Assembly: GCF_002706425.1 (NCBI RefSeq)
Contig: NZ_CP017713.1
Location: forward strand, 1,612,001 to 1,676,000
Direction: 5' to 3'
Source of the DNA: Loigolactobacillus coryniformis subsp. coryniformis KCTC 3167 = DSM 20001
GTDB taxonomy: Bacteria; Bacillota; Bacilli; Lactobacillales; Lactobacillaceae
Length of the DNA: 64,000 nucleotides
The notes under the pieces are model-generated. The model was not told the origin of the DNA, made no database searches, and saw only the letters and a list, made by a program, of their open reading frames with translations. Made by a program: the position numbers and the translations under genes. Position 1 is the stretch's first letter. Each line of letters begins with the position of its first letter. This document shows positions 1 through 64,000 of the stretch, piece after piece.

Positions 1-69
1 CCTTTAACCAGTGCCTACCCAGCCTAGCAAAAACGGCGACCACTAGGTGTCACCGTTTACTTATCTATA

Positions 70-255
70 CTATTTAGCACCTTTTTCTTTACCGGCAACA
101 AAATAATGATCATGCGGCATTTCATTTAAGACGATATGGATATCATCGGCGGGCACGTTGGCGTTTTTGGCGATCGCCGTTGTGACGTCAGCCGCCATTT
201 GTTTCAATTGTTCTGGTGTCCGACCAGCTAATAGATCGATATGGACTAATGGCAA
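70..255 (-). CDS. 4-oxalocrotonate tautomerase family protein
   Basis: Small tautomerase of the 4-oxalocrotonate tautomerase superfamily, 61 residues; enzymes of this family use the N-terminal proline as general base for keto-enol isomerisation. The open frame extends to a GTG at 264, but the TTG at 255-253 is the better start: it is preceded by GAGAAG at normal spacing and gives Met-Pro-Leu-Val-His, so that removal of Met exposes the catalytic Pro1. The sequence PLVHIDLLAGR and the length agree with the family. The physiological substrate cannot be read from the sequence. It is a single gene on the minus strand. Confidence 0.85.
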   Translation of the reverse strand: MPLVHIDLLAGRTPEQLKQMAADVTTAIAKNANVPADDIHIVLNEMPHDHYFVAGKEKGAK

Positions 256-323
256 ATTGATCACTTCTCTTCATTTAAATTTAATCTCTAAAGCGTATTT
301 AGAAAATACCGTTAAGTTAGTTT

Positions 324-457
324 GGTATAAACATGGTTGAAAAAGCAGATTTCTGCGCCTAGCTATGCAAGCTAAACCCATCACTGCGTGCTACTTATCG
401 TCTTGCTGGGCTAGTGCTCAAAATCCAAACGCTTTTTCAACACACTCTAAATTATAC
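324..457. repeat. Family A intergenic hairpin repeat, copy 1
   Basis: An inverted repeat with outer arms GGTATAA/TTATACC and inner arms GTTGAAAAAGC/GCTTTTTCAAC lies between the yitT stop and the tautomerase gene. The inner right half, with CTAGTGCTCAAAATC followed by GCTTTTTCAACACAC, is nearly identical to the copy at 25.46-25.53 kb. It may act as a transcription terminator for yitT. Confidence 0.65.
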
Positions 458-1339
458 CGAACTTTTAGGCGTTTCTGCAAGTTGACTTTTACGGTCTTCA
501 TCCAAAAATTCACCTAAAACTTGGGTGGTGTTTAAAATATTGACAAAAGCCGCGGGATCAACGGTTTTGACTGCTTGTTCAATATCGTATAGCTCGTAAC
601 GGGTGATCACGATCATCAGCACATTGCTGTCTTTTTGCGTGTAAGCGCCGCGGGCCGGTAAAATCGTGATACCGCGGATCAAGCGTTCGTGAATGGCTTT
701 GATCAAGGCGGTCGATCGTTGGGTCACGATCATCACCGTCACTTTTTGCTGGCTGGTATTGATACTATCGATCACCCGCGACATGCAGTAAATGGAAATG
801 ATCGTGTACAAGGCGCTGGACCAACTGATGGTAAAGCCGGCGATCACCACGATCAAACCGTTGATCGCCATCATCAGCGTACCGATACTTTTACCAGTCG
901 TCTTCGCCAAAGCAAAGGCGACGATATCCATCCCGCCGGTGGAAAAGCCGTATTTCAAGGCGTAGCCGACGCCGATCCCGGTCAAGACGCCGCCGATGAT
1001 CGCGTTCATCAAGGGATTAGCTGATAAGGCGTGGATCGGCAAGCCCACCGAGAGCAGCGACGTTAATGCCGCCGTTAAAATACTGAACAGCGTAAAGCCA
1101 CGGCCGATTTTGAACCAGCCTAACCAGCCGATCGGTAAATTAAAGAGCAAGATCCACCAGCCCGTTTGAATCTGCAAATTCGTAAATCGGGCTAATAAGG
1201 ATGACACTAACTGAGCCAAACCGTTGACCCCTGAGCTAAATACTGCTGCCGGGATCAAAAAATTATTCAACGCCACTGCCACTAATAAACTGGCGATCAA
1301 GGTAAAGCTGATCTTCTTACTTAATTCATTTTTAGTCAT
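452..1339 (-). CDS. YitT family membrane protein (DUF161/DUF2179)
   Basis: Integral membrane protein of 295 residues of the YitT type: an N-terminal block of about five to six hydrophobic segments (residues 10-180, with glycine-rich turns such as GGVLTGIGVGYALKYGFSTGG) followed by a soluble C-terminal domain of DUF2179 type (about 195-280). Family members are widespread in Firmicutes; their transport or regulatory role is not firmly known. The start at 1339 has GGAG about 10 bases upstream. The stop lies inside the family A hairpin, which probably serves as terminator. Confidence 0.85.
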   Translation of the reverse strand: MTKNELSKKISFTLIASLLVAVALNNFLIPAAVFSSGVNGLAQLVSSLLARFTNLQIQTGWWILLFNLPIGWLGWFKIGRGFTLFSILTAALTSLLSVGLPIHALSANPLMNAIIGGVLTGIGVGYALKYGFSTGGMDIVAFALAKTTGKSIGTLMMAINGLIVVIAGFTISWSSALYTIISIYCMSRVIDSINTSQQKVTVMIVTQRSTALIKAIHERLIRGITILPARGAYTQKDSNVLMIVITRYELYDIEQAVKTVDPAAFVNILNTTQVLGEFLDEDRKSQLAETPKSSV

Positions 1340-1569
1340 CCACGCCTATCTCCGTTTCACAATTAATTATCGCTAATATTTCCTGTCAATTCATTGTACT
1401 CAATCCGGCTAGACAACGGTCTTTTATGATGATTTTCTTTGTTAATTCTCATTTATTGAAATAAATAATTTAGATTTGCTCATCTAATCCTCAGAAAGGT
1501 AACCATAGCCATTTAAAATGGTATAATTATGCTGCTATTCCCCAAATTTATGTATAAAGGAAGCTTAAT

Positions 1570-2997
1570 ATGCAAAAACAATTGTTAACTAATCTATCTG
1601 CGTGCACCAGTATTTTAGTCGGCAAAAAAGCGAGCGCTGACGGTTCGATCTTTATCGGGCGCAACGAAGACAGTAAAGCCGCGTGGCCCAAACATTTTGT
1701 CAGCCATCCGCGGCAGACCCACACCACGGCGCCGGTTTTTAAATCAAACGACACTGGCTTCACCGTGACCCTGCCCCGGGAACAAGCTAAATATAACGCG
1801 ACGCCGGAATGGACGGCTGAATTTGGCCTGTTCGAAGAAGACGGCTTTAACGAATACGGCGTGGCGATGAGCGCGACTGAAAGTGCCTACGCCAACGAGC
1901 GGGTGCTGGCCTACGATCCGCTAGTCGAAAACGGCATCGCCGAAGAAGCGATGGTCACCGTGGTCCTCCCTTACGTCAAAACCGCGCGCGCCGGCGTGCT
2001 GCGTTTAGGCGAACTGGTTGAACAATATGGTACTGCCGAAAGCAACGGTATTTTATTTGCCGACAACGATGAGGCCTGGTACATGGAAACTGCCACCGGC
2101 CATCATTGGGTCGCGCAACGGATCCCCGATGACGCCTACGCAGTCGTTGCCAACCAGCTGGCGATCCAAGTGATCGACTTTGCCGCTCCGGCCAATTTTT
2201 TAAGTTCCACTGGTATTCAGGAATTTGCGGCGGCACACCACCTCTGGCAGCCGGACACGCCCTTCAATTTCCGGGAAATTTTTGGCACCCACACCGCCAG
2301 CGATTTTGTTTACAATACCCCGCGGGTCTGGTACGGCCAGAAAATTTTAACACCAACGCACAAGCAAAAGCCGCAAAGCGATGACTTACCGTTCATTCAG
2401 CGTGCTGACAAACCGATCACCTTTGAACAGATCGCGCAAATTCTTGGCTCCCACTTTCAAGGGACCAAATACGACCCGGTGGGCAGCGGCAAAGCCAAAA
2501 GCAAACGCAAATTTCGGCCGATCAGCTTGGCCAAGACCCAGGAATCGCACATTTTGCAAATTCGGCCGGCGCTACCCACAGCCCTAGCTGATATTCACTG
2601 GCTGGCCATGGGCGTGACGGCTGAAAGCATCTACGTGCCCTTTTATGCCGGCGCTGATCAAACTCCTGCCGACTACCAGATCGGGGCGCAAACGTACGAT
2701 CCAAAATCCAGTTACTGGCTGTATAAACTTGCGGGTGTGCTTGTTGACAGCCATTATCATGAGTTCAATCAATTGTTAGCCGCGGTCCAAACCGCCACGC
2801 ACACGCAATTGTTGACCCAACTAGCCCAGCACGACATGGCCGCCAAAACCGCCACTGATCTAACGGCCTACTTAAATCAGGCTAACCAAAAACACGCTGA
2901 CTTAGCGCGGGCTAACTTCGAAGCCTTGATTGCCGACATGGTGACCAAAGCCACCGATCTTTCGCCATTGAACTACAACACTGACGAAAACCTGTAA
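1570..2997 (+). CDS. C69 family dipeptidase
   Basis: Cytoplasmic dipeptidase of the C69 (PepD) family, 475 residues. Family members are N-terminal-nucleophile hydrolases: the precursor is cut so that a cysteine becomes residue 1. Here Cys12, in SACTSILVGKKASADGS, is that nucleophile, followed by the conserved FIGRNED stretch. The usual family length is about 470. The enzyme should release amino acids from dipeptides taken up by a proteolytic lactic acid bacterium. The start ATG follows AAAGGAAG with good spacing. No operon partner; the next gene, also on the plus strand, encodes an amino-acid permease. Confidence 0.88.
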   Translation: MQKQLLTNLSACTSILVGKKASADGSIFIGRNEDSKAAWPKHFVSHPRQTHTTAPVFKSNDTGFTVTLPREQAKYNATPEWTAEFGLFEEDGFNEYGVAMSATESAYANERVLAYDPLVENGIAEEAMVTVVLPYVKTARAGVLRLGELVEQYGTAESNGILFADNDEAWYMETATGHHWVAQRIPDDAYAVVANQLAIQVIDFAAPANFLSSTGIQEFAAAHHLWQPDTPFNFREIFGTHTASDFVYNTPRVWYGQKILTPTHKQKPQSDDLPFIQRADKPITFEQIAQILGSHFQGTKYDPVGSGKAKSKRKFRPISLAKTQESHILQIRPALPTALADIHWLAMGVTAESIYVPFYAGADQTPADYQIGAQTYDPKSSYWLYKLAGVLVDSHYHEFNQLLAAVQTATHTQLLTQLAQHDMAAKTATDLTAYLNQANQKHADLARANFEALIADMVTKATDLSPLNYNTDENL

Positions 2998-3055
2998 CAA
3001 ACGAGTGTGACACAAAGCGTCCAGCCTTATGGCACACGTTTTAACGATATCGTTC

Positions 3056-3104
3056 GGAAGTGCAAAAACGGAGTTGGTACATAAACGACTTATGTCACAA
3101 CCCC
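3056..3104. repeat. Family B intergenic hairpin repeat, copy 1
   Basis: Imperfect inverted repeat with arms GGAGTTGGTACATAA and TTATGTCACAACCCC, preceded by GAAGTGCAAAAA. A second copy with the same layout lies at 10531-10576. Read on the minus strand the hairpin is followed by a T-run. Confidence 0.5.
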
Positions 3105-3123
3105 TTGGGCTAAATTATGATCA

Positions 3124-3304
3124 TTAATTGTGAAGTAGAGCCATGTTTCTTGCGGTGACTGAAACGGTTTGAGTTGAAGAAACGCAGTTGCGGGCCTATG
3201 CAACTACGTTTCTTGATTTCGCCACAAGAATGGCATCGCCCGTAACATCAAGAAGTTTATTAGCGATTTAGGCTAATAAACTTTACCTTAATTGTGAAGT
3301 AGAG
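3124..3304. repeat. Family C structured element flanked by a 17-bp direct repeat
   Basis: The 17-bp sequence TTAATTGTGAAGTAGAG occurs at 3124-3140 and again at 3288-3304, immediately before the permease ribosome site. The 147 bp between contain three inverted repeats, including a perfect stem AAGTTTATTAGC/GCTAATAAACTT and an imperfect GAAACGCAGTTGC/GCAACTACGTTTC. The blocks GCCATGTTTCTTGCGG, CACAAGAATGG and CATCAAG recur in the same order, reversed, in the element at 55.1-55.3 kb. It looks like a small inserted element in the leader of the permease gene. Confidence 0.55.
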
Positions 3305-3314
3305 GAAATTATAA

Positions 3315-4817
3315 ATGGAAAAACAAAAGAAAATCACCGTGATCGGCTTGATCTTAATGATCTTTGGCTCGATCTTCGGTTTTGCTAACACCACTGTTGC
3401 CTATTACCTAATGGGTTACGGTGGCATTATTTGGTACCTTTTTGCGGCAATTTTATTCTTTTTACCATCGTCATTAATGTTCGCCGAGTACGGTTCTAGT
3501 TTCAAAGAAGTCCACGGCGGCATTTATTCCTGGCTGGCCGAATCGATCGGCGAGCGGCCAGCCTTTATTGGCACGTTTATCTGGCTGGCTTCGTGGATCG
3601 TCTGGATGGTATCGACGGCGTCTAAAGTGTGGATCCCTTTTTCCACCTTTGTTTTTGGCCATGATCAAACGCAGACGTGGTCGTTTTTCGGGCTGACTCC
3701 GACGGCGACGATCGGCTTGCTGGGCATTTTATTCTTCCTATTGATCACCTTGCTGGCCACCCACGGCGTGCAACGGATCTCGCGGATCGCCTCATTTGGT
3801 GGTTTTTTGATCGCCTTATTGAACGTCGCTTTTATTTTGATCAGCTTGCTCGTACTGTTTAAAAACGGCCTCCACCTTGCGCAACCGGTTCAAGGGCTGC
3901 ATAGTTTTGTGTCTTCGCCGAATGCTGATTACCACAGTTTGATCGGAATGCTATCCTTTGTTGTTTTCGCAGTCTTTGCTTACGGCGGGATGGAAACGAT
4001 GGGCGGGGTCACTGATAGCATGGAAAAACCAGAAAAGACTTTCCCGAAAGGCTTGATCATCGCGACCGTTTTGATCGCGATCAGTTATGCGTTGTCGATC
4101 TTTATTTGGGGCATCTCCGCTAATTGGCAACAAGTTTTGAACAATAAAACGACTAACCTCGGTAATATTACTTATGTTTTAATGGATAATCTCGGTTATT
4201 ACTTTGGCCAAAGCTTCGGTTTTTCTTCGGCTACCGCACATTTGATTGGCGTTTGGTTCGCCCGGGTCACTGGTTTTGCTATGTTCTTCAGTTATCTCGG
4301 CGCCTTTTTCGTATTGATCTATTCGCCGCTGAAATCCTTCGTCCTCGGGACGCCAAAAGAACTCTGGCCCAAAGGTTTCGCCAGCACCAACCAAGCCGGC
4401 ATGCCGGTCAAAGCCATGTGGACCCAAGCTATTTTCGTTTCGATTCTTATTTTCATCGTTGCTTTTGGCGGCCAGGATGCGCAGGTTTTCTATAACGTTT
4501 TGACGCAAATGGCCAACATTTCCACGACTTTACCGTATTTGTTCCTGGTCACCGCATTTCCTTACTTCAAGCGGCGCCAAGACCTGCAACGGCCATTTGA
4601 AATCTACACCAACCAAACGTGGACTTGGGTCATTACGATCTTAGTCGACCTGGTGCTGGTGTTCGGTATTTTATTCACGATCGTTCAGCCGTTGTTGGAA
4701 GGTCAATATTTAGATGCTTTCGAAATGGTCATCGGGCCGATTGTCTTTGGCTTGATCGCTTGGCTAATGTACAATCATTATGATCACAAAATACATTTGC
4801 GGCCAGCTGCTAAATAA
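3315..4817 (+). CDS. APC-superfamily amino-acid permease, YjeM type
   Basis: Twelve-segment amino-acid transporter of the APC superfamily, 500 residues, of the group that contains YjeM and glutamate/GABA antiporters. The first segment has the APC-type glycine-rich break GSIFGFAN, and HGGIYSWLAESIG matches the conserved loop after segment two. The substrate cannot be assigned. The ATG follows GAGG after a structured leader (family C element). A strong bidirectional terminator follows. A paralogue of similar length is encoded at 6945-8441 on the other strand; the two share FYLMGY/YYLMGY, AEYG and GGIYSW blocks, so they are a divergent pair rather than a recent duplication. Confidence 0.85.
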   Translation: MEKQKKITVIGLILMIFGSIFGFANTTVAYYLMGYGGIIWYLFAAILFFLPSSLMFAEYGSSFKEVHGGIYSWLAESIGERPAFIGTFIWLASWIVWMVSTASKVWIPFSTFVFGHDQTQTWSFFGLTPTATIGLLGILFFLLITLLATHGVQRISRIASFGGFLIALLNVAFILISLLVLFKNGLHLAQPVQGLHSFVSSPNADYHSLIGMLSFVVFAVFAYGGMETMGGVTDSMEKPEKTFPKGLIIATVLIAISYALSIFIWGISANWQQVLNNKTTNLGNITYVLMDNLGYYFGQSFGFSSATAHLIGVWFARVTGFAMFFSYLGAFFVLIYSPLKSFVLGTPKELWPKGFASTNQAGMPVKAMWTQAIFVSILIFIVAFGGQDAQVFYNVLTQMANISTTLPYLFLVTAFPYFKRRQDLQRPFEIYTNQTWTWVITILVDLVLVFGILFTIVQPLLEGQYLDAFEMVIGPIVFGLIAWLMYNHYDHKIHLRPAAK

Positions 4818-4820
4818 CTA

Positions 4821-4855
4821 AAAAACGACTCTCAGAATTGAGAGTCGTTTTTTTG
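4821..4855. terminator. Bidirectional rho-independent terminator
   Basis: Stem ACGACTCTCA/TGAGAGTCGT with a four-base loop, preceded by an A-run and followed by a T-run, so it can act on both converging genes (permease on plus, PBP on minus). Confidence 0.9.
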
Positions 4856-6841
4856 TTAATACAAGGTTTCAACGTAAGGTTTCATGGCTGTGACCACAGC
4901 TTCACTACCAGTACCTTCCATCATTGCCACCATTAAGTAAGAATTATTGTCAGCATCCGCAGCCATTAAGAAGCCGTTTTGTTCACCATCGGTATCTTGT
5001 TTTTGCTTTAATTCTGCGGTACCCGTTTTAGCGGCAATATTGTGGCCACTGATTGCTAAATCATGCGCGGTTCCTTGTGCGTCAGCGACAACCTGGACTA
5101 ACGCCTGCTCAACTGCTGTCGCACTTGCTTTTTTCAGCACTGTTTGCTGTTTAGCCGTTTGATTCAGTAGTAACGTTGGCAACTGCATGGCGCCCGCATT
5201 AGTCACCGCACTATACATCATGGCTTGTTGAATCGGTGATAACAACAGTTCGCCCTGACCGTAAGCAGTATCAGCTAAAAGAATCTGACTGGCTAGTTTA
5301 CCGTTACTGGAAATTTGGGCATTATTCATGGTCAAAGGTAAATCCGTTTTGGCCTTAAAAAATGGTTGCAGACCTTTTAAATAAGCTGAGCTGCCCATCT
5401 GCAAACCAACTTGAGCAAACCAAATATTGTCCGAATTGACTAATGCTTGAGTCATGTTTTCACTAGCAGCATCGGTCACCCGTGTCACTTGATAATTACC
5501 CCAGCTGCTGTCTTTTTGCCACTTCAATCCACTGATTGATTTAGTTGTGTCAGTGGTGATCGTCCCGTTATCCAAGGCGATTCCTGCAGTCAGCATTTTA
5601 AAAGTTGATCCTGGTGCATACCGCTGGGTAAAGCGGCTCAAAAATGGCTGATCCGCATTTTTAGCATATTTATTATAATCCGTCTGGCTGATGCCAGTGG
5701 CAAACAAGTTAGGATCATAGCTAGGTGAGCTAACCAAAGTCAACAACTGACCATTCCGTGGATCCATGGTGACTACCGCGCCTTTTTTATCGGCTAATTG
5801 TTGGTACGCTTTGACCTGTTTCGTCCGATCAATCGTTAGTTTGATCGTTTTACCATCGTGTTTTTTAGTTTTTAACAACGTCCGGCTAACGGTATCACCG
5901 TTGTTGATGGTGATCGTGCCGCCATCTTGTGCTTGTAATTGCTTGTCGTAGTAGCGCTCTAAGCCCGTTTTACCGATCGTATCGCCGGTATGCAACTCGG
6001 GATGTTTTTTCAGATCAGCCGCTGTGACTTCACCGACATAACCGATCAATTGTGCACTAGCTGCACCTGTAGGGTAAGTCCGCGCTGAAACTGCACGATA
6101 AGTGACCCCCGTCAAACTAGGCTTGGTCGTCACTGTTTTGATCGGCACAAAACTATCGTCAGTGACCCACTGTTGTTGCAGTGATTGCTTCAAAGTCGCC
6201 ACACTAACATCAAATTGTTGACTAATTTTACTTAAACTAGTGTTGCGCGTGGTGCCACTACCTAATTGGCTCGGCACCATGCCGGCTTGGGTCACTTGAC
6301 CATCGACAGCTAAAGCTTGGCCATTACGATCAACGATTTTTCCCCGTTCGCCTTGTTGCCACTGCAATTGAACCGTATCAGTCCCATTCATATGCGGAAA
6401 AAGCAACGCTGGCGTCCACAGTACGCGCCATTTCCCCTTAACTAACTGAACCGTTGCTTGATAATGCTTAACTTTCAAAGCACCAATCATTGTTTGCATG
6501 TTCAAATTAAAGGTCATCCGATAACGTTTAGCGCTTTGCTGTGTCACCTTTAACTGCTTAACTTGCATGTTACTGGCCCCAATCTGACCAAAAACAGCCA
6601 CATTGCGGGCAACGACTTTTTTAGCGGTATATTGGTAATCGCCACCACTTAATTGATTTTTGTCCACTTGGTCCATCATTTTGGTGAAATCTTGTTGGCT
6701 AAACGCTTTTGTATAAGTAGCGGCCACCTTTTCTACAGCTGCAGTAGTTTGTTGCCGTTGGTGCCAATGATAATAATAAAAGCCACCCCCACCAAGTAAA
6801 ATAGCGGCAATTAAGCCGAGCAATAAGTATTTTTTACGCAT
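4856..6841 (-). CDS. Class B penicillin-binding protein with MecA_N-like domain
   Basis: Peptidoglycan transpeptidase anchored by one N-terminal membrane segment (residues about 4-24), then an NTF2-like MecA_N domain (about 35-150), a PBP dimerisation domain (about 165-320) and a transpeptidase domain. The catalytic motifs are intact: S412-T-F-K, S470-D-N and K605-T-G-T. Length (661) suits low-affinity-type class B PBPs such as Enterococcus Pbp5 and Bacillus PbpC. The frame opens at 6865, but the ATG at 6841 (MRKKYLL) has GAGG seven bases upstream and is preferred. It cross-links peptidoglycan outside the membrane; whether it lowers beta-lactam affinity cannot be read from sequence. Confidence 0.9.
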   Translation of the reverse strand: MRKKYLLLGLIAAILLGGGGFYYYHWHQRQQTTAAVEKVAATYTKAFSQQDFTKMMDQVDKNQLSGGDYQYTAKKVVARNVAVFGQIGASNMQVKQLKVTQQSAKRYRMTFNLNMQTMIGALKVKHYQATVQLVKGKWRVLWTPALLFPHMNGTDTVQLQWQQGERGKIVDRNGQALAVDGQVTQAGMVPSQLGSGTTRNTSLSKISQQFDVSVATLKQSLQQQWVTDDSFVPIKTVTTKPSLTGVTYRAVSARTYPTGAASAQLIGYVGEVTAADLKKHPELHTGDTIGKTGLERYYDKQLQAQDGGTITINNGDTVSRTLLKTKKHDGKTIKLTIDRTKQVKAYQQLADKKGAVVTMDPRNGQLLTLVSSPSYDPNLFATGISQTDYNKYAKNADQPFLSRFTQRYAPGSTFKMLTAGIALDNGTITTDTTKSISGLKWQKDSSWGNYQVTRVTDAASENMTQALVNSDNIWFAQVGLQMGSSAYLKGLQPFFKAKTDLPLTMNNAQISSNGKLASQILLADTAYGQGELLLSPIQQAMMYSAVTNAGAMQLPTLLLNQTAKQQTVLKKASATAVEQALVQVVADAQGTAHDLAISGHNIAAKTGTAELKQKQDTDGEQNGFLMAADADNNSYLMVAMMEGTGSEAVVTAMKPYVETLY

Positions 6842-6908
6842 CCCTTTACCTCGATTCTTGATCATTTTAGCATAACTTTCACTAGGTTAATTTGCAAGTC
6901 AGGTCAGC

Positions 6909-6934
6909 GAAAAAGGATGCGCTAATACGCATCC
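6909..6934 (-). terminator. Rho-independent terminator of the minus-strand permease
   Basis: On the minus strand GGATGCG-TATTAG-CGCATCC is followed by TTTTT, just after the permease stop. Confidence 0.85.
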
Positions 6935-6944
6935 CACCAGTAAA

Positions 6945-8441
6945 TTATTTAACTGCTTGCCGCTGATAACGATGGAATAACCACCAAGCCACGACCCCGA
7001 ATAACGTTGGTCCCGCAATTGAGTAAATCGTTTTCGCCCAATCACCATTGATCGCCGGTTCAATAATCGTAAAGACGTTCGCAAAGCCAACAGAAAACAT
7101 GACTGCCGCAACGCCTAGATAAGTGGCAAACTTATTTTTATACATCGTAAACGGCTTTTTAATCGCTGTTTGGCGTTTAAAACCAAGAAAAGCGAAAGCG
7201 ATGAACATATAAGGCAAGGTCATCGACACGTTGGTCATCGAAACTAAAATATCAAAGAAGGCCTTAGCACCACTGCCACCAAATGATACGGCAAAAATGA
7301 TCACGATCACGATCGCCGCCTGAATCCGCATAGCGTTGATCGGTACCCCGTTTTTGATCACCGTTAATTTACGCGGCCAGATGGCTTTCGGCGTGCCTTC
7401 GATCAGTTGCTTTAGTGGTGAAAAAATCAAGGTGAAAAACGCTCCTGATAAAGCCAAAAACATCGACAAGCCCATATAACGGCTCAGCCATTGACCAACC
7501 TGAATCGAAGCCGCTTCCGACAAATATAAGGCATGACCTAACTGATAACCCATATTATTCATCGCGATATAGGCCACATTACCTAGCGTCACCTGGGCAT
7601 CGCCAAACTGGGTAAAAGCAAAATGCCAATTAGTGAAAGCCCCCATAATGAAGATACCGATCGCATAACCTGCCGCAATGATCACAGCTGAAATTGTGAT
7701 TCCACGCGGAAAAGTGACTGCAGCATTCTCGGTTTCATCAACTAATCCACCGACCACCTCCAAACCACCGTAAGCAAAAATCGCGTAGACCAAAAAGCTA
7801 AAAATTGCGATCATTGTAGTGAAGTCCTGATTTGGCGAGACAAAAAATGCCTTAACTGACAGCGGCTCAGCCATTTTGCCATTTAAAAATAGGATCACTA
7901 GTCCGCCGGCCAATAAGATAATATTGATCAAGGCCACCGCGGTCCCACCAATCGACGTGATCCGCTTAACTGAATCCAGCCCTTTTGAGGAAATAAAAGT
8001 AATCAAGATCACCCACAGAATAGCTAAAACACCTAATGTTTGGACGCCATTTAGGCCAAATAACGACCATTGCTGAGTTTCGTCCACCCCAAAAATCGCG
8101 TTAGACAACGGGATCCAAATACCAGAACCCACGTTGACCATCCAGACGATATAGGAAGCGTACCACATAAAGGTCCCAACGAAGGCAAATTGCGGATTCA
8201 GTGAATTGGCCATCCATGAATAAATGCCGCCTTTATAATCCTTAAAGGCCGCGCCATATTCTGCTAGCATAAAGGCAAATGGAATGAAGAACATCACCGC
8301 CGCAATAATGTACCAAAAAATCGACGCGTAACCCATTAGGTAAAACGCCCGCGGAATATTGGTAAAGCCAAAAACGGATGTAAAAATCATCAGAATAAGT
8401 GCCGATAACGTCAGTTTAACGTGTTTTTTTGTTTGCGCCAT
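6945..8441 (-). CDS. APC-superfamily amino-acid permease, YjeM type (paralogue)
   Basis: Second YjeM-type amino-acid permease of the window, 498 residues with about twelve hydrophobic segments. It has the TSVFGFTN break in segment one and GGIYSWMANSL in the following loop. It shares length and conserved blocks with the protein at 3315-4817 but differs throughout, so the two probably handle different amino acids. The start has a GGAGGGAT ribosome site. It is transcribed alone and has its own terminator. The substrate is not assignable. Confidence 0.85.
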   Translation of the reverse strand: MAQTKKHVKLTLSALILMIFTSVFGFTNIPRAFYLMGYASIFWYIIAAVMFFIPFAFMLAEYGAAFKDYKGGIYSWMANSLNPQFAFVGTFMWYASYIVWMVNVGSGIWIPLSNAIFGVDETQQWSLFGLNGVQTLGVLAILWVILITFISSKGLDSVKRITSIGGTAVALINIILLAGGLVILFLNGKMAEPLSVKAFFVSPNQDFTTMIAIFSFLVYAIFAYGGLEVVGGLVDETENAAVTFPRGITISAVIIAAGYAIGIFIMGAFTNWHFAFTQFGDAQVTLGNVAYIAMNNMGYQLGHALYLSEAASIQVGQWLSRYMGLSMFLALSGAFFTLIFSPLKQLIEGTPKAIWPRKLTVIKNGVPINAMRIQAAIVIVIIFAVSFGGSGAKAFFDILVSMTNVSMTLPYMFIAFAFLGFKRQTAIKKPFTMYKNKFATYLGVAAVMFSVGFANVFTIIEPAINGDWAKTIYSIAGPTLFGVVAWWLFHRYQRQAVK

Positions 8442-8655
8442 GCTTGATCCCTCCAGAGTAAATAAATTCTAGGGCTAAGCATATCAGTAAAACGCCTAAA
8501 AAAACGCTTGCTAGAGAAAACTCTCATCAAGTTTCACCGCACTAACAGCGACATCACAGGCTTTCATCAGTAAAATCACAGAAAAACAGCCATAGAGGGC
8601 CGATTATTCACCTTCCTGGCGGACCCCACACAGTACACACACGAAACCAATTCCG

Positions 8656-9573
8656 TTAAGCCTGAAATACGAACCGGCGGTGCCAATTGAGAAATGGTGC
8701 TGCAGCTGGCGAAAATGAAACTCGCAACCGCGGTCGTAATCCCAGCCGTTCACGATCTAGTAAACCTAATTGTGGTGCAATCAATAAATGGCCCCCGCGA
8801 CTGAATCCAATCAAGCCTTGTCGCAGCAAAGCCGCATGACTTGGACAGAGCAGCAAACCATTGTCAGCAGCTGTTCGTTCCGCTGGCGCACTATCCTTTA
8901 GCGGTTTTAAGCGTGTCGCTTCAAGTAGCGTAGACTGTTCAAGTCCGCAAATTGCACATTGCGGCACTTGTCGTTGCTTAACTGCCAATGTAAAAGTCTG
9001 TTGCGTTTGGGTCATTTGCCGCCGATTGATCAAATCAGCATTGACTAATAAACGGACCAACGGATCGGCATCCGTTGTCGTCACCGCTGACATTGCTAAA
9101 CTCAATTGTTCATTTTGTTTGACCACAAAATAATCGGCTTCGATCAAATCGATCAGTTGCGTTAATAATGCTGAATAACACGGATAGATATAGCCTTGAT
9201 TACCACTGCCGTCCGCCTGAAATGCGGCGTGTTTTTGCGGTAGTAAGGGCTGAATTTGTGGTAAATGATCACTGATCGTTAGTGGTGTGGGTAACGTATA
9301 ATACTGTAGTCGTACCGCATTAACTTGCGCGCCAACGGCTTGCCCCAGTAAAAACGCTGGCCGCTTAATTGTATGCACACTAGACTGTGCTTGGCTGACC
9401 GCCACAATTTGTCCGGCAACATAGTGAAACAAAATATCTTGCGGCTGTATCTCGTTGATCCGCGCCCAAGTTGGTGGCACCACTTGACCAGTGCCGCGTT
9501 TGTGCGTCCAAATCAAACCTGCCGTTTTTTCTTGCTGATACGTGCGTCCTTGCATGACAATAAATGCTTGCAT
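8656..9573 (-). CDS. EVE/PUA-like domain protein with a degenerate HNH nuclease domain
   Basis: 305 residues. The N-terminal part (about 1-95: QGRTYQQEKTAGLIW, then DILFHYVAGQIVAVSQA) resembles EVE/PUA-like domains that read modified bases. The C-terminal part (about 203-265) is an HNH domain of the LEAxHIxP type: C206-x2-C209, N238 in DNGLLL, and H246. Such fusions are often modification-dependent restriction nucleases. The first histidine of the HNH triad is replaced: LEATR221LKP stands where LEAxH is expected, and CGC needs one base change from CAC. It may therefore be inactive as a nuclease. Single gene with an AGAGGTG ribosome site. Confidence 0.65.
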   Translation of the reverse strand: MQAFIVMQGRTYQQEKTAGLIWTHKRGTGQVVPPTWARINEIQPQDILFHYVAGQIVAVSQAQSSVHTIKRPAFLLGQAVGAQVNAVRLQYYTLPTPLTISDHLPQIQPLLPQKHAAFQADGSGNQGYIYPCYSALLTQLIDLIEADYFVVKQNEQLSLAMSAVTTTDADPLVRLLVNADLINRRQMTQTQQTFTLAVKQRQVPQCAICGLEQSTLLEATRLKPLKDSAPAERTAADNGLLLCPSHAALLRQGLIGFSRGGHLLIAPQLGLLDRERLGLRPRLRVSFSPAAAPFLNWHRRFVFQA

Positions 9574-9588
9574 CCTGGCACCTCTCGT

Positions 9589-10426
9589 TTACTGAAATAA
9601 TTTATCAAAATAGTGATCGGTCAAAAAATTTTTTAATCGAGGAACATCCAACTCGTTTTGCAAATTCAAAAAAACAAACGTTGGCGTTGCTGGCGAATAG
9701 ACGCGGTCCATATCGGTTAGGATCACATCATAAGTAGCCGTTGTACTATATAATTCTAACGCAATTTTGATGCCTATTGGCACATAAGCACGAATCTGAC
9801 CGATCATGGCTTGCGCGGCAGACGTCTCCATCGAAAAATCACAACCCCCGTGTAAAAGTACTTTGATTCCCAGTACTTTGCGTCGCTGTTCCAAAATATA
9901 CCGCCAGATACGTATTTTCATCGCCTCAGCTTCAGTAAAGGGATACAAACTTTTGTCATAAAAGTATCGATCATCTAATCAGTCATTTCTTGTTCGTTAA
10001 CCACCGAGGCCACGCAGACCATAATAAATAAAAATAGAAATACCGACTCTGATTTTCAAAGCCAACTAAGCGCCCACTTTGATTGGAATATTATATACAG
10101 CCAATAACTGATTTAGTGCATGCAAACGCCGCTTCAAGGTGAACACACTGATTGCCAGATTTGCGGCAAGGCCGTACCGTACCAGCCGCGCCTGAATGCA
10201 ACAGATCCAGCAAACTTTGGTATTTAAGCGACCGCTTCACAAAGTGATAGTAGAGACGTTGCGCCACTAACCGCCTTGTTTATTGCAGTGAAACTTGATT
10301 GTCGCTAAGCTATAGACTGACTTAAAGCTACCCTTTAATACTTAAACATCTAATCCGTTTCAGTTGCGCACACCTGATCCCGGTTAAAAATGTCGGAACA
10401 GTCTGATTAGCAAAATAAAACATCAT
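9589..10426 (-). pseudogene. Decayed Mga-type transcriptional regulator
   Basis: Only the last 119 codons (9589-9948) remain open: the segment with TSAAQAMIGQIRAYVPIGI, YDVILTDMDRVYSP and TPTFVFLNLQNELDVPRL matches the C-terminal EIIB-like part of Mga-type regulators of lactobacilli. Upstream, pieces of the N-terminal helix-turn-helix part are readable in different frames: YYHFVKRSLKYQSLLDLLHS, then LAISVFTLKRRLHALNQLL, then GFENQSRYFYFYLLW. At least two frameshifts and several stops separate them. A ribosome site AAGGAAG with ATG at 10426 marks the old start. It is surely not functional. Confidence 0.7.
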
Positions 10427-10530
10427 GCACTTCCTTCCTAATTCATTTGGCTTAAATCCAAGTAATCGGATTTTCTACTTTTATTATAACAATAGTTCTA
10501 ATTAAATCTATAATTGACTTTTGCAGTGCA

Positions 10531-10576
10531 GAAGTACAAAAAAGAGTTGGCCATAAATGATTTATAGCACAACTCC
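10531..10576 (-). terminator. Terminator of mgsA; family B hairpin repeat, copy 2
   Basis: On the minus strand an imperfect stem between GGAGTTGTGCTATAAA and TTTATGGCCAACTC is followed by TTTTTTG. Same layout as the repeat at 3056-3104, so this terminator belongs to a repeat family. Confidence 0.65.
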
Positions 10577-10585
10577 GCCAGTTAA

Positions 10586-11011
10586 TTATTCATATTTTTC
10601 GTGACGACTCTCATCGCCGTTGACTATTTTGCGGAAATCGAGAAAGCCGGCATTTAAGCCGCGGATCAGTATTTCGGCAGTGCCAATGTTAGTGGCGAGT
10701 GGAATGCTATAAACATCAGCTAGACGAATCAGAGCATTGACATCGGGTTCGTGGGGTTGCGCCGTCAGCGGATCACGTAAAAAGATGATTAGATCCATTT
10801 TATTTTGGGCGATCAGGGCGCCGATTTCTTGGTCGCCACCTAGTGGTCCTGAATTGAAGCAAGTGACCGGCAACTGGGTTGCATCCGCAACGACTTGGCC
10901 GGTATGGCCGGTAGCGAATAATTGATGACCGCGCAAAATTTCGCGATACGCCGCCGCAAAACGGGCCATTTCGGGTTTCTTTTCATCATGAGCGATCAGT
11001 GCTATTTTCAT
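10586..11011 (-). CDS. mgsA: Methylglyoxal synthase
   Basis: Cytoplasmic enzyme that turns dihydroxyacetone phosphate into methylglyoxal and phosphate, a bypass relieving phosphate limitation or sugar-phosphate overload. 141 residues, the normal family length. The conserved blocks are all present: ALIAHDEKK at the N-terminus, TGHTG around residues 39-43, [13 protein letters not shown] with the catalytic aspartate, and [21 protein letters not shown] precedes the ATG. Single gene ending at a family B hairpin. Confidence 0.95.
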
Positions 11012-11126
11012 TTAAGTGACTCCTTATCAGTAGAATGGCTAGCTGATTCTAGCTTACTCAATAAAGCGGTTTCGCGCAAGCTAAATAAAAAACCAGCAAC
11101 CAAAGCGGCGCTGGTAAGTAGTGATT

Positions 11127-11315
11127 CTATTCGGCTACGCTGTATGAAGTGTCAGCTAAAGCGGCGTTGAGTTGAGCGACGCTAGCCGTGCCGTCAAAAG
11201 TAGCAGTTTTGCTATCAAGGTCAACGTTCACGTTATTAACCACACTGCCTAATTTTTCAGTCACAGTATCGGCACAACCTTGGCATTTCATTCCATTAAT
11301 AGTTACTTTTTGCAT
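11127..11315 (-). CDS. copZ: Copper chaperone CopZ
   Basis: 62-residue heavy-metal-associated domain with the copper-binding loop GMKCQGC (residues 8-14). It is the cytoplasmic carrier that hands Cu(I) to the ATPase or to a CopY-type repressor. The ATG overlaps the copA stop by one base, so the two genes are translated together, with copA first. Confidence 0.93.
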   Translation of the reverse strand: MQKVTINGMKCQGCADTVTEKLGSVVNNVNVDLDSKTATFDGTASVAQLNAALADTSYSVAE

Positions 11316-13570
11316 TATGATAACTTCCTTTCGGGGAGGGTTAGTTTTTTGATTTTAAAACGGTTCAAACGTAAAGCGTTGAGTACGACGGTAACTGAGC
11401 TAAAGCCCATTGCGCCGGCAGCGATCATTGGGTTCAATAAGGGACCGCCAAATAAGTATAGCAGACCTAAAGCTACCGGAATACCTAATACATTGTAGAA
11501 AAACGCCCAGAATAGATTTTCTTTGATATTGATCATGGTTTTGTGGCTTAATTCGCGCGCTGTGACCAACGAACTCAAATCAGAATTCATCAGGATCACT
11601 TCAGCTGAATCAACCGCCACGTCAGTGCCATTACCAATGGCAACGCCGATCTCAGCTTGAACCAACGCCGGTGCGTCGTTGATGCCATCGCCGACCATCG
11701 CCACTTTATGCCCTTGTTGCTGCAAAGCTTTGATCGCATCGGCTTTGCCTTCTGGTAATACGTCGCTGATCACTTGTTTGATGCCCGCTTGGGCCGCGAT
11801 CGCCTCTGCAGTCGGACGATTGTCACCAGTCAACATCACTACGTCTACACCTAAATGTTGTAGTCGTTTGATTGCTGCTGGACTATCTGCTTTGATTGGA
11901 TCAGTCACCCCGAGCACGCCAACTAATTTTTGTGCTTGGGCCACGTAGATCAAGGTTTTACCGGCTGTACTTAAGGCAGCGGCCTGATCAAACAACGGAC
12001 TAGCGGCAACGTTTTGTTGCTGCATTAGCTTAGCATTACCCAGTGCCACCGTCGTTCCAGCGATTTGACCCGTAACGCCTAAACCAGGTAGCGTCGTAAA
12101 ATTAGTAACGCTTTGGCGCTGGGCAGCGGCAGCGTCGATCACCGCACTAGCCAAAGGATGATCCGAATAATATTCCAAACTAGCAGCTAATTGCAAAACT
12201 TGATTACGCTCACCGTTTGTAATCACATCAGTGACTTGTGGTTGACCTTGTGTAATGGTCCCTGTTTTGTCCAAAACGACAGTGTCCAGTTGTGCCAATT
12301 GTTCAAGCGCAGCACCATTTTTAAACAGTACGCCGTGTTTGGCGCCTAGGCCAGTGCCGACCATGATTGCAGTCGGTGTCGCCAAACCTAGAGCACAGGG
12401 ACAAGCGATCACTAGTACGGATACGAAGATCGTCAGTGAAAAAGCCAGTGACTGCCCGCTAATTAACCAAGCTAAGCCGCCAACTAACGCGATCGCCATG
12501 ATCACAGGAACAAAAACACCAGAGATTTTATCCGCTAAGCGGGCGATCGGCGCTTTGGAACCTTGGGCGTCAGAAACTAATTTGACGATATGGGCCAAAG
12601 CAGTATCATTGCCCACATGCGTAGCTTGGTAAGTGATCTGACCATTTTTATTGGTACTGCCACCGATGACGCGGTCGCCGCTCATTTTGGTGATTGGCAA
12701 ACTTTCACCAGTTAGCATCGATTCATCCACCGTGGTTTGGCCAGTTAAAACTTGGCCATCCACTGGGATCGTTTGGCCCGATTTGACCAAAATTGTATCA
12801 CCAACTTGGAGCTTATTCACTGGCACCGACTGTACCGTTTCATCCGCATTGACGCGGTCGGCCATTTTCGGTACCAAAGTCAATAATGAAGTCATCGATG
12901 TGGTCGTCTTTTGCTTGGACAGTGCCTCAAAATATTTACCCAGCATGATCAGCGCCAAGATCGTAGCGCTGGCTTCGAAGTATAACGGCTGCTGCGTGCC
13001 CGTTGTCCAGATCAACATCGTATTGACCAAACTGTACAAAAAGGCAGTTCCAGTGCCGACAAACACTAACGAATCCATGTTAGGATGACCTTTAAATAAG
13101 GTGGTCGCCCCTTTAATTAAGTAATCACGGCCCAGCCACAGTACTGGCAAAGCTAAAATCAATTCAGCGAGCGACGCTGTTGCCGGCGCCATCATTGGAT
13201 TTAACCACATCACGGTCGGTAAATGTAGATCCCCGGCCATCGCCACGTACATTAATACGGCCGCCCCAATTAGCGCACCGATCATAGCGTTACGCTGTTG
13301 TGTTAACTTGACGGCTTTTTCATCCCGCTCTGCCGCCACGTTTTCCTGGGTCAACTCTTGGGCTAACTCGGCGCCATAACCAGCGTTGACCACCGCTTGG
13401 ATGACCTCTGCTGGTGCTAAAGCCTGATCGGCGAATTCCACTTTCATTCGTTCCGCTGCCAAGTTAACGTTAGCCACCGTCACACCAGGTAACTTGCTGA
13501 CCGCTTTTTCAATGGTCTGCGCACAACTGGCACAAACCATGCCGTCAATTTTAAATTGTTCAGCTGTCAT
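11315..13570 (-). CDS. copA: Copper-exporting P1B-type ATPase
   Basis: Membrane P-type ATPase of 751 residues. It begins with one metal-binding domain (GMVCASC, Cys13 and Cys16), then eight hydrophobic segments with the CPC ion-binding motif in VIACPCALGLATP, the phosphorylation site DKTGT and the hinge MVGDGINDAP. This set is typical of Cu(I)-exporting CopA. It is first in a two-gene operon with copZ. Two cop boxes lie in its promoter region. No copY gene is adjacent; the upstream neighbour is an acetyltransferase on the other strand. Confidence 0.94.
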   Translation of the reverse strand: MTAEQFKIDGMVCASCAQTIEKAVSKLPGVTVANVNLAAERMKVEFADQALAPAEVIQAVVNAGYGAELAQELTQENVAAERDEKAVKLTQQRNAMIGALIGAAVLMYVAMAGDLHLPTVMWLNPMMAPATASLAELILALPVLWLGRDYLIKGATTLFKGHPNMDSLVFVGTGTAFLYSLVNTMLIWTTGTQQPLYFEASATILALIMLGKYFEALSKQKTTTSMTSLLTLVPKMADRVNADETVQSVPVNKLQVGDTILVKSGQTIPVDGQVLTGQTTVDESMLTGESLPITKMSGDRVIGGSTNKNGQITYQATHVGNDTALAHIVKLVSDAQGSKAPIARLADKISGVFVPVIMAIALVGGLAWLISGQSLAFSLTIFVSVLVIACPCALGLATPTAIMVGTGLGAKHGVLFKNGAALEQLAQLDTVVLDKTGTITQGQPQVTDVITNGERNQVLQLAASLEYYSDHPLASAVIDAAAAQRQSVTNFTTLPGLGVTGQIAGTTVALGNAKLMQQQNVAASPLFDQAAALSTAGKTLIYVAQAQKLVGVLGVTDPIKADSPAAIKRLQHLGVDVVMLTGDNRPTAEAIAAQAGIKQVISDVLPEGKADAIKALQQQGHKVAMVGDGINDAPALVQAEIGVAIGNGTDVAVDSAEVILMNSDLSSLVTARELSHKTMINIKENLFWAFFYNVLGIPVALGLLYLFGGPLLNPMIAAGAMGFSSVTVVLNALRLNRFKIKKLTLPERKLS

Positions 13571-13667
13571 AAAATTTCACCTCCCTTCATTGAATTGATC
13601 GTTAATTTTGCTAAACCCATGATAAAGCCCCCGTTCTGCCGCTTGTTACGTGATAACGGTTTATGTT

Positions 13668-13717
13668 TACATCTGTAATCGATAAGTTAATCTTAGCACA
13701 CCGATTACATTTGTCAA
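13668..13717 (-). promoter_or_regulatory. copA promoter with two cop boxes
   Basis: A perfect cop box TACATCTGTA is at 13668-13677 and a near-perfect one, TACATTTGTC, at 13706-13715 (consensus TACANNTGTA). On the minus strand TTGACA (13717-13712) is followed after 16 bases by TAAGAT, so one box overlaps the -35 region and the other lies downstream of the -10. This is the layout known for CopY-repressed promoters. Confidence 0.8.
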
Positions 13718-13840
13718 CGGTTATTGGCTTAAAGCTTTAAATGTAGGCAAAGCCCTGATAGTTACTTGGTAATTAGTTGCTGCAACGCCGTGATTTGGGT
13801 TATGCTGATAGGGAAATCTTTATTATCTAAGGAGGACCTT

Positions 13841-14458
13841 ATGCCATCTGAACTCGACTTAATGCGAGCTGGCCAGTTGTACAATTCCACCGCCGCTGAG
13901 CTAGTGAAAATGCGCGCCACCGCTAAACAAAAAGTTTATCGCTATAATCAAACGGCCCCGGAAGCCAATGCGTTACGAGCACAAATCCTGCCGGAATTGA
14001 TCGACTGTCCAAGCCGTGACGCTTATATCGAAGTGCCTTTCCGGATGGACTACGGCAGTAACGTTCACATTGGCGCGAATTTTTACGCCAACTATGATAG
14101 TATTTTTCTGGATATTGCCCCGATCACGATTGGTGACAACGTCATGTTAGGCCCGCGCGTGTCGTTATACACTGCTGGTCATCCGTTGGTGGCCAGTGTT
14201 CGCAATGAATTTTTAGAGTACGGTCATCCGATCACCATCGGCAATAACGTTTGGATCGGTGGCAATGCAGTCATCTGTCCTGGCGTTACGATTGGCGATA
14301 ATACAGTCATCGGCGCCGGAGCGATCGTCACCAAAGACATGCCGGCCAATTCATTAATCGTCGGTAACCCGGCGCACGTTTTACGTTCATTGACCGCAGC
14401 TGATGAACAATACTGGCAGGCCGAAAAACAGCGCTATCTCGCTGCACGGAACCAATAG
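13841..14458 (+). CDS. Maltose/galactoside O-acetyltransferase-like protein
   Basis: Left-handed beta-helix acetyltransferase, 205 residues, of the maltose acetyltransferase/LacA group. An N-terminal Mac-like helical part (LMRAGQLYNST, residues 7-17) precedes hexapeptide repeats such as ITIGDNVMLGP, ITIGNNVWIGG and VTIGDNTVIGAG. The HP in YTAGHPL contains the expected catalytic histidine. It would transfer acetyl from acetyl-CoA to a sugar hydroxyl in the cytoplasm. The open frame extends upstream to 13766, but ATG 13841 has a perfect AAGGAGG and starts the family-typical sequence. Confidence 0.88.
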   Translation: MPSELDLMRAGQLYNSTAAELVKMRATAKQKVYRYNQTAPEANALRAQILPELIDCPSRDAYIEVPFRMDYGSNVHIGANFYANYDSIFLDIAPITIGDNVMLGPRVSLYTAGHPLVASVRNEFLEYGHPITIGNNVWIGGNAVICPGVTIGDNTVIGAGAIVTKDMPANSLIVGNPAHVLRSLTAADEQYWQAEKQRYLAARNQ

Positions 14459-14462
14459 AATA

Positions 14463-14509
14463 AAAATACGATCACGTCAGTTATCATGCTGTACGTGATC
14501 GTATTTTTT
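14463..14509. terminator. Bidirectional terminator between convergent genes
   Basis: Stem AAATACGATCACGT/ACGTGATCGTATTT with flanking A- and T-runs, placed between the acetyltransferase stop and the ilvD stop. Confidence 0.88.
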
Positions 14510-16208
14510 AATCCTTATTCCAAAAGTCAGTAACCGCGCCCGTTGCTGAGCTAGAAACTAAATGCGCGTATTTTCCTAACACACCACGGGTATACAACGG
14601 TGGGATCGTCGTTTCCGCTTTACGCTTCGCTAATTCAGCATCTGAAACGTCCATTGTGATCTCCTTGGTGTCTTGATCAATAATGATCGTGTCGCCATCA
14701 TGAAGATAAGCGATATTCCCGCCATCTTGCGCTTCTGGCGCGATATGACCAACGACAAAGCCGTGGGTCCCGCCGGAGAAACGGCCGTCCGTCAACAAGG
14801 CCACTGATTCGCCTTGACCTTTACCAACTAAAATACCGGATAAGGACAACATTTCTGGCATCCCCGGGCCCCCTTTTGGTCCTTGGAAGCGAATGACGAT
14901 CACATCGCCTGGTACCACTTCATCAGCCAATACCGCGTTGACCGCATCTTCTTCGTTGTTGAAAACTTTGGCTGGACCAACGTGGCGCCGTGATTTGACC
15001 CCAGAAACCTTGGCAACCGCGCCTTCAGTGGCTAAGTTACCGTGCAAGATCAATAATGGGCCGTCAGGACGTTTTGGATGTTCCAGCGGTACGATCACTT
15101 TTTGACCTGGCTTCAAATCAGGTGCAGTAGCTAAGTTTTCGGCAACAGTTTTACCGGTACAAGTCAGGCATTCGCCATGGATGTAGCCATTTTGGTACAA
15201 ATACTTCATGACCGCTTCAACACCACCAGCTTCATAAAGGTCCTGGAAAACATACTGGCCACTAGGCTTCAAATCAGCGATATGCGGTACCTTTTTCTGA
15301 AAAACGTTAAAATCATCGATCGTTAAGTCAACATTAGCGGCATGGGCGATCGCCAATAAATGAAGCACGGAGTTAGTCGAGCCCCCTAAAGCCATGATCA
15401 CGGTCAACGCATTTTCAAAGGCTTCACGGGTCATGATATCTCTAGGGTAGATGCCCTTTTCCAGCAAGTTCATTACGGCTTTACCAGCTGCTTCGACGTC
15501 TTTTTTCTTTTCTTCAAAGGTTGCTGGATGGGAAGATGAACCCGGTAAGCTCATGCCCATCGCTTCAATTGCTGACGCCATCGTGTTAGCCGTGTACATA
15601 CCGCCGCAGCCACCAGGACCAGGGCAGGCGTTACATTCGATTGCACGTACTTCTTCTGCCGTCATATCTTTATGGTTCCAATGACCGACTGCTTCAAAAA
15701 CGGAAACTAAATCGATGTCTTTGCCGTCTAATTTACCTGGCGAGATCGTGCCACCATAAACGAAGATCGCGGGTACTTCAGTGTTGGCGATAGCGATCAT
15801 GCTCCCGGGCATGTTCTTATCACAGCCACCAATGGCGACAAAAGCGTCGCAGTTATGCCCGCTCATGGCCACTTCGATCGAATCGGCGATCACATCGCGG
15901 GATGGCAATGAAAAGCGCATCCCAGGTGTGCCCATGGAAATACCATCAGAAACGGTGATCGTGCCAAATTGTACCGGCCAACCGCCCATTGACCGAATCC
16001 CATTTTTAGCAAGTTTGCCTAATTCCTCTAAATGTAAATTACAGGGCGTATTTTCCGCCCAAGTACTGATGACCCCGATCAGTGGCTTATCAAAATCCTT
16101 ATCCGTCATCCCAGTTGCACGTAACATGGCGCGGTTAGGTGACTTGACCATCCCATCGTACACATGACTTCTGATCCGTAGATCCTTTTTCGATTGTTCG
16201 TTCGTCAT
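14508..16208 (-). CDS. ilvD: Dihydroxy-acid dehydratase
   Basis: Fe-S enzyme of branched-chain amino-acid synthesis (dihydroxy-isovalerate to 2-ketoisovalerate and the isoleucine counterpart), 566 residues, full length. The cluster and substrate motifs are intact: [29 protein letters not shown] and [26 protein letters not shown] precedes the ATG. No other ilv or leu gene lies in the window. The divergent neighbour is a DUF59 Fe-S assembly factor, which fits a need for cluster supply. Confidence 0.95.
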
Positions 16209-16231
16209 TGTGATTCTCCCCTTTCAACTGT

Positions 16232-16262
16232 AAAAATAAAACGATCATTCATAAATGATCTT
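16232..16262 (-). promoter_or_regulatory. Hairpin with T-run in the ilvD leader
   Basis: On the minus strand GATCATT-TATG-AATGATC is followed by GTTTTATTTTT, about 25 bases before the ilvD start. It has the form of an intrinsic terminator inside a leader and could be an attenuator. No T-box signature (such as GGGTGGNACCGCG) was found. Confidence 0.35.
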
Positions 16263-16613
16263 AAAAGCTACCCCTTAAGCAGCGCGTTAATCATAGCCAA
16301 AACAAAACCATAAGCAGATCTAGCTGCTTTAGTATAGATTTTACCTCTTTACTCATTTCATTCCAATATAAAAATAAGAAAATAAGGGAAAATACTTATT
16401 TAAAATTAATAATTAGCTTGAATTTTTTTAATTTTAATGACAAAATACATTTACAACTATTTTTTAACCGCAATTAATCTAGCTTCATTTTTTTGCCTGC
16501 AGCTATTACGGTTGCAAAAATTACCATTTTAATTGCGGGTAAGTTAATTGGCTACATAGGCTGAGCAAAACGCCTACTAACCGAATTTTATTGTATGAAA
16601 AGGAGCGAATATA

Positions 16614-16955
16614 ATGCGTGAAGATATTAAAATAAATGACCGTGCCGCTGAATTCAGTGAGGCGATCATCGAGCGATTACAAAAGGTCAACGATCCAGAA
16701 TTGGAATTAGATATTTATAATTTAGGTTTGATTTACGAATTAAATTTAGATGAGAACGACCAGCTGACAGTTGTCATTACTTTCACAGAAATGGTTTGTG
16801 GTTGTATTGAATCGATGCCGGTGGACATTAAGGCGGCGCTACAAAATCTGCCGGGGATCAAAGCGGTGGATGTTCAAATCGTTTGGTCACCACGTTGGAA
16901 TATGAAACGAATCAGCCGTTTAGGTCGGATGGCGCTAGGTATCAGCGTACATTAA
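16614..16955 (+). CDS. Metal-sulfur cluster assembly factor (DUF59/MIP18 family)
   Basis: 113-residue member of the DUF59 (SufT/PaaD/MIP18) family, cytoplasmic factors that help load Fe-S clusters onto target enzymes. Recognisable parts are the helix RLQKVNDPELELDIYNLGLIY, the strand VVITFTEMVCGC with a cysteine pair, and VDVQIVWSPRWN. AAAGGAG precedes the ATG. It is transcribed away from ilvD, whose product is an Fe-S enzyme; a role in maturing IlvD is an inference from this pairing. Confidence 0.85.
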   Translation: MREDIKINDRAAEFSEAIIERLQKVNDPELELDIYNLGLIYELNLDENDQLTVVITFTEMVCGCIESMPVDIKAALQNLPGIKAVDVQIVWSPRWNMKRISRLGRMALGISVH

Positions 16956-16962
16956 TTCTTAC

Positions 16963-17007
16963 AAAAAAGTACCGTCAGCACTGAAGTGTGTTGACGGTAC
17001 TTTTTTG
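16963..17007 (+). terminator. Rho-independent terminator
   Basis: AAAAAAGTACCGTCA paired with TGACGGTACTTTTTT around a short loop, directly after the DUF59 stop. Confidence 0.9.
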
Positions 17008-17032
17008 TTTATAAACGCGGATACACATTAAC

Positions 17033-17146
17033 TTACACTGGAACTAAAATAAAATTGGGGTGCTTTTTCTGGACGATTTTGGCGGCTATAACCGTGCCAC
17101 CGAGCAGCGCACATACTAGTGCTGTGCGATAATTACGTTTGGTCAT
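17033..17146 (-). CDS. Small membrane protein, 37 residues
   Basis: A short frame coding for a basic N-terminus (MTKRNYR), one hydrophobic segment (TALVCALLGGTVIAA) and a basic tail (KIVQKKHPN). The ATG at 17146 has AGGTG five bases upstream. The layout is that of a single-pass small membrane protein, but I do not recognise a family. It sits between the DUF59 terminator and the broken GGDEF gene. Confidence 0.4.
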   Translation of the reverse strand: MTKRNYRTALVCALLGGTVIAAKIVQKKHPNFILVPV

Positions 17147-18348
17147 TTTATCACCTACTCAAGTTATTAATACGCTTAGCTTACGTCGCCAAACTTAAAA
17201 TAACCTTGGGCTTACTCGGCCAATAATGGTAATTGCGCCTGGCCAAAATAATCACCCTGTAAAAAATTAGTGAACGACTGCTGCCGTAACCAGGCAAATA
17301 AGCGCTGATCCGTGACGCCATCAACGGAAAAGCCTAGCTGACGACTTGCGGCCAAAGTACCCCAAAACTTGATCTCTTTGCTAGCTTTCATTTGATCAGG
17401 CTGCGCGGCCACCGTGAATTTAATGCCATCAAAGTAATCTAAGCTGGCGTTAATCTTAGTAAAATGGCGATTGGTTCCGATCTGACTTAACACAAGTTTG
17501 ATGCCGTTAGCATGATAAAAATTAGCCATTGGGACCAATACCTGCAGCGCCGGGATCTGATTTAATTCAATGTAAAGCTGATTTGGCCCATCTGGACCGT
17601 TAATGAAAGCCACGATCTTATCGGCAATGGCTTGATTAAGAAAATCAGCCACGGGCAAAGCTTTGACTAACACTTGGGTCCGCGTATTCAGTAAGGCGGT
17701 TCGCATCAACTCGATTCGGGTGTCAATATCCAAATAATGTTGCTGCGGTAAAACCCACTGCTGCGCTGTCTGATCATAACGCCGCAATTGCAACTCCTCA
17801 GCAATGCGTCGCACCGGCGTAGTGTCTGCATAAACGCCACGCGCAAAGTATGCATACTTGACCTGATTGGAGTCATCCTGCAACTGTTGGGTCGCGCCGT
17901 TGACTGTGATCGTATCACGCCCATTTTGCTTACTGATATACAGCGAATGATCGGCCCGCTTATAAATATCATTCGGCGAGCGATCCCCCGCGTACAATTC
18001 GGTCATCCCGCTAGATATCGTAACCTTGATCGTTTGCTTATCGTAATCAAACTCGTGGGTGCGAATCGCCTGCCAACAATGTGCCATGATCTGAAACGTT
18101 TCTTTGACTGTACTATTAGGAAAAATCACGGTAAACTCTTCACCACCGGTCCGGTAGACCTCGTAATGTTCACCATACTGATGGACAATCTCTTTGAGCG
18201 CCTAGGCGACCTTAGCCAATACTTGATTACCCGCTAAATGGCCGTATTGATCATTGACCAACTTAAAATGATCAATATCTAAGGTGGCAACCGTTAACGG
18301 CTGTTTGCCAGTGCGAGCGACCCCAAAATGATTAAAAATATCCTTTTG

Positions 18349-20045
18349 CCTGAATTATGCATATCTTTTCCTAAACCTTAACGAGAATGCTGCTACACCA
18401 TCGTTTTACCTTTGATTGAGGGTTTCACCAAAATGGTGTACCAAAAAAGCACCTTCCGTGTTATTGTTATAGCGACCAAACAATAACGAACACAGGAGAT
18501 GCCTCATGACTAACTTACACGAAACCCAACTGCGATTCAACCCTAAAATCAAAATTAAGACTGATGATGTTCAACTTTCAAATAACGCAGGCCTGTTGTT
18601 TTACGCCGAATTTAAGCACGCAGCTGGTCTTGACCAAACTATTGATCAAGCGGCGGCACAATTAAGCGAAAAACGTATTGGCCCTCATTATTCTAAAACT
18701 AGCTTACTCAATCAAATGCTGGAACTGAATATTGCCGGTTACGGCAATGATGTCGCGGCCGACGCGCTACAACACGACCCAGTCATGAAACAGGTCCATG
18801 GGACGACTGATTTAGCACCACAACCGACTATTTCTCGTTTTTTAAGTGCGCTAACTTGTGATGATGTTCTGCACTTGAACCGTTTGATTTTAACCTTGGC
18901 GCTCGATTATATCAGGACTAACCATATTGACACGGTCATGCTTGATGTTGATTCGACGCATTGTGATACCTTTGGTCATCAAGAAGCTGCTAGTTTCAAT
19001 GCGCATTATGGGGTTACTGGTTTCCATCCGCTAGTGGCCTATATCGCGCAGCTGAATTTGCTTTTAGGAATCAAGCAACGTCCAGGCAATCAGTACACCA
19101 GCACTGGTGTCAAAGAATTCTTAGCCCCGATCTTTGCGGCTTTTTGCGAATTGCCGTTTGATGTTCAGTTGATTTTACGCGGTGATAGTGGTTTTGCGAC
19201 GCCTGAGCTTTATACGCTCTGCGAATTTTATGATGTAAAATATGTGATCCGCCTGAAGCGAAACGCCGCTTTAGACCAACTAGCTGATGAATTCACACCA
19301 GTAGTGCCCAAGCATTTTGATCAGAATTCGGTCATCTATGGTGAATTCAACTACGCGGCCAAGAGCTGGTCGATTGATCGGCGCGTCCTAGTAAAATCGA
19401 CGCATCAAGTAGGCGAACTATTCTTTGAACGGCAATATGTGGTCACTAATATGACTGAAGCCGGGGTCAAATTATTGTACTTAGCCTATCAAAAGCGTGG
19501 GGCCATGGAAAACCTGATCAAAGAAAGTAAAGCCGGCTTTTTTATGGATAAGACGAATAGCCACACCTTTACTACCAATGCCGCGCGAGCAACTATCAGC
19601 GGCATTGCCTATAACTTGATTGCCTTGATGAAGTTAATGGCCTTACCAAAAGAGCAGCGCAACACGACCATTAGTACACTACGCTTTCAAATCTTTCATG
19701 TTGCTGGAAAACTAGCCCGTCACGCCGGAAAAATAATCATTCATCTGGCGCAAAGCAACGTCTTTAGCCAGCAGATCGAAGCCTTATTAGCTAACATTCA
19801 CACGTTAAGCCCCTTAGTGACCAACTAAGAAAATAGCGCAGTTACTTTTAAAATTTTTTAAAATTATTGTGTTTGACCAAGGGATTAGTGGCTACTTTTT
19901 TGACGCGATCAAGTATGAAAACTAATCAAACTAACTAAATTAAGTCAAACTTGGCTAGTCATGACTAGCCCAAGTCGTGAATATAGAGAAATTACGTAAA
20001 ACTGATAATTTGGCCAATCAATTTGATGCATATGCATAATTCAGG
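18349..20045 (+). mobile_element. IS1380-family-type insertion sequence, complete
   Basis: 1697-bp element. The ends are inverted repeats, CCTGAATTATGCATAT at the left (18349) and its reverse complement at the right (ending 20045). It is flanked by the 5-bp direct repeat TTTTG at 18344-18348 and 20046-20050, the target duplication. It carries one transposase gene with an intact frame, so it may be active. Size and transposase agree with the IS1380 family. Confidence 0.9.
18506..19828 (+). CDS. DDE transposase, IS1380 family
   Basis: 440-residue transposase filling the insertion element. The DDE-type core is seen as VMLDVDSTHCDTFG (first acidic residue near 142), LRGDSGFATPEL (second near 228) and the conserved ENLIKESKAGF stretch with the last glutamate near 335. 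CAGGAGATGCCTC supplies the ribosome site for the ATG. The frame has no interruption. It would cut and rejoin the element ends CCTGAATTATGC. Confidence 0.88.
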   Translation: MTNLHETQLRFNPKIKIKTDDVQLSNNAGLLFYAEFKHAAGLDQTIDQAAAQLSEKRIGPHYSKTSLLNQMLELNIAGYGNDVAADALQHDPVMKQVHGTTDLAPQPTISRFLSALTCDDVLHLNRLILTLALDYIRTNHIDTVMLDVDSTHCDTFGHQEAASFNAHYGVTGFHPLVAYIAQLNLLLGIKQRPGNQYTSTGVKEFLAPIFAAFCELPFDVQLILRGDSGFATPELYTLCEFYDVKYVIRLKRNAALDQLADEFTPVVPKHFDQNSVIYGEFNYAAKSWSIDRRVLVKSTHQVGELFFERQYVVTNMTEAGVKLLYLAYQKRGAMENLIKESKAGFFMDKTNSHTFTTNAARATISGIAYNLIALMKLMALPKEQRNTTISTLRFQIFHVAGKLARHAGKIIIHLAQSNVFSQQIEALLANIHTLSPLVTN

Positions 20046-20983
20046 TTTTGGTAAGCGGTGAAGTTTTTCGTGCTAGTCAATTCATCATAATTAGCCAAAT
20101 GTTCCGTTACCAAATTTTGAAAAAAGCGCCGCTGCTGTCTTCCGGTGGAAAGTTTCATCAAGAAAAACATCAATACCGCGCCTGCGGCAATTCCTGGCGT
20201 TACAACCATCCCCGCGGGTCGGCTCGGTAATGTAAACCAAAAATCAGCTGCCAAAAAAACGGCAATCGGTAACCGATAACGAAAATTAGGCCCAATCTTC
20301 GTTCGATAATGCCGCACTAGAACCAACGTCACTAACAAAACCACCATTGAAACTATAAAACCCCATTGGACAAAATTATTAACGTAGTACTGGCACCACA
20401 TGTTGATCAATAGTCCACACCGAATCAAGTATTCCCAAATCGATGTATCTTCATCCAGCAATGCTAAAATCAGAATAAACAACCCGATATTGTGATAAAG
20501 GATCGCGTTGACACTTCCAGCGTAACCAGCCACATTTAAAACACTGCTAAAAAAAAACGGCTTGAACGATAAGTAACACGCGATACATTAACTGGCGTGA
20601 ATGACTTAGTGTCTTATCCCGAAAGGCATGTCCCCAATTTTCCAAATAAAAGCTAACAAACCCAGCGATAAAAAAGAGCGCCACCAGTAATTGTGCGTTC
20701 CATAATAACGTTTTAAGTAAAAGCGCCTCTAGATTCAAAACCAATCCTCCAATATTAGCCAACTAAACAGCTAACTAATGAACAAGTTTTATTTTTTAAT
20801 AACTTAAGCATAGCACAAAATTTATCAATTTGATCAATAAATTAAAGTATAGCAACTCCATTAACCCCACACTTTTAATGTATTTACCCAGTGACGCTTT
20901 ACAATTTTAGCAGAACATCAGTTTGGAGCTTTGTACCATAAAGTAGTATAATTAAGTTACTAAATTGAAAAGAGGTTGAACTG

Positions 20984-21355
20984 ATGAACCCAAAATTTCT
21001 TGAAGTCATGCAACATGAAGGACCCGTTACGATCGTGACGATCAACGCCCAACCAGCTAGTGTCGTCAATACTTGGGGCTCCTACGTTAATATAAATGAA
21101 GCCGGTAATTACTTATTGATTCCAGCAGCTGGGATGCGTAGTATCGAACATGATTTTGCTACCGATAATACCGTCGTCTTAACGATGGGCAGCAAAGCAG
21201 TTGAAGGTACAGTTGGCCCTGGTGCTGGTTTTCACGTTCACGGTACTGGTGAATTTATTGAAGCCGGTGCTGAGTTTGATGCCATGCAGGCAAAATTCCC
21301 CTGGATCCGTAAAGTACTTAAAGTCAACATTAAAGAAATTCAACAAAAAATCTAG
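20984..21355 (+). CDS. Pyridoxamine 5'-phosphate oxidase-like FMN-binding protein
   Basis: 123-residue single-domain split-barrel protein of the pyridoxamine-phosphate-oxidase-like superfamily, which usually binds FMN. Visible features are the N-terminal EGPVTIVTI strand, VNTWGSYVNI, the LLIPAAGMRSIEHDF block and a C-terminal WIRKVLKVNIKEI helix. The electron partner and substrate are unknown. AAAGAGGTTGAACTG supplies the ribosome site. Single gene with its own terminator. Confidence 0.8.
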   Translation: MNPKFLEVMQHEGPVTIVTINAQPASVVNTWGSYVNINEAGNYLLIPAAGMRSIEHDFATDNTVVLTMGSKAVEGTVGPGAGFHVHGTGEFIEAGAEFDAMQAKFPWIRKVLKVNIKEIQQKI

Positions 21356-21361
21356 CCACAC

Positions 21362-21393
21362 AAAAACGACCGCCAATAATGACGGTCGTTTTT
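21362..21393. terminator. Bidirectional terminator between convergent genes
   Basis: AAAAACGACCG and CGGTCGTTTTT paired around a ten-base loop, between the FMN-protein stop and the permease stop. Confidence 0.9.
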
Positions 21394-21404
21394 CTATTAC
21401 CTAA

Positions 21405-22799
21405 TTAATGTGCGGCGGTATGTGCCGTCACTTCAGTTACCTTTTCATCAGTGCGTGCTACCTTTTTATGTTCAGGAAAAATTAAATTAGCTAAAATACC
21501 AACGATCGTGGTCGCCGCGATACTGTCTTCAAAAATAAATTTAAGCCAGGTTGGTAACCCAACGATCGCATCCGCATGGCCAGCAAAACCAATGCCTAAG
21601 GCAAACGTGATGCCCAGTACAGTGATATTACGTTCACTGAAACCGGCTTGTGCCAATAATTTGATCCCATTCAAAGTGATCATCGCAAAAACGGAGATCA
21701 AAGCGCCCCCAAGCACTGGCGCCGGAATTGACGCAAAAATATAACCTAATTTAGGCAAAAAGCCACAAACGATCAGTACCCCGGCACCTAAAGTAATACA
21801 CCATTTATTAACGACTTTAGTCATCGACACAATGCCCACATTTTGACCAAAAGCCGTATTTGGCATTGCCCCAAATAATGACGCCACGGCACAGCCTAAA
21901 GCATCCGCTAAAACGGCGCCGGAAGTCTCCTTCTCCGTGGCCTGGCGATCAAATGCAGCGATGGTGATCCCAGAAGTATTGCCGATTGTTTCCATTGAAA
22001 CTGTGATGTAGATAATCACAAAACTGATGATCGTTTGCGCGTTAAAAGTTGGGATAAACGGTAAAGGCCGCGGAATCGTAGCCCAGGATGAAGCGCCGAT
22101 CGCACTAAGGTCTACTTTACCAAACAAGAACGCAATACCATAACCCAAAATCAAGCCAAATAACAAGGCCGCAGTTTTGACAATGCCTTTACCAAAGCGT
22201 TGCAAAACTAAAACGATCAAAAAGGTGGCAAAAGCGATCGTCAAATTTTGCCACGATCCGTAATCCTTAGCCCCAGCGCCACCGGCAAAATAATCCCGGC
22301 CAACGCCTAACAAATTCAAGCCGATCACGATCAGCGCACTACCGATAACTAGTGGTGTAAACAGACGCTTTAAGTATTTATAGAAGACCCCGATCACGCC
22401 CTCAGCTAAACTCCCAACCAAGGCGCCCCCTAATACGGCGGGAATCCCACCCGCTGCAGCAGCGGCTGAAGCGGTGGGTACGAAGGCAAAACTAGTCCCC
22501 ATGACAAATGGCAACCCTGAACCAATTTGGAAACGGCCGATCTTGATCGGATATAATTGCAAAAGTGTTGCCAGACCAGAGATCAACATCCCCGCTTGAA
22601 TCATGATCACCGTTTCCGCCGGCGTTGCTTTAGCAATCGCCGCAATGATCAACATTGGCGCTAAATTACCCGCAAACATCGCTAAAACGTGCTGCAACCC
22701 CATTGGAAAGGCAATCGACAAGCGTGGTCGGCCCTCCAATTGATAAAGCATTTGTTCATCCGACAGACCACTTGTACTGTTATTTTTCACTTTTTTCAT
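21405..22799 (-). CDS. Xanthine/uracil permease, NCS2 family
   Basis: Nucleobase:cation symporter of the NCS2 family with 12-14 hydrophobic segments, 464 residues. The family signature QNVGIVSMTK lies after MPNTAFG, and SMETIGNTSGI matches the substrate-binding segment. Sequence details favour the xanthine permease branch, but substrate is not certain. The frame opens at 22823; ATG 22799 (MKKVKNN) has GGAGG at correct spacing and is preferred. The upstream region holds two inverted repeats and a cre-like site, so control by purine status and carbon source is possible. Confidence 0.87.
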   Translation of the reverse strand: MKKVKNNSTSGLSDEQMLYQLEGRPRLSIAFPMGLQHVLAMFAGNLAPMLIIAAIAKATPAETVIMIQAGMLISGLATLLQLYPIKIGRFQIGSGLPFVMGTSFAFVPTASAAAAAGGIPAVLGGALVGSLAEGVIGVFYKYLKRLFTPLVIGSALIVIGLNLLGVGRDYFAGGAGAKDYGSWQNLTIAFATFLIVLVLQRFGKGIVKTAALLFGLILGYGIAFLFGKVDLSAIGASSWATIPRPLPFIPTFNAQTIISFVIIYITVSMETIGNTSGITIAAFDRQATEKETSGAVLADALGCAVASLFGAMPNTAFGQNVGIVSMTKVVNKWCITLGAGVLIVCGFLPKLGYIFASIPAPVLGGALISVFAMITLNGIKLLAQAGFSERNITVLGITFALGIGFAGHADAIVGLPTWLKFIFEDSIAATTIVGILANLIFPEHKKVARTDEKVTEVTAHTAAH

Positions 22800-22871
22800 G
22801 AAAAATCCTCCGTTTCCGTGCACTTGAACTAGCCGACTAGCAACAAAATAACCCGCTCACCGTTTTACTTT

Positions 22872-22959
22872 AAATAATATTTTCGTTCTAAAAAATATTA
22901 TTTGCATTAAATCCAAAAAATAATATGTGCCAAATTGCACATATTTGTAAGCGCTTTAT
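22872..22959 (-). promoter_or_regulatory. Permease control region: two inverted repeats and a cre-like site
   Basis: AAATAATATTTT/AAAATATTATTT (22872-22903, eight-base gap) and ATATGTGC/GCACATAT (22923-22944) are perfect inverted repeats. TGTAAGCGCTTTAT at 22946-22959 has the cre core AAGCGCTT with two mismatches at one end. These could bind a local regulator and CcpA; no regulator is adjacent. Confidence 0.45.
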
Positions 22960-23131
22960 TTATTAATAATTTAAGTTTGACACGACCTATCTGTAAATGC
23001 AATACCCATTTCTGTACTCAAACTAACCCATAAAAAGGCCACGGACGTTCACTTTCCGCCTTTTGCCCGATGACTTTAACGTCTCAATTTGGCATAGTGG
23101 GACTATTAAGTAAAAAGTGAGGCTGATCTGA

Positions 23132-23548
23132 TTGAAACAACCACCAAAATGGCTTTTTAAAGTTGCGCAATTTATGCGCGGTCGCTACGGTATTATGGAT
23201 AGTTTGAATAAATTTTTAATGACTTGCGGCTTGCTGTTGATCTTCTTGACCCTGTTTATTCACACTAGCTGGCTTAATTTGCTGGGCATTTTATTATTGC
23301 TCGTCGCTTATTGGCGCATCCTTTCCCGCAAAATTTACCAGCGGGCCCATGAAAATACTCAGTTCCAGCAGCGAACTGCCTGGCTGACTAAGCCGCTGCG
23401 CCGCCACTATCATGAATGGCAGCAGCGGAAACACTATCGCTTCTTCACTTGTAAAAACTGCCACCAACGGATTCGCATCCCTCGTGGCAAAGGGCAGCTT
23501 AAAATCACCTGTCCCAAGTGCCGCCATCAGTTTCGGGCACGAACTTAA
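23132..23548 (+). CDS. Membrane protein with C-terminal zinc ribbon
   Basis: 138 residues: a basic N-terminus, two hydrophobic segments (about 27-60: FLMTCGLLLIFLTLFIH and LLGILLLLVAYW), a basic linker, and a C-terminal zinc ribbon formed by CKNC (near 107) and CPKC (near 127). Proteins of this layout are common in lactobacilli and have no known function. Start is TTG with GAGG upstream. Single gene. Confidence 0.75.
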   Translation: MKQPPKWLFKVAQFMRGRYGIMDSLNKFLMTCGLLLIFLTLFIHTSWLNLLGILLLLVAYWRILSRKIYQRAHENTQFQQRTAWLTKPLRRHYHEWQQRKHYRFFTCKNCHQRIRIPRGKGQLKITCPKCRHQFRART

Positions 23549-23552
23549 CAGC

Positions 23553-23584
23553 AAAAAAATCACCCAACACTGGGTGATTTTTTA
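23553..23584. terminator. Bidirectional terminator between convergent genes
   Basis: AAAAATCACCCA/TGGGTGATTTTT with a four-base loop. Confidence 0.9.
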
Positions 23585-23585
23585 T

Positions 23586-25082
23586 TCACGGTAAATCGTT
23601 AAACCGCTGGGCCAATTCGGCATAAAATGGCGCTGGTATTGCCTGAAAACTGCTGGTAAAGTCAGCGGTTTGTTGATAAGTCGTCAGCGCTTGTATCAAT
23701 TGTTCCGCCAACCCAGCAGTCGTTACCGAATACCGGTTAAGTAGCTGCTGCACCGCCTGCTGGATCTGCACTTGGTTCAGCGGATTTAGGGCTAATAAGG
23801 TATTAAATAATTTATCGAAGAAAATCTGATCAGGCTGTTTTGCCGCTTGTGGAGTTAAATCATCTTCAACTAGCAACTTAAATTGAGCAAATGCTGCTGC
23901 CTGTGCTTCCGCCGTAATGCCCCGCCATTGGTTATATAGCTGCAGGGCCGCGATCTGGCTTGCCTTGCTAGCGGGACGCTTTTTTGGCGCTGGTGTACTA
24001 GCTGTTGCCTTGACTGATGGCGTTTTTTGTTGGCGCAAGGCTTTACGTAACCCATGACGAAATGCTAACGGGATCTCGTTGAAAAAGTTGTCATCCAAGG
24101 GATACCGCCGCGATAGTTCGTACAGATATTTTGAAACTTCTGGCTGAACCATTTTGGTACCCGCTTTAAATGGAAAGGTCTGCCACGCAAACTTCCAGCG
24201 TTCTGGGCTTTGCAGGACTTTTAATAAGCCACGGAAATAAAAATCACCTGGTTCAGCCTGATGCTTTTGGGCCCATTCGGTTAGAAATGGCCGCATACTG
24301 GGATCCCAAAAGTTTTTAAACTGAAACAGTGGTAATTTAGAATATTCCTGCACGTCCGCTAAATAATGCTCAAAAGTTTCCTTTTGGGCCGGTGCCAGCG
24401 GCTCTTTGGCGGCATAAACCAAGCGATCAACTTGCGCGATCTCTTTTTGCACAGTGGTGTAATCAAGAATAAAAATCGGCATGTCAGCCTGTTTGAAGTC
24501 CAGTAAACGCAGCCAGAGATGGTGATTCATTTTATAAGGTTGGGCCAGTCGATTATTGGTGAAGTGCGCATAAACGTAGCGCCGCCACAAATCAAGGGGA
24601 AACTTGTCGCCACGCTGTTTCAGCCATAATAATTCATCAAACGCCAGATCGATCCGGTGCACGCCAGCTTGAATTTCACTGACGACCTTCATCGGGATCC
24701 CTAAATGATCCGAAAAATGCTTGATGCCCAACTTTTTAACCTCGCTGGGATGCTTGCGCGAGCGCAGCACAAATTGATATTTTAACGGCCGATGACAGAT
24801 ACAGTGATACTTGGCCTGCTTACCGCGCACGTAATCGGGGTCAACATTGCGCTGAACAAACTGCCATTCTGCATCACGCATATAACTAATATTTAACATT
24901 GCTGAACTGATCTGCCGCCGTTTATAATCGGCCACCACATTCTGCTGCGCCGGCGTTAACGCTTTGTACAGCGCCGTCCGCTCTGCTTCTGTGTACTGTC
25001 GTGCACCATTGCGGCGCGGATACGTGCCCAACTGATGATTTTGTGGATACCAATTAGCGTAGGTATCGAGGTACATGTCCAT
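23586..25082 (-). CDS. Uncharacterised 498-residue protein with a CxCH zinc-like module
   Basis: I do not recognise the family. Visible features: an N-terminal helical region, a CICHRPLKYQF segment (near residue 94) followed by LGIKHFSDHLGIP, which resembles the short treble-clef-like modules seen in replication or mobile-element proteins (C-x-C-x-x-x-L ... LG-x-x-H/CF), a long alpha-helical middle rich in Trp, Phe and basic residues, a low-complexity Ala/Pro/Lys linker (about 360-385) and a Gln-rich helical tail. No signal peptide or membrane segment. The frame opens at 25112; ATG 25082 (MDMYLDTYANW) follows AGGTGG and is preferred. Single gene. Confidence 0.6.
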   Translation of the reverse strand: MDMYLDTYANWYPQNHQLGTYPRRNGARQYTEAERTALYKALTPAQQNVVADYKRRQISSAMLNISYMRDAEWQFVQRNVDPDYVRGKQAKYHCICHRPLKYQFVLRSRKHPSEVKKLGIKHFSDHLGIPMKVVSEIQAGVHRIDLAFDELLWLKQRGDKFPLDLWRRYVYAHFTNNRLAQPYKMNHHLWLRLLDFKQADMPIFILDYTTVQKEIAQVDRLVYAAKEPLAPAQKETFEHYLADVQEYSKLPLFQFKNFWDPSMRPFLTEWAQKHQAEPGDFYFRGLLKVLQSPERWKFAWQTFPFKAGTKMVQPEVSKYLYELSRRYPLDDNFFNEIPLAFRHGLRKALRQQKTPSVKATASTPAPKKRPASKASQIAALQLYNQWRGITAEAQAAAFAQFKLLVEDDLTPQAAKQPDQIFFDKLFNTLLALNPLNQVQIQQAVQQLLNRYSVTTAGLAEQLIQALTTYQQTADFTSSFQAIPAPFYAELAQRFNDLP

Positions 25083-25461
25083 GTTGCTTACGCCACCTAT
25101 TGTTAATTTCATGAAAACTACTGCAAACTACTTTACCAGAAATACAGCCCTAACGTGACTACCTTTGCCCGTGAAAATTTTAAACAGACTTAGTTGGTGT
25201 AGCCGCAAGTAATTTGATGCAGTGCTGTCTTGCGGTTCACAAACCGGCGTACGCGCTTTGTTGCCATAATGACTATCACTTTTCGCTACCGAACGTACGT
25301 TCCCGATGGCTAATCTAAGCATACGCTAAATTAGCCACCCTTGCAATACCCAGTTTTTAAATACAGCCGAAGTAAAATGGTTCCATCCCGGATCCGACTT
25401 AAAAATGAAATATAATTTACTGACCGACAATGGTAAAATTACTATTATATGGTCAGTCGCT

Positions 25462-25529
25462 GCTAACGTGTGTTGAAAAAGCGTCCAGATTTTGGGCACT
25501 AGCCTAGGCTTTTTCAACCACGTTTACGC
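25462..25529. repeat. Family A hairpin repeat, copy 2, in a 560-bp intergenic region
   Basis: Reverse-oriented copy with arms GTGTGTTGAAAAAGC and GCTTTTTCAACCACG. Its inner half matches copy 1 at 0.4 kb almost base for base. It lies in the gene-free region 25113-25670 between two divergent genes. The rest of this region holds only short frames without ribosome sites; a TTGACA-like box at 25630 could be part of the promoter of the next gene. Confidence 0.65.
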
Positions 25530-25670
25530 TAAATTAGCGGTAAAAACTAATTTAACAGTTAAAATGCAGCCTAGCCAAAAATAGCGATGCGGCCATTCAA
25601 ATTGATCGCCGCTTGTTGGGTCATACTTTTTGACATAACAACGATATCGCCTTAGTGGAGGAATTACCCA

Positions 25671-27593
25671 ATGCCAGCGCCATTGTCAAAACAAAATAAA
25701 ATGCCAGCACCAGCTGCTTTATTAGCAGTTGGTGCCTTAGCCGTCACCGGCGGTTTACTATTAAGCAACGATCAACCGGTGGCTGCCGCAGCAACAACAG
25801 CCACCGCCACACCAAACAGTGACTCCATGGCGCCGGTAACCACCGCACAAAATGCGGTCACCAGTGCTGCTACCAGTCAAACTGCAGCCAGTCAGACTTT
25901 GCAAAGTGCCCAAGAACAGGCGACCAGTGCCAACACGGTCGTCAATTCTGCGGATGCGCAAGTAGCTGTGGCCGCCAGTAATGTTACCCGTGCCAGTGCT
26001 AACGTTGACGTGCAGCAAGCCCACCAAACCCAGGCAACCTCAGCCAATGTTAGTGCGCAGCAACAAACCATGGCGCAAGCCCAAAGTCAGGTTGCGGTTG
26101 CGCAACAAACTATTGCTGCCAGCCAAACGGTGGTTACCAGTGCGACTAGCCAAGCCAGTGCGGCGCAAACTGAAGTCGACACAGCAGCCAGTGCCGCGAT
26201 CACCGCGCAAGTGACCGTTACTAGTCAACAAGCTGTGGTTGATCAAGCCCAAACGCACTTAGATCATTTGGCCCCTAGTTCGGTTCAGGCGGCCGTCAGT
26301 GCAACTAGTAATCAGGTGACCGCCGCCCAAGCGGCCGTCAGTACTGCCAGTTACGCTAGCTCAACGGCAACCGCTACTGCTGGTCGTGATCAACAAGCCG
26401 TCCAGGCCGCGCAAAATACACTGACCACAGTCACGGCGGTGGATAATACCGCGCAAGACGAATTGTCAATGGCCCAAGCTGCTGAAAGTACTGCTCAAAT
26501 AGCGGTATCCCAGGCGCAAGCCGCTGCTGCCACGGCAACAACTTCGGTGGCGACTACCAGCGCAGCCCGCCAAGTCGCTGACCAAATGACGACTGCGGAT
26601 TTTAATTTACATAAAGCTAGTCAAGACGTTATCGCCGCGGCGCAACGATCAACATTGACGGCGCAGGTCGTCAGTGTGCAACAATTGCGTTTACGCCGCT
26701 TACGCGCTCACTTCGCCCAGCCTGACCAGTTGCGCCGGCAGCGCGTAGCCTTAGCTTGGGCACAGGCGCAGCATCAGGCGGCCCACAACGCTTATGTGCA
26801 AGCGCAAACCACGCAGGTTGCCGCGCGTGAAGCTGTAACTGCAGCCCGCCAAGCATGGGCCGCAGCTACAATGCCGGCACCATTACGTACCGCACAACAA
26901 GCATTGGCACAAGCGCAGGCGCGGACTGTGGCCCAACAAGCACAGGCAGCGCAAACGGCTGCAGCAGTGATCAATGCACAGCAAGCATTGGTGACGGCTA
27001 AAGTAGTCGCTAAAACTAGCTTAGCGCAAGCAGCTAGTGCACAAACTGCGTTAACAACGGTGCAAGCGCGGTTAAGTCAGCGGCAGGCGGCAGCCAGTGC
27101 GGCCCAGGCGACTTTGACTTATTTACCACAACGAACAGCCCGCGCACGAGCTGAGCTGGTCTTGGCCCAAAGCAAACTATCTAATGGCCAAGCCACTGCC
27201 ACAGCGCAACGCCAAGCTTTATCCACTAAGCAACACGCCTTGCAACAAGCCAATACGCAAGTGTTGACCGCGCAAACCCAGTTGACAGTGGCTAAAACAC
27301 AGATGCAACAGGCCCAACAAACATTAGTCCAAGCGCAACAGACACTAACGGCGCTAAAAAATGCGCCGGCTAATTTGGCCCAAGCCCGCCATGAGCTACT
27401 AGATGCCCAAGCAACATTAGCCCAAGCTAAGTTGCAGCAAAAACACGCGCAAGCAGTTTATACGGCCACCGTTACCCCATTGATCATGGCACAGCGCCAG
27501 TTGGTCACTAGCAATACCACTTTGGCGGCAGCGGAAGCCGCTTTAACGGCTACCAAACAACACCGCAGCCATTTATTGATTGCGACTAAATAA
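25671..27593 (+). CDS. Secreted Ala/Gln/Thr-rich coiled-coil protein
   Basis: 640 residues. The N-terminus has a signal peptide (basic start, hydrophobic LLAVGALAVTGGLLL, cleavage probably after VAAAA near residue 40). The rest is almost entirely Ala, Gln, Thr, Val and Ser in heptad-like patterns such as AQQALAQAQ, pointing to long coiled coils, with a short non-repetitive basic stretch near 335-350 (RLRRLRAHFAQPDQLRRQR). There is no LPXTG motif, LysM, GW or membrane anchor at the C-terminus, so it is either released or held by contacts. Similar proteins are called surface or aggregation proteins in lactobacilli; function unknown. GGAGG precedes the ATG; terminator follows. Confidence 0.75.
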   Translation: MPAPLSKQNKMPAPAALLAVGALAVTGGLLLSNDQPVAAAATTATATPNSDSMAPVTTAQNAVTSAATSQTAASQTLQSAQEQATSANTVVNSADAQVAVAASNVTRASANVDVQQAHQTQATSANVSAQQQTMAQAQSQVAVAQQTIAASQTVVTSATSQASAAQTEVDTAASAAITAQVTVTSQQAVVDQAQTHLDHLAPSSVQAAVSATSNQVTAAQAAVSTASYASSTATATAGRDQQAVQAAQNTLTTVTAVDNTAQDELSMAQAAESTAQIAVSQAQAAAATATTSVATTSAARQVADQMTTADFNLHKASQDVIAAAQRSTLTAQVVSVQQLRLRRLRAHFAQPDQLRRQRVALAWAQAQHQAAHNAYVQAQTTQVAAREAVTAARQAWAAATMPAPLRTAQQALAQAQARTVAQQAQAAQTAAAVINAQQALVTAKVVAKTSLAQAASAQTALTTVQARLSQRQAAASAAQATLTYLPQRTARARAELVLAQSKLSNGQATATAQRQALSTKQHALQQANTQVLTAQTQLTVAKTQMQQAQQTLVQAQQTLTALKNAPANLAQARHELLDAQATLAQAKLQQKHAQAVYTATVTPLIMAQRQLVTSNTTLAAAEAALTATKQHRSHLLIATK

Positions 27594-27595
27594 GC

Positions 27596-27641
27596 AAAAC
27601 GATCAAATTAGTTTTTTACGCTAACTTGATCGTTTTTTTAT
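27596..27641 (+). terminator. Rho-independent terminator
   Basis: AAAACGATCAA/TTGATCGTTTT with a long loop and a T-run, after the secreted-protein stop. Confidence 0.85.
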
Positions 27642-27678
27642 TACTAAATAATAATCAACTTCGGTGCAAGATTTTTCA

Positions 27679-28425
27679 TTACCAAGGTTGATCAGTTGGA
27701 CCGATGGTAAATTCATTGACGTTGGTGTCTTCTGGTTGATCGATGGCAAAAGCCACCACGTTGGCTACCCGATCAGGGCTGATTTGATATTGTTGATATA
27801 ATTCAGCGGCGCCTTTAGCGGTATCTGTATCGGTGATCGTGTGTAATAATTCTGATTGGATCGCGGCTGGATAGATCGTAGCGGTGCGAATATGCGATCC
27901 CTCTTGAGCGGATTCCATTCGTAAAACTTCCATTAAATCACGAACCGCCCACTTGGTGGCCCCATAAACGGCACCACCAGGATACGCTTTTAAGCCGGCA
28001 ACAGACGAAGTTGTGATCACATGACCTGATTTTTGCGCTTTAAACAAAGGCAATACCGCAGCGATGCCATTGAGGACCCCTTTGATGTTAACGTCAACCA
28101 TTTGGTTCCACTCTGCTGTTTTCAAATCTGATAATGGTGAGTTTGGCATTAATCCTGCATTTAAGAAAATCACATCAACCTTACCAAACTGAGTTTGAGC
28201 TAATTCAACCAATTTTTGGTTATCCGCTGCCTTAGTTACATCGGTGACTTGAAAAATTGCTTGCCCACCATTTTCTGTGATCTCATCAACCAACGCTTCC
28301 AACTTATCTGCACGCCGGGCACCAAGTACTAATTTGGCGCCTTTTTTAGCTAATTTTTTCGCGGTTGCTGCGCCAATACCACTGGATGCGCCAGTAATAA
28401 TAACGACTTTATCTTTAATTGCCAT
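27679..28425 (-). CDS. Short-chain dehydrogenase/reductase
   Basis: Classical SDR oxidoreductase of 248 residues with NAD(P)-binding TGASSGIG (11-18), NAG (near 90), catalytic Ser in TTSSVAG, and YGATK (Tyr/Lys pair near 155-159). It is a close paralogue of the SDR at 37557-38300. It is divergent from a MerR-type regulator; the region between carries a typical MerR promoter directed at this gene. The substrate is unknown; the regulator suggests a reactive carbonyl or similar stress compound. Confidence 0.9.
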   Translation of the reverse strand: MAIKDKVVIITGASSGIGAATAKKLAKKGAKLVLGARRADKLEALVDEITENGGQAIFQVTDVTKAADNQKLVELAQTQFGKVDVIFLNAGLMPNSPLSDLKTAEWNQMVDVNIKGVLNGIAAVLPLFKAQKSGHVITTSSVAGLKAYPGGAVYGATKWAVRDLMEVLRMESAQEGSHIRTATIYPAAIQSELLHTITDTDTAKGAAELYQQYQISPDRVANVVAFAIDQPEDTNVNEFTIGPTDQPW

Positions 28426-28459
28426 GTTAAAAACTCCTTACTATTTTTGGTATAATCAA

Positions 28460-28490
28460 AATATATCACCTAAACTCAACTTTAGGTCAA
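28460..28490 (-). promoter_or_regulatory. MerR-type promoter of the SDR gene
   Basis: On the minus strand TTGACC (28490-28485) and TATATT (28465-28460) are 19 bases apart, the long spacer typical of MerR-activated promoters. The perfect dyad ACCTAAA/TTTAGGT (28468-28487) fills the spacer. Confidence 0.85.
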
Positions 28491-28523
28491 CACTAAAATT
28501 CAAAAAAAGAGGTTAAATTAATA

Positions 28524-28955
28524 ATGAAGACTTTTTCAATTGGTGAAGTGGCACAACAGTTTGATTTGTCGATCCCGACGATCCGTTATTATGATAAACA
28601 AGGTTTGATCCCCGATCTGGCTAAAGACGCAGCTGGTAACCGAGTGTTTACGCCGTACAATATCGCTACGCTAGAAATAATCCAATGTTTGAAACTGGCG
28701 GGGATGCAGATCAAGGATATCAAGGTTTTCATTCGTTGGTGTCTAGCCGGTGACGCTACCCTAAAATTGCGCAAAGCGATGTTCGATAATTTAAAAGTGT
28801 CACTGGAACAGAAGATGCAGCAATTAAGTGCCACACTGGACGAAATCAATTTCAAGCAAGCTTATTACAATAAAGCTATCGCCGATGGTACTGAAAAGTA
28901 CGTACAAACAATGTCGACAGAGCAGATACTAGCGGCCGCACAGAAATTGGGCTAA
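28524..28955 (+). CDS. MerR family transcriptional regulator
   Basis: 143-residue MerR regulator: an N-terminal winged helix-turn-helix (SIGEVAQQFDLSIPTIRYYDKQGLIPD, residues 5-31), the wing with NRVFTPYN, a conserved LEIIQCLKLAGMQIKDI helix and a C-terminal dimerisation helix without a metal-binding cysteine set. It should bind the dyad between the genes and activate the SDR gene by untwisting the 19-bp spacer. AAAGAGG precedes the ATG after a short AT-rich leader. Confidence 0.92.
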   Translation: MKTFSIGEVAQQFDLSIPTIRYYDKQGLIPDLAKDAAGNRVFTPYNIATLEIIQCLKLAGMQIKDIKVFIRWCLAGDATLKLRKAMFDNLKVSLEQKMQQLSATLDEINFKQAYYNKAIADGTEKYVQTMSTEQILAAAQKLG

Positions 28956-28995
28956 ATAAAAATCTGCTCAACTACAACAAGGCAGTTAAGCAGAT
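28954..28995 (-). terminator. Rho-independent terminator, minus strand
   Basis: On the minus strand ATCTGCTTAACT and AGTTGAGCAGAT pair (one G-T) and are followed by TTTTTATT. It serves the NmrA-like gene. Confidence 0.75.
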
Positions 28996-29007
28996 CGGCA
29001 AAATCAA

Positions 29008-29871
29008 CTAAACAGTTCGATAATTAGCTGCCAAAAATTCACGCATCCCCTGCGGTTGCTGACCAGTGATTCGGGCAAAGTCAGTCGACACATCAGCCAA
29101 TAAGCCTAACGCGCCAGCGTGGTACATGGAGGCTAATTCTTGACCGTCACCTTCGGCCGCATAGATCGCCGCAAATTCGGCCAGAGTCACCGGTTGATAG
29201 CCGATCGGTTCACCAGTAACTGTGGTCATGATCTCGGCCAACTGCGGCATCGTGTAGTTTTGCGCTTGGGATAATAAATAAGTTTGGCCATGATCACGTA
29301 GCTGCGGCTGCACCACTAATTTAGCGATGGCAGCGGCGCTATCTTGTTGGGTGATGAACGCTAATGGCTGCTGACCCACCGGATAAATAATGTTGTGTCG
29401 CTGGATCAATTCTGGTAAATACGGCACCAACGGATCAGCGTACAACGCATTTTTAACGATCGCGTAGTCAAACTCAGAGGCCGCCAACCGCCGCGGCACA
29501 TAGCCGTAGTAAGCCGACATTCGAAACGGATTATTGGCTTGATCGGCGAAAAAGCTAACGAAGATGATTTTCTTGACTTGTGCCTGCTGCATCGCGGCCA
29601 ACGTGTTTTCCAATTCGGTCACCCGCTGCACTAAATCGTAAGTTTTGCTGGGAATATAGATTAAAACGTCAGTACCAACCAGCGCCGTTTTCATTAACGA
29701 TACGTCTAAATAATCAGCCGTGACGACTTCCAATCCTTGCGCCATCAAATGCGCGGCTTTGGCTGGCGTATGCACCGCAGCACGAATTTCGTTAGGTGCG
29801 ACCAGCTGTAACATGGCTTGGACCACTAACCGTCCTAAATGGCCGGTGGCACCGGTAATCGTATATTTCAT
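29008..29871 (-). CDS. NmrA/QOR2-like NAD(P)-binding protein
   Basis: Atypical SDR of the NmrA/YtfG (quinone oxidoreductase 2) group, 287 residues, with the dinucleotide motif TGATGHLGRLV near the N-terminus and no YxxxK pair in the classical place. It may be an NAD(P)H sensor or quinone/NADPH oxidoreductase. The frame opens at 29916, but ATG 29871 (MKYTITGATG) follows AAAGGAGG and begins at the conserved strand. Single gene. Confidence 0.85.
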   Translation of the reverse strand: MKYTITGATGHLGRLVVQAMLQLVAPNEIRAAVHTPAKAAHLMAQGLEVVTADYLDVSLMKTALVGTDVLIYIPSKTYDLVQRVTELENTLAAMQQAQVKKIIFVSFFADQANNPFRMSAYYGYVPRRLAASEFDYAIVKNALYADPLVPYLPELIQRHNIIYPVGQQPLAFITQQDSAAAIAKLVVQPQLRDHGQTYLLSQAQNYTMPQLAEIMTTVTGEPIGYQPVTLAEFAAIYAAEGDGQELASMYHAGALGLLADVSTDFARITGQQPQGMREFLAANYRTV

Positions 29872-30119
29872 TGCAAAATTTCCTCCTTTAACTTCAAGTC
29901 GACCATTTAATGACAAGTGCTGTTAGTTCAAGCATAGCGACTTTTATCATGCTGAGCAACTTATCTTATTGATCGGGGGTCAGATTCTTGCACCCTAGCG
30001 CAAAAATACTTATGATTAGCTTATAAGTTAGGACGAACCATTTTATTAAGCGCCTTAACCATTGCCTTTGTGTAAAATGAGCGTAGAATGAAATGATAAT
30101 ATGAACGAAGGAGCACGCT

Positions 30120-30989
30120 ATGTATCAGCTATTAACCGATTCAGCCGTTGATCTACCTTACCAAACGCTTGCCGACAATCAGGTCGATTTTGTGTCGATG
30201 CATGTGGATATCGCCGGGCAAAACTACGATGATGATCTGGAACACCATTTTGACCTTGCACATTTCTACCAACAAATCGCTAACGGCGTGATGCCATCAA
30301 CTGCCCAGATCAATATTGGTCAGTTCGTTGAGTTTTTCAAACCCTACGTGGTGACCAAAACGCCACTGCTCTACTTAGGTTTCTCTTCTGGGCTCAGCGG
30401 AACCTTTAACAGCGCTGTGCAGGCACGGGCAATGTTACTGGAGGATTATCCTGACGCCCAGATCTACTTAGTCGACTCACTGGCGGCCAGTTGTGGTCAA
30501 GGCTTGATGTTGCTGGATGCCATTGATAAAAAAGCCGCTGGCATGAGTATCACTGAATTGACCGATTGGCTGACCACTAATCGGCTGCGCTACCGCCAGT
30601 GGTTCACCGTGGATGATCTGAATTATTTGTACCACGGCGGCCGCGTTTCCCGCACTTCCGCGGCGGTGGGTTCATTGCTCCACATCAAGCCAGTGATGGA
30701 CGTTGACACGGCTGGCCATTTGCGCGTGGTTAAAAAAGCCCGCTCACGGCGGAAATCGCTGGAAATGTTGGCCGCCAATACAGTGGCCACTTTAGCCGAG
30801 CCCACGACTCCGCGAATCTTGATTGCCACCACCCAAGCAGAGGATGCGGCTAACGTGGTGCGGGAACAGATTTTACGTCAGGTGCCCGGTGCTCAAATCT
30901 CACTGCAGCATATTGGACCGACGATCGGCAGTCACACCGGCCTCGGTTGTGTCGCCGTGTTCTCACTGGGAGATACGGAACGGGCATAG
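30120..30989 (+). CDS. DegV family fatty-acid-binding protein
   Basis: 289-residue DegV (FakB-type) protein. Family members bind a fatty acid and present it to the kinase FakA for phospholipid synthesis. Conserved blocks: TDSAVDLP at the start, MPSTAQINIGQF, the SSGLSGTFNSA loop, VDSLAASCGQG and YLYHGGRVSRTSA, then the C-terminal HIGPTIGSHTGLG. GAAGGAG precedes the ATG. No fakA gene lies nearby. Confidence 0.92.
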   Translation: MYQLLTDSAVDLPYQTLADNQVDFVSMHVDIAGQNYDDDLEHHFDLAHFYQQIANGVMPSTAQINIGQFVEFFKPYVVTKTPLLYLGFSSGLSGTFNSAVQARAMLLEDYPDAQIYLVDSLAASCGQGLMLLDAIDKKAAGMSITELTDWLTTNRLRYRQWFTVDDLNYLYHGGRVSRTSAAVGSLLHIKPVMDVDTAGHLRVVKKARSRRKSLEMLAANTVATLAEPTTPRILIATTQAEDAANVVREQILRQVPGAQISLQHIGPTIGSHTGLGCVAVFSLGDTERA

Positions 30990-31005
30990 AAACTTGAACA
31001 TGCCA

Positions 31006-31059
31006 TAAAAAATAGACGCTTGCGACGTACGTTACGTATGCCACAAGCGCCTATTTTTT
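31006..31059. terminator. Rho-independent terminator
   Basis: AAAAAATAGACGCTTG (plus) pairs with CAAGCGCCTATTTTTT around a loop with its own small palindrome (GTACGTTACGTA region). Confidence 0.8.
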
Positions 31060-31142
31060 CACGGCAAAACCACAACTTTCCCAAAACTATCGCTACTAGC
31101 TAGGTATTCGTGATTATGATCTGTGGTGAAAAATAAGCGCCG

Positions 31143-31769
31143 TTAAAATGCCACTTCGACCCACGAATCAGCGCGGGTCACCAATTTAGTTACCCCCGCA
31201 TTGACGATCTCGGTGTGGGCACTAAATCCTGGTGCGTAGCGCAATTTAAGCATCCGGATATAATTGCCGTGGGGCACCAACAACACCTTGGCGGTAGCTG
31301 CGTTTTCCCGCCGGATCTTGGCCAAACCTTGGTCCAACCGCGCCTGCATCTGCGCATTATCTTCAGCATCGTGGTACGGATCAACCGCCTTGAACGTATC
31401 CAAAATCGTCGCCAACGACGTGTGAGTAAATAAGGCATCCAACGATGGCTGGCCCAAAGCCTGACAGATCTGCGCCCAAGTTGGTGCATTTTTGGCGCCT
31501 TCAAATCCACCAAAGGCCGTTTCGCGAAATAAACGGCTGGTTTCAACCGCTAAATTGCCGGTTAGACTAGGCAATAATAACTGCGCGGTGGCCTGAGTGC
31601 GACCTGAATCGCTGGCGTATAGCCGCGTAAATGGAATACCAGCTAGTTTTTGCCCACAAGCACGCGCTTGGCTTTCACCCCGCGGCGTCAAAAAAGAATC
31701 ACTCCAACCTTGCATCCGCTGATAACGATTTAAATAAGTCTCCCCGTGGCGCACTAAATATAGTTCCAT
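31143..31769 (-). CDS. Histidine phosphatase / phosphoglycerate mutase-like protein
   Basis: 208-residue histidine phosphatase superfamily protein with the catalytic RHGET (7-11), the conserved SDSGRTQATA and, near the C-terminus, PHGNYIRM holding the second catalytic histidine. This branch usually consists of broad phosphatases rather than glycolytic mutases. AGGAG precedes the ATG. Single gene. Confidence 0.87.
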   Translation of the reverse strand: MELYLVRHGETYLNRYQRMQGWSDSFLTPRGESQARACGQKLAGIPFTRLYASDSGRTQATAQLLLPSLTGNLAVETSRLFRETAFGGFEGAKNAPTWAQICQALGQPSLDALFTHTSLATILDTFKAVDPYHDAEDNAQMQARLDQGLAKIRRENAATAKVLLVPHGNYIRMLKLRYAPGFSAHTEIVNAGVTKLVTRADSWVEVAF

Positions 31770-31812
31770 TTTATCGCTCTCCTAACGATATCGCTTACAT
31801 ACTTGATTATAC

Positions 31813-31846
31813 CAAAAAAGGTCGCAATCAGTCCTGCGACCTTTTT
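31813..31846. terminator. Rho-independent terminator
   Basis: AAAAAAGGTCGCA/TGCGACCTTTTTT, between the phosphatase start and the protease stop, so it can end minus-strand transcription from the protease gene. Confidence 0.85.
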
Positions 31847-31882
31847 TGGTTACTTCTTTGCTCGTGTTAAAGTTGGCTTAGC

Positions 31883-31921
31883 CTAAACGTGATTGAAAAA
31901 CACTTTTTCAACACACGCTAA
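31883..31921. repeat. Family A hairpin repeat, copy 3
   Basis: TAAACGTGATTGAAAAA and CTTTTTCAACACACG form a compact hairpin that overlaps the protease stop codon. Confidence 0.6.
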
Positions 31922-32643
31922 CTTTCATAAATGCTTTTCAGTCCAGCGATATCCGCTGCGGTCAAACTAGTTTTACCTTGATCGACCGGATACATCACTG
32001 AATCTTGGCTGTCACTGTGATCAAGCCCTAGGGCGTGACCGAGTTCGTGCACCGCCACCGATTTGCGGAACGAAGCGGTGTAAGTAGCGTTCAAACTCGC
32101 GCTGGCGTGATTAGCCGTATAAGCGCCCCAACCGATGCGCTGAATAATGTTGGGCCCGCCGTGACCAAGCTCGATCGTGCCGCGTTCCGCCGCCGTCATC
32201 GTTTTATGATAGATCGAAAAAGTGATTTTATTTTCCTCACTATCACCGGTACCGGCGACTAATTTAACGATCCCCGTTTGGTTATAAACCGCAATGGCTT
32301 GGGCAAACGCCTGCCGCGCGGCGGCCGGAACATCGTCGTCAAACTGATAATAATACGTATTGGCCAACATTTTGCCTTGAACATTAGGTTCGATCGGCGT
32401 AGCTGTCGTGGTCGCCGCGCTAGAGCTGCTGGTCGCCACCGAACTGCTAGTCGAATTGGTGGAACTCGCTTGACTGGCGGCGCTGGACGTTGCTTCCGGT
32501 GCGACTCCCGCCGTCCACTGCGCCACTTCATTGGTTAATTTATCTGATAGTGCTTTAAAATCACTGGTGGTAAAAATATATAGACCGGCAAGCAAAACAA
32601 CTGCCCACACAATTGCCCACAATAAGCCTTTGATAGCTTTCAA
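31918..32643 (-). CDS. Matrixin-type zinc metalloprotease, membrane-anchored
   Basis: 241 residues. One N-terminal membrane segment (about 6-27) without a clear cleavage site, a Ser/Thr/Ala-rich linker (about 48-85), then a metzincin protease domain with HELGHALGLDHSD (zinc ligands) and the Met-turn residue in DSVMYP. It should act at the outer face of the membrane. Start is TTG with GGGAG eight bases upstream. The target is unknown. Monocistronic as far as visible. Confidence 0.88.
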   Translation of the reverse strand: MKAIKGLLWAIVWAVVLLAGLYIFTTSDFKALSDKLTNEVAQWTAGVAPEATSSAASQASSTNSTSSSVATSSSSAATTTATPIEPNVQGKMLANTYYYQFDDDVPAAARQAFAQAIAVYNQTGIVKLVAGTGDSEENKITFSIYHKTMTAAERGTIELGHGGPNIIQRIGWGAYTANHASASLNATYTASFRKSVAVHELGHALGLDHSDSQDSVMYPVDQGKTSLTAADIAGLKSIYES

Positions 32644-32846
32644 TCACATAGCTCCCTCTTAAGCTAATTTCCTCATCTAAAGGGTAAACATATGCTACCA
32701 CATTTTATTACCGAACATTGCTGACTTAACTCTTTTTTAACAAACGGCTACGCAATTTTTTGGTTACAGCTTTTTTGAATTTTTCATGATAAAATAACAA
32801 TCAGTGCCTATTCGCGGTCAACGAATAATTATACGGAGGGGTTTAG

Positions 32847-33857
32847 ATGAAACACAAAGGGAATTTACTGGTCAGAATTGGGGTCACTTTATTAACGCTG
32901 ACTTTGGTCGGTCTGGGGACCAACCAAACAACGGCCACCGACAGTACCACCACTGTTCACGCGGCCAAAGTCACCAAAAAGCAAGTCGGTAGCAAAACTG
33001 CTTTACAACAACAAAATGATGCATTACTTAAGTTAACTTATAATGGCACGCAAACGGTCGAGGTCAACAACAATCAGCCCACGTTCACTCAAGCCAACTT
33101 GAGCACGGCTAAAGGCGCTTGGCAGAAATACGCCAACTTAGATTCATTGAACCGCCCCGTGGTCGCCAACGCCCTACTTAGTAAAAGCCTGATGCCAACG
33201 GAAAAACGCGAACCACTAACCGTTGATCCAACTGGCTGGCGGAATAAGAAGATCAAAAGTGGCTATTTATACAATCGGTCACACTTGATTGGCTTTCAAT
33301 TAACGGGTCAAAACAACAATCCGAAAAATTTGATCACTGGTACCCGTTCGTTAAATAGCCCAGAAATGCTGCGCTACGAAGACGACATTGCCTACTACAT
33401 TAAAAATAATCCGAAAGCCTACGTCCGTTATCAGGTCACGCCGGTTTTCAAGGATAACGAATTGGTTGCCCGCGGCGTCCACATGCAAGCTGAGGCGGTC
33501 AATGGCGCTAACTTGAAATTCAACGTTTACATTTTTAACGTGCAGGATGGCGTCACAATCAATTACGCGGACGGCACTAGCCAGATCAGCGCCGCCGCCC
33601 AAGCAACAAGTTCAGCGGCTAGCACAGCAACTAGTTCGTCAGACGCCACTACGACAGCGGCAGCACCGACCACTAGTTCCAGCGCTACCACCGGTCAGAT
33701 CAGTACCGATGAGCAAGGCCAAATCGTCGGTAATGTAAATAGTAAGATCTACCACACGCCTGACCAAGCCGGCTACAACATGAATGCGGCCAACGCGGTT
33801 TACTTCAATACTGAGGCTGAAGCGCAAGCCGCCGGTTATCGTAAATCGTTGCGGTAA
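32847..33857 (+). CDS. Secreted DNA/RNA non-specific endonuclease with C-terminal sunset-like domain
   Basis: 336 residues. Signal peptide (residues 1 to about 40), then a beta-beta-alpha-metal nuclease domain with the active site YNRSHLIGFQLTGQNNNPKNLITGTR (shown here as YNRSHLIGF and NLITGTR; His144 region) as in EndA/streptococcal-type DNases, a Ser/Thr/Ala linker (about 250-290), and a short C-terminal module with KIYHTPDQAGY and EAEAQAAGYRKSLR typical of the sunset/Ada-like ends of such nucleases. It would degrade DNA outside the cell. GGAGGGG precedes the ATG. Confidence 0.88.
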   Translation: MKHKGNLLVRIGVTLLTLTLVGLGTNQTTATDSTTTVHAAKVTKKQVGSKTALQQQNDALLKLTYNGTQTVEVNNNQPTFTQANLSTAKGAWQKYANLDSLNRPVVANALLSKSLMPTEKREPLTVDPTGWRNKKIKSGYLYNRSHLIGFQLTGQNNNPKNLITGTRSLNSPEMLRYEDDIAYYIKNNPKAYVRYQVTPVFKDNELVARGVHMQAEAVNGANLKFNVYIFNVQDGVTINYADGTSQISAAAQATSSAASTATSSSDATTTAAAPTTSSSATTGQISTDEQGQIVGNVNSKIYHTPDQAGYNMNAANAVYFNTEAEAQAAGYRKSLR

Positions 33858-33867
33858 AATAAGTTTA

Positions 33868-33902
33868 ACGCGAACACCATTATTGGTGCGTCGCGTTTTT
33901 TT
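33868..33902 (+). terminator. Rho-independent terminator
   Basis: ACGCGAACACCA and TGGTGCGTCGCGT pair with one bulge and are followed by a T-run. Confidence 0.8.
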
Positions 33903-33960
33903 ATTTCCCCAGCCAACGTGGTAAACTAAAATTAGTTTTTATCATTGATTTAGCATCAAC

Positions 33961-33990
33961 GTGGTTGCAAAAGTAGCTTTTGCAACCACC
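33961..33990. repeat. Family A-like hairpin, copy 5
   Basis: GTGGTTGCAAAAG and CTTTTGCAACCAC form a perfect hairpin with a short loop, preceded by CAAC as in other copies. It lies about 30 bases before rarA. Confidence 0.5.
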
Positions 33991-34019
33991 CTCAAACCAA
34001 GCAAGTGAAGTGAATCGAT

Positions 34020-35351
34020 ATGGAACAAGAATCATTATTCGCCGCTGATAGCCAGCAAAATAGTCCGCTAGCTAATCGCGTGCGGCCGCAAACGTTGGCT
34101 GAGTTCTCTGGCCAGCAACATTTACTGGCACCGGGCAAAATTTTGCGCGAGATCATCGACCATGATCAGCTTTCCTCAATGATCTTCTGGGGCCCACCTG
34201 GCGTCGGCAAAACGACCTTGGCGCGGATCATCGCGAACCAAACAAAATCGCATTTTGTCACCTTTAGCGCCGTCACCAGCGGCATCAAGGATATTCGTAA
34301 AATTATGGAAGAAGCGGAAATGAACCGTGAAATCGGTGAGCGGACCATTGTGTTCGTCGACGAAATTCATCGTTTCAACAAAGCTCAGCAGGATGCTTTT
34401 CTGCCCTTTGTTGAACGGGGCAGCATTATTTTGATCGGCGCCACCACCGAAAATCCTTCGTTCGAGATCAATTCCGCCCTACTTTCGCGCTGTAAGGTAT
34501 TCGTGCTCCATGAGCTACAAGTCAGCGATATTGTGGCTTTGTTGACTAAGGCTTTGCAGAATCCCCACGCCTTTCCTGATCTGACCGTTAATATCAACGC
34601 TGATGCCTTGCAATTACTGGCCGAATTTGCCAACGGGGATGCGCGGGTGGCGTTGAACACGCTGGAAATGGCCGTTTTGAACGCCGACCATCAAGACAAA
34701 AAAGTCACCATCGACACCGCAGCGTTGAGCCAGTTGATCAACACCAAATCGTTGCGCTACGATAAACATGGTGAGGAACACTACAACATTATTTCCGCAC
34801 TGCACAAATCGATGCGCAATAGTGACGTCAACGCGGCGATCTACTGGCTAACACGCATGCTGACCGGCGGTGAAGATCCGCTGTACATCGCGCGGCGGTT
34901 GGTGCGTTTTGCCAGCGAAGATATTGGCTTAGCCGACACCCGCGCCTTATCGTTGGCGGTGGACGTTTTTCAAGCGTGCCAGTTCCTCGGGATGCCCGAA
35001 TGTAACGTTCATTTGACCGAAGCGGTGATCTATTTGTCGTTGGCGCCTAAGTCCAACGCAGTTTACGCCGCCACCGAAGCGGTCAAAGCCGACGTTAAAA
35101 AAACCGGTAATGAGCCGGTGCCGCTACAGATCCGCAACGCGCCCACTGGTTTAATGAAGGAACTCGGTTACGGCGCTGATTACCAGTACGCCCACGATAG
35201 TCAAGAAAAACTGACCACGATGAAAACCATGCCGCCAGCGCTGGAGGGCCATGAGTACTACGCGCCAACGGAACAAGGCAACGAAAAACGCTTTAAACAG
35301 CGGCTGGCCTTTTTGCAACAATGGCATCGCGAACATGATCAAGATGAATAA
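34020..35351 (+). CDS. rarA: Replication-associated recombination protein A (AAA+ ATPase)
   Basis: RarA/MgsA/WRNIP1-family AAA+ ATPase that acts at stalled replication forks, 443 residues, full length. Features: N-terminal PLANRVRPQTLAEFSGQQHLL, Walker A GPPGVGKTTLA (near 60), Walker B FVDEIHRF (near 117), sensor GATTENPSFEI, and the C-terminal MgsA tetramerisation part ending in GYGADYQYAHD. Not operonic with neighbours; a bidirectional terminator follows. Confidence 0.95.
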   Translation: MEQESLFAADSQQNSPLANRVRPQTLAEFSGQQHLLAPGKILREIIDHDQLSSMIFWGPPGVGKTTLARIIANQTKSHFVTFSAVTSGIKDIRKIMEEAEMNREIGERTIVFVDEIHRFNKAQQDAFLPFVERGSIILIGATTENPSFEINSALLSRCKVFVLHELQVSDIVALLTKALQNPHAFPDLTVNINADALQLLAEFANGDARVALNTLEMAVLNADHQDKKVTIDTAALSQLINTKSLRYDKHGEEHYNIISALHKSMRNSDVNAAIYWLTRMLTGGEDPLYIARRLVRFASEDIGLADTRALSLAVDVFQACQFLGMPECNVHLTEAVIYLSLAPKSNAVYAATEAVKADVKKTGNEPVPLQIRNAPTGLMKELGYGADYQYAHDSQEKLTTMKTMPPALEGHEYYAPTEQGNEKRFKQRLAFLQQWHREHDQDE

Positions 35352-35391
35352 AAAATGGCAGCGACTTGTGAGCAGTCGCTGCCATTTTATT
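35352..35391. terminator. Bidirectional terminator between convergent genes
   Basis: AAATGGCAGCGACT/AGTCGCTGCCATTT around a seven-base loop. Confidence 0.9.
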
Positions 35392-35394
35392 GTC

Positions 35395-35817
35395 CTAAAA
35401 CGTCACCTGTTGCACGCCGTTACCTAAACCTTGATCGACTTCTGCGCTGGTGATGCGGATTTCGTACAACGCTAATTTAGGGCCGATCAATTCTAAAACG
35501 TGGGCAAAATCCGGGACCTGTGCTAAAAATTGCGGCTGCATCTGCGCCAAAGTCCGTTGCGACGCCTGCCCAGTCGCCTGATTGCTGGCCACGTGCGCGT
35601 TGCCCGTTTCTGGTACAGTGGAAAAAGCAATGCGGTCGCTGGCAAGAAATTCTTGAACGCCGCGGGAGTCACGCACCGACGCGAAATACAGCACGTTTGG
35701 CGTGGTTTCATCCCAGACAAAATTGACGATCCGTAAATTGGGTACATTATCTAAGCTGGTGGCGTAAGCAACTTTGTTGGCGCCGCCGAGCACCTGAGCT
35801 AAAGCGGTTAATGACAT
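35395..35817 (-). CDS. Pyridoxamine 5'-phosphate oxidase-like protein
   Basis: 140-residue split-barrel flavin-type protein (LRIVNFVWDETTPNVLYFAS, shown as LRIVNFVWDE and LYFAS; IAFSTVPETGNAHV). It differs from the 123-residue member at 20984-21355. Probably an FMN-dependent reductase or a flavin/haem-binding protein of unknown substrate. TGGAGGAATTTAA gives the ribosome site. Single gene, convergent with rarA. Confidence 0.75.
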   Translation of the reverse strand: MSLTALAQVLGGANKVAYATSLDNVPNLRIVNFVWDETTPNVLYFASVRDSRGVQEFLASDRIAFSTVPETGNAHVASNQATGQASQRTLAQMQPQFLAQVPDFAHVLELIGPKLALYEIRITSAEVDQGLGNGVQQVTF

Positions 35818-35875
35818 TTAAATTCCTCCATTTTTGACAAAATGTGCCTGAAATTTATCATTCCAAACCTTTGTA

Positions 35876-35937
35876 GTGTAAACGTGGCTCAAAAGGCAAA
35901 TTTCTGCGCCCTTTGAGCCACACTCAGATTACACGCG
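35876..35937. repeat. Family A hairpin repeat, copy 4
   Basis: GTGTAAACGTGGCTCAAAAGG and CCCTTTGAGCCACACT (arms) around ATTTCTGCGCC, a loop sequence also present in copy 1. It follows the VanZ stop on the minus strand. Confidence 0.6.
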
Positions 35938-36447
35938 TAAATGCATGCCTAACTTGACCAATACCAGTAACGCCACGCACAAAATCGTGCCGACGACGGC
36001 GATTTGGTTGATGACTTTTTGCATTTTATCGCTATTTTGCACTCCTATTTTAACACCTTGATAGACGAATAAGCCAATGATCCCGCCTAGCGTATTGTTG
36101 ATTACGTCGGTGATATCGGTGGCACCGATCCCGAAAATAAATTGGACGACTTCGCAAAAAACGCTGACGGCGATGATCAATTTGACTTTAAAGCCGATTG
36201 GTTTGAATAAATTAGCGGCATAGAGCCCAAACGGCACGAAAACCAACACGTTTAGCAGCGGTTCGGCCCAATCGATGTGGCCGTTGATCGCCGCTGAGGC
36301 CGCAAACGGGATCAAGTTGATACTACGGCGACTGCCCAGTGGAATCAATGACAAGTTTAATTTGACAATGATGATCCAAAATAACGCGATCAGATAAATA
36401 CCGAACAGGCCTTGAGTTAATTGTTTACTTTTAAGTTTGCTGGACAT
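35929..36447 (-). CDS. VanZ family membrane protein
   Basis: 172 residues with about five hydrophobic segments; the segment NLIPFAASAAINGHIDWAEP and the block LNVLVFVPFGLYAANLF are the VanZ-like core, with EVVQFIFGIGATDITDVINNTLGG (quoted in part: DITDVINNTLGG) at its end. VanZ proteins are linked to low-level teicoplanin resistance in enterococci, but the common housekeeping homologues have no assigned role. GAGGAG precedes the ATG. Single gene. Confidence 0.85.
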   Translation of the reverse strand: MSSKLKSKQLTQGLFGIYLIALFWIIIVKLNLSLIPLGSRRSINLIPFAASAAINGHIDWAEPLLNVLVFVPFGLYAANLFKPIGFKVKLIIAVSVFCEVVQFIFGIGATDITDVINNTLGGIIGLFVYQGVKIGVQNSDKMQKVINQIAVVGTILCVALLVLVKLGMHLRV

Positions 36448-36663
36448 AAGCTCACTCCTCGCTGACTTATTTATTACGCCTAGTATCGCAGAGCGAGCCT
36501 AAATTAACCTTAATAAATAACAAATTTTTTCATAAGCCGCAGCAGTTTAACTTGCATTGACACCAATCTGCACATTCAATGCAGACAACGTCGAGCTATT
36601 TTCGTTCTAGGGCGACCACCATTGACGTTTGCCCAATATGTGCACGATTTTTTGTAATCGCGC

Positions 36664-36693
36664 AAAAAAGCAGCCATTGCGGGCTGCTTTTTT
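36664..36693. terminator. Rho-independent terminator
   Basis: AAAAAAGCAGCC/GGCTGCTTTTTT with a six-base loop. It ends the flavodoxin-SDR-cupin-CMD operon on the minus strand. Confidence 0.88.
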
Positions 36694-36717
36694 AGTACTT
36701 AATTTATTTAAAGCGTA

Positions 36718-37035
36718 CTAGTCACCATAAATTTCTTTCGCCAAAGTAAAGGCAGACCAAGCTTTTGGCCAGCCAGCGTAAAAGGCCAGATGTGTGATCA
36801 ATTCGACCATCTCATCTTTAGTGACGCCATTTTGCTTCGCAATTTTCATATGCGCTTCCAGTTGGGGCACGCCTTGGGTAAACAAGCTGGCAACGGTGAT
36901 CAAACTCCGATCACGGGCCGATAATTTATCCTCGCGGGACCAAACTTCGCCAAAAAGAACATCATCATTCAATTCCGCAAATTTAGGCGCAAAGTCACCT
37001 AAATTATCGCGGCCAGCAGTTTGTTTTTTAGCCAT
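36718..37035 (-). CDS. Carboxymuconolactone decarboxylase family protein
   Basis: 105-residue CMD/AhpD-like protein with LSARDRSLITVASL and the helix AFYAGWPKAWSAF; the CxxC of peroxidase-type AhpD is absent. It is the last gene of a four-gene operon. The start ATG 37035 (MAKKQTAG) follows the cupin TAA after one base and has GCGAGG upstream; the longer frame from 37065 lies inside the cupin gene and is less likely. It probably acts with the cupin protein, since the two are often adjacent or fused. Confidence 0.87.
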   Translation of the reverse strand: MAKKQTAGRDNLGDFAPKFAELNDDVLFGEVWSREDKLSARDRSLITVASLFTQGVPQLEAHMKIAKQNGVTKDEMVELITHLAFYAGWPKAWSAFTLAKEIYGD

Positions 37036-37036
37036 T

Positions 37037-37462
37037 TTATTTAGCCTCGCTTTCAACAGCAGCATATTGTTCGTCAGTAACGGGTTCTAACCATTCTGGT
37101 GTCCCTGCCGTGATCGCAACATGAGAAAACCAGCTATCTTTAGTAGCGCCATGCCAATGCTTAACGCCATCATGAGTCACGATCACGTCACCAGGAACCA
37201 AGTGCTGGGCTGGTTGGCCTTCTTCTTGGTACCAGCCTTCGCCGCCAGTGACCAACAAAATCTGGAAACCATCGTGATGGATGTGCCAGTTATTGCGACA
37301 ACCTGGTTCAAAGGTAACGTTACCGACACCAACGTTGACCGCTGGATCAGCGACTAAACCTTGTAAATAACTTTGCCCGACAAAATACTGTGCGTACGCA
37401 TCATTTTTAGCGCCGCGGGGAAAAATAACCCCGTCTTTAACATTTTCATTTTTAGCCATCAT
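37037..37462 (-). CDS. Cupin domain protein
   Basis: Single-domain cupin, 141 residues from the preferred start at 37462 (AAAGGAG seven bases upstream). The metal-site motifs are visible: NNWHIHHDGFQILLVTGGEG (cupin motif 1, His-x-His) and GVKHWHGA (motif 2). It follows the SDR gene after a family A hairpin and precedes the CMD gene by one base. Enzymatic role unknown; a place in quinone or aldehyde detoxification is inferred from the operon. Confidence 0.88.
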   Translation of the reverse strand: MMAKNENVKDGVIFPRGAKNDAYAQYFVGQSYLQGLVADPAVNVGVGNVTFEPGCRNNWHIHHDGFQILLVTGGEGWYQEEGQPAQHLVPGDVIVTHDGVKHWHGATKDSWFSHVAITAGTPEWLEPVTDEQYAAVESEAK

Positions 37463-37490
37463 TATCATGCTCCTTTGAGATTTTTTTGCG

Positions 37491-37557
37491 GAAACGTGCT
37501 AAAAAAGGCAGCTTATTGCATCTAGCTACGTAAGCTTAACGCCTTTTTTAGACACTC
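37491..37557. repeat. Family A hairpin repeat, copy 6
   Basis: AAACGTGCTAAAAAAGGC pairs with GCCTTTTTTAGACAC; loop with TAGCTACGTAAGCTTAA resembles that of copy 1. It lies between the SDR stop and the cupin start, inside an apparent operon, so it may reduce expression of the last two genes. Confidence 0.6.
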
Positions 37558-38300
37558 TATGCTTGTTTCGTTGGGTAGATCGTAAATTCGTTGACGTTAA
37601 CGTCTTCTGGTTGGTCAATGGCAAAGTTGACAACGCGAGCGACGGCGTCTGGGGTGATGCCAACTTGGGCGTAAAACTGTTCCATGCCGGCTTTGGCGTC
37701 TTTGTCGGTGATCGTGTGCAGCAATTCAGTATTGATCGCCGCCGGGTACAAGCTGACGGTGCGAATATTAGTGCCTTCTTGCGCGCTTTCCATCCGGATG
37801 ACTTCCATTAAGTTACGCACGGCAAATTTGGTGGCCCCATAAACGCCGGCGCCAGTGAAACTCTTGATCCCCGCCACTGATGAGGTGGTGATGATCTGAC
37901 CGTGTTTTTGCTTAGTGAAGTCTGGCATCACTGCCGCTACGCCGTTCAAAACACCTTTCAAATTAATATCGACCATGTCGTTCCACTCTTCAGTATGCAA
38001 AGCACTAACTGGTGAAGTGGGCATGATCCCAGCATTGTTGAAAATCACATCAATGCCGCCAAATTGCGTTTTGGCTAAGTCGACCAAGGCCTGTACTTCG
38101 GCTGGTTTGGTCACATCCGTCACGCGGTATGCGGCTTGGCCGCCGGCAGCTTCGATTGCCTGAACGATCTCTTGCAAACGCGCTTCACGCCGTGCACCTA
38201 AAACGACTTTGGCCCCATTGGCGGCTAATAATTTAGCACTGGCTTCACCGATGCCGGAAGAAGCGCCGGTAATAACGACGACTTTGTTTTTAACTGTCAT
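37557..38300 (-). CDS. Short-chain dehydrogenase/reductase
   Basis: Classical SDR, 247 residues, with TGASSGIG (11-18), NNAG (near 90), TTSSVAG and the YGATK catalytic pair. It is closely similar along its length to the SDR at 27679-28425, including MESAQEG and IDQPED.VNEFTI. It is the second gene of the flavodoxin-SDR-cupin-CMD operon. AAGGAGATTTTCAA supplies the ribosome site. The substrate is unknown. Confidence 0.9.
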   Translation of the reverse strand: MTVKNKVVVITGASSGIGEASAKLLAANGAKVVLGARREARLQEIVQAIEAAGGQAAYRVTDVTKPAEVQALVDLAKTQFGGIDVIFNNAGIMPTSPVSALHTEEWNDMVDINLKGVLNGVAAVMPDFTKQKHGQIITTSSVAGIKSFTGAGVYGATKFAVRNLMEVIRMESAQEGTNIRTVSLYPAAINTELLHTITDKDAKAGMEQFYAQVGITPDAVARVVNFAIDQPEDVNVNEFTIYPTKQA

Positions 38301-38320
38301 TTGAAAATCTCCTTATGTGT

Positions 38321-38851
38321 TCATTTAAGTTGCAACGACTGCAACCAATTGGTCAGCGCTTGATCGGCTTTATAAGCGTTGGAACCGCGCACGGCCAACC
38401 CTGGCAACAACTGCGCTTGCGGCGCTAATTTCTGTAATGCATCCAAACTGCGGCCAAAACCGCTGCCTTCATGCGTGCAAAAAGGATAAAGTTGCTTGCC
38501 GGCTAAATCGACTTGCTGTAAAAAGGTGACCACCACTTGCGGTAACGTGCGCCACCAAATTGGAAAGCCGAGAAGAAGTTGCGTTTGCGCAGTTAAATCA
38601 ACGGTCAGCGGCGCCAGCTGGACTGCGGCGGCTTGCGCCAATTCTGCTTTGGTCCGCTGCAATGTTGCCGCATAATCCTCCGCCGCGTAAGCCGGAATCG
38701 CCTGCAAGGCCACCGCTGGACAACCCAGTTGAGTCGCTAATTTGTCCGCCACCAACGCGGTATTACCCACATTGATGAACTGCGCCGCACCATGTTGCTT
38801 ATTCTGTCCGGCGCGGGAAAAATAGATCACCACCGCCAACCTGTTCACCAC
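38321..38851 (-). CDS. Flavodoxin family protein
   Basis: Up to 176 residues: an N-terminal phosphate-binding strand (VVIYFSRAGQN) followed by a flavodoxin fold with LLGFPIWWRTLP and FCTHEGSGFGRSLDAL, as in flavodoxin-like reductases of lactobacilli. First gene of the operon with SDR, cupin and CMD. The frame opens with GTG at 38851, but a TTG at 38839 placed eight bases after GGGTGG would give MAVVIYFSRAG and is an equal or better choice. Redox partner unknown. Confidence 0.82.
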   Translation of the reverse strand: MVNRLAVVIYFSRAGQNKQHGAAQFINVGNTALVADKLATQLGCPAVALQAIPAYAAEDYAATLQRTKAELAQAAAVQLAPLTVDLTAQTQLLLGFPIWWRTLPQVVVTFLQQVDLAGKQLYPFCTHEGSGFGRSLDALQKLAPQAQLLPGLAVRGSNAYKADQALTNWLQSLQLK

Positions 38852-38965
38852 CCTTCGCTTAACTTACGAGTACTAGCATAAAGCCAAAAGTGATATACGT
38901 CTAATGCTTATTTTTAAGTTATGTATGCTTTTTGAGCATGATTAATTAACGACAACCGTAAACTA

Positions 38966-39009
38966 AAAATAACCCCCTGATCAAATTAATTTGATCAGGG
39001 GGTTATTTT
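38966..39009. terminator. Bidirectional terminator, 22-bp perfect palindrome
   Basis: AAAATAACCCCCTGATCAAA pairs with its reverse complement, with a central AATT. It lies after the unknown 102-codon frame on the minus strand and before the flavodoxin operon. Confidence 0.88.
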
Positions 39010-39045
39010 GCTCAGTCCCACTAAATATCGATTAATATACTTTCA

Positions 39046-39354
39046 CTATTCCCGATTAGCTGCTAAAACAGGTGTAGCACCTTTTGCAACTGATTTTAAG
39101 AATTGCCGCTGCAATTGCCAATGCTGCCAACCAGATAGAGATGTATAACTAACTGCCGCGCGATACAACGTCCGATCAGCCACAGGTAATTCTAGCTGAT
39201 AATTCCGTGCTGCTATCGCCAGTTTAGTTATGATCTTCCGCGGTGCAGTTGGCTCATAATGTTGTTGCCAATACTGAATAACATTCTGCTGTGCAAGTCT
39301 TGATTCTTGTAAATTAATTACGAAAACACCTTTCGCTTTCTGAAAACGTAACAA
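39046..39354 (-). CDS. Small uncharacterised protein
   Basis: Up to 102 residues; no family recognised. The region NVIQYWQQHYEPTAPRKII and the basic, Trp-containing tail suggest a soluble helical protein. The upstream-most start is a TTG without a ribosome site. A good AAAGGTG lies inside the frame, but only ATT follows at correct spacing, which would give about 90 residues. A strong terminator follows, which favours a real gene. Confidence 0.45.
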   Translation of the reverse strand: MLRFQKAKGVFVINLQESRLAQQNVIQYWQQHYEPTAPRKIITKLAIAARNYQLELPVADRTLYRAAVSYTSLSGWQHWQLQRQFLKSVAKGATPVLAANRE

Positions 39355-39514
39355 GCAATGTAACTAGTATTATACAAAGCTTATGCTAAGTCAATGATTT
39401 AGCCTTCCAAACTAAATTAAATTTTGATTATCTGTAAATAAAATACAGTATTTATCATTGGCATTAGTAGACTTTCATGAAAACTGCTTTTATACTCAAG
39501 TACCATCTAGATAG

Positions 39515-39673
39515 TATTCCCCAGATAAAAATAGTATTCCGCCAAATGTTGAAGTCGACTACGGTTATTACAATAATATAGTTTCTCAACCAATTTTTCA
39601 TATCGATAAGTTACCATTAACGCATGACGAGTTGGTTCTAAAGCCTTTATTTAATACGAATGGCACTAAATAA
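39515..39673 (+). pseudogene. Possible coding remnant, C-terminal piece
   Basis: In the gene-poor region 39355-40202, a frame of 52 codons without a start codon reads like protein (DYGYYNNIVSQPIFHIDKL and TNGTK before the stop). No family is recognised. It is bounded upstream by an in-frame TAG. Confidence 0.2.
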
Positions 39674-39772
39674 TTATTTTTCGGAAAGCGATTTGTCTTG
39701 ATCAGATATTCGCCGATTAATTTGTGCAAGTAGCGTCACTGTCAAAAAGATCCGGAGCAAGCAAACTGCTGA

Positions 39773-40093
39773 TCACCAGACTAAACCTAGATTTGATTCC
39801 CACAATCGCCCGCATTCGAATTGGTCCCGTATAACTAGTGCTAAGGTTGTCGGCGCTAAAATCACTGAACCCAGCCCTGTGAGGCGCGAGTTGTCACGAC
39901 CATTGTGACACTGTGGAAATACCCACCAACAATGACCCCAAGCTGAACACCAACCTGGTAACAAAAAACCGCCAAAGATCAGCATATACATCTTAATAAC
40001 AAAAAAAGTGCTCACGGATTCAACTTTAAATCGGAGACACCATGCCGTATTCTTGTTTACTCTTTTCACAGCTAAAATTTGATCAATAGCCAC
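39773..40093 (-). pseudogene. Possible remnant of a DHA2/MFS-type transporter
   Basis: An open frame of 106 codons whose middle reads LIFGGFLLPGW and then GLGSVILAPTTLALVI, patterns found in segments two and four of EmrB/QacA-type drug transporters. The part between is not membrane-like, and GPIRMRAI continues in another frame, so this would be a shifted, truncated remnant. No other gene is seen between 39674 and 40163. Confidence 0.3.
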
Positions 40094-40163
40094 ACTTTAA
40101 GCCCTGAAGCTCATTCCAGGGCAAGGGAGTTGGTTGGAAAAGTTTTATTTTCTGAAATTAAGC

Positions 40164-40198
40164 GCAAAAAGGCACTCAGCGTGTTACTCTGAGTGCCT
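40164..40198 (-). terminator. Terminator of the ROK-GH1-esterase operon
   Basis: On the minus strand GGCACTCAG/CTGAGTGCC is followed by TTTTTG, five bases after the esterase stop. Confidence 0.85.
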
Positions 40199-40202
40199 CA
40201 AT

Positions 40203-41090
40203 TTACTTCAAATACCGCCGAAAGAAATTCAATTCAGCTAAATTGCATTCCTGTGCCAACGGATCTTTTTGATCAATATGGAAAACATGCCCACGTGGAT
40301 CATGCGTATTACCATACATATGCGTTTCATGAAAAATTTGTTTAGCTCGCAAGAAACCAGTTAACTGCCAAGTTTTATCTCGTAAAAAGTCCTGATTAGC
40401 GGTCATGATAAAAAGTGGCGGCAACGCTGGTGTTAAAAAGTTTTCTACCTGCAGCTCAATACGTTTTTGTTGCAAAATGGTTAGTGGTAGATAAGCTTGT
40501 ACGGCGCCGGTGATCATCCCTGGGTCGGTAATAAAATACGCGCCAGAATTCAAAGCTGCAGCACGAATTTGTAGCTTGGGTACAGTGTAATCAAAATAAC
40601 GCCGATATAGTGGGTTTGTGTAAATAGCTAATAGTTGCTCAGCCATTTGTGCACCTGCGCTATCGCCAACGATAAATACATTGTTAACGTCAAGATTATA
40701 TTGAACATGATTAGCCGCTATCCAATGAAAGACTTGGTCCATGTCAGTCAATTCGCTCGGATAAACGACATCTGGTCCCAGTCGATAACTCGCATTAATG
40801 AAGGCAAAGCCGTTTTGGGCTAGATTCAAACCATAAAATTGATAAGTTTCCTTAGTGCCATACACCCAACCGCCACCATGAATATTGATGATCACTGGCA
40901 GTTTGGCGTGAGCTACGTGTGGTAGATAAATATCCAATAAATTATATTTTGGGTCATCACCGTACCTAAGATTATCGAACCGTTTTACACCAGAGAGCGT
41001 CGTGGGCAAACCAGCATCCCGCACCGCGTCACTTTTTTGCCACGCCACACGTATTGTCGCAACCGCAGTCAAAATTTCCTGTTCATCCAT
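40203..41090 (-). CDS. Alpha/beta-hydrolase esterase, HSL/BD-FAE type
   Basis: 295-residue serine esterase. The oxyanion-hole motif HGGGW is at 71-75 and the nucleophile Ser144 in GDSAG; an acid near TANQDFLRD and the histidine in DPRGHVF complete the triad. No signal peptide, so it is cytoplasmic. Last gene of the minus-strand operon with ROK kinase and GH1 glucosidase, 29 bases after GH1. It may remove acyl groups from phenolic or acylated glycosides; that is inferred from context. Confidence 0.85.
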   Translation of the reverse strand: MDEQEILTAVATIRVAWQKSDAVRDAGLPTTLSGVKRFDNLRYGDDPKYNLLDIYLPHVAHAKLPVIINIHGGGWVYGTKETYQFYGLNLAQNGFAFINASYRLGPDVVYPSELTDMDQVFHWIAANHVQYNLDVNNVFIVGDSAGAQMAEQLLAIYTNPLYRRYFDYTVPKLQIRAAALNSGAYFITDPGMITGAVQAYLPLTILQQKRIELQVENFLTPALPPLFIMTANQDFLRDKTWQLTGFLRAKQIFHETHMYGNTHDPRGHVFHIDQKDPLAQECNLAELNFFRRYLK

Positions 41091-41119
41091 ACTAGATTTC
41101 CTCGTATTCTATAGAAAAA

Positions 41120-43469
<2,350 letters not shown>

Positions 43470-43581
43470 TTTCTCACCTACCAGACATAGATTTTTACTT
43501 AAAACGCACCTAAAATTATAGCCAGATTATAATTTTTATAGCAATTCTTGAACACTTCATACATTGCTATCTACAAAACAA

Positions 43582-43595
43582 ATAAAGCGTTAACA
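43582..43595. promoter_or_regulatory. Degenerate cre-like site
   Basis: ATAAAGCGTTAACA in the divergent region of ROK and AraC genes (43470-43723) matches the CcpA cre pattern TGWAANCGNTNNCA except for the first two bases. The rest of this region is AT-rich with no clear dyad. Confidence 0.3.
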
Positions 43596-43729
43596 ACCAT
43601 TATTATGCCTATTTTCCAATTAATTTTTTGTTAATTAGAGTAAAATTTTATCTGATCCTGCTTTTTAAACGTAAGTCTGCTACAATATAGCTAAAATTAA
43701 CGTATTAAAATACAGCAAAGGATTTGATG

Positions 43730-44842
43730 ATGATCGATCATACTGAACTAGCCATCACTTTTTATAATGCGACAGGACTGAGTATTTTAATTAGCGATAA
43801 TGCTGGGCGGCAACTGGCATTAGCTAAAAATCCATTGTTGCCTGAAATACCAACGACCTTATTGACTAAATTAATTGAACTTAGTCGTGACCAAGTCCAA
43901 CTGCTGACGGTCATAAATTTTGGGTTTGTTGCGGTCTATGCTGCAGCACCAGAAATAGTGATTATTTGGGCAGCAACTAATGCAATCAGGGCTAACGGTA
44001 TTTATGATGATAAGGTACCCCTAGTCGATTTACATCATTTTCGTGCACAAGTCACTCTCTTTTATGTGGCACAACTACAGCAAACGCCTAGTTTTGGTAA
44101 TGAACAACAATTAGCAATGGAAGACTTTGCCATCATTGACCGCGCACCAAAAACTATGGAAATAGAAAAGCAACCTTCTCACGCTGGCTATTTGGCCGAA
44201 CGCAAAATGTTGCTTGGCGTTGAACATGGTAATGTGAATGAATTTAATACCAATTACTTACCCTTTATGCAAGAAGGTAATTTTGGCGAATTGGCTGCTT
44301 CTGATCTACGTAGTAAGAAAAATTTGACGATCGCAGCTACGACTTTGTTTACCCGCGCAGCGATCCGCGGTGGTCTATACGCCGAGAACGCTTATAATTT
44401 AAGCGATCTTATCATTAAACAATCAGAACGTTTACCAGAGATCACAAACGTTTACGAATATACGCGTACGATTGGCGAACGCTTCACCCTTAACGTGGCG
44501 CGAATCAAGCGTCAAAGCTTACCAACAGTTGTCTATCGTGCGCAAGAATACATTTATGACCACCTCGCAACGATCACTAATGTGGCCGCCTTGGCTGAAC
44601 AAGTCCAATGTAGCCCCTCTTATTTGATGCACCTATTCAAAGCATCAACTGGAGTCAGTGTCATGCAATTTATCACTGAGCAACGTATTCTATCAGCTAA
44701 ACAACTGCTGATTTTCACCCAAGAACCTATAAGCGAGATTGCAGCGACGCTTGGCTACCCTAATCAGGCCCAATTAGCCCATATTTTTAAACAGAATACC
44801 GGCCTGACACCAACCCAGTTCCGTAAGAGTCAACAGCTTTAA
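43730..44842 (+). CDS. AraC family transcriptional regulator
   Basis: 370 residues from ATG 43730, chosen because AAAGGA lies seven bases upstream (in-frame ATG and TTG codons precede it). The C-terminal 100 residues hold two helix-turn-helix motifs (NVAALAEQVQCSPSYLMHLF, then ISEIAATLGYPNQAQLAHIF) ending in GLTPTQFRKS, the AraC signature. The N-terminal 250 residues are a sensor part of unknown ligand. The gene stands between two minus-strand operons of glycoside genes and probably controls one or both. Confidence 0.88.
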   Translation: MIDHTELAITFYNATGLSILISDNAGRQLALAKNPLLPEIPTTLLTKLIELSRDQVQLLTVINFGFVAVYAAAPEIVIIWAATNAIRANGIYDDKVPLVDLHHFRAQVTLFYVAQLQQTPSFGNEQQLAMEDFAIIDRAPKTMEIEKQPSHAGYLAERKMLLGVEHGNVNEFNTNYLPFMQEGNFGELAASDLRSKKNLTIAATTLFTRAAIRGGLYAENAYNLSDLIIKQSERLPEITNVYEYTRTIGERFTLNVARIKRQSLPTVVYRAQEYIYDHLATITNVAALAEQVQCSPSYLMHLFKASTGVSVMQFITEQRILSAKQLLIFTQEPISEIAATLGYPNQAQLAHIFKQNTGLTPTQFRKSQQL

Positions 44843-45681
44843 TTAAGTTGCTTATTCCAAATCCGCTGTTTGCTAAAAATAATATCACCCTCGATGCCAT
44901 CTTGCCGATTAAACTCATTATCGGCTTTTTTGGCGATAAAAGCATGATTACCCATAAAATCGAATGGAATATCATCAGCCTTACCAGCTATAATATCATC
45001 GCAAACATCAATCAGATTTTGCAAAATATTAACATCAACTTCCATCACATGATGAGTAATATAAACGTGCTGATAACGCCCCGCCAAACGCTTTTGTATT
45101 CTTACTAAATTGGCGCGATAAGTTTCAACTGGTGCTGAGAAGGTGTCAAACAGAAAAGTCGATTTATTAGCTGCATCACCTGAAATTAAAACAGCTAATT
45201 CAGGGATCAGTAATACCATTGTCCCAGCAGTATGTCCAGGCAAGCTATAGCACTCAATATGAAGACCACCTAAATCAAATATCTGACCATCACTGAGATC
45301 ATGAAATTTAAAATCAGGCTCTGGTGGTACCAATTGTTGCTCGATCGTAAGGGCAATTTCCGGAGCTAACCCCATCTCCAGATAGCCCTTTCGTACATCC
45401 AGCTGACAGTGTTCACGATACAACTCATTGTCAACCGGATTTAAATAAACCTCAGCAAATTCGGGTGCGCCCGGCGCATGATCAACATGTCCATGTGTCA
45501 AAATAACTGTCACCGGTTTATCAGTTAGACTGCTAACTAATTTGTGCAGTCCTTGCACACCAACACTAGTATCAACTAGCACACTGCGCTGATCACCTTG
45601 GAGCAAATATAGAATTTCACCAGTCAACGTCGCTAACGTAGTTAAACGTGAATTAATTTCTTTTACTTTGAAAAAGTCCAA
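44839..45681 (-). CDS. MBL-fold metallo-hydrolase
   Basis: 280 residues of the metallo-beta-lactamase superfamily, glyoxalase-II-like, with the metal site THGHVDHAPG (near 60-69), LPGHTAGTMVLL and a later SGDAA and YITHH. TTG start with GGAGG inside the end of the MFS gene, three bases after its stop, so the two are translationally coupled. The stop overlaps the AraC stop region by four bases (convergent). The substrate is unknown; it could be a lactonase or thioesterase acting on products of the cluster. Confidence 0.82.
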   Translation of the reverse strand: MDFFKVKEINSRLTTLATLTGEILYLLQGDQRSVLVDTSVGVQGLHKLVSSLTDKPVTVILTHGHVDHAPGAPEFAEVYLNPVDNELYREHCQLDVRKGYLEMGLAPEIALTIEQQLVPPEPDFKFHDLSDGQIFDLGGLHIECYSLPGHTAGTMVLLIPELAVLISGDAANKSTFLFDTFSAPVETYRANLVRIQKRLAGRYQHVYITHHVMEVDVNILQNLIDVCDDIIAGKADDIPFDFMGNHAFIAKKADNEFNRQDGIEGDIIFSKQRIWNKQLN

Positions 45682-45684
45682 TTT

Positions 45685-46902
45685 TTATACCTCCGCTTTT
45701 TCTGGAGATTTATGCATATGCTTCAGCACTTCCATAACTAGCATTACCAGTACTGTTAAAACAACCAATGCAATGCCGCCATTCCGAAAAGCAATTGCGG
45801 CCGTAGTGCCACCCAATATCTGGCCATAAAATGGTGCAGCAAAGGAACCTAAGTTAGAACCAACTAGCACAATTCCATTAAATAATGGTGCGTTCTTTGT
45901 TGTCGTTACATCCGATATTTTGATGAAAAAATACGGCAATGCTAATCCACCAATCGCTCCAATCACAACAAATAACAACAAGATTAAATTACCGTTAGTT
46001 GTCATTGCCATACCGATTAATGGTAACGCAGTGGCAAACATACCTAGATATAGAATCTTTTCGTGCAATACCTTATATAGCGGACCGAATAAAGCACCAC
46101 TAATCAATTGTGAGATATTAAGTACTGATAACGCGGTACTAGCTTGAGTTGGAGTCCCGATTCCCTGCTGTACGTATAAAGTGGCAATTTTAATATATGC
46201 AATCATATATGTAACCATATATAAGAATAAAACTAGTGTTAATCCAAGAACAACTAATAAACCAGCTTTATGCTCAGGTTCATGACTCTTTTTAGCCGCT
46301 ATTGCCTCTGCTTTAGCACGTACACCATATTTTTCTGGCTCAGGTACGAAAATATAAAACAAGATCAAAGCTGGAATAAATAATAGATAAACAAGATATG
46401 CCGCATGCCAACTTATCTCTAGTAGGTGACCAGCGCCAAATGTCATAAAAGCAACACCTAATGCTGCAATTGACGAACGCCAACCAAGTAAATTAGCCCG
46501 TGCTTCATCGGTGAAGAATTCACTAATCAAGCTTATAGCCAAGGGATTAGCTAACCCAATACCAATACCCATGATTGCTCGCGAAATAATGACTAAAATC
46601 AAACTATTAGCAAAGGCAGGAATCAAGGCAGCAATTGTTGCAATCGTCATCCCCAATAATGCAGTTTGTTTCTGACCAATTTTAGTTGTAATAAAACCAG
46701 AGGTCAAAACAAAAATTGTGACAAAAATTGAAACCACAGTGGTAGAAAGTTCAACTTGAACCAATGAATATCTTGGAAATGCCTTAGCCATTTGGGGAAT
46801 TGTTGCCGATATAGCACCAGCAGCTTGTTCCATAATATTTAAGGCAAGTAACGAAATAATTAACATCCATTTTTTATAACCTTTTTGATACATCTTCGAC
46901 AT
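45685..46902 (-). CDS. MFS transporter
   Basis: 405 residues, twelve hydrophobic segments. The loop after segment two reads GFITTKIGQKQTALLG, a variant of the MFS A-motif, and RAIMGIGIGLANPLAI resembles segment four. Second gene of the rhamnosidase operon; GAGGAGGG lies before the ATG. Likely import of the glycoside substrate or export of its aglycone, inferred from context. Confidence 0.83.
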   Translation of the reverse strand: MSKMYQKGYKKWMLIISLLALNIMEQAAGAISATIPQMAKAFPRYSLVQVELSTTVVSIFVTIFVLTSGFITTKIGQKQTALLGMTIATIAALIPAFANSLILVIISRAIMGIGIGLANPLAISLISEFFTDEARANLLGWRSSIAALGVAFMTFGAGHLLEISWHAAYLVYLLFIPALILFYIFVPEPEKYGVRAKAEAIAAKKSHEPEHKAGLLVVLGLTLVLFLYMVTYMIAYIKIATLYVQQGIGTPTQASTALSVLNISQLISGALFGPLYKVLHEKILYLGMFATALPLIGMAMTTNGNLILLLFVVIGAIGGLALPYFFIKISDVTTTKNAPLFNGIVLVGSNLGSFAAPFYGQILGGTTAAIAFRNGGIALVVLTVLVMLVMEVLKHMHKSPEKAEV

Positions 46903-46927
46903 AGTAGTCCCTCCTCGTATTCAATAA

Positions 46928-49732
46928 CTATTCCTTAGTATTGGCTAAAGCAACATGTGCAAAAAGTTGATTGATTTTATCTATCTGTGCAGGCGTCATT
47001 TCCGGAAACCCGATCCCCCGCATTTCATGACTTAGTTGTAACAACGAATAGGCTTGAAAGTTCTGCATATTACCTGGTAAAGTCAGAAAGCTCCAAAATG
47101 GGACCAGTGTCGCTAATTGAGTCGTTAAAGTTTTATCTTGATTGTAGGCTGATAACGGTGTGTACACAGTAAACTGATCTACAAAGGCTTTTGTCGGCGT
47201 ATACATGATTTCATAATGGCCTGGTTGCAATTGGGTACCATTTTTATATTGTCGATCAGCAATTTGCCAATTTTTTGCTCGCGGTAAGTTGACTGTAGCC
47301 GTAGCCCCATATGGAATATCAAGCGTTACTTTAATTTGATCACCTTGGATATTCATGATCTGCCACGCTACTGCAACTTGTCCATTAGCTAATTCTGTAC
47401 GCCCAGCTACCTGTCTAAATTTAGCGGTGATGCCTGGTTGAATTGTCACTTGAGTGGGGGTTATTGGTTGAATGCCAATTAATTGTTCATAAGCCCATTG
47501 CATCACCGCCCCAGTGGAATAGTGATTTAAGGAGTTCATCCCATTTTCAGCAATTTTTCCGTTGGAATCAATTGAATTCCAACGTTCCCAAATCGTTGTT
47601 GCCCCATGTTTGACCTGATATAGCCAGCTGGGATAATCATCATTGAGAAAAATCTGACAGGCCAATTCATGTTGACCGTTTTTCGATAAGGCCGGCAATA
47701 ACACTGGTGTACCGACAAAGCCAGTTGTTAAGTGATTGCAATCTTTCTCTAACCGTTTAACCAATTCACCAGTTAAACTTTGTTGCGTATTTGCTGGGTA
47801 TAGATCAAACTCCAAGCACAACGCTAATGCAGTTTGTGTATCAGTCAGCAGACGCCCGCTACCAGTGAAAAATTCATTGATAAAGGCATCATGGATCTTG
47901 TTAGCTAATAATTCATAATATTCAGATTCATGCTTGGCTTGTAATAATTTAGCTGTCTGTGCAACAATTTTTGCTGAATAATAGTAGTAAGCACTAGCAA
48001 TTAGATCATCTGGTGTCCGTCCCTTTAGATGTAAAATATCTTCTGTATCTAACGCTAACCAATCGCCTAACTGATCGCCATCTAACCAAAGAAACTCGTT
48101 ACGTGTCCCTTTAGCATAATCATGGACCCAATCGACCCACGACATCATTGCACCAAAGTTTTGCTTAAGTACAGCTAAATCGCCGGTTCTGGTATAGGTG
48201 ACCCAAGGAATAATCGTTGCAACGTCACTCCAAACCGCTTTGCCACCATCATGCTCATCGACTGCGGGACAATATAACGGCACTTTGCCGTTGTGTAAAC
48301 TTTGCTCAACGGCCACATCAAACATGAATTTACGATTAAAGCTAAAAGTGTTCATATTATAACTGGCTGTTTGGGCAAAGATTGCTGCATCCCCAGTCCA
48401 GCCTAGTCGTTCATCTCGTTGCGGACAATCGGTTGGCACATCAAGAAAATTACTTTTCTGGCCCCAAAGAACATTTTTAAATAGTCGATTAACTAACGGA
48501 TCATTAGTTGTAATATTACCAATTGATTTCATATCCGAGTACAAAGCCCATGCACTAAAATCGGTTACATTTATATTTTTTGGAAAATCGATCAATTTAA
48601 CATAGCGGAAACCAAAATATGTGAAATGGGGTCGAACTCTGTGGGTTGTACCATCGCTAACGTAAGTAAATGTTGCCCGCGCTGAACGCAGATTACCCCG
48701 ATATAATTCACCGTCTTGCAACACCTCACCATATTCCAATGCAACTTTACTCCCCCGGGGTAAACGATTGGTAAAGGTGACCCAGCCAGCCATATTCTGT
48801 CCAAAATCCAGAACAGTTGTGCCACTTGGTGTCATAATCTTTTTAACGACTGGTAATTTTTCATGGGTAGTGATTGGCAAACTCAAGCGATCAAATAAAT
48901 ACTTAGCTGGTTGTTCAAACTGTGCCAGCGGCAATTCAGTTAGACTAACCGTTTCATCAAGATCCTCTCCATAATAAATACCCGAATGCGAAATTCGAGA
49001 ACGCATACATTTCCATGTAGCATCGGTTGTGATAACTTTTTCGACACCCGCCTCATCAGTAAAACATAATGCGGCAACGGCCATTAACGCATTGCCGTAT
49101 TGATTCATTTTACCGCCATGTTGTTTAATGCCTAATTTACCGCGGAACCAGCCATCACCGAGACTGATTGTTAATGTATGTACACCAGCTTCGGTCAACA
49201 AGTCGGTAACATCATGTGTGGCAATCTGCGTGTAATAATTGTAGTTAGTAAAGCCAGGTGCCAAATATTCTGCGCCAACCTTATGCCCATCAATATAGGC
49301 CTCGTAAAGTCCTAGCCCACTAATATATAATCTTGCCTGTTTGATCCCCCTTGGAATCGTCACTTGTTTGACTAATTGCAGGCCATGGACACTGGCATCA
49401 GCCGAACCGATCCAGTGCGCACCAAGGCGTTGATCCATCAGCCCAGTTTCAAAATAAGTTGCTTTAGTTTCAGTATAATCAGCTGCCCGTAAGGAAACGT
49501 GAACTACATATCGCGTACGTGGTGCTAAATCCAAGGCTGGTTGAAAATCCAGACTTGTTGCCGCCTGCCATTCGGATTCGTAGACTACTTTGTCTGCCGC
49601 TTGAATCGTTAGCTTTTTCTCAAGCTCAGTCGGATAGTCCATTCCGACTACTGAACAATGAATGGTGATTTGATCAAATTTATACCCAATTGGTGTTTGC
49701 ATCTGATTAATACTAATGGTATTAATTTTCAA
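46928..49732 (-). CDS. Alpha-L-rhamnosidase, GH78
   Basis: 934 residues. Domain order is that of bacterial rhamnosidases: N-terminal beta-sandwich modules (to about 290), a concanavalin-like module (TVLDFGQNMAGWV), the (alpha/alpha)6 catalytic barrel with DCPQRDERLGWTGD (435-448, catalytic acid region) and a C-terminal beta-sandwich with a unique tail of about 70 residues. No signal peptide: cytoplasmic, so its substrate must be imported. The frame opens at 49762, but TTG 49732 follows GAGGAGG at eight bases and is preferred. First gene of the operon with the MFS and MBL genes; a cre-like site lies just upstream. Confidence 0.9.
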   Translation of the reverse strand: MKINTISINQMQTPIGYKFDQITIHCSVVGMDYPTELEKKLTIQAADKVVYESEWQAATSLDFQPALDLAPRTRYVVHVSLRAADYTETKATYFETGLMDQRLGAHWIGSADASVHGLQLVKQVTIPRGIKQARLYISGLGLYEAYIDGHKVGAEYLAPGFTNYNYYTQIATHDVTDLLTEAGVHTLTISLGDGWFRGKLGIKQHGGKMNQYGNALMAVAALCFTDEAGVEKVITTDATWKCMRSRISHSGIYYGEDLDETVSLTELPLAQFEQPAKYLFDRLSLPITTHEKLPVVKKIMTPSGTTVLDFGQNMAGWVTFTNRLPRGSKVALEYGEVLQDGELYRGNLRSARATFTYVSDGTTHRVRPHFTYFGFRYVKLIDFPKNINVTDFSAWALYSDMKSIGNITTNDPLVNRLFKNVLWGQKSNFLDVPTDCPQRDERLGWTGDAAIFAQTASYNMNTFSFNRKFMFDVAVEQSLHNGKVPLYCPAVDEHDGGKAVWSDVATIIPWVTYTRTGDLAVLKQNFGAMMSWVDWVHDYAKGTRNEFLWLDGDQLGDWLALDTEDILHLKGRTPDDLIASAYYYYSAKIVAQTAKLLQAKHESEYYELLANKIHDAFINEFFTGSGRLLTDTQTALALCLEFDLYPANTQQSLTGELVKRLEKDCNHLTTGFVGTPVLLPALSKNGQHELACQIFLNDDYPSWLYQVKHGATTIWERWNSIDSNGKIAENGMNSLNHYSTGAVMQWAYEQLIGIQPITPTQVTIQPGITAKFRQVAGRTELANGQVAVAWQIMNIQGDQIKVTLDIPYGATATVNLPRAKNWQIADRQYKNGTQLQPGHYEIMYTPTKAFVDQFTVYTPLSAYNQDKTLTTQLATLVPFWSFLTLPGNMQNFQAYSLLQLSHEMRGIGFPEMTPAQIDKINQLFAHVALANTKE

Positions 49733-49757
49733 TATTAGGTCCTCCTCATCAGTTTGC

Positions 49758-49771
49758 CGCAATCGCTTACA
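49758..49771 (-). promoter_or_regulatory. cre-like site upstream of the rhamnosidase gene
   Basis: On the minus strand TGTAAGCGATTGCG matches the CcpA operator pattern with one mismatch at the last base. It lies 26-40 bases before the start codon, fitting catabolite repression of the operon. Confidence 0.55.
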
Positions 49772-49863
49772 AGGTTTATTATGCTTTATTTTTAGCGCTT
49801 ATTTTATTTATTAATGCTTTTTATTATTAATAAGTGCTATTAGTAGGCAAATTTATTTAAAAT

Positions 49864-49911
49864 AAAAACCACTAAAAAATAGTTTTTCAACTTATTTTTA
49901 GTGGTTTTTTC
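49864..49911. terminator. Hairpin terminator in the 49772-50168 intergenic region
   Basis: AAAACCACTAAAAA/TTTTTAGTGGTTTT with flanking A- and T-runs. It may end minus-strand transcription from the replication module. The rest of this region is AT-rich without a recognisable gene. Confidence 0.75.
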
Positions 49912-50168
49912 TATCGCCTAAGCTTTTAATGCTTCTTTAAAATTCAAGGTTAATTACCAAAAAATAGATAACGCACCATCCAGCATAGAATTTCTTCTTA
50001 TGCTTAAATTACTTGATAAAATTTGACAATGTACATTCATTAATAATCAAACTATAGGACGCCATTTTAAACTTTACAACCCGACAAATCAAGTTCATGA
50101 CTATAAAGCTGTCTTTCTTTGACCCTGTACTCCAAAACAGTTATCGATAAACAAGAGGAACAGCTTTT

Positions 50169-50297
50169 ATGGATGAAAAACAAACTGCAGATACGAAAAA
50201 TATTTGCCCAAAACTTTTATTACCCACTAATCGTCTGCGCCCCCAGCAACCGCAAAATCCCCGCGGCACTTTTCTGATTCTGACACAAAAATTGTAG
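50169..50297 (+). pseudogene. Truncated 5' end of an HxlR-type regulator gene (remnant)
   Basis: A ribosome site (AGAGGAA) and ATG are followed by codons for MDEKQTADTKNICPK, which resembles the beginning of HxlR-type regulators with their conserved CPK. The similarity stops at about 50213 and the frame then runs into the unrelated minus-strand gene. This suggests a recombination boundary near 50215. Confidence 0.35.
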
Positions 50298-50438
50298 AAA
50301 CTGTAAAAATTCCGCCGCATCCTGTTGCCGGTACAAAAATTCGCCTAAACAGTACAGTTCATCCTTAGCCGACACCGGCCGATCCAAAAAGTCGTGGCGC
50401 GCCAGCTCATGGTCTAAGGGAATGCCTAAATCAGTCAT
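50220..50438 (-). CDS. Small protein of unknown function
   Basis: 72 residues, no family recognised. Acidic N-terminal half (MTDLGIPLDHELARHDFLD) and an alpha-helical, Gln/Phe-rich second half (AAEFLQFLQFLCQNQ). A perfect AAAGGAGG precedes the ATG, which supports a real gene. It is the last gene of the minus-strand replication-module operon, 36 bases after the Phd-like gene; whether the two form a toxin-antitoxin pair cannot be said. Confidence 0.6.
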   Translation of the reverse strand: MTDLGIPLDHELARHDFLDRPVSAKDELYCLGEFLYRQQDAAEFLQFLQFLCQNQKSAAGILRLLGAQTISG

Positions 50439-50474
50439 TGAAGTCCTCCTTTGTTTATATGAAAGAAAAGCGAC

Positions 50475-50660
50475 CTAAATATGCAGATCCTGGCCCAGCA
50501 TTGCAGTGAGTTCTTGCTGCCATTTGTGCGCGGCGACCAGCACCACGCAATCGTTGGTGCGCATATTGCGGATCACCACCACGCCGTCGCTGCGATCAAG
50601 CTCGCGGACGAGGCGATTGAGGTGCATTTTGGCGTTACTGACGGGGAGTGTTTCGATCAT
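50475..50660 (-). CDS. Phd/YefM-like antitoxin domain protein
   Basis: 61 residues starting MIETLPVSNAKMHLNRLV, a pattern of Phd/YefM antitoxins (short beta-strand, then helix with conserved N-x-L), followed by VVIRNMRTNDCVVLVAAHKWQQEL. The frame opens at 50708, but ATG 50660 follows AAGGAGGTG and is preferred. It lies 16 bases after the helicase stop in the same operon. No recognisable RelE, Doc or PIN toxin is adjacent. Confidence 0.6.
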   Translation of the reverse strand: MIETLPVSNAKMHLNRLVRELDRSDGVVVIRNMRTNDCVVLVAAHKWQQELTAMLGQDLHI

Positions 50661-50676
50661 CGGCTTCACCTCCTTT

Positions 50677-52008
50677 TTAATTGCGCCGCATTGTTGGCGG
50701 CACCACATCTTGCTGCATATTTACCGTCCCGTTGCCCGCTGCCACCGGCGTATCCAGCACCAACTGCGGCGTAAAGCGCATTTGCCCTGGGGTAAAGGTA
50801 AAGGCCAACTCGGTCAGGCAGCCAGAACGGTTTTTGCGGAAAATTAAGTTTAGGTGGCGGACTGCCTTGTGTTCTTCGTCATTGCTGATTGGATAAAGAA
50901 AACTGACCGTATTGGAATCTTGCTCGATACTGCCGGACTCGCGCAGGTCGGCTAGTTGCGGCGTGCGGTCAACGCGTTTTTCCAGCTCGCGGTTTAATTG
51001 CGAGAATAAAATGATCGGGATGCCCATTTCGTTGGTCAACAACTTTAACTCGCGGGTGATCGTTTCGATCTCCAGCCGCCGATCGGTGCGCGCCGCCAGT
51101 CGTTCTAAACTGATAATTTGCAAATAATCGATCACCGCTAAATATTCGCCGGCGGCAGCTTTGGCGGCGTGGGCGCGGATCGTCTTGATGATCTGCGGCA
51201 AAATCAGCAATTTATCATGTAAATACAACTGTTGTCGATTCAACTGTTCGATGCCGGCACGGACTTTTTCTTTCTCAGCGGCACTCATTTGGTACGGGTT
51301 AGTGAACTTGCCAGCCGCCACGCCAGTTTCGCAGGCGACGATCCGCTGGTAGTTATCCTGGGCGGTCATTTCCAGCGAAAACAGATCCACCGTCAGATTC
51401 GGTGTGTACTTGATCGCCTGTTCGATCAGATTCAGCGCAAAGGCCGATTTACCGACACCGGGGCGGGCGCCGATCGTCCACAACATCCCGCCGCGCAAGC
51501 CGCCGTTGAACACGCGATCGACATTGGCGAAAGTTTTGATGCCCAACGGCTGTGGCTGTGCCAGTTCCGCCGCTAACGTCGCCCCGTGTTCAGTGATCGG
51601 TTGCGTTGGTGTCGGCGGTTCGTTTAAGCCCAGCAACAAGCGACTTTGCGCCTGCAACGCCGCCAAATTTTCCGCGTTCGGCGTGGCAAAATAGGCTTGG
51701 GCCGCCATTTGCGTGTTGCCCTGTTCGTACCAAAAATGCTGCGCCTGCACGCTGTCACGAAAAATTTGCTCGTTGTCACAAGGTTGGGCAAACGTCTGCC
51801 AATCAGCCTCTTCAAACGCCAGCGGGTACGCCGCCTGAAAGCGCCGCTGCACATCCACAAAACTCTGAAACGGTCCCGGATCAGTCACCATAAATTCGAC
51901 AAACTCACGGCAGCTCTTGCCACTGAACCATTCCGGCGCGATCGTCACTGTTTTGATCGCCGCCGGATGTTGCAATAAATAATGGACCACATTAGTATCC
52001 AAGGTCAC
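50677..52008 (-). CDS. DnaB-type replicative helicase of a replication module
   Basis: 443 residues with an N-terminal helical domain and a RecA-like helicase domain: Walker A GARPGVGKSAFALN (near 185), the SLEMTAQDNYQRI helix, Walker B LAVIDYLQII, and the C-terminal LADLRESGSIEQDSNTVSFLYP arginine-finger region. It would unwind DNA ahead of replication. Start GTG 52008 has GGAGG nine bases upstream; the frame opens at 52014. It overlaps the upstream replisome-organizer gene by 17 bases. It appears to be an extra, element-borne helicase rather than the chromosomal one. Confidence 0.88.
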   Translation of the reverse strand: MTLDTNVVHYLLQHPAAIKTVTIAPEWFSGKSCREFVEFMVTDPGPFQSFVDVQRRFQAAYPLAFEEADWQTFAQPCDNEQIFRDSVQAQHFWYEQGNTQMAAQAYFATPNAENLAALQAQSRLLLGLNEPPTPTQPITEHGATLAAELAQPQPLGIKTFANVDRVFNGGLRGGMLWTIGARPGVGKSAFALNLIEQAIKYTPNLTVDLFSLEMTAQDNYQRIVACETGVAAGKFTNPYQMSAAEKEKVRAGIEQLNRQQLYLHDKLLILPQIIKTIRAHAAKAAAGEYLAVIDYLQIISLERLAARTDRRLEIETITRELKLLTNEMGIPIILFSQLNRELEKRVDRTPQLADLRESGSIEQDSNTVSFLYPISNDEEHKAVRHLNLIFRKNRSGCLTELAFTFTPGQMRFTPQLVLDTPVAAGNGTVNMQQDVVPPTMRRN

Positions 52009-52879
52009 GCCCAATCGCCTCCACTTCTTCTTCGGTCACGTCAACTACCTCATCAGCCGCCCGCCGCAACACCATTGCCACATCACCGCAGCTTAACTGA
52101 TACAGATCACGCAAATACTGCGTCCGCGTCAGCTGAGCTGCCGGCTGCACGTGCGCCGGTGGCGGCGCCTCCAACAAATACTGCTTAAACTTCGGTCCAA
52201 ACAACGTCTGCGGCCGCACAAACTTCCAAAAATCAGTCTCGTACCAATCCTTGCACTTCCAATCGATCACCTGTTTGATCTGCTTGATCGTCACTTTTTG
52301 ATCAAATAAGCCCGCCAATAAAATCTGTGTTGCCGGCTCGTTGCTAAATTGCTTGCCCGACTGCTGGTGCAGGTACGCCAGAATTTTGCCGGTGGTCGTT
52401 ACTAATTTAGCGCGTTGTGCTGGGGTGTATTTTTGCAGGGCCAGTGGCGTGACGCCGGTTAATGGCGGTGCTGGTGGGGCTGGCTGCGGATCATCCACGT
52501 CGTAAAATTTAACTAGCCCGCAATAATTAGGATCGACATCGTCAACTGCATAGCGTTCCCAGTGGCTGATCTGATAGCGGTCATCCGCATGTCGTTGCAG
52601 TAAACCAGCCTTTTCTAGTAGCGCCAATAACTGCGGTACATAGTTAGCACGAGTAATATGCGCTAGGTGTGCATATTCGCTGTTAGTCAACGCTGGTTGA
52701 TCAGTACCAGTAACGTAGCCAGCACAACCCGCACGGCCAGCAATACAAGCTAAACGCAACCAAAGTGCTTGTGCAGTTCTTTCTTGACGACCATTACTTG
52801 CCAACTGTTCTAGTTTTATAAATTCAGGTAATTCAAATAAGTTAATTGGTATTTTAATAACCGTTTCCAAAACCCTCAC
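51992..52879 (-). CDS. Phage/plasmid-type replisome organizer (DnaD-like)
   Basis: 295 residues. The N-terminal 110 residues look like the winged-helix domain of phage replisome organizers (LFELPEFIKLEQL, LALLEKAGLLQRH). The segment 165-240 (ILAYLHQQSGKQF, then QVIDWKCKDWYETDFWKFVRPQTLF, quoted in part) matches the conserved phage C-terminal replication domain with its RPxTLF motif. The C-terminal tail is acidic. Such proteins bind origin iterons and load the helicase encoded next. It is the first gene of the operon; the shared promoter-like element lies 20-55 bases upstream. Confidence 0.82.
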   Translation of the reverse strand: MRVLETVIKIPINLFELPEFIKLEQLASNGRQERTAQALWLRLACIAGRAGCAGYVTGTDQPALTNSEYAHLAHITRANYVPQLLALLEKAGLLQRHADDRYQISHWERYAVDDVDPNYCGLVKFYDVDDPQPAPPAPPLTGVTPLALQKYTPAQRAKLVTTTGKILAYLHQQSGKQFSNEPATQILLAGLFDQKVTIKQIKQVIDWKCKDWYETDFWKFVRPQTLFGPKFKQYLLEAPPPAHVQPAAQLTRTQYLRDLYQLSCGDVAMVLRRAADEVVDVTEEEVEAIGRDLGY

Positions 52880-52897
52880 CTCAAATTAGCTATTCAT

Positions 52898-52933
52898 TTA
52901 TATATACGTTTGAGCGACCGCTTTTGTCCCGCT
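52898..52933 (-). promoter_or_regulatory. Shared 36-bp promoter-like element, copy upstream of the replication operon
   Basis: On the minus strand AGCGGGACAAAA, six variable bases, then GCTCAAACGTATATATAA. The same two boxes with identical spacing are at 54765-54800 on the plus strand, in the same orientation relative to the downstream gene. Confidence 0.7.
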
Positions 52934-52941
52934 ATTTTGGC

Positions 52942-53000
52942 AAAAAAATAAAGTTAAGCACGAAACACTGATTTAACAGCGTTTACTTAACTTTATTTTT
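52942..53000. terminator. Large hairpin between promoter element and iterons
   Basis: AAAAATAAAGTTAAG and CTTAACTTTATTTTT pair around a 28-base loop. It could insulate the replication operon from the gene at 53175 on the same strand. Confidence 0.6.
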
Positions 53001-53021
53001 CTCATGTTAGTTATTTTTTAC

Positions 53022-53122
53022 TTGATCTTAGATCAAGTTCAGGTGATCTTAGATCAAATTCAAGTGATCTTAGTCGAGTTCAAGTGATCTTAGATCAAGT
53101 TCAAGTGATCTTAGATCGACCC
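53022..53122. repeat. Iteron-like tandem repeats, possible replication origin
   Basis: Five tandem copies of about 21 bp starting at 53022, 53044, 53065, 53085 and 53106. Unit: TGATCTTAGATCAAGTTCAAG; each full unit contains the dyad GATCTTAGATC. The third copy lacks one base and the last is partial. Position next to the replisome organizer and helicase genes suggests an origin, but simple operator repeats are also possible. Confidence 0.6.
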
Positions 53123-53174
53123 TAAAATCATATCGGTGCGCGCATAGTTACAGCCACTTCACCCCACGTACCCG

Positions 53175-53987
53175 CTAATCCGCCTTACTTTTCCGGTGCT
53201 TCAAACCGCGCGGTGGCCGTATATGATAATCGGCCGACGCAGTGGCTTCGCGGACTGACATTTGTCCCACTTCTGCCAACTGACAAACATCTTCGCTGAA
53301 ACAATCATAAATAAATTGCCGGAGCTGCGCCGGCTGTACTTGCGGAATATCCAAGGCCGTCAACTTCGGTAAATTGGCCGGCACCATGAGATCACAAGTA
53401 CTTGACGGCAACAATTCTTTAAAGCCTTGCTGAACTACATTGGTCAGTGCCAGCAGAAATTCGCGCACCAAACCTAATTGGGTGGTCAAGCTGCGCACAC
53501 TAAGTTGCACCCGAATCACCACTTTGGGCTGGCGCTCATCTGCTTGACTAAAAGTTACCAGCACCGCATTTGCGTATGCGCGCATCGTTGAATACCAGCG
53601 GCTGCACACCCAAGCCGCCTGTTGCCGCTGTGGACTAGAATCCGGAATAAATGAATTTTCACCGTGAAAATAAGGAAAGTTCTGTAGCCCCAACTCATCG
53701 GCCATCCACCGTGATAGTCGACACGTTAACAAATTATGCTGACTGTACACGGTCATTAACTGCACTGCTGTCCGCGAACATAGCACCACTTTACCAGAAA
53801 CATCGATCACCGCCGTGCGGTAGATCACGTTGCCAAGCTTTAAGTCATCCGCCAAGCTGCCAACAAAAATAGTGGTCTTGCGAATCGCAAAATCAGCGCA
53901 TAATTCTGCCGTTTCTGCATACGTCGTCTGATCCGCCAAATCATAATAAAAACAATTATTTGGCAATCCCTTTGGTCGTTGTCCCAT
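53175..53987 (-). CDS. Uncharacterised protein beside the sigma-factor gene
   Basis: 270 residues, no family recognised. The N-terminal half contains NNCFYYDLADQTTYAETAEL and a mixed alpha/beta stretch TTIFVGSLADDLKLGN; the C-terminus is basic (RPPRGLKHRKSKAD). No signal peptide or membrane segment. I considered a ComK-type competence factor because of the sigma factor next door, but the ComK core motifs are not visible. ATG 53987 follows GGAGGGG at five bases and is preferred over the frame start at 54023. Divergent from the sigma gene. Confidence 0.6.
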   Translation of the reverse strand: MGQRPKGLPNNCFYYDLADQTTYAETAELCADFAIRKTTIFVGSLADDLKLGNVIYRTAVIDVSGKVVLCSRTAVQLMTVYSQHNLLTCRLSRWMADELGLQNFPYFHGENSFIPDSSPQRQQAAWVCSRWYSTMRAYANAVLVTFSQADERQPKVVIRVQLSVRSLTTQLGLVREFLLALTNVVQQGFKELLPSSTCDLMVPANLPKLTALDIPQVQPAQLRQFIYDCFSEDVCQLAEVGQMSVREATASADYHIRPPRGLKHRKSKAD

Positions 53988-54236
53988 CTGATCCCCTCCA
54001 ATTGGTCGCTGCAATCGCGCCATCTTTCAGATTAGCATAAGCTAAATCTTATTTAGTTGGAAGCGGTTAACTATTTACTAAAAATTTAATGAAGACTAGA
54101 TTAGAAAAAATCGATTGCCGTAATGAAAGCCTTTTCTTATTGTATTTTCAATTAACCAGCGCTGCATTTTTACAAAATGCGCTGTTTGTCGTTTTTATGG
54201 CCAAGCCGGTATGCTAAATAGCGTCCTAGACGTCTG

Positions 54237-54264
54237 GGATCACTACAAGCAAAGGTTGTGATCC
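54237..54264 (+). promoter_or_regulatory. Hairpin with the sigma-gene ribosome site in its loop
   Basis: GGATCAC (54237-54243) pairs perfectly with GTGATCC (54258-54264), ending two bases before the ATG. The probable ribosome site AAAGG (54251-54255) is in the loop. It may set or control translation of the sigma factor. Confidence 0.4.
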
Positions 54265-54265
54265 A

Positions 54266-54760
54266 ATGACAAATCAATTGATCAATACGGCATTTAACGC
54301 CGCACTCAACGATAAAAAACTAATCGGCGGTGCGCTGAAACACTGCCACATCACCCGCCAACGCTCAGATTACGATGATTTTTTTCAAGAATGCCTGCTA
54401 GCTTACGTCGATGCCTACTGCCAATACGAACAGTTGCCGGCGCCGCAGATCAGCCGCAATAACTATCTCTATACCAAGCTGTGCCAACGGATCTATGATC
54501 ACTGGCGCAAAAATCAATGCTATCACAAATATTTCGGCAACGAGGCCACCGTTGAACCAACGACTAACGCCGACTTGATCAACCATCTGATCTTAGAAGA
54601 CCTCGTTGCTGAACTGTCGATCGTCGAAAACCAAATCTTCAACCACCTGTATCTACAAAATGATTCCGTGACTGAAACTTGCCGGCAATTAAAAATCAGT
54701 CGCAGCGCCCTCTATCGTCGCCGGGCCAAACTTTTTAAGAAAATTCACCACTTTATTTGA
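54266..54760 (+). CDS. Small sigma-70-type (ComX/SigH-like) sigma factor
   Basis: 164 residues with only two sigma regions, as in ECF or ComX-type factors: region 2 around 35-90 (DDFFQECLLAYVDAY, the D-x-x-QE pattern, then YLYTKLCQRIYDHWRK) and region 4 around 118-160 (SIVENQIFNHLYLQ, then the helix-turn-helix SVTETCRQLKISRSALYRRRAKL). It would direct RNA polymerase to a special promoter set. The promoter-like 36-bp element follows its stop by four bases. No anti-sigma gene is adjacent. Similar factors control competence genes in several lactic acid bacteria; that link is only a suggestion here. Confidence 0.78.
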   Translation: MTNQLINTAFNAALNDKKLIGGALKHCHITRQRSDYDDFFQECLLAYVDAYCQYEQLPAPQISRNNYLYTKLCQRIYDHWRKNQCYHKYFGNEATVEPTTNADLINHLILEDLVAELSIVENQIFNHLYLQNDSVTETCRQLKISRSALYRRRAKLFKKIHHFI

Positions 54761-54764
54761 AAAC

Positions 54765-54800
54765 AGCGGGACAAAACGGCAGGCTCAAACGTATATATAA
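54765..54800 (+). promoter_or_regulatory. Shared 36-bp promoter-like element, copy upstream of DUF1659/DUF2922 genes
   Basis: AGCGGGACAAAA, six variable bases, GCTCAAACGTATATATAA. GGGACA and TATATA stand 18 bases apart as -35 and -10-like hexamers. Thirty of 36 positions are identical to the element at 52898-52933. Confidence 0.7.
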
Positions 54801-54811
54801 GTGAGGGCTAA

Positions 54812-54904
54812 ATGACGGCCGCATTGACCCTTAAAAAAACTGGGTTTCTGGCTCCAGAAACCCACACTAAAATTGACGAGGAGGTCATCCCATGGCTATT
54901 TTGA
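54812..54904 (+). CDS. Possible 30-residue leader peptide
   Basis: A frame MTAALTLKKTGF...EEVIPWLF begins right after the promoter-like element, with GTGAGGG five bases before its ATG, and overlaps the DUF1659 start by 13 bases. It contains the hairpin TGGGTTTCTG/CAGAAACCCA (54841-54864). Translation of it could affect the next gene. Confidence 0.35.
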   Translation: MTAALTLKKTGFLAPETHTKIDEEVIPWLF

Positions 54905-55095
54905 AAACAGACTTGCAGATCAAAACCGTCGGCGACAACATCGACGGCGAAGCGACGCACAAGTTCATGAACGTCAAAGAAGGCACCACCCCTGAACAAC
55001 TGGACACATTCGGCAAAACCATCGCTAAACTAGCCAACGAAGGCTACAGCGCTGCGGTCACCGTTGTATATGATCGACATGACTACGCAGGATAG
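54892..55095 (+). CDS. DUF1659 family small protein
   Basis: 67 residues matching the DUF1659 pattern of Firmicutes: LKTDLQIKTVGD, then FMNVKEGTTPEQLDTFGKTIAKLANE. The function is unknown. Perfect GAGGAGG seven bases before the ATG. DUF1659 and DUF2922 proteins are typically encoded as neighbours; here the pair is separated by a family C element. Confidence 0.8.
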   Translation: MAILKTDLQIKTVGDNIDGEATHKFMNVKEGTTPEQLDTFGKTIAKLANEGYSAAVTVVYDRHDYAG

Positions 55096-55096
55096 A

Positions 55097-55313
55097 GTGG
55101 TAAATTAGGCGCTCAGGATTTGAGGTCTAGCCTACTACTCCACAAAAGTAGTTGATTATTAGCAAACACCACTAATAATCTTGATGCTACGGACGTTGAC
55201 CATTCTTGTGGCAAAATTCATGCCGCAAGAAACATGGCAGCTAGGAGATAAGAGACACGCAGTGGCGCGTTCTCATAGCGTAGCTGAGCGGAAGATCCTG
55301 CCTAATTTATCAC
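55097..55313. repeat. Family C element, 217 bp, with terminal inverted repeats
   Basis: The ends GTGGTAAATTAGGC (55097-55110) and GCCTAATTTATCAC (55300-55313) are inverted repeats with one mismatch. Inside are GATTATTAG/CTAATAATC and TTCTTGTGGCA/TGCCGCAAGAA hairpins. Blocks of it recur reversed at 3141-3287. It looks like a MITE or a structured RNA element inserted between the DUF1659 and DUF2922 genes. Confidence 0.6.
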
Positions 55314-55464
55314 GTTTCCACTACCCCTGAGTAACGCGCACCGCCCCATTTCCGCCGCCAAGCGTACGCCCCGACGCTAAATCGCGGAAATACCGCACCA
55401 CTGAATTATCTACTACTACGCAATACACCACTACACCCAATCCACCACAGAGAGGAGCATTCCC

Positions 55465-55719
55465 ATGAAACAACTTGATATGGAGTTCAAGAACGAAATC
55501 GGCAAAACGAAACATATGCGCCTGAACTACGCTTCCCAGACCCTGGACGAAACTACGATCAAAACAGCGATGCAAACGATCGCCGATTTGAAGATGTTTG
55601 AGTTGGAAGCGGTTAATCCGTACGCAACGCCAATCAAGGCGCAGTACATTGAACGGACAGTGACACCAATTTTTGGCGGTGAAACTGAATCTGAACCAAA
55701 AGCTAAGATTGCCGAATAA
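55465..55719 (+). CDS. DUF2922 family small protein
   Basis: 84 residues. KQLDMEFKNEIGKTKHMRLNY followed by LDETTIKTAMQTIADLKMF is the DUF2922 pattern (shown in two pieces). The C-terminal acidic tail is variable. Unknown function. GAGAGGAG precedes the ATG. Probably in the same transcription unit as the DUF1659 gene before the family C element was inserted between them. Confidence 0.78.
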   Translation: MKQLDMEFKNEIGKTKHMRLNYASQTLDETTIKTAMQTIADLKMFELEAVNPYATPIKAQYIERTVTPIFGGETESEPKAKIAE

Positions 55720-55728
55720 TTACTGTAT

Positions 55729-55766
55729 GCAAAGAAGCCACACTTTAGCCGGTGTGGCTTCTTTGC
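55729..55766 (+). terminator. Hairpin terminator after DUF2922
   Basis: GCAAAGAAGCCACAC/GTGTGGCTTCTTTGC, a perfect 15-bp stem with a weak T-tract inside the stem end. Confidence 0.7.
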
Positions 55767-55880
55767 GTTGAGAACCATGGTTGTATAACTTACACATTAT
55801 TCGATGAAACTAACTAAAAATAGCTACCGAACAGTAATTATTTGCAAGAATACAAAATATTATTAGTTGGTAAGACCAAA

Positions 55881-56606
55881 CTATTTATCCTTACTATCAA
55901 AACCGCCGCCTAGATAAACCCCACCAAAGAAGCCGCCCCACATATCACTTAAATTCAGATTAGGCTGATAATGTGGCTTGACCCTTGTGCGGGTGGTCAT
56001 GGTTAAATAAGTTTCGTGATAGTTGTTATCCGGTCGGCTTAAGGTAGTCGACGGGTTGAAGACTTTTTCCAAGTCTGGCAGCTTGCCGGTTGCCTTTTCT
56101 TTTTCGGTAGCCGGCGTTAGATAGTAGCCATAGCTACCGGAGTAAAGCTTGCGGCGTTTAAGGTCTACCGGATAACTATACGCTTCCAAGCCTTTGTATA
56201 ACCGTGATAAATCAGTGTTACCTAAGGTCAAACCGGTGTTCAACCCTAACCAACGCAAGTCCCCGCTGTTCATGATATCGGGACCGAACACTAAATACCG
56301 GATAAAACCCCGTTTAGCATCATTAGCCGCCTCGATTTTCGGCAACTTAGGCTCCCACGTGTAAGGACTATTCACAAAGTAATAACGAGCGGTTAACCCA
56401 AACTTACTAAACTCGTAATAGTAACTATCCTTTAACTGGTAGGTGTCGCCCTGTAAGTCTAAGCCAAAATGAATCTTAAAAGCACCATTTACCCAAAAGT
56501 TAGTTAAATCAGCGGTGTATAGGCTCAAGGCGTACGGCTCTTTGCCTTGGCTTACCCCGTTTTTAAGTGTTTCCCGCTGGTAGATATCTAAGCGCTGAAT
56601 AAGCAT
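55881..56606 (-). CDS. Uncharacterised 241-residue protein
   Basis: I do not recognise the family. The sequence is rich in Tyr, Gly and Leu, looks beta-rich (YQLKDSYYYEFSKFGLTARYY, here as DSYYYEF and LTARYYF) and ends in a Gly-rich stretch (WGGFFGGVYLGGGF). No signal peptide or membrane segment. A perfect AAGGGGG ribosome site precedes the ATG. It lies at the left border of the AT-rich restriction-modification cassette. The 360 bases upstream of it (56607-56966) are AT-rich, and I see no gene or clear site there. Confidence 0.6.
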   Translation of the reverse strand: MLIQRLDIYQRETLKNGVSQGKEPYALSLYTADLTNFWVNGAFKIHFGLDLQGDTYQLKDSYYYEFSKFGLTARYYFVNSPYTWEPKLPKIEAANDAKRGFIRYLVFGPDIMNSGDLRWLGLNTGLTLGNTDLSRLYKGLEAYSYPVDLKRRKLYSGSYGYYLTPATEKEKATGKLPDLEKVFNPSTTLSRPDNNYHETYLTMTTRTRVKPHYQPNLNLSDMWGGFFGGVYLGGGFDSKDK

Positions 56607-56966
56607 AAGTTATTCCCCCTTTTTTAACCAAATTCACTTTTAAACACAGCTTACTACTTTTCACAATAATAGTTAATGAGCCAGCACCTATTGAAAGACA
56701 TTAATTCGATAAGGAACCTCTTGTTTTGGCACTGCTAAGCTACGTAATCGCAGATCAATGTTTACTAGATCATCCTTGTATCTCATTATATAGTAAATTG
56801 CTCGCAGTCGTTAATTGCCAGCTCTTGTTTTACTTGCTTAAAACAACACCATTCAGGGACAACGTCAAACGACGAAGCATAATTCCGTGCCATATCAGTG
56901 TCTACTTGCAAAATAATCATATACATTTCAATTGAAAAAACAGTGATATATGGAAACCCAAACAAA

Positions 56967-58784
56967 CTAACTTAAAATCAGCTTATTTGTCATCAATTTC
57001 GGAATATCTGTTGTTTTTAAATTCCCGGATGATACTTTATTGGCTAAACGCAATAATACCTCAGTTGTCATCGCACCGCCATCCATATTTGTTTGGTTAT
57101 GCGTGCGAGTTAATTGATCCAGATACTTACCTGTAAAGCCACCTGCTACCCATAAATAATATATATTATTTTTTAACAGCGTCGCTGGAAAGGCCTCCCA
57201 CCAGCGGTTTGGTGTTACATTCTGGTTTTTATCAATCACATCTGTAATATAATCAACCATTTCACGTTGTTGATCCACTGGGATGTTATAACCATTCGAA
57301 TAAGCTTTCGTATCCAGAATAATTCCATAAGTAGAGTTATAATAAACTGCTCCATCTGGCCTATTTTGTCCGCCAAGATGTTCTCCATTCAATTCAAAGT
57401 ACTTTTTAAAAATTTCAACTACTTTTACTTCAAACAAAGTAGCTTCAAGGGTGTTTTGAGAACGTGTAGTTGCCTTTTTCCACGACATTTCAATAACTTC
57501 TATATCGGCAGGATCAATTTCTGTAAGTTCATTGAGTAGCGTATTTTTAGTTTTTTGTAAGGCGGCATCCTTTAGTACCGGTGTCATATTAACACTTGGT
57601 ACTTCAAAATTATTAACGCTATCTCTAAAATAGATATTCCCACCATCTCTATCAATGTTTAGACCAAATCGAATTAATCCTTGAATATCAGCTTGTAGAA
57701 CACCCATACCGTCAAATAATCCGCGTTCTTTAAGATATTCACTTAACGCCGATATCTTTGTAATTTGCTGCATCCCTTTAAGCGTGTATGCACGACGAAT
57801 TTTTACATAATTTTTATTAGTGACCTTAGTTGCCAACATATGCCAGGAAACGTACTTCTCTATAGCATGGTGGCGAGAAAAACCCTTGGCCAGCTTCAAA
57901 GCTCGCCGACCCCTCATACCATTAATTTGATAAGCATGCGGTGTATATTCTTCATCACCATCGACTACTCGAACTAATTTACGTGACTTGATCAGATCAA
58001 GAGCAATTAACCATCTAGAAATAGTTCGTGCCCATTTATCTGCAGACCCTTCTACATCACTACGAACATCGCCCTTTTTATTTTGTGGTGTATCATGTAA
58101 ATATTCAAACCATTCGGATTCCTCAAAAGAAGTAAAACCTGGTTCCCCAGAAAATCCTAACTCATGACCAATTTTAAATTTCGATAACAAAACAGTAGTG
58201 TCTTGATTATCTGATTTTACATTATTTAACAAATATAAGAACCGTACGGCTGGTGGATAAGCCATAACTACGGGAACTAGAAATGCTTTTTCTTCAGCGC
58301 TTAAAATGTATGTTTTCTCCTTACCATTCTTCCAAGTTCCATCTGGTTGTTGTGCAAATCTCTTGCCTAGCTCTGTAATGCTTAATAAATCAGTATCTTC
58401 ACTTACTTCAAAGAAATGTAATGTCAACGCCCAATTCAAGAATCCTTCTGCCGTCCATTCATCTGTCCATGCCTTTTCTTTCTTATTATCACCACCTGAC
58501 AATTGAGCTAAACCAAATGCTACTTGATGCTTTCTGTCCTTTACTCCCGTATAATTCTTTGGAAAAACAGCCTTACCTTTCATTTGGTTATAAGTTATCT
58601 GAATCTCAGGCCGTGTAAGCCTATTCCTTAAAGCATTTCTCTGCACACTATCTTCAATATAGTCTAATCCTGTATCTAATAAGTACGTATAATAAGGTGA
58701 ATCTCTCACCAATATTTGAACAGTTCTTTTTAATTTACCAAAATTGGATGGATTCTGAATCCATCCAAATTCATGTGCGCCCAT
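56967..58784 (-). CDS. FokI-type IIS restriction endonuclease (R1)
   Basis: 605 residues. The N-terminal DNA-recognition part resembles FokI (FGWIQNPSNFGKLKRTVQ, then DEWTAEGFLNWALTL, LGFSGEPGFTSF and GSADKWARTISRWL). The C-terminal part (about 425-600) is a FokI cleavage domain with the catalytic set PDG (Asp477), Asp491 and Lys493 in ILDTKAY, followed by RWWEAFP and LTRTHNQTN. At the two positions that form the dimer salt bridge in FokI (Asp483/Arg487) it has Arg507 and Asp511, a swap. ATG 58784 follows GGGAG at good spacing; the frame opens at 58835 with an unrelated hydrophobic stretch. Divergent from the methyltransferase gene. Confidence 0.92.
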   Translation of the reverse strand: MGAHEFGWIQNPSNFGKLKRTVQILVRDSPYYTYLLDTGLDYIEDSVQRNALRNRLTRPEIQITYNQMKGKAVFPKNYTGVKDRKHQVAFGLAQLSGGDNKKEKAWTDEWTAEGFLNWALTLHFFEVSEDTDLLSITELGKRFAQQPDGTWKNGKEKTYILSAEEKAFLVPVVMAYPPAVRFLYLLNNVKSDNQDTTVLLSKFKIGHELGFSGEPGFTSFEESEWFEYLHDTPQNKKGDVRSDVEGSADKWARTISRWLIALDLIKSRKLVRVVDGDEEYTPHAYQINGMRGRRALKLAKGFSRHHAIEKYVSWHMLATKVTNKNYVKIRRAYTLKGMQQITKISALSEYLKERGLFDGMGVLQADIQGLIRFGLNIDRDGGNIYFRDSVNNFEVPSVNMTPVLKDAALQKTKNTLLNELTEIDPADIEVIEMSWKKATTRSQNTLEATLFEVKVVEIFKKYFELNGEHLGGQNRPDGAVYYNSTYGIILDTKAYSNGYNIPVDQQREMVDYITDVIDKNQNVTPNRWWEAFPATLLKNNIYYLWVAGGFTGKYLDQLTRTHNQTNMDGGAMTTEVLLRLANKVSSGNLKTTDIPKLMTNKLILS

Positions 58785-58887
58785 GTTAACCACTCCCAAT
58801 AAGATTATGATAATTGTAACGCATTGAAATATCAAAATCAGTACACTGTCAGAACAATATGCACATTAAAATAAATAATCGTGTAAT

Positions 58888-58951
58888 GCGTATATTAATA
58901 AATAGATACGCCATATAGTATTTGCAGAAGAATGGCTACTAATGCTATACT
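58888..58951 (+). promoter_or_regulatory. Divergent R1/methyltransferase control region
   Basis: TTGCAG (58922-58927) and TATACT (58946-58951), 18 bases apart, form a promoter for the methyltransferase. An inverted repeat GCGTAT/ATACGC (58888-58911) lies between it and R1 and could be an operator. No controller protein gene is seen. Confidence 0.5.
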
Positions 58952-58983
58952 AGCGTTGATAGGATGTAATAGGATGTGAGATA

Positions 58984-60948
58984 ATGAGATTTATCGGAAG
59001 CAAAGCCCATCTACTAAAAAAAATAGATGAAATATTATTACCAAATTTAACAGGAAAAGAAAAAACGTTTGTGGATTTATTTGCTGGTTCAAATAGTGTT
59101 GCACAATATTATAAAAGAAGATACGCAGTAACTAGTAATGATCTTTTAGCATTTTCAAATTGTATTGCTAAAGGAACAATTGAACTTAATACAACCCCTA
59201 CTTTTGGCACCCTTAGAGGAGTTGGAATTACTGATCCCTTAAAGTATTTACAATCTACAGACCTAAGCAAATATGATGGTGACTTTATAACAAAAGAATA
59301 CTCTCCTGCTGGACCAGATGGACGTATGTATTTCACTATTGAAAATGCCAAACGTATTGACTTTATCAGAAATACCATTGATAAATGGCACACAAATAGC
59401 TTGATCAACGAGCAGGAATTCTACTATATATTAAGCATCTTACTACAGGCAGTTCCATTTGTGTCAAACATAACCGGAACATACGGTGCCTATTTAAAAC
59501 ATTGGGATAAACGATCCTTTAAAAAAATTGAGTTAATTCCTACGCCAATAATTAATAATCACCACAAAAATAAAGCACTTAATATGGACGCAGTCATATT
59601 GAGTAAACAAATAAGTGGCGATATTTTATATATTGACACGCCATATAATAATCGTCAATATGCACCAAATTACCATATTTTAGAAACAATCGCACTAAAC
59701 GACCATCCTACTGTACACGGTGTAACCGGACAACGTGACAATCGGGAAAAGCGTTCTGATTTTGCAATGAAATCACGTGCAAAACAAGCAATGATAAAAT
59801 TACTAACCAATTTAAATTTTTCTCACGTTGTGGTCAGTTATTCAACTGATGGTATCATCCCTGAAGATGAGTTAAAACAACTTATTACAGACATTGCATT
59901 AGATGGACATGTGATTGAAAAGCGAATTCCTTATCGGAAATATAAATCTAAAATAATCAACCCTGATGATGAACTGTATGAACTACTTTTTTATTTTCAA
60001 CCAGCACATGCCCTACTAAAGAAAAAAAGGGCTATTGTAAAATCAACCAATATACAAACCAGCCTATTTAAAGATACCGCAACCATTAGTACAGTACCTA
60101 GTAGTGGATTCATTAAAAGTCCGTTAAACTATATTGGTGGAAAATACAAACTACTGCCACAACTATTTCAATATCTACCTAAACACGCGGATAAGTTTAT
60201 TGATCTTTTTAGCGGTGGTGGGAATGTCGGCATTAACGTCAATGCCGACACAGTTTTTTTCAATGATTTAAATAGTAAAATTAATGAGCTTTTTCGGTAT
60301 TTTCAAGGTCAAGACCCAAATACTTTAATCACAAAAATACAAAAACGTATAACTGATTATGATCTATCTAAAACGAATGAAAAAAATTTTTTGAAATTTC
60401 GTGCTGATTATAATGCACATCAAAATCCATTAGACCTATATGTACTTGCGGCTTATAGCTTTAACTATCAATTCCGCTTTAATAACAGCATGGAATATAA
60501 TAATCCATTTGGTCGAAATCGTAGTCATTTTTCAGAAAGCATGGCAAATCACTTGATCCGATTCGTATCCAAACTAAATATTCTTGATGCACATTTCACG
60601 GATTATTACTTTACGGACTTTGACATGAGTACTCTTACAAAGAAGTCGTTTGTTTATGCTGATCCGCCATATTTAATTACTACAGGTTCATACAATGATG
60701 GCAATCGTGGATTTAAAAATTGGACATCCACGCAAGAAAAAGAACTATATCAATTATTAGACGACATTAATGATCGCGGTATACATTTTGCATTAAGCAA
60801 CGTTACTGATCATAAAGGTAAATCAAATGATATTTTGAAAGAATGGATTAAAAAATATCACGTACACGTTCTAAATTATAATTACAAAAATTCATCACAC
60901 AATACCACAGCACTTGATAGTCGTGAAATACTAGTTACAAATTATTAA
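58984..60948 (+). CDS. Fused double adenine-N6 methyltransferase (M.FokI-like)
   Basis: 654 residues made of two complete D12/Dam-class methyltransferases in one chain, as in M.FokI, where each half methylates one strand of the asymmetric site. First half: SAM motif VDLFAGS (30-36) and catalytic DTPYNNRQY (218-226). Second half, from about 375: SPLNYIGGKYKLLPQL, SAM motif IDLFSGGG (406-413) and DPPY (560-563). Both halves look active (DTPY variants occur in this group). It should protect the site(s) cut by the flanking nucleases. The downstream nuclease gene starts 71 bases later. Confidence 0.92.
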   Translation: MRFIGSKAHLLKKIDEILLPNLTGKEKTFVDLFAGSNSVAQYYKRRYAVTSNDLLAFSNCIAKGTIELNTTPTFGTLRGVGITDPLKYLQSTDLSKYDGDFITKEYSPAGPDGRMYFTIENAKRIDFIRNTIDKWHTNSLINEQEFYYILSILLQAVPFVSNITGTYGAYLKHWDKRSFKKIELIPTPIINNHHKNKALNMDAVILSKQISGDILYIDTPYNNRQYAPNYHILETIALNDHPTVHGVTGQRDNREKRSDFAMKSRAKQAMIKLLTNLNFSHVVVSYSTDGIIPEDELKQLITDIALDGHVIEKRIPYRKYKSKIINPDDELYELLFYFQPAHALLKKKRAIVKSTNIQTSLFKDTATISTVPSSGFIKSPLNYIGGKYKLLPQLFQYLPKHADKFIDLFSGGGNVGINVNADTVFFNDLNSKINELFRYFQGQDPNTLITKIQKRITDYDLSKTNEKNFLKFRADYNAHQNPLDLYVLAAYSFNYQFRFNNSMEYNNPFGRNRSHFSESMANHLIRFVSKLNILDAHFTDYYFTDFDMSTLTKKSFVYADPPYLITTGSYNDGNRGFKNWTSTQEKELYQLLDDINDRGIHFALSNVTDHKGKSNDILKEWIKKYHVHVLNYNYKNSSHNTTALDSREILVTNY

Positions 60949-60976
60949 GAATAAAAAAGTTAACAATACTTCAGTC

Positions 60977-60985
60977 TGATATAAT
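60977..60985 (+). promoter_or_regulatory. Extended -10 promoter before the second nuclease gene
   Basis: TGATATAAT is a consensus extended -10 in the 71-base gap between methyltransferase and R2. R2 could thus be transcribed on its own, after or beside the methyltransferase. Confidence 0.5.
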
Positions 60986-61019
60986 TAGTTTATTAACTCA
61001 TAGGATTGAAGGCCTTTTA

Positions 61020-62933
61020 ATGACTATTACTATAAATTATTATCCTAAAAAAACAAAACGTTTTTCCATCGGTTTAGGGCAAGATGTCGGTAGTTTACGC
61101 AGTATGGTAAATATGTTACAAGTATTTGTAATTAATTCCCCTATCCAGAAGAAATTAATTAAGCGTCTTTCTTGGCGTATGAGCGATCAAACTCTGCATA
61201 AAAAATATTTAAAAATATTATCATCTAGCCCTGTTCGAGCGACAGTAAAAGATTTAAGCATAGAATATAAAAAACTAAAGCATACTAATGCATCACCAAA
61301 TATACGTGGAATTCTACAAGGTATTATGGATGGCCAGAAATATGCCAGAGATCGTAACAACAACTTATTATTAGATCCGGAAGGAAAACCTTATAAACTC
61401 TCTATGCGTAGTTGGGCAATTCGTAATTTCATATCATTGGCCATTTCACTTGGCTTTTTAAACTGGAATCGAGTTAACGGTGATATTACATTAACAGCTT
61501 TTGGCTACCAACTAGCAACAGCAAAACATTTTTCAACAGAAGAATTAACAAACGACGAAACTAAGTTATTTACGCGAGCATTTATTTCGCTTCCTTATGC
61601 TGTTGGATTTATGCGTACACTTAAAAATACACCAAATGGATTGAATAAATTCGAACTAGGTGAGAAATTTGGCTTTGCTGGTGAAGAAGGATTCGTCAGT
61701 TTTGGCTCAAAAATATTTATAGACGCACTGAAAGAAGCTTATCGTAAAAATGATGAAAAATTGGCTAAGACAATAAATTCTAATTGGGAAAGTACTAGTG
61801 ATAAATATATTCGGAGTCTTGCCTCTTTATTGGGCAAACTTAACTTTGTCCATACCTCTAAACAAAAAATTAAATATAAAGATGAAGAACAAAAAGACAG
61901 ATCTTTTAAAATCAGTATATATTCTCTAACCGGGCTTGGAAGACAAGCTCTTGGATACGCTCTAGGACTGTCTAGTCATCCACGTTCAAAAAAAAACATT
62001 ATATGGGATATGTTAGCTACCAAAGGTAGTCAACAAACGTACATCCGTACAGTCAGGGCCTTAATTCTAAAAGAGTTAAGTGAATCAAGATATCTAACTG
62101 CAGAATTATTAGCAACTCGTATTAATAATAATCGTATTAATAGCAAGAGAGTTTTAAACGGTGAGTTAGTAACTGCTGATGAAATTATTGATCACATTAC
62201 TGGTCTCAATGGCATTGGTTTAGAAATCACAAGTAGCCATCGTGGTTTTATACTTAAAGATAAAATCAGTGATTTTGAAATTCCAGTTTTGGCAACTGAC
62301 TTGCCACATAAGGACAATGTAATAAAGCAACAAGACGAGTTACGGCCAATGCTCAAACATGTAAATCATAAATATTTACAACTTGTTGAGCTTGCATTCG
62401 AATCATCTCGAAATAGTGAATATTCACAGTTTGAAACACTTACTATGGAATTAGTATTAAAATACCTTGACTTTTCAGGTAAGTCATTAGGTGGTGCAAA
62501 TAAACCGGATGGCATTGCTTGGGATCCTCTCGGTAACTTTTTAATCTTTGATACTAAGGCCTATAAACATGGATATACCTTATCTAACAATACTGATAGG
62601 GTTGCACGTTATATTAACGATGTGCGCGATAAAGATATACAAAGAATATCTCGTTGGTGGCAAAGTATTCCAACATATATTGATGTAAAAAATAAATTAC
62701 AATTCGTATATATTTCTGGCAGCTTTACAGGTCACTATTTACGACTTCTAAATGACTTACGATCTCGTACTAGAGCAAAAGGTGGTTTGGTGACTGTCGA
62801 AAAATTACTATTAACGACTGAGCGCTACTTAGCCGAAGCTGATTACACTCATAAAGAACTATTTGACGATTGGATGGATGATAATATTGAACATGAAGAG
62901 TATTTTTATTCCCTACAGGATGCACTAAAATAG
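61020..62933 (+). CDS. FokI-type IIS restriction endonuclease, second and divergent (R2)
   Basis: 637 residues with the same architecture as R1 but low overall similarity. Shared landmarks of the recognition part are AISLGFLNW, FGFAGEEGFVSF and STSDKYIRSLASLLGKL. The cleavage domain (about 445-605) has PDG (Asp497), Asp511 and Lys513 in IFDTKAY, and RWWQSIP. At the FokI dimer positions it keeps Asp526 and Arg530. The N-terminal 60 residues lack the FGWxQNP helix of R1 and FokI, so the DNA-reading part may differ. A C-terminal acidic extension of about 30 residues is extra. AAGG precedes the ATG. Confidence 0.88.
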   Translation: MTITINYYPKKTKRFSIGLGQDVGSLRSMVNMLQVFVINSPIQKKLIKRLSWRMSDQTLHKKYLKILSSSPVRATVKDLSIEYKKLKHTNASPNIRGILQGIMDGQKYARDRNNNLLLDPEGKPYKLSMRSWAIRNFISLAISLGFLNWNRVNGDITLTAFGYQLATAKHFSTEELTNDETKLFTRAFISLPYAVGFMRTLKNTPNGLNKFELGEKFGFAGEEGFVSFGSKIFIDALKEAYRKNDEKLAKTINSNWESTSDKYIRSLASLLGKLNFVHTSKQKIKYKDEEQKDRSFKISIYSLTGLGRQALGYALGLSSHPRSKKNIIWDMLATKGSQQTYIRTVRALILKELSESRYLTAELLATRINNNRINSKRVLNGELVTADEIIDHITGLNGIGLEITSSHRGFILKDKISDFEIPVLATDLPHKDNVIKQQDELRPMLKHVNHKYLQLVELAFESSRNSEYSQFETLTMELVLKYLDFSGKSLGGANKPDGIAWDPLGNFLIFDTKAYKHGYTLSNNTDRVARYINDVRDKDIQRISRWWQSIPTYIDVKNKLQFVYISGSFTGHYLRLLNDLRSRTRAKGGLVTVEKLLLTTERYLAEADYTHKELFDDWMDDNIEHEEYFYSLQDALK

Positions 62934-63001
62934 CACTGGAATTAATAAAAAAGATCATTAATCAAATGCTGAACTTACTTAATATAATCGAGGTCCCCCA
63001 C

Positions 63002-63418
63002 ATGACTAATTTCACCGTCAACCTAACACCTGGCAACACCTATACCAACAAAGAACTGTCTGCCGCTTTCAACGTCAGTAATATGGGCGGTATGCGTTAC
63101 TCAAAAAAAAATAACGCGCTAGTTCTGATCTCCGACCACACCAAAGGTTACGACGACCACCGCGAGCACGATATTCTCTACTATACTGGTATGGGTAAAT
63201 ATGGCGATCAATCGCTGGACTTCGGTCAAAACAAACGACTGCAAAGTGTTTCAATTGCTACTGCCACCAATATTTATCTGTTTGAAGTGTTGAAGAAGAC
63301 GGAATACATTTATCGCGGGCCAGTCACTCTTTGTCAGGAACCCTTTCAAGAACAACAGCTTGATTTTGACGAAAAACCGCGCAAAGTTTGGATTTTCCCG
63401 TTAAAAGTTAATCAGTAA
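63002..63418 (+). CDS. Orphan SRA/YDG-like modified-DNA-binding domain protein
   Basis: 138 residues. YTNKELSAAFNVSNMGGMRYS, DHTKGYDDH and YYTGMGKYGDQSLDFGQNK (quoted in pieces) match the N-terminal reader domain of a group of HNH restriction enzymes thought to bind modified cytosine (SRA/YDG-like). Those enzymes carry a C-terminal HNH nuclease; here the protein ends after the reader domain. It may be a regulator or a recognition subunit for the McrC-type nuclease next to it. ATG 63002 follows GAGG; the longer frame from 62966 has no ribosome site. Confidence 0.65.
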   Translation: MTNFTVNLTPGNTYTNKELSAAFNVSNMGGMRYSKKNNALVLISDHTKGYDDHREHDILYYTGMGKYGDQSLDFGQNKRLQSVSIATATNIYLFEVLKKTEYIYRGPVTLCQEPFQEQQLDFDEKPRKVWIFPLKVNQ

Positions 63419-63426
63419 GAGCAGCA

Positions 63427-63463
63427 AAAGACACGTAGAAGCTAAATTCCACGCGTCTTTTTA
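63427..63463. terminator. Imperfect terminator between convergent genes
   Basis: AAAAGACACGT and ACGCGTCTTTTT pair with one mismatch around a 15-base loop. Confidence 0.6.
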
Positions 63464-63496
63464 ACTGCATTTCTTTCCACCAACTCACGCCACACC

Positions 63497-64000
63497 CTAA
63501 TTCAGAATCGTCTGCTTAAAAATTGCCTCATTTTGCGTCATGGCCATTTTAAATTCACCATAATCTTCAATATCATAGGGAATTTTTAGCCCACATTTAA
63601 TCAGCAGAATATCAGAACGCGCCACGACATTATCATCATAAGTCGAACCACTATTCAAGAACAGCTTCAAATCGTTAGTCTCGCTACTTTCTGGATACAG
63701 ATAGAACCCCTTCTTAGCATCAAATCTGAACATATAAGCTAGAACTTGCAAGTAGTCTTTATTACCAATATTATTCTGGGGTTTATATTTCGTATCAGCG
63801 ATAACCCGTGACGTCGAATTTTGGCTAATAAAATCGGGATAGATCAAACCAATTTGCCCACCATCATCCTTATTAAATAGTTCTTGGGCACCCTCGCCAC
63901 CTTTATTTCGTGGATGGTGGAACGAATCGCCGATTAACAAATTAACGTATTCTTCCCATAACCAGGCACCATCAAACAAAATACCTTGAACCTGATGAAC
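63497..64000 (-). CDS. McrC-type nuclease subunit, partial (runs off the window)
   Basis: C-terminal 168 codons of a protein whose frame is still open at the window edge. YPDFIS and VIADTKYK form a PD-(D/E)xK nuclease core, and the start WLWEEYVNLLI with NKDYLQVLAYMFRF is typical of McrC-like proteins of the LlaJI/McrBC type. McrC is the nuclease partner of the GTPase McrB in type IV restriction of modified DNA; an mcrB gene would be expected upstream on the minus strand, outside the window. Confidence 0.75.
   Translation of the reverse strand, partial: VHQVQGILFDGAWLWEEYVNLLIGDSFHHPRNKGGEGAQELFNKDDGGQIGLIYPDFISQNSTSRVIADTKYKPQNNIGNKDYLQVLAYMFRFDAKKGFYLYPESSETNDLKLFLNSGSTYDDNVVARSDILLIKCGLKIPYDIEDYGEFKMAMTQNEAIFKQTILN

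What the first reader, a model, noticed from the sequence alone, without database searches (positions are those of the whole stretch)
56967..62933. One fused methyltransferase shared by two different FokI-type endonucleases
The sequence shows a single M.FokI-like double adenine methyltransferase with a full-length FokI homologue on each side: R1 divergent at 56967-58784, R2 downstream at 61020-62933. Known FokI-like systems have one nuclease. Both nucleases keep the complete PD-D-K active site, so neither looks like a dead copy. One methyltransferase can protect only the site read by its two halves, so both nucleases must read the same or overlapping sites, or one must be blocked in another way. 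Possible advantages are cleavage at two distances from the site, backup against phage inhibitors, or sensing different methylation states of the two strands. I know of no described system of this form.
Basis: partly seen in the sequence, partly recalled or inferred. Interest (0 to 1): 0.88.

Follow-up and report, generated by a model that had tools for sequence, protein, structure and literature searches.

The report
Two FokI-type nucleases, one shared methylase
A bacterium, probably a lactic-acid bacterium, carries two distantly related, apparently intact DNA-cutting enzymes on either side of one protective methylase; sequence evidence suggests both read the same site, so this looks like a rare doubled version of a known defence system, possibly caught while one cutter replaces the other.

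Summary
One intact M.FokI-type double adenine methylase (58984-60948) lies between two full-length FokI homologues (R1 58784-56967, minus; R2 61020-62933, plus) that are only 24% identical. Each has the FokI domains and the E-D-D-K catalytic residues. The genome's only D12-class methylase matches are the two halves of M.

Both nucleases probably read GGATG. Core recognition residues are kept. Methylases of R1-only and R2-only systems are interleaved on the M tree. A tandem GGATG-N5-GGATG sits directly before the M start codon in 19 of 21 M loci, with either nuclease type.

A relative (G370) has intact R2 downstream of M and a C-terminal R1-type stub upstream. This suggests nuclease exchange around a stable M, with R1-M-R2 as intermediate. 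None of the 21 other loci with a full-length R has a second one.

The pair that bonds FokI dimers (D483/R487) is charge-reversed in R1 (R/D) and standard in R2 (D/R). Homodimers are expected and R1:R2 heterodimers disfavoured.

Verdict: a real, unusual R-M-R variant of the FokI kind. My paper searches showed none like it, but REBASE and most subscription papers could not be searched. Cleavage, motif and regulation are inferred.

The parts
56967..58784 (-). R1, FokI-type endonuclease, 605 aa; catalytic E452, D477, D491, K493; dimer pair R507/D511 (FokI positions 483/487)
58744..58768 (-). Inverted pair of GGATG sites inside the R1 5' coding region (codons for GWIQNPS), an 11-pair terminator-like hairpin; not seen in the 13 other R1-type genes read
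58807..58835 (-). Promoter-like match for R1 (TTGATA, 17, TATCAT); consensus match only, such matches are no more frequent than in shuffles
58962..58976 (+). Tandem cognate sites GGATG-N5-GGATG just before the M start codon; the second box overlaps a Shine-Dalgarno-like AGGATGTGA
58984..60948 (+). M, fused double adenine methylase of M.FokI type, 654 aa; DTPY (N half, residues 218-221) and DPPY (C half, 560-563)
61020..62933 (+). R2, second FokI-type endonuclease, 637 aa; catalytic E472, D497, D511, K513; dimer pair D526/R530

Best explanation
This is a FokI-type (Type IIS) restriction-modification locus in which one methylase protects GGATG/CATCC on both strands and two separately descended isospecific nucleases, R1 and R2, each cut unprotected GGATG at a distance. 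Each nuclease is expected to act as its own homodimer, because their dimer-bonding charge pairs are opposite. The R1-M-R2 layout most likely arose when a second nuclease joined a methylase that already protected its site. Such a gain should cost little, because the host is already methylated, and it is the natural intermediate by which one nuclease type replaces the other. M itself is probably autoregulated through the two cognate sites at its translation start. Shown by sequence: the anatomy, intact active sites, shared core recognition residues, interleaved M phylogeny, the R1-type stub in G370, and the conserved tandem sites. Inferred: the GGATG specificity of the two window nucleases, cleavage, homodimerisation, autoregulation, and the direction of evolution.
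For: 1) Both R are complete FokI homologues with all catalytic residues. 2) In the 26-row nuclease alignment, E220, D224, K225 and R228 (FokI numbers) are identical in the 24 rows that cover them, and Q12 and W105 in the 23 rows that cover them, both window nucleases included (that these contact bases is recalled from the FokI-DNA structure). 3) Methylases of R2-type systems do not form a clade: holding them together lowers lnL by 37-45 in three groupings, AU p 0.002-0.006; holding four R1-type ones together lowers it by 34, p 0.007 (15 rows; groups set by nuclease type, but after I had seen a first tree). win_M groups with G103 (R2 only) and Weissella (R1 only), 95/95. So one methylase lineage serves both nuclease types. 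4) GGATG-N5-GGATG begins 20-24 nt before the M start codon in 19 of 21 loci, of R1 and R2 type alike, including L072/G896 whose R is 67% identical to FokI (GGATG); box columns 2.0 bits against a mean of 0.31 for 56 columns upstream. The pattern occurs 19 times in the 335 kb of those 21 sequences, one for each of the 19 loci that have it before M. 5) G370 (L044) has intact R2 downstream of M and, upstream of M, a C-terminal R1-type remnant (open frame of 96 aa, 92 matched; 108 residues by tblastn, with one stop inside), nearest in sequence to the nucleases of G158, L. paracasei and G021. 6) FokI 483/487 are D/R in 21 of 26 rows and R/D in 5 of 26, never mixed; window R1 is R/D and R2 is D/R. 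D483 and R487 bond across the FokI dimer, and single swaps stop homodimers (PMC8470269, PMC3789796, passages). 7) No other D12 methylase match in the genome.
Against: R2 and its kin differ from FokI at D1 positions (N13D, P14V, no R in column 79), so R2 might read a subset or variant of GGATG. R2's D3 Pfam match is under its cut-off and its phmmer match to FokI leaves out the first 127 residues. Only one genome has both nucleases intact, so stable co-operation and a passing stage cannot be told apart. GGATG is not depleted in the window (121 sites, 110 expected from base composition). The tandem boxes overlap the ribosome-binding site, so part of their conservation may serve translation. They are absent from L063/L079 (one sequence found twice) and from the fetched stretches of L015, L016 and L027, which also have FokI-like nucleases or a piece of one. 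The charge-reversed pair also occurs in single-nuclease Weissella and in the broken G347 locus, so it was not evolved for this pairing.
Confidence: 0.62

Rival explanations
1. Obligate heterodimer (Type IIT-like): R1 and R2 are two subunits of one enzyme, each cutting one strand.
For: Heterodimeric enzymes with asymmetric sites exist (BbvCI, Bpu10I, BtsI, BsrDI, BspD6I; PMC4081073 passages). Both genes flank the same M.
Against: Each R is a complete recognition-plus-cleavage protein, and each type is found alone with M in other loci. The 483/487 charges would repel in R1:R2 and attract in R1:R1 and R2:R2 (inferred). G370 keeps R2 with only a stub of an R1-type gene.
Confidence: 0.06
2. Different but nested specificities: M protects a short site (for example GATG or GGATG), R1 reads GGATG and R2 a longer or altered version of it.
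For: The six R2-type rows that cover these columns share D13 and V14 where FokI has N13 and P14, and have no R in column 79; these lie in D1 of the recognition half (their role recalled). The D1 Pfam match of R2 is weak (1.6e-06). A fused methylase with the shorter site GATG/CATC is on record, MhoVII, though no FokI-like catalytic core could be identified in its nuclease (PMC12898733 passages).
Against: Tandem GGATG precedes M in 6 of 6 loci whose only full-length or near-full-length nuclease is R2-type (L044, L045, L046, L048, L052, L056). The D2 core is identical in both.
Confidence: 0.17
3. Stable, selected co-operation: two isospecific nucleases kept for advantage (two cleavage distances, resistance to phage inhibitors, dosage).
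For: Both genes intact; opposite dimer charges would let both work side by side.
Against: 0 of 21 other loci with a full-length R hold two, and 0 of 7 other genomes of the genus have any PF09254 match. Decay of one copy is seen in G370. The charge reversal is also found without an R2 (Weissella, G347).
Confidence: 0.2
4. One nuclease is silent or inactive despite an intact reading frame; the locus is an ordinary one-nuclease system plus a fresh fossil.
For: R1 has an inverted-repeat, terminator-like hairpin within its first codons; R1 is divergent and would need its own promoter, whereas R2 follows M by 71 nt.
Against: All catalytic and core residues kept in both; no stop or frameshift in either.
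Confidence: 0.2

Closest known systems
FokI R-M system (R.FokI + M.FokI, GGATG 9/13)
   Same: Fused double adenine methylase and a D1-D2-D3-cleavage nuclease; R1 is 34.8% and R2 28.7% identical to FokI. FokI's fused methylase and 9/13 cleavage: PMC4081073 passages.
   Different: FokI has one nuclease; here there are two of separate descent around one M, and one carries the reversed dimer charge pair.
StsI R-M system (GGATG 10/14; all recalled, paper not held)
   Same: An isospecific FokI relative with a fused methylase, which shows that two diverged nucleases can share GGATG.
   Different: One nuclease; I could not compare its sequence, so whether R1 or R2 is StsI-like is open.
Type IIT and other two-gene nucleases (BbvCI, BtsI, BsrDI, BspD6I; LlaJI R1/R2)
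   Same: Two restriction genes beside the methylase function(s).
   Different: Those are subunits of one enzyme (PMC4081073 passages; for LlaJI both are required in vivo, PMC1459862 passages); here each gene is a complete nuclease.
CfrBI, LlaDII and AhdI promoter-methylation control
   Same: Cognate sites in the control region of the M gene (PMC12707154 and PMC3874152 passages).
   Different: Here the sites are in tandem, 10 bp apart, at the translation start rather than in the promoter, and conserved across a family; regulation untested.

Membership tests
FokI-type Type IIS R-M system | Nuclease with FokI D1, D2, D3 and C-terminal cleavage domain | tested here: met
   R2 D3 match is under the Pfam cut-off
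FokI-type Type IIS R-M system | Catalytic PD-D-K residues intact | tested here: met
   E425, D450, D467, K469 in R1 and R2
FokI-type Type IIS R-M system | Methylase with two adenine-methylase halves, one for each strand | tested here: met
   two D12 stretches, DTPY and DPPY invariant in 7 of 7 aligned rows; strand assignment not tested
FokI-type Type IIS R-M system | Recognition of GGATG | tested here: inconclusive
   core residues and conserved tandem GGATG favour it; no biochemistry or methylome
FokI-type Type IIS R-M system | Cleavage outside the site at fixed distance | not testable with these tools
   needs purified enzymes
FokI-type Type IIS R-M system | A single nuclease gene | tested here: not met
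   two full-length nuclease genes; held to be a variant of the kind, since each R with M would meet the rest
Type IIT heterodimeric nuclease | Two different subunits, both needed for cutting both strands | tested here: inconclusive
   each type occurs alone with M elsewhere and the charges predict homodimers; not assayed
M gene controlled by methylation of its own sites (CfrBI/LlaDII-like) | Cognate site in the M control region | tested here: met
   19 of 21 M loci, if GGATG is the cognate site
M gene controlled by methylation of its own sites (CfrBI/LlaDII-like) | Methylation state changes M expression | not testable with these tools
   needs reporter assay

The most novel reading that the evidence does not exclude
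A natural pair of mutually insulated FokI nucleases: two isospecific enzymes in one cell that cannot cross-dimerise because one carries the reversed 483/487 charge pair, both governed by one methylase whose gene senses its own methylation through a conserved tandem GGATG. Nuclease turnover around a stable methylase-plus-operator core would then be how this family evolves.
Probability: 0.35. Interest if true: 0.75.

Novelty: new variant of a known kind. Interest (0 to 1): 0.58.

Why it matters
It offers a direct view of how a restriction system can change its nuclease without killing the host: a second isospecific nuclease should cost little while the methylase stays. It also gives natural FokI cleavage domains with a swapped dimer code, which engineers had made by mutation (D483R, R487D) for zinc-finger and TALE nucleases. 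And the tandem cognate sites before M make autoregulation of FokI-family methylases directly testable.

Tried and rejected
Second intact R-M-R locus: looked for with PF09254 in 397 family, 8 genus, 395 order, 398 class and 398 phylum genomes (own genome included in each; 9, 1, 5, 4 and 3 with a match) and in four further genera (2 of 30, 1 of 12, 1 of 8, 1 of 19). None found beyond the G370 remnant. Of the weak matches, G658 (L066) has only a weak nuclease match and no M match; for G789, G1151 and G1445 only short loci came with the search (L069-L071) and I did not look for M there. The larger draws are samples, not whole groups.

Phage records: no match for R2; R1 was not searched there. Viral contigs with the R2-type alignment: 91 pattern matches, none a relative; with the R1-type alignment: 5 loci, one nuclease each.

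With 14 fixed bases in so large a collection I took the matches for mostly chance and did not examine them.

R1 hairpin as a family feature: rejected. Of the 13 other R1-type genes read, one (G158) also has the GGA codon that makes GGATG, and none has the inverted partner.

Site avoidance: no depletion of GGATG in the window; uninformative.

Naming the host: 25 kb of the window matched only two tiny stretches in plasmids; no help.

Rows dropped: L077 (near copy of L076; it has the tandem sites) and L057 (truncated M) from the M-upstream count; L063 (long branch) and L050 (broken) from the second M tree; from the R tree, the broken or truncated L050, L051, L056, L058 and L065, the piece L027, and the later-fetched L075-L079. 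The M genes of L075-L079 are in no tree. L079 repeats L063.

Literature: the StsI, LlaDII and CfrBI papers are not held. Searches for FokI with StsI gave 0 papers. Searches for a two-nuclease FokI system, M.FokI or a natural reversed dimer pair showed nothing of this kind in their listings (20 of 33, 16 of 16 and 1 of 1 papers listed).
Full report
Anatomy. The window lies at 1612001-1676000 of a 2.95-Mb single-contig genome. Its restriction genes match best to records of Lactobacillaceae (5 of 8 plasmid records), but such genes move, so the host group is an inference. R1 (58784-56967, minus, 605 aa), M (58984-60948, plus, 654 aa) and R2 (61020-62933, plus, 637 aa) are intact reading frames. 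Gaps are 199 nt between the divergent R1 and M, 71 nt between M and R2, and 32 nt between R2 and a small SRA-like gene. The genes are AT-rich (32-37% GC) against 44% for the window, which fits acquisition from elsewhere.

What the nucleases are. Both hit all four FokI Pfam domains (R2's D3 under its cut-off), one PADLOC restriction model almost end to end, and FokI alone among solved chains at E up to 0.1 (for R2 only residues 128-602). Predicted models of both match FokI along their length by Foldseek, with TM-scores of 0.52-0.61. They are 24% identical to each other, 34.8% (R1) and 28.7% (R2) to FokI. In a tree of 19 nucleases R1 pairs with a Weissella plasmid enzyme (100/100) on the FokI side, and R2 sits in a distinct clade with G103, G370 and G215 (100/100) that joins L. 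helveticus and G036 (100/98). They are therefore not recent duplicates. Catalytic E425, D450, D467 and K469 (FokI numbers) are present in both; over the family D450 is E in one of 26 rows (L016).

Do they read the same site? Three lines say so. First, E220, D224, K225 and R228 (24 rows that cover them) and Q12 and W105 (23 rows) are identical throughout the 26-row alignment. That these make or flank base contacts in the FokI-DNA complex is recalled, not looked up. R1 also keeps N13 and R79, while R2 and its kin have D13, V14 and no R in column 79, which leaves room for a shifted or longer R2 site. Second, on the M tree methylases of R1-only and R2-only systems are interleaved: win_M, G103 (R2) and Weissella (R1) form one group (95/95), and G158, G021, L. 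paracasei (R1) with G370 and G215 (R2) another (94/93). AU tests reject trees that hold the R2-partner methylases together (three groupings, p 0.0018 to 0.0060) and one that holds four R1-partner methylases together (p 0.0075). The groups were defined by nuclease type, but after I had seen the first tree, so the p values may be too small. Third, directly before the M start codon stands GGATG-N5-GGATG.

The tandem sites. In 19 of 21 M loci the two GGATG boxes stand exactly 10 bp apart, the first beginning 20-24 nt before the start codon. The ten box columns carry 2.0 bits each; the 56 columns from -60 to -5 average 0.31, and columns next to the boxes are conserved in part. Within 60 nt of M no other 5-mer is repeated this way except frames that overlap GGATG. 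In the 335 kb of these 21 sequences the pattern occurs 19 times, one for each of the 19 loci that have it before M. The two exceptions, L063 and L079, have the same sequence in the nuclease and the same layout of separate M1 and M2. None of the 31 more distant methylase loci shows it in the stretch fetched; three of them (L015, L016, L027) have FokI-like nucleases or a piece of one. Of 21 nuclease genes, read over the 90 nt before their conserved N-terminal glycine, none has the tandem; one (G036) has a single GGATG. Six of 6 loci with R2-type as the only full or near-full nuclease, and the locus nearest to FokI itself (L072, R 67% identical to FokI), have it. The second box overlaps a Shine-Dalgarno-like AGGATGTGA, so translation may add to its conservation, but this does not explain the first box or the invariant T. 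Control of M by methylation of its own sites is known for CfrBI, LlaDII and AhdI (passages of PMC12707154 and PMC3874152). I infer that FokI-family methylases sense their own methylation here; this is untested. In the whole genome the pattern occurs 7 times, once at M, against 1 for the reversed control pattern.

Turnover. Gene order around M is fluid: M-R2 in G103, G215 and G036; M-R1 in Weissella; R1-M in G021, G158 and L. paracasei; convergent in Lactococcus and G551. In G370, R2 is intact downstream of M, and a C-terminal R1-type remnant (open frame of 96 aa; 108 residues by tblastn, with one stop inside) lies upstream of M in the same direction, in the place that R1 holds in G021, G158 and L. 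paracasei, and closest to their nucleases (46-55% identity). This is what an R1-M-R2 state would leave after R1 decays. The window locus is such a state with both still intact. Among the 21 other loci with a full-length R that I read (L015, L016, L044-L049, L052-L055, L063, L064, L072, L073, L075-L079; L079 repeats L063, L077 nearly repeats L076) none has a second full-length one. Flanks were limited in some, for example L075 (8.2 kb).

Dimer code. FokI cuts when two DNA-bound monomers pair their cleavage domains (PMC10201449 passages). D483 of one interacts with R487 of the other; D483R or R487D alone stops homodimers (PMC8470269 and PMC3789796 passages). In 26 aligned rows (one nuclease twice, two Helicobacter rows) the pair is D/R in 21 and R/D in 5, with no mixed row. 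R/D occurs in window R1, its tree neighbour Weissella, the broken G347 gene (which matches window R1 best), and two Helicobacter rows. Window R1 is R507/D511 and R2 is D526/R530. In an R1:R2 dimer like charges would face each other. I infer homodimers only. Since Weissella has the reversed pair without an R2, the reversal was not evolved for this pairing but may have made it tolerable.

Protection. PF02086 has two matches in the genome, the two halves of M, so no second methylase of this class protects R1's or R2's site separately.

Judgement. My best account is two isospecific nucleases over one self-regulated methylase, most likely a stage in nuclease exchange (0.62). The main doubts are the exact site of R2 and whether both are expressed. 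Novelty: a new variant of a known kind. The listings of my paper searches show no such locus, but most subscription papers and REBASE are outside that library.

Noticed in passing
window 58962-58976 and 19 of 21 related M loci: Conserved tandem GGATG-N5-GGATG at the start of FokI-family methylase genes, a candidate methylation-sensing operator.
   Followed up: yes
window 58744-58768: Perfect inverted GGATG pair (11-pair hairpin, T-rich tail) inside the first codons of R1, seen in none of the 13 other R1-type genes read.
   Followed up: partly
window 62966-63418 and 63497-64000, continuing in L074 598-3910: A weak SRA-domain protein 32 nt after R2, then a convergent McrC-like and AAA (McrB-like) pair: apparently a Type IV restriction system beside the Type II one, so the locus is a small defence island before a PTS/GH1 sugar operon.
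   Followed up: partly
L044 (G370) 11770-12096: C-terminal R1-type nuclease remnant upstream of M beside an intact R2; the same contig has IS elements and an EF-G-like GTPase (2003-3937) that looks like a ribosomal-protection protein.
   Followed up: partly
L065 (G491) 5827-6598: Convergent C-terminal fragments of M and an R1-type nuclease: a decayed system.
   Followed up: no
L058 and seven similar Staphylococcus plasmid hits: A truncated FokI-type gene, mostly the recognition part (about 310 aa), followed in L058 by an IS257-like transposase; 8 of 13 plasmid hits for R1 cover the same part, of which I looked at L058 only.
   Followed up: no
L015, L027 (Helicobacter): FokI-like nucleases with the reversed R/D dimer pair, an apparently independent charge swap.
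   Followed up: partly
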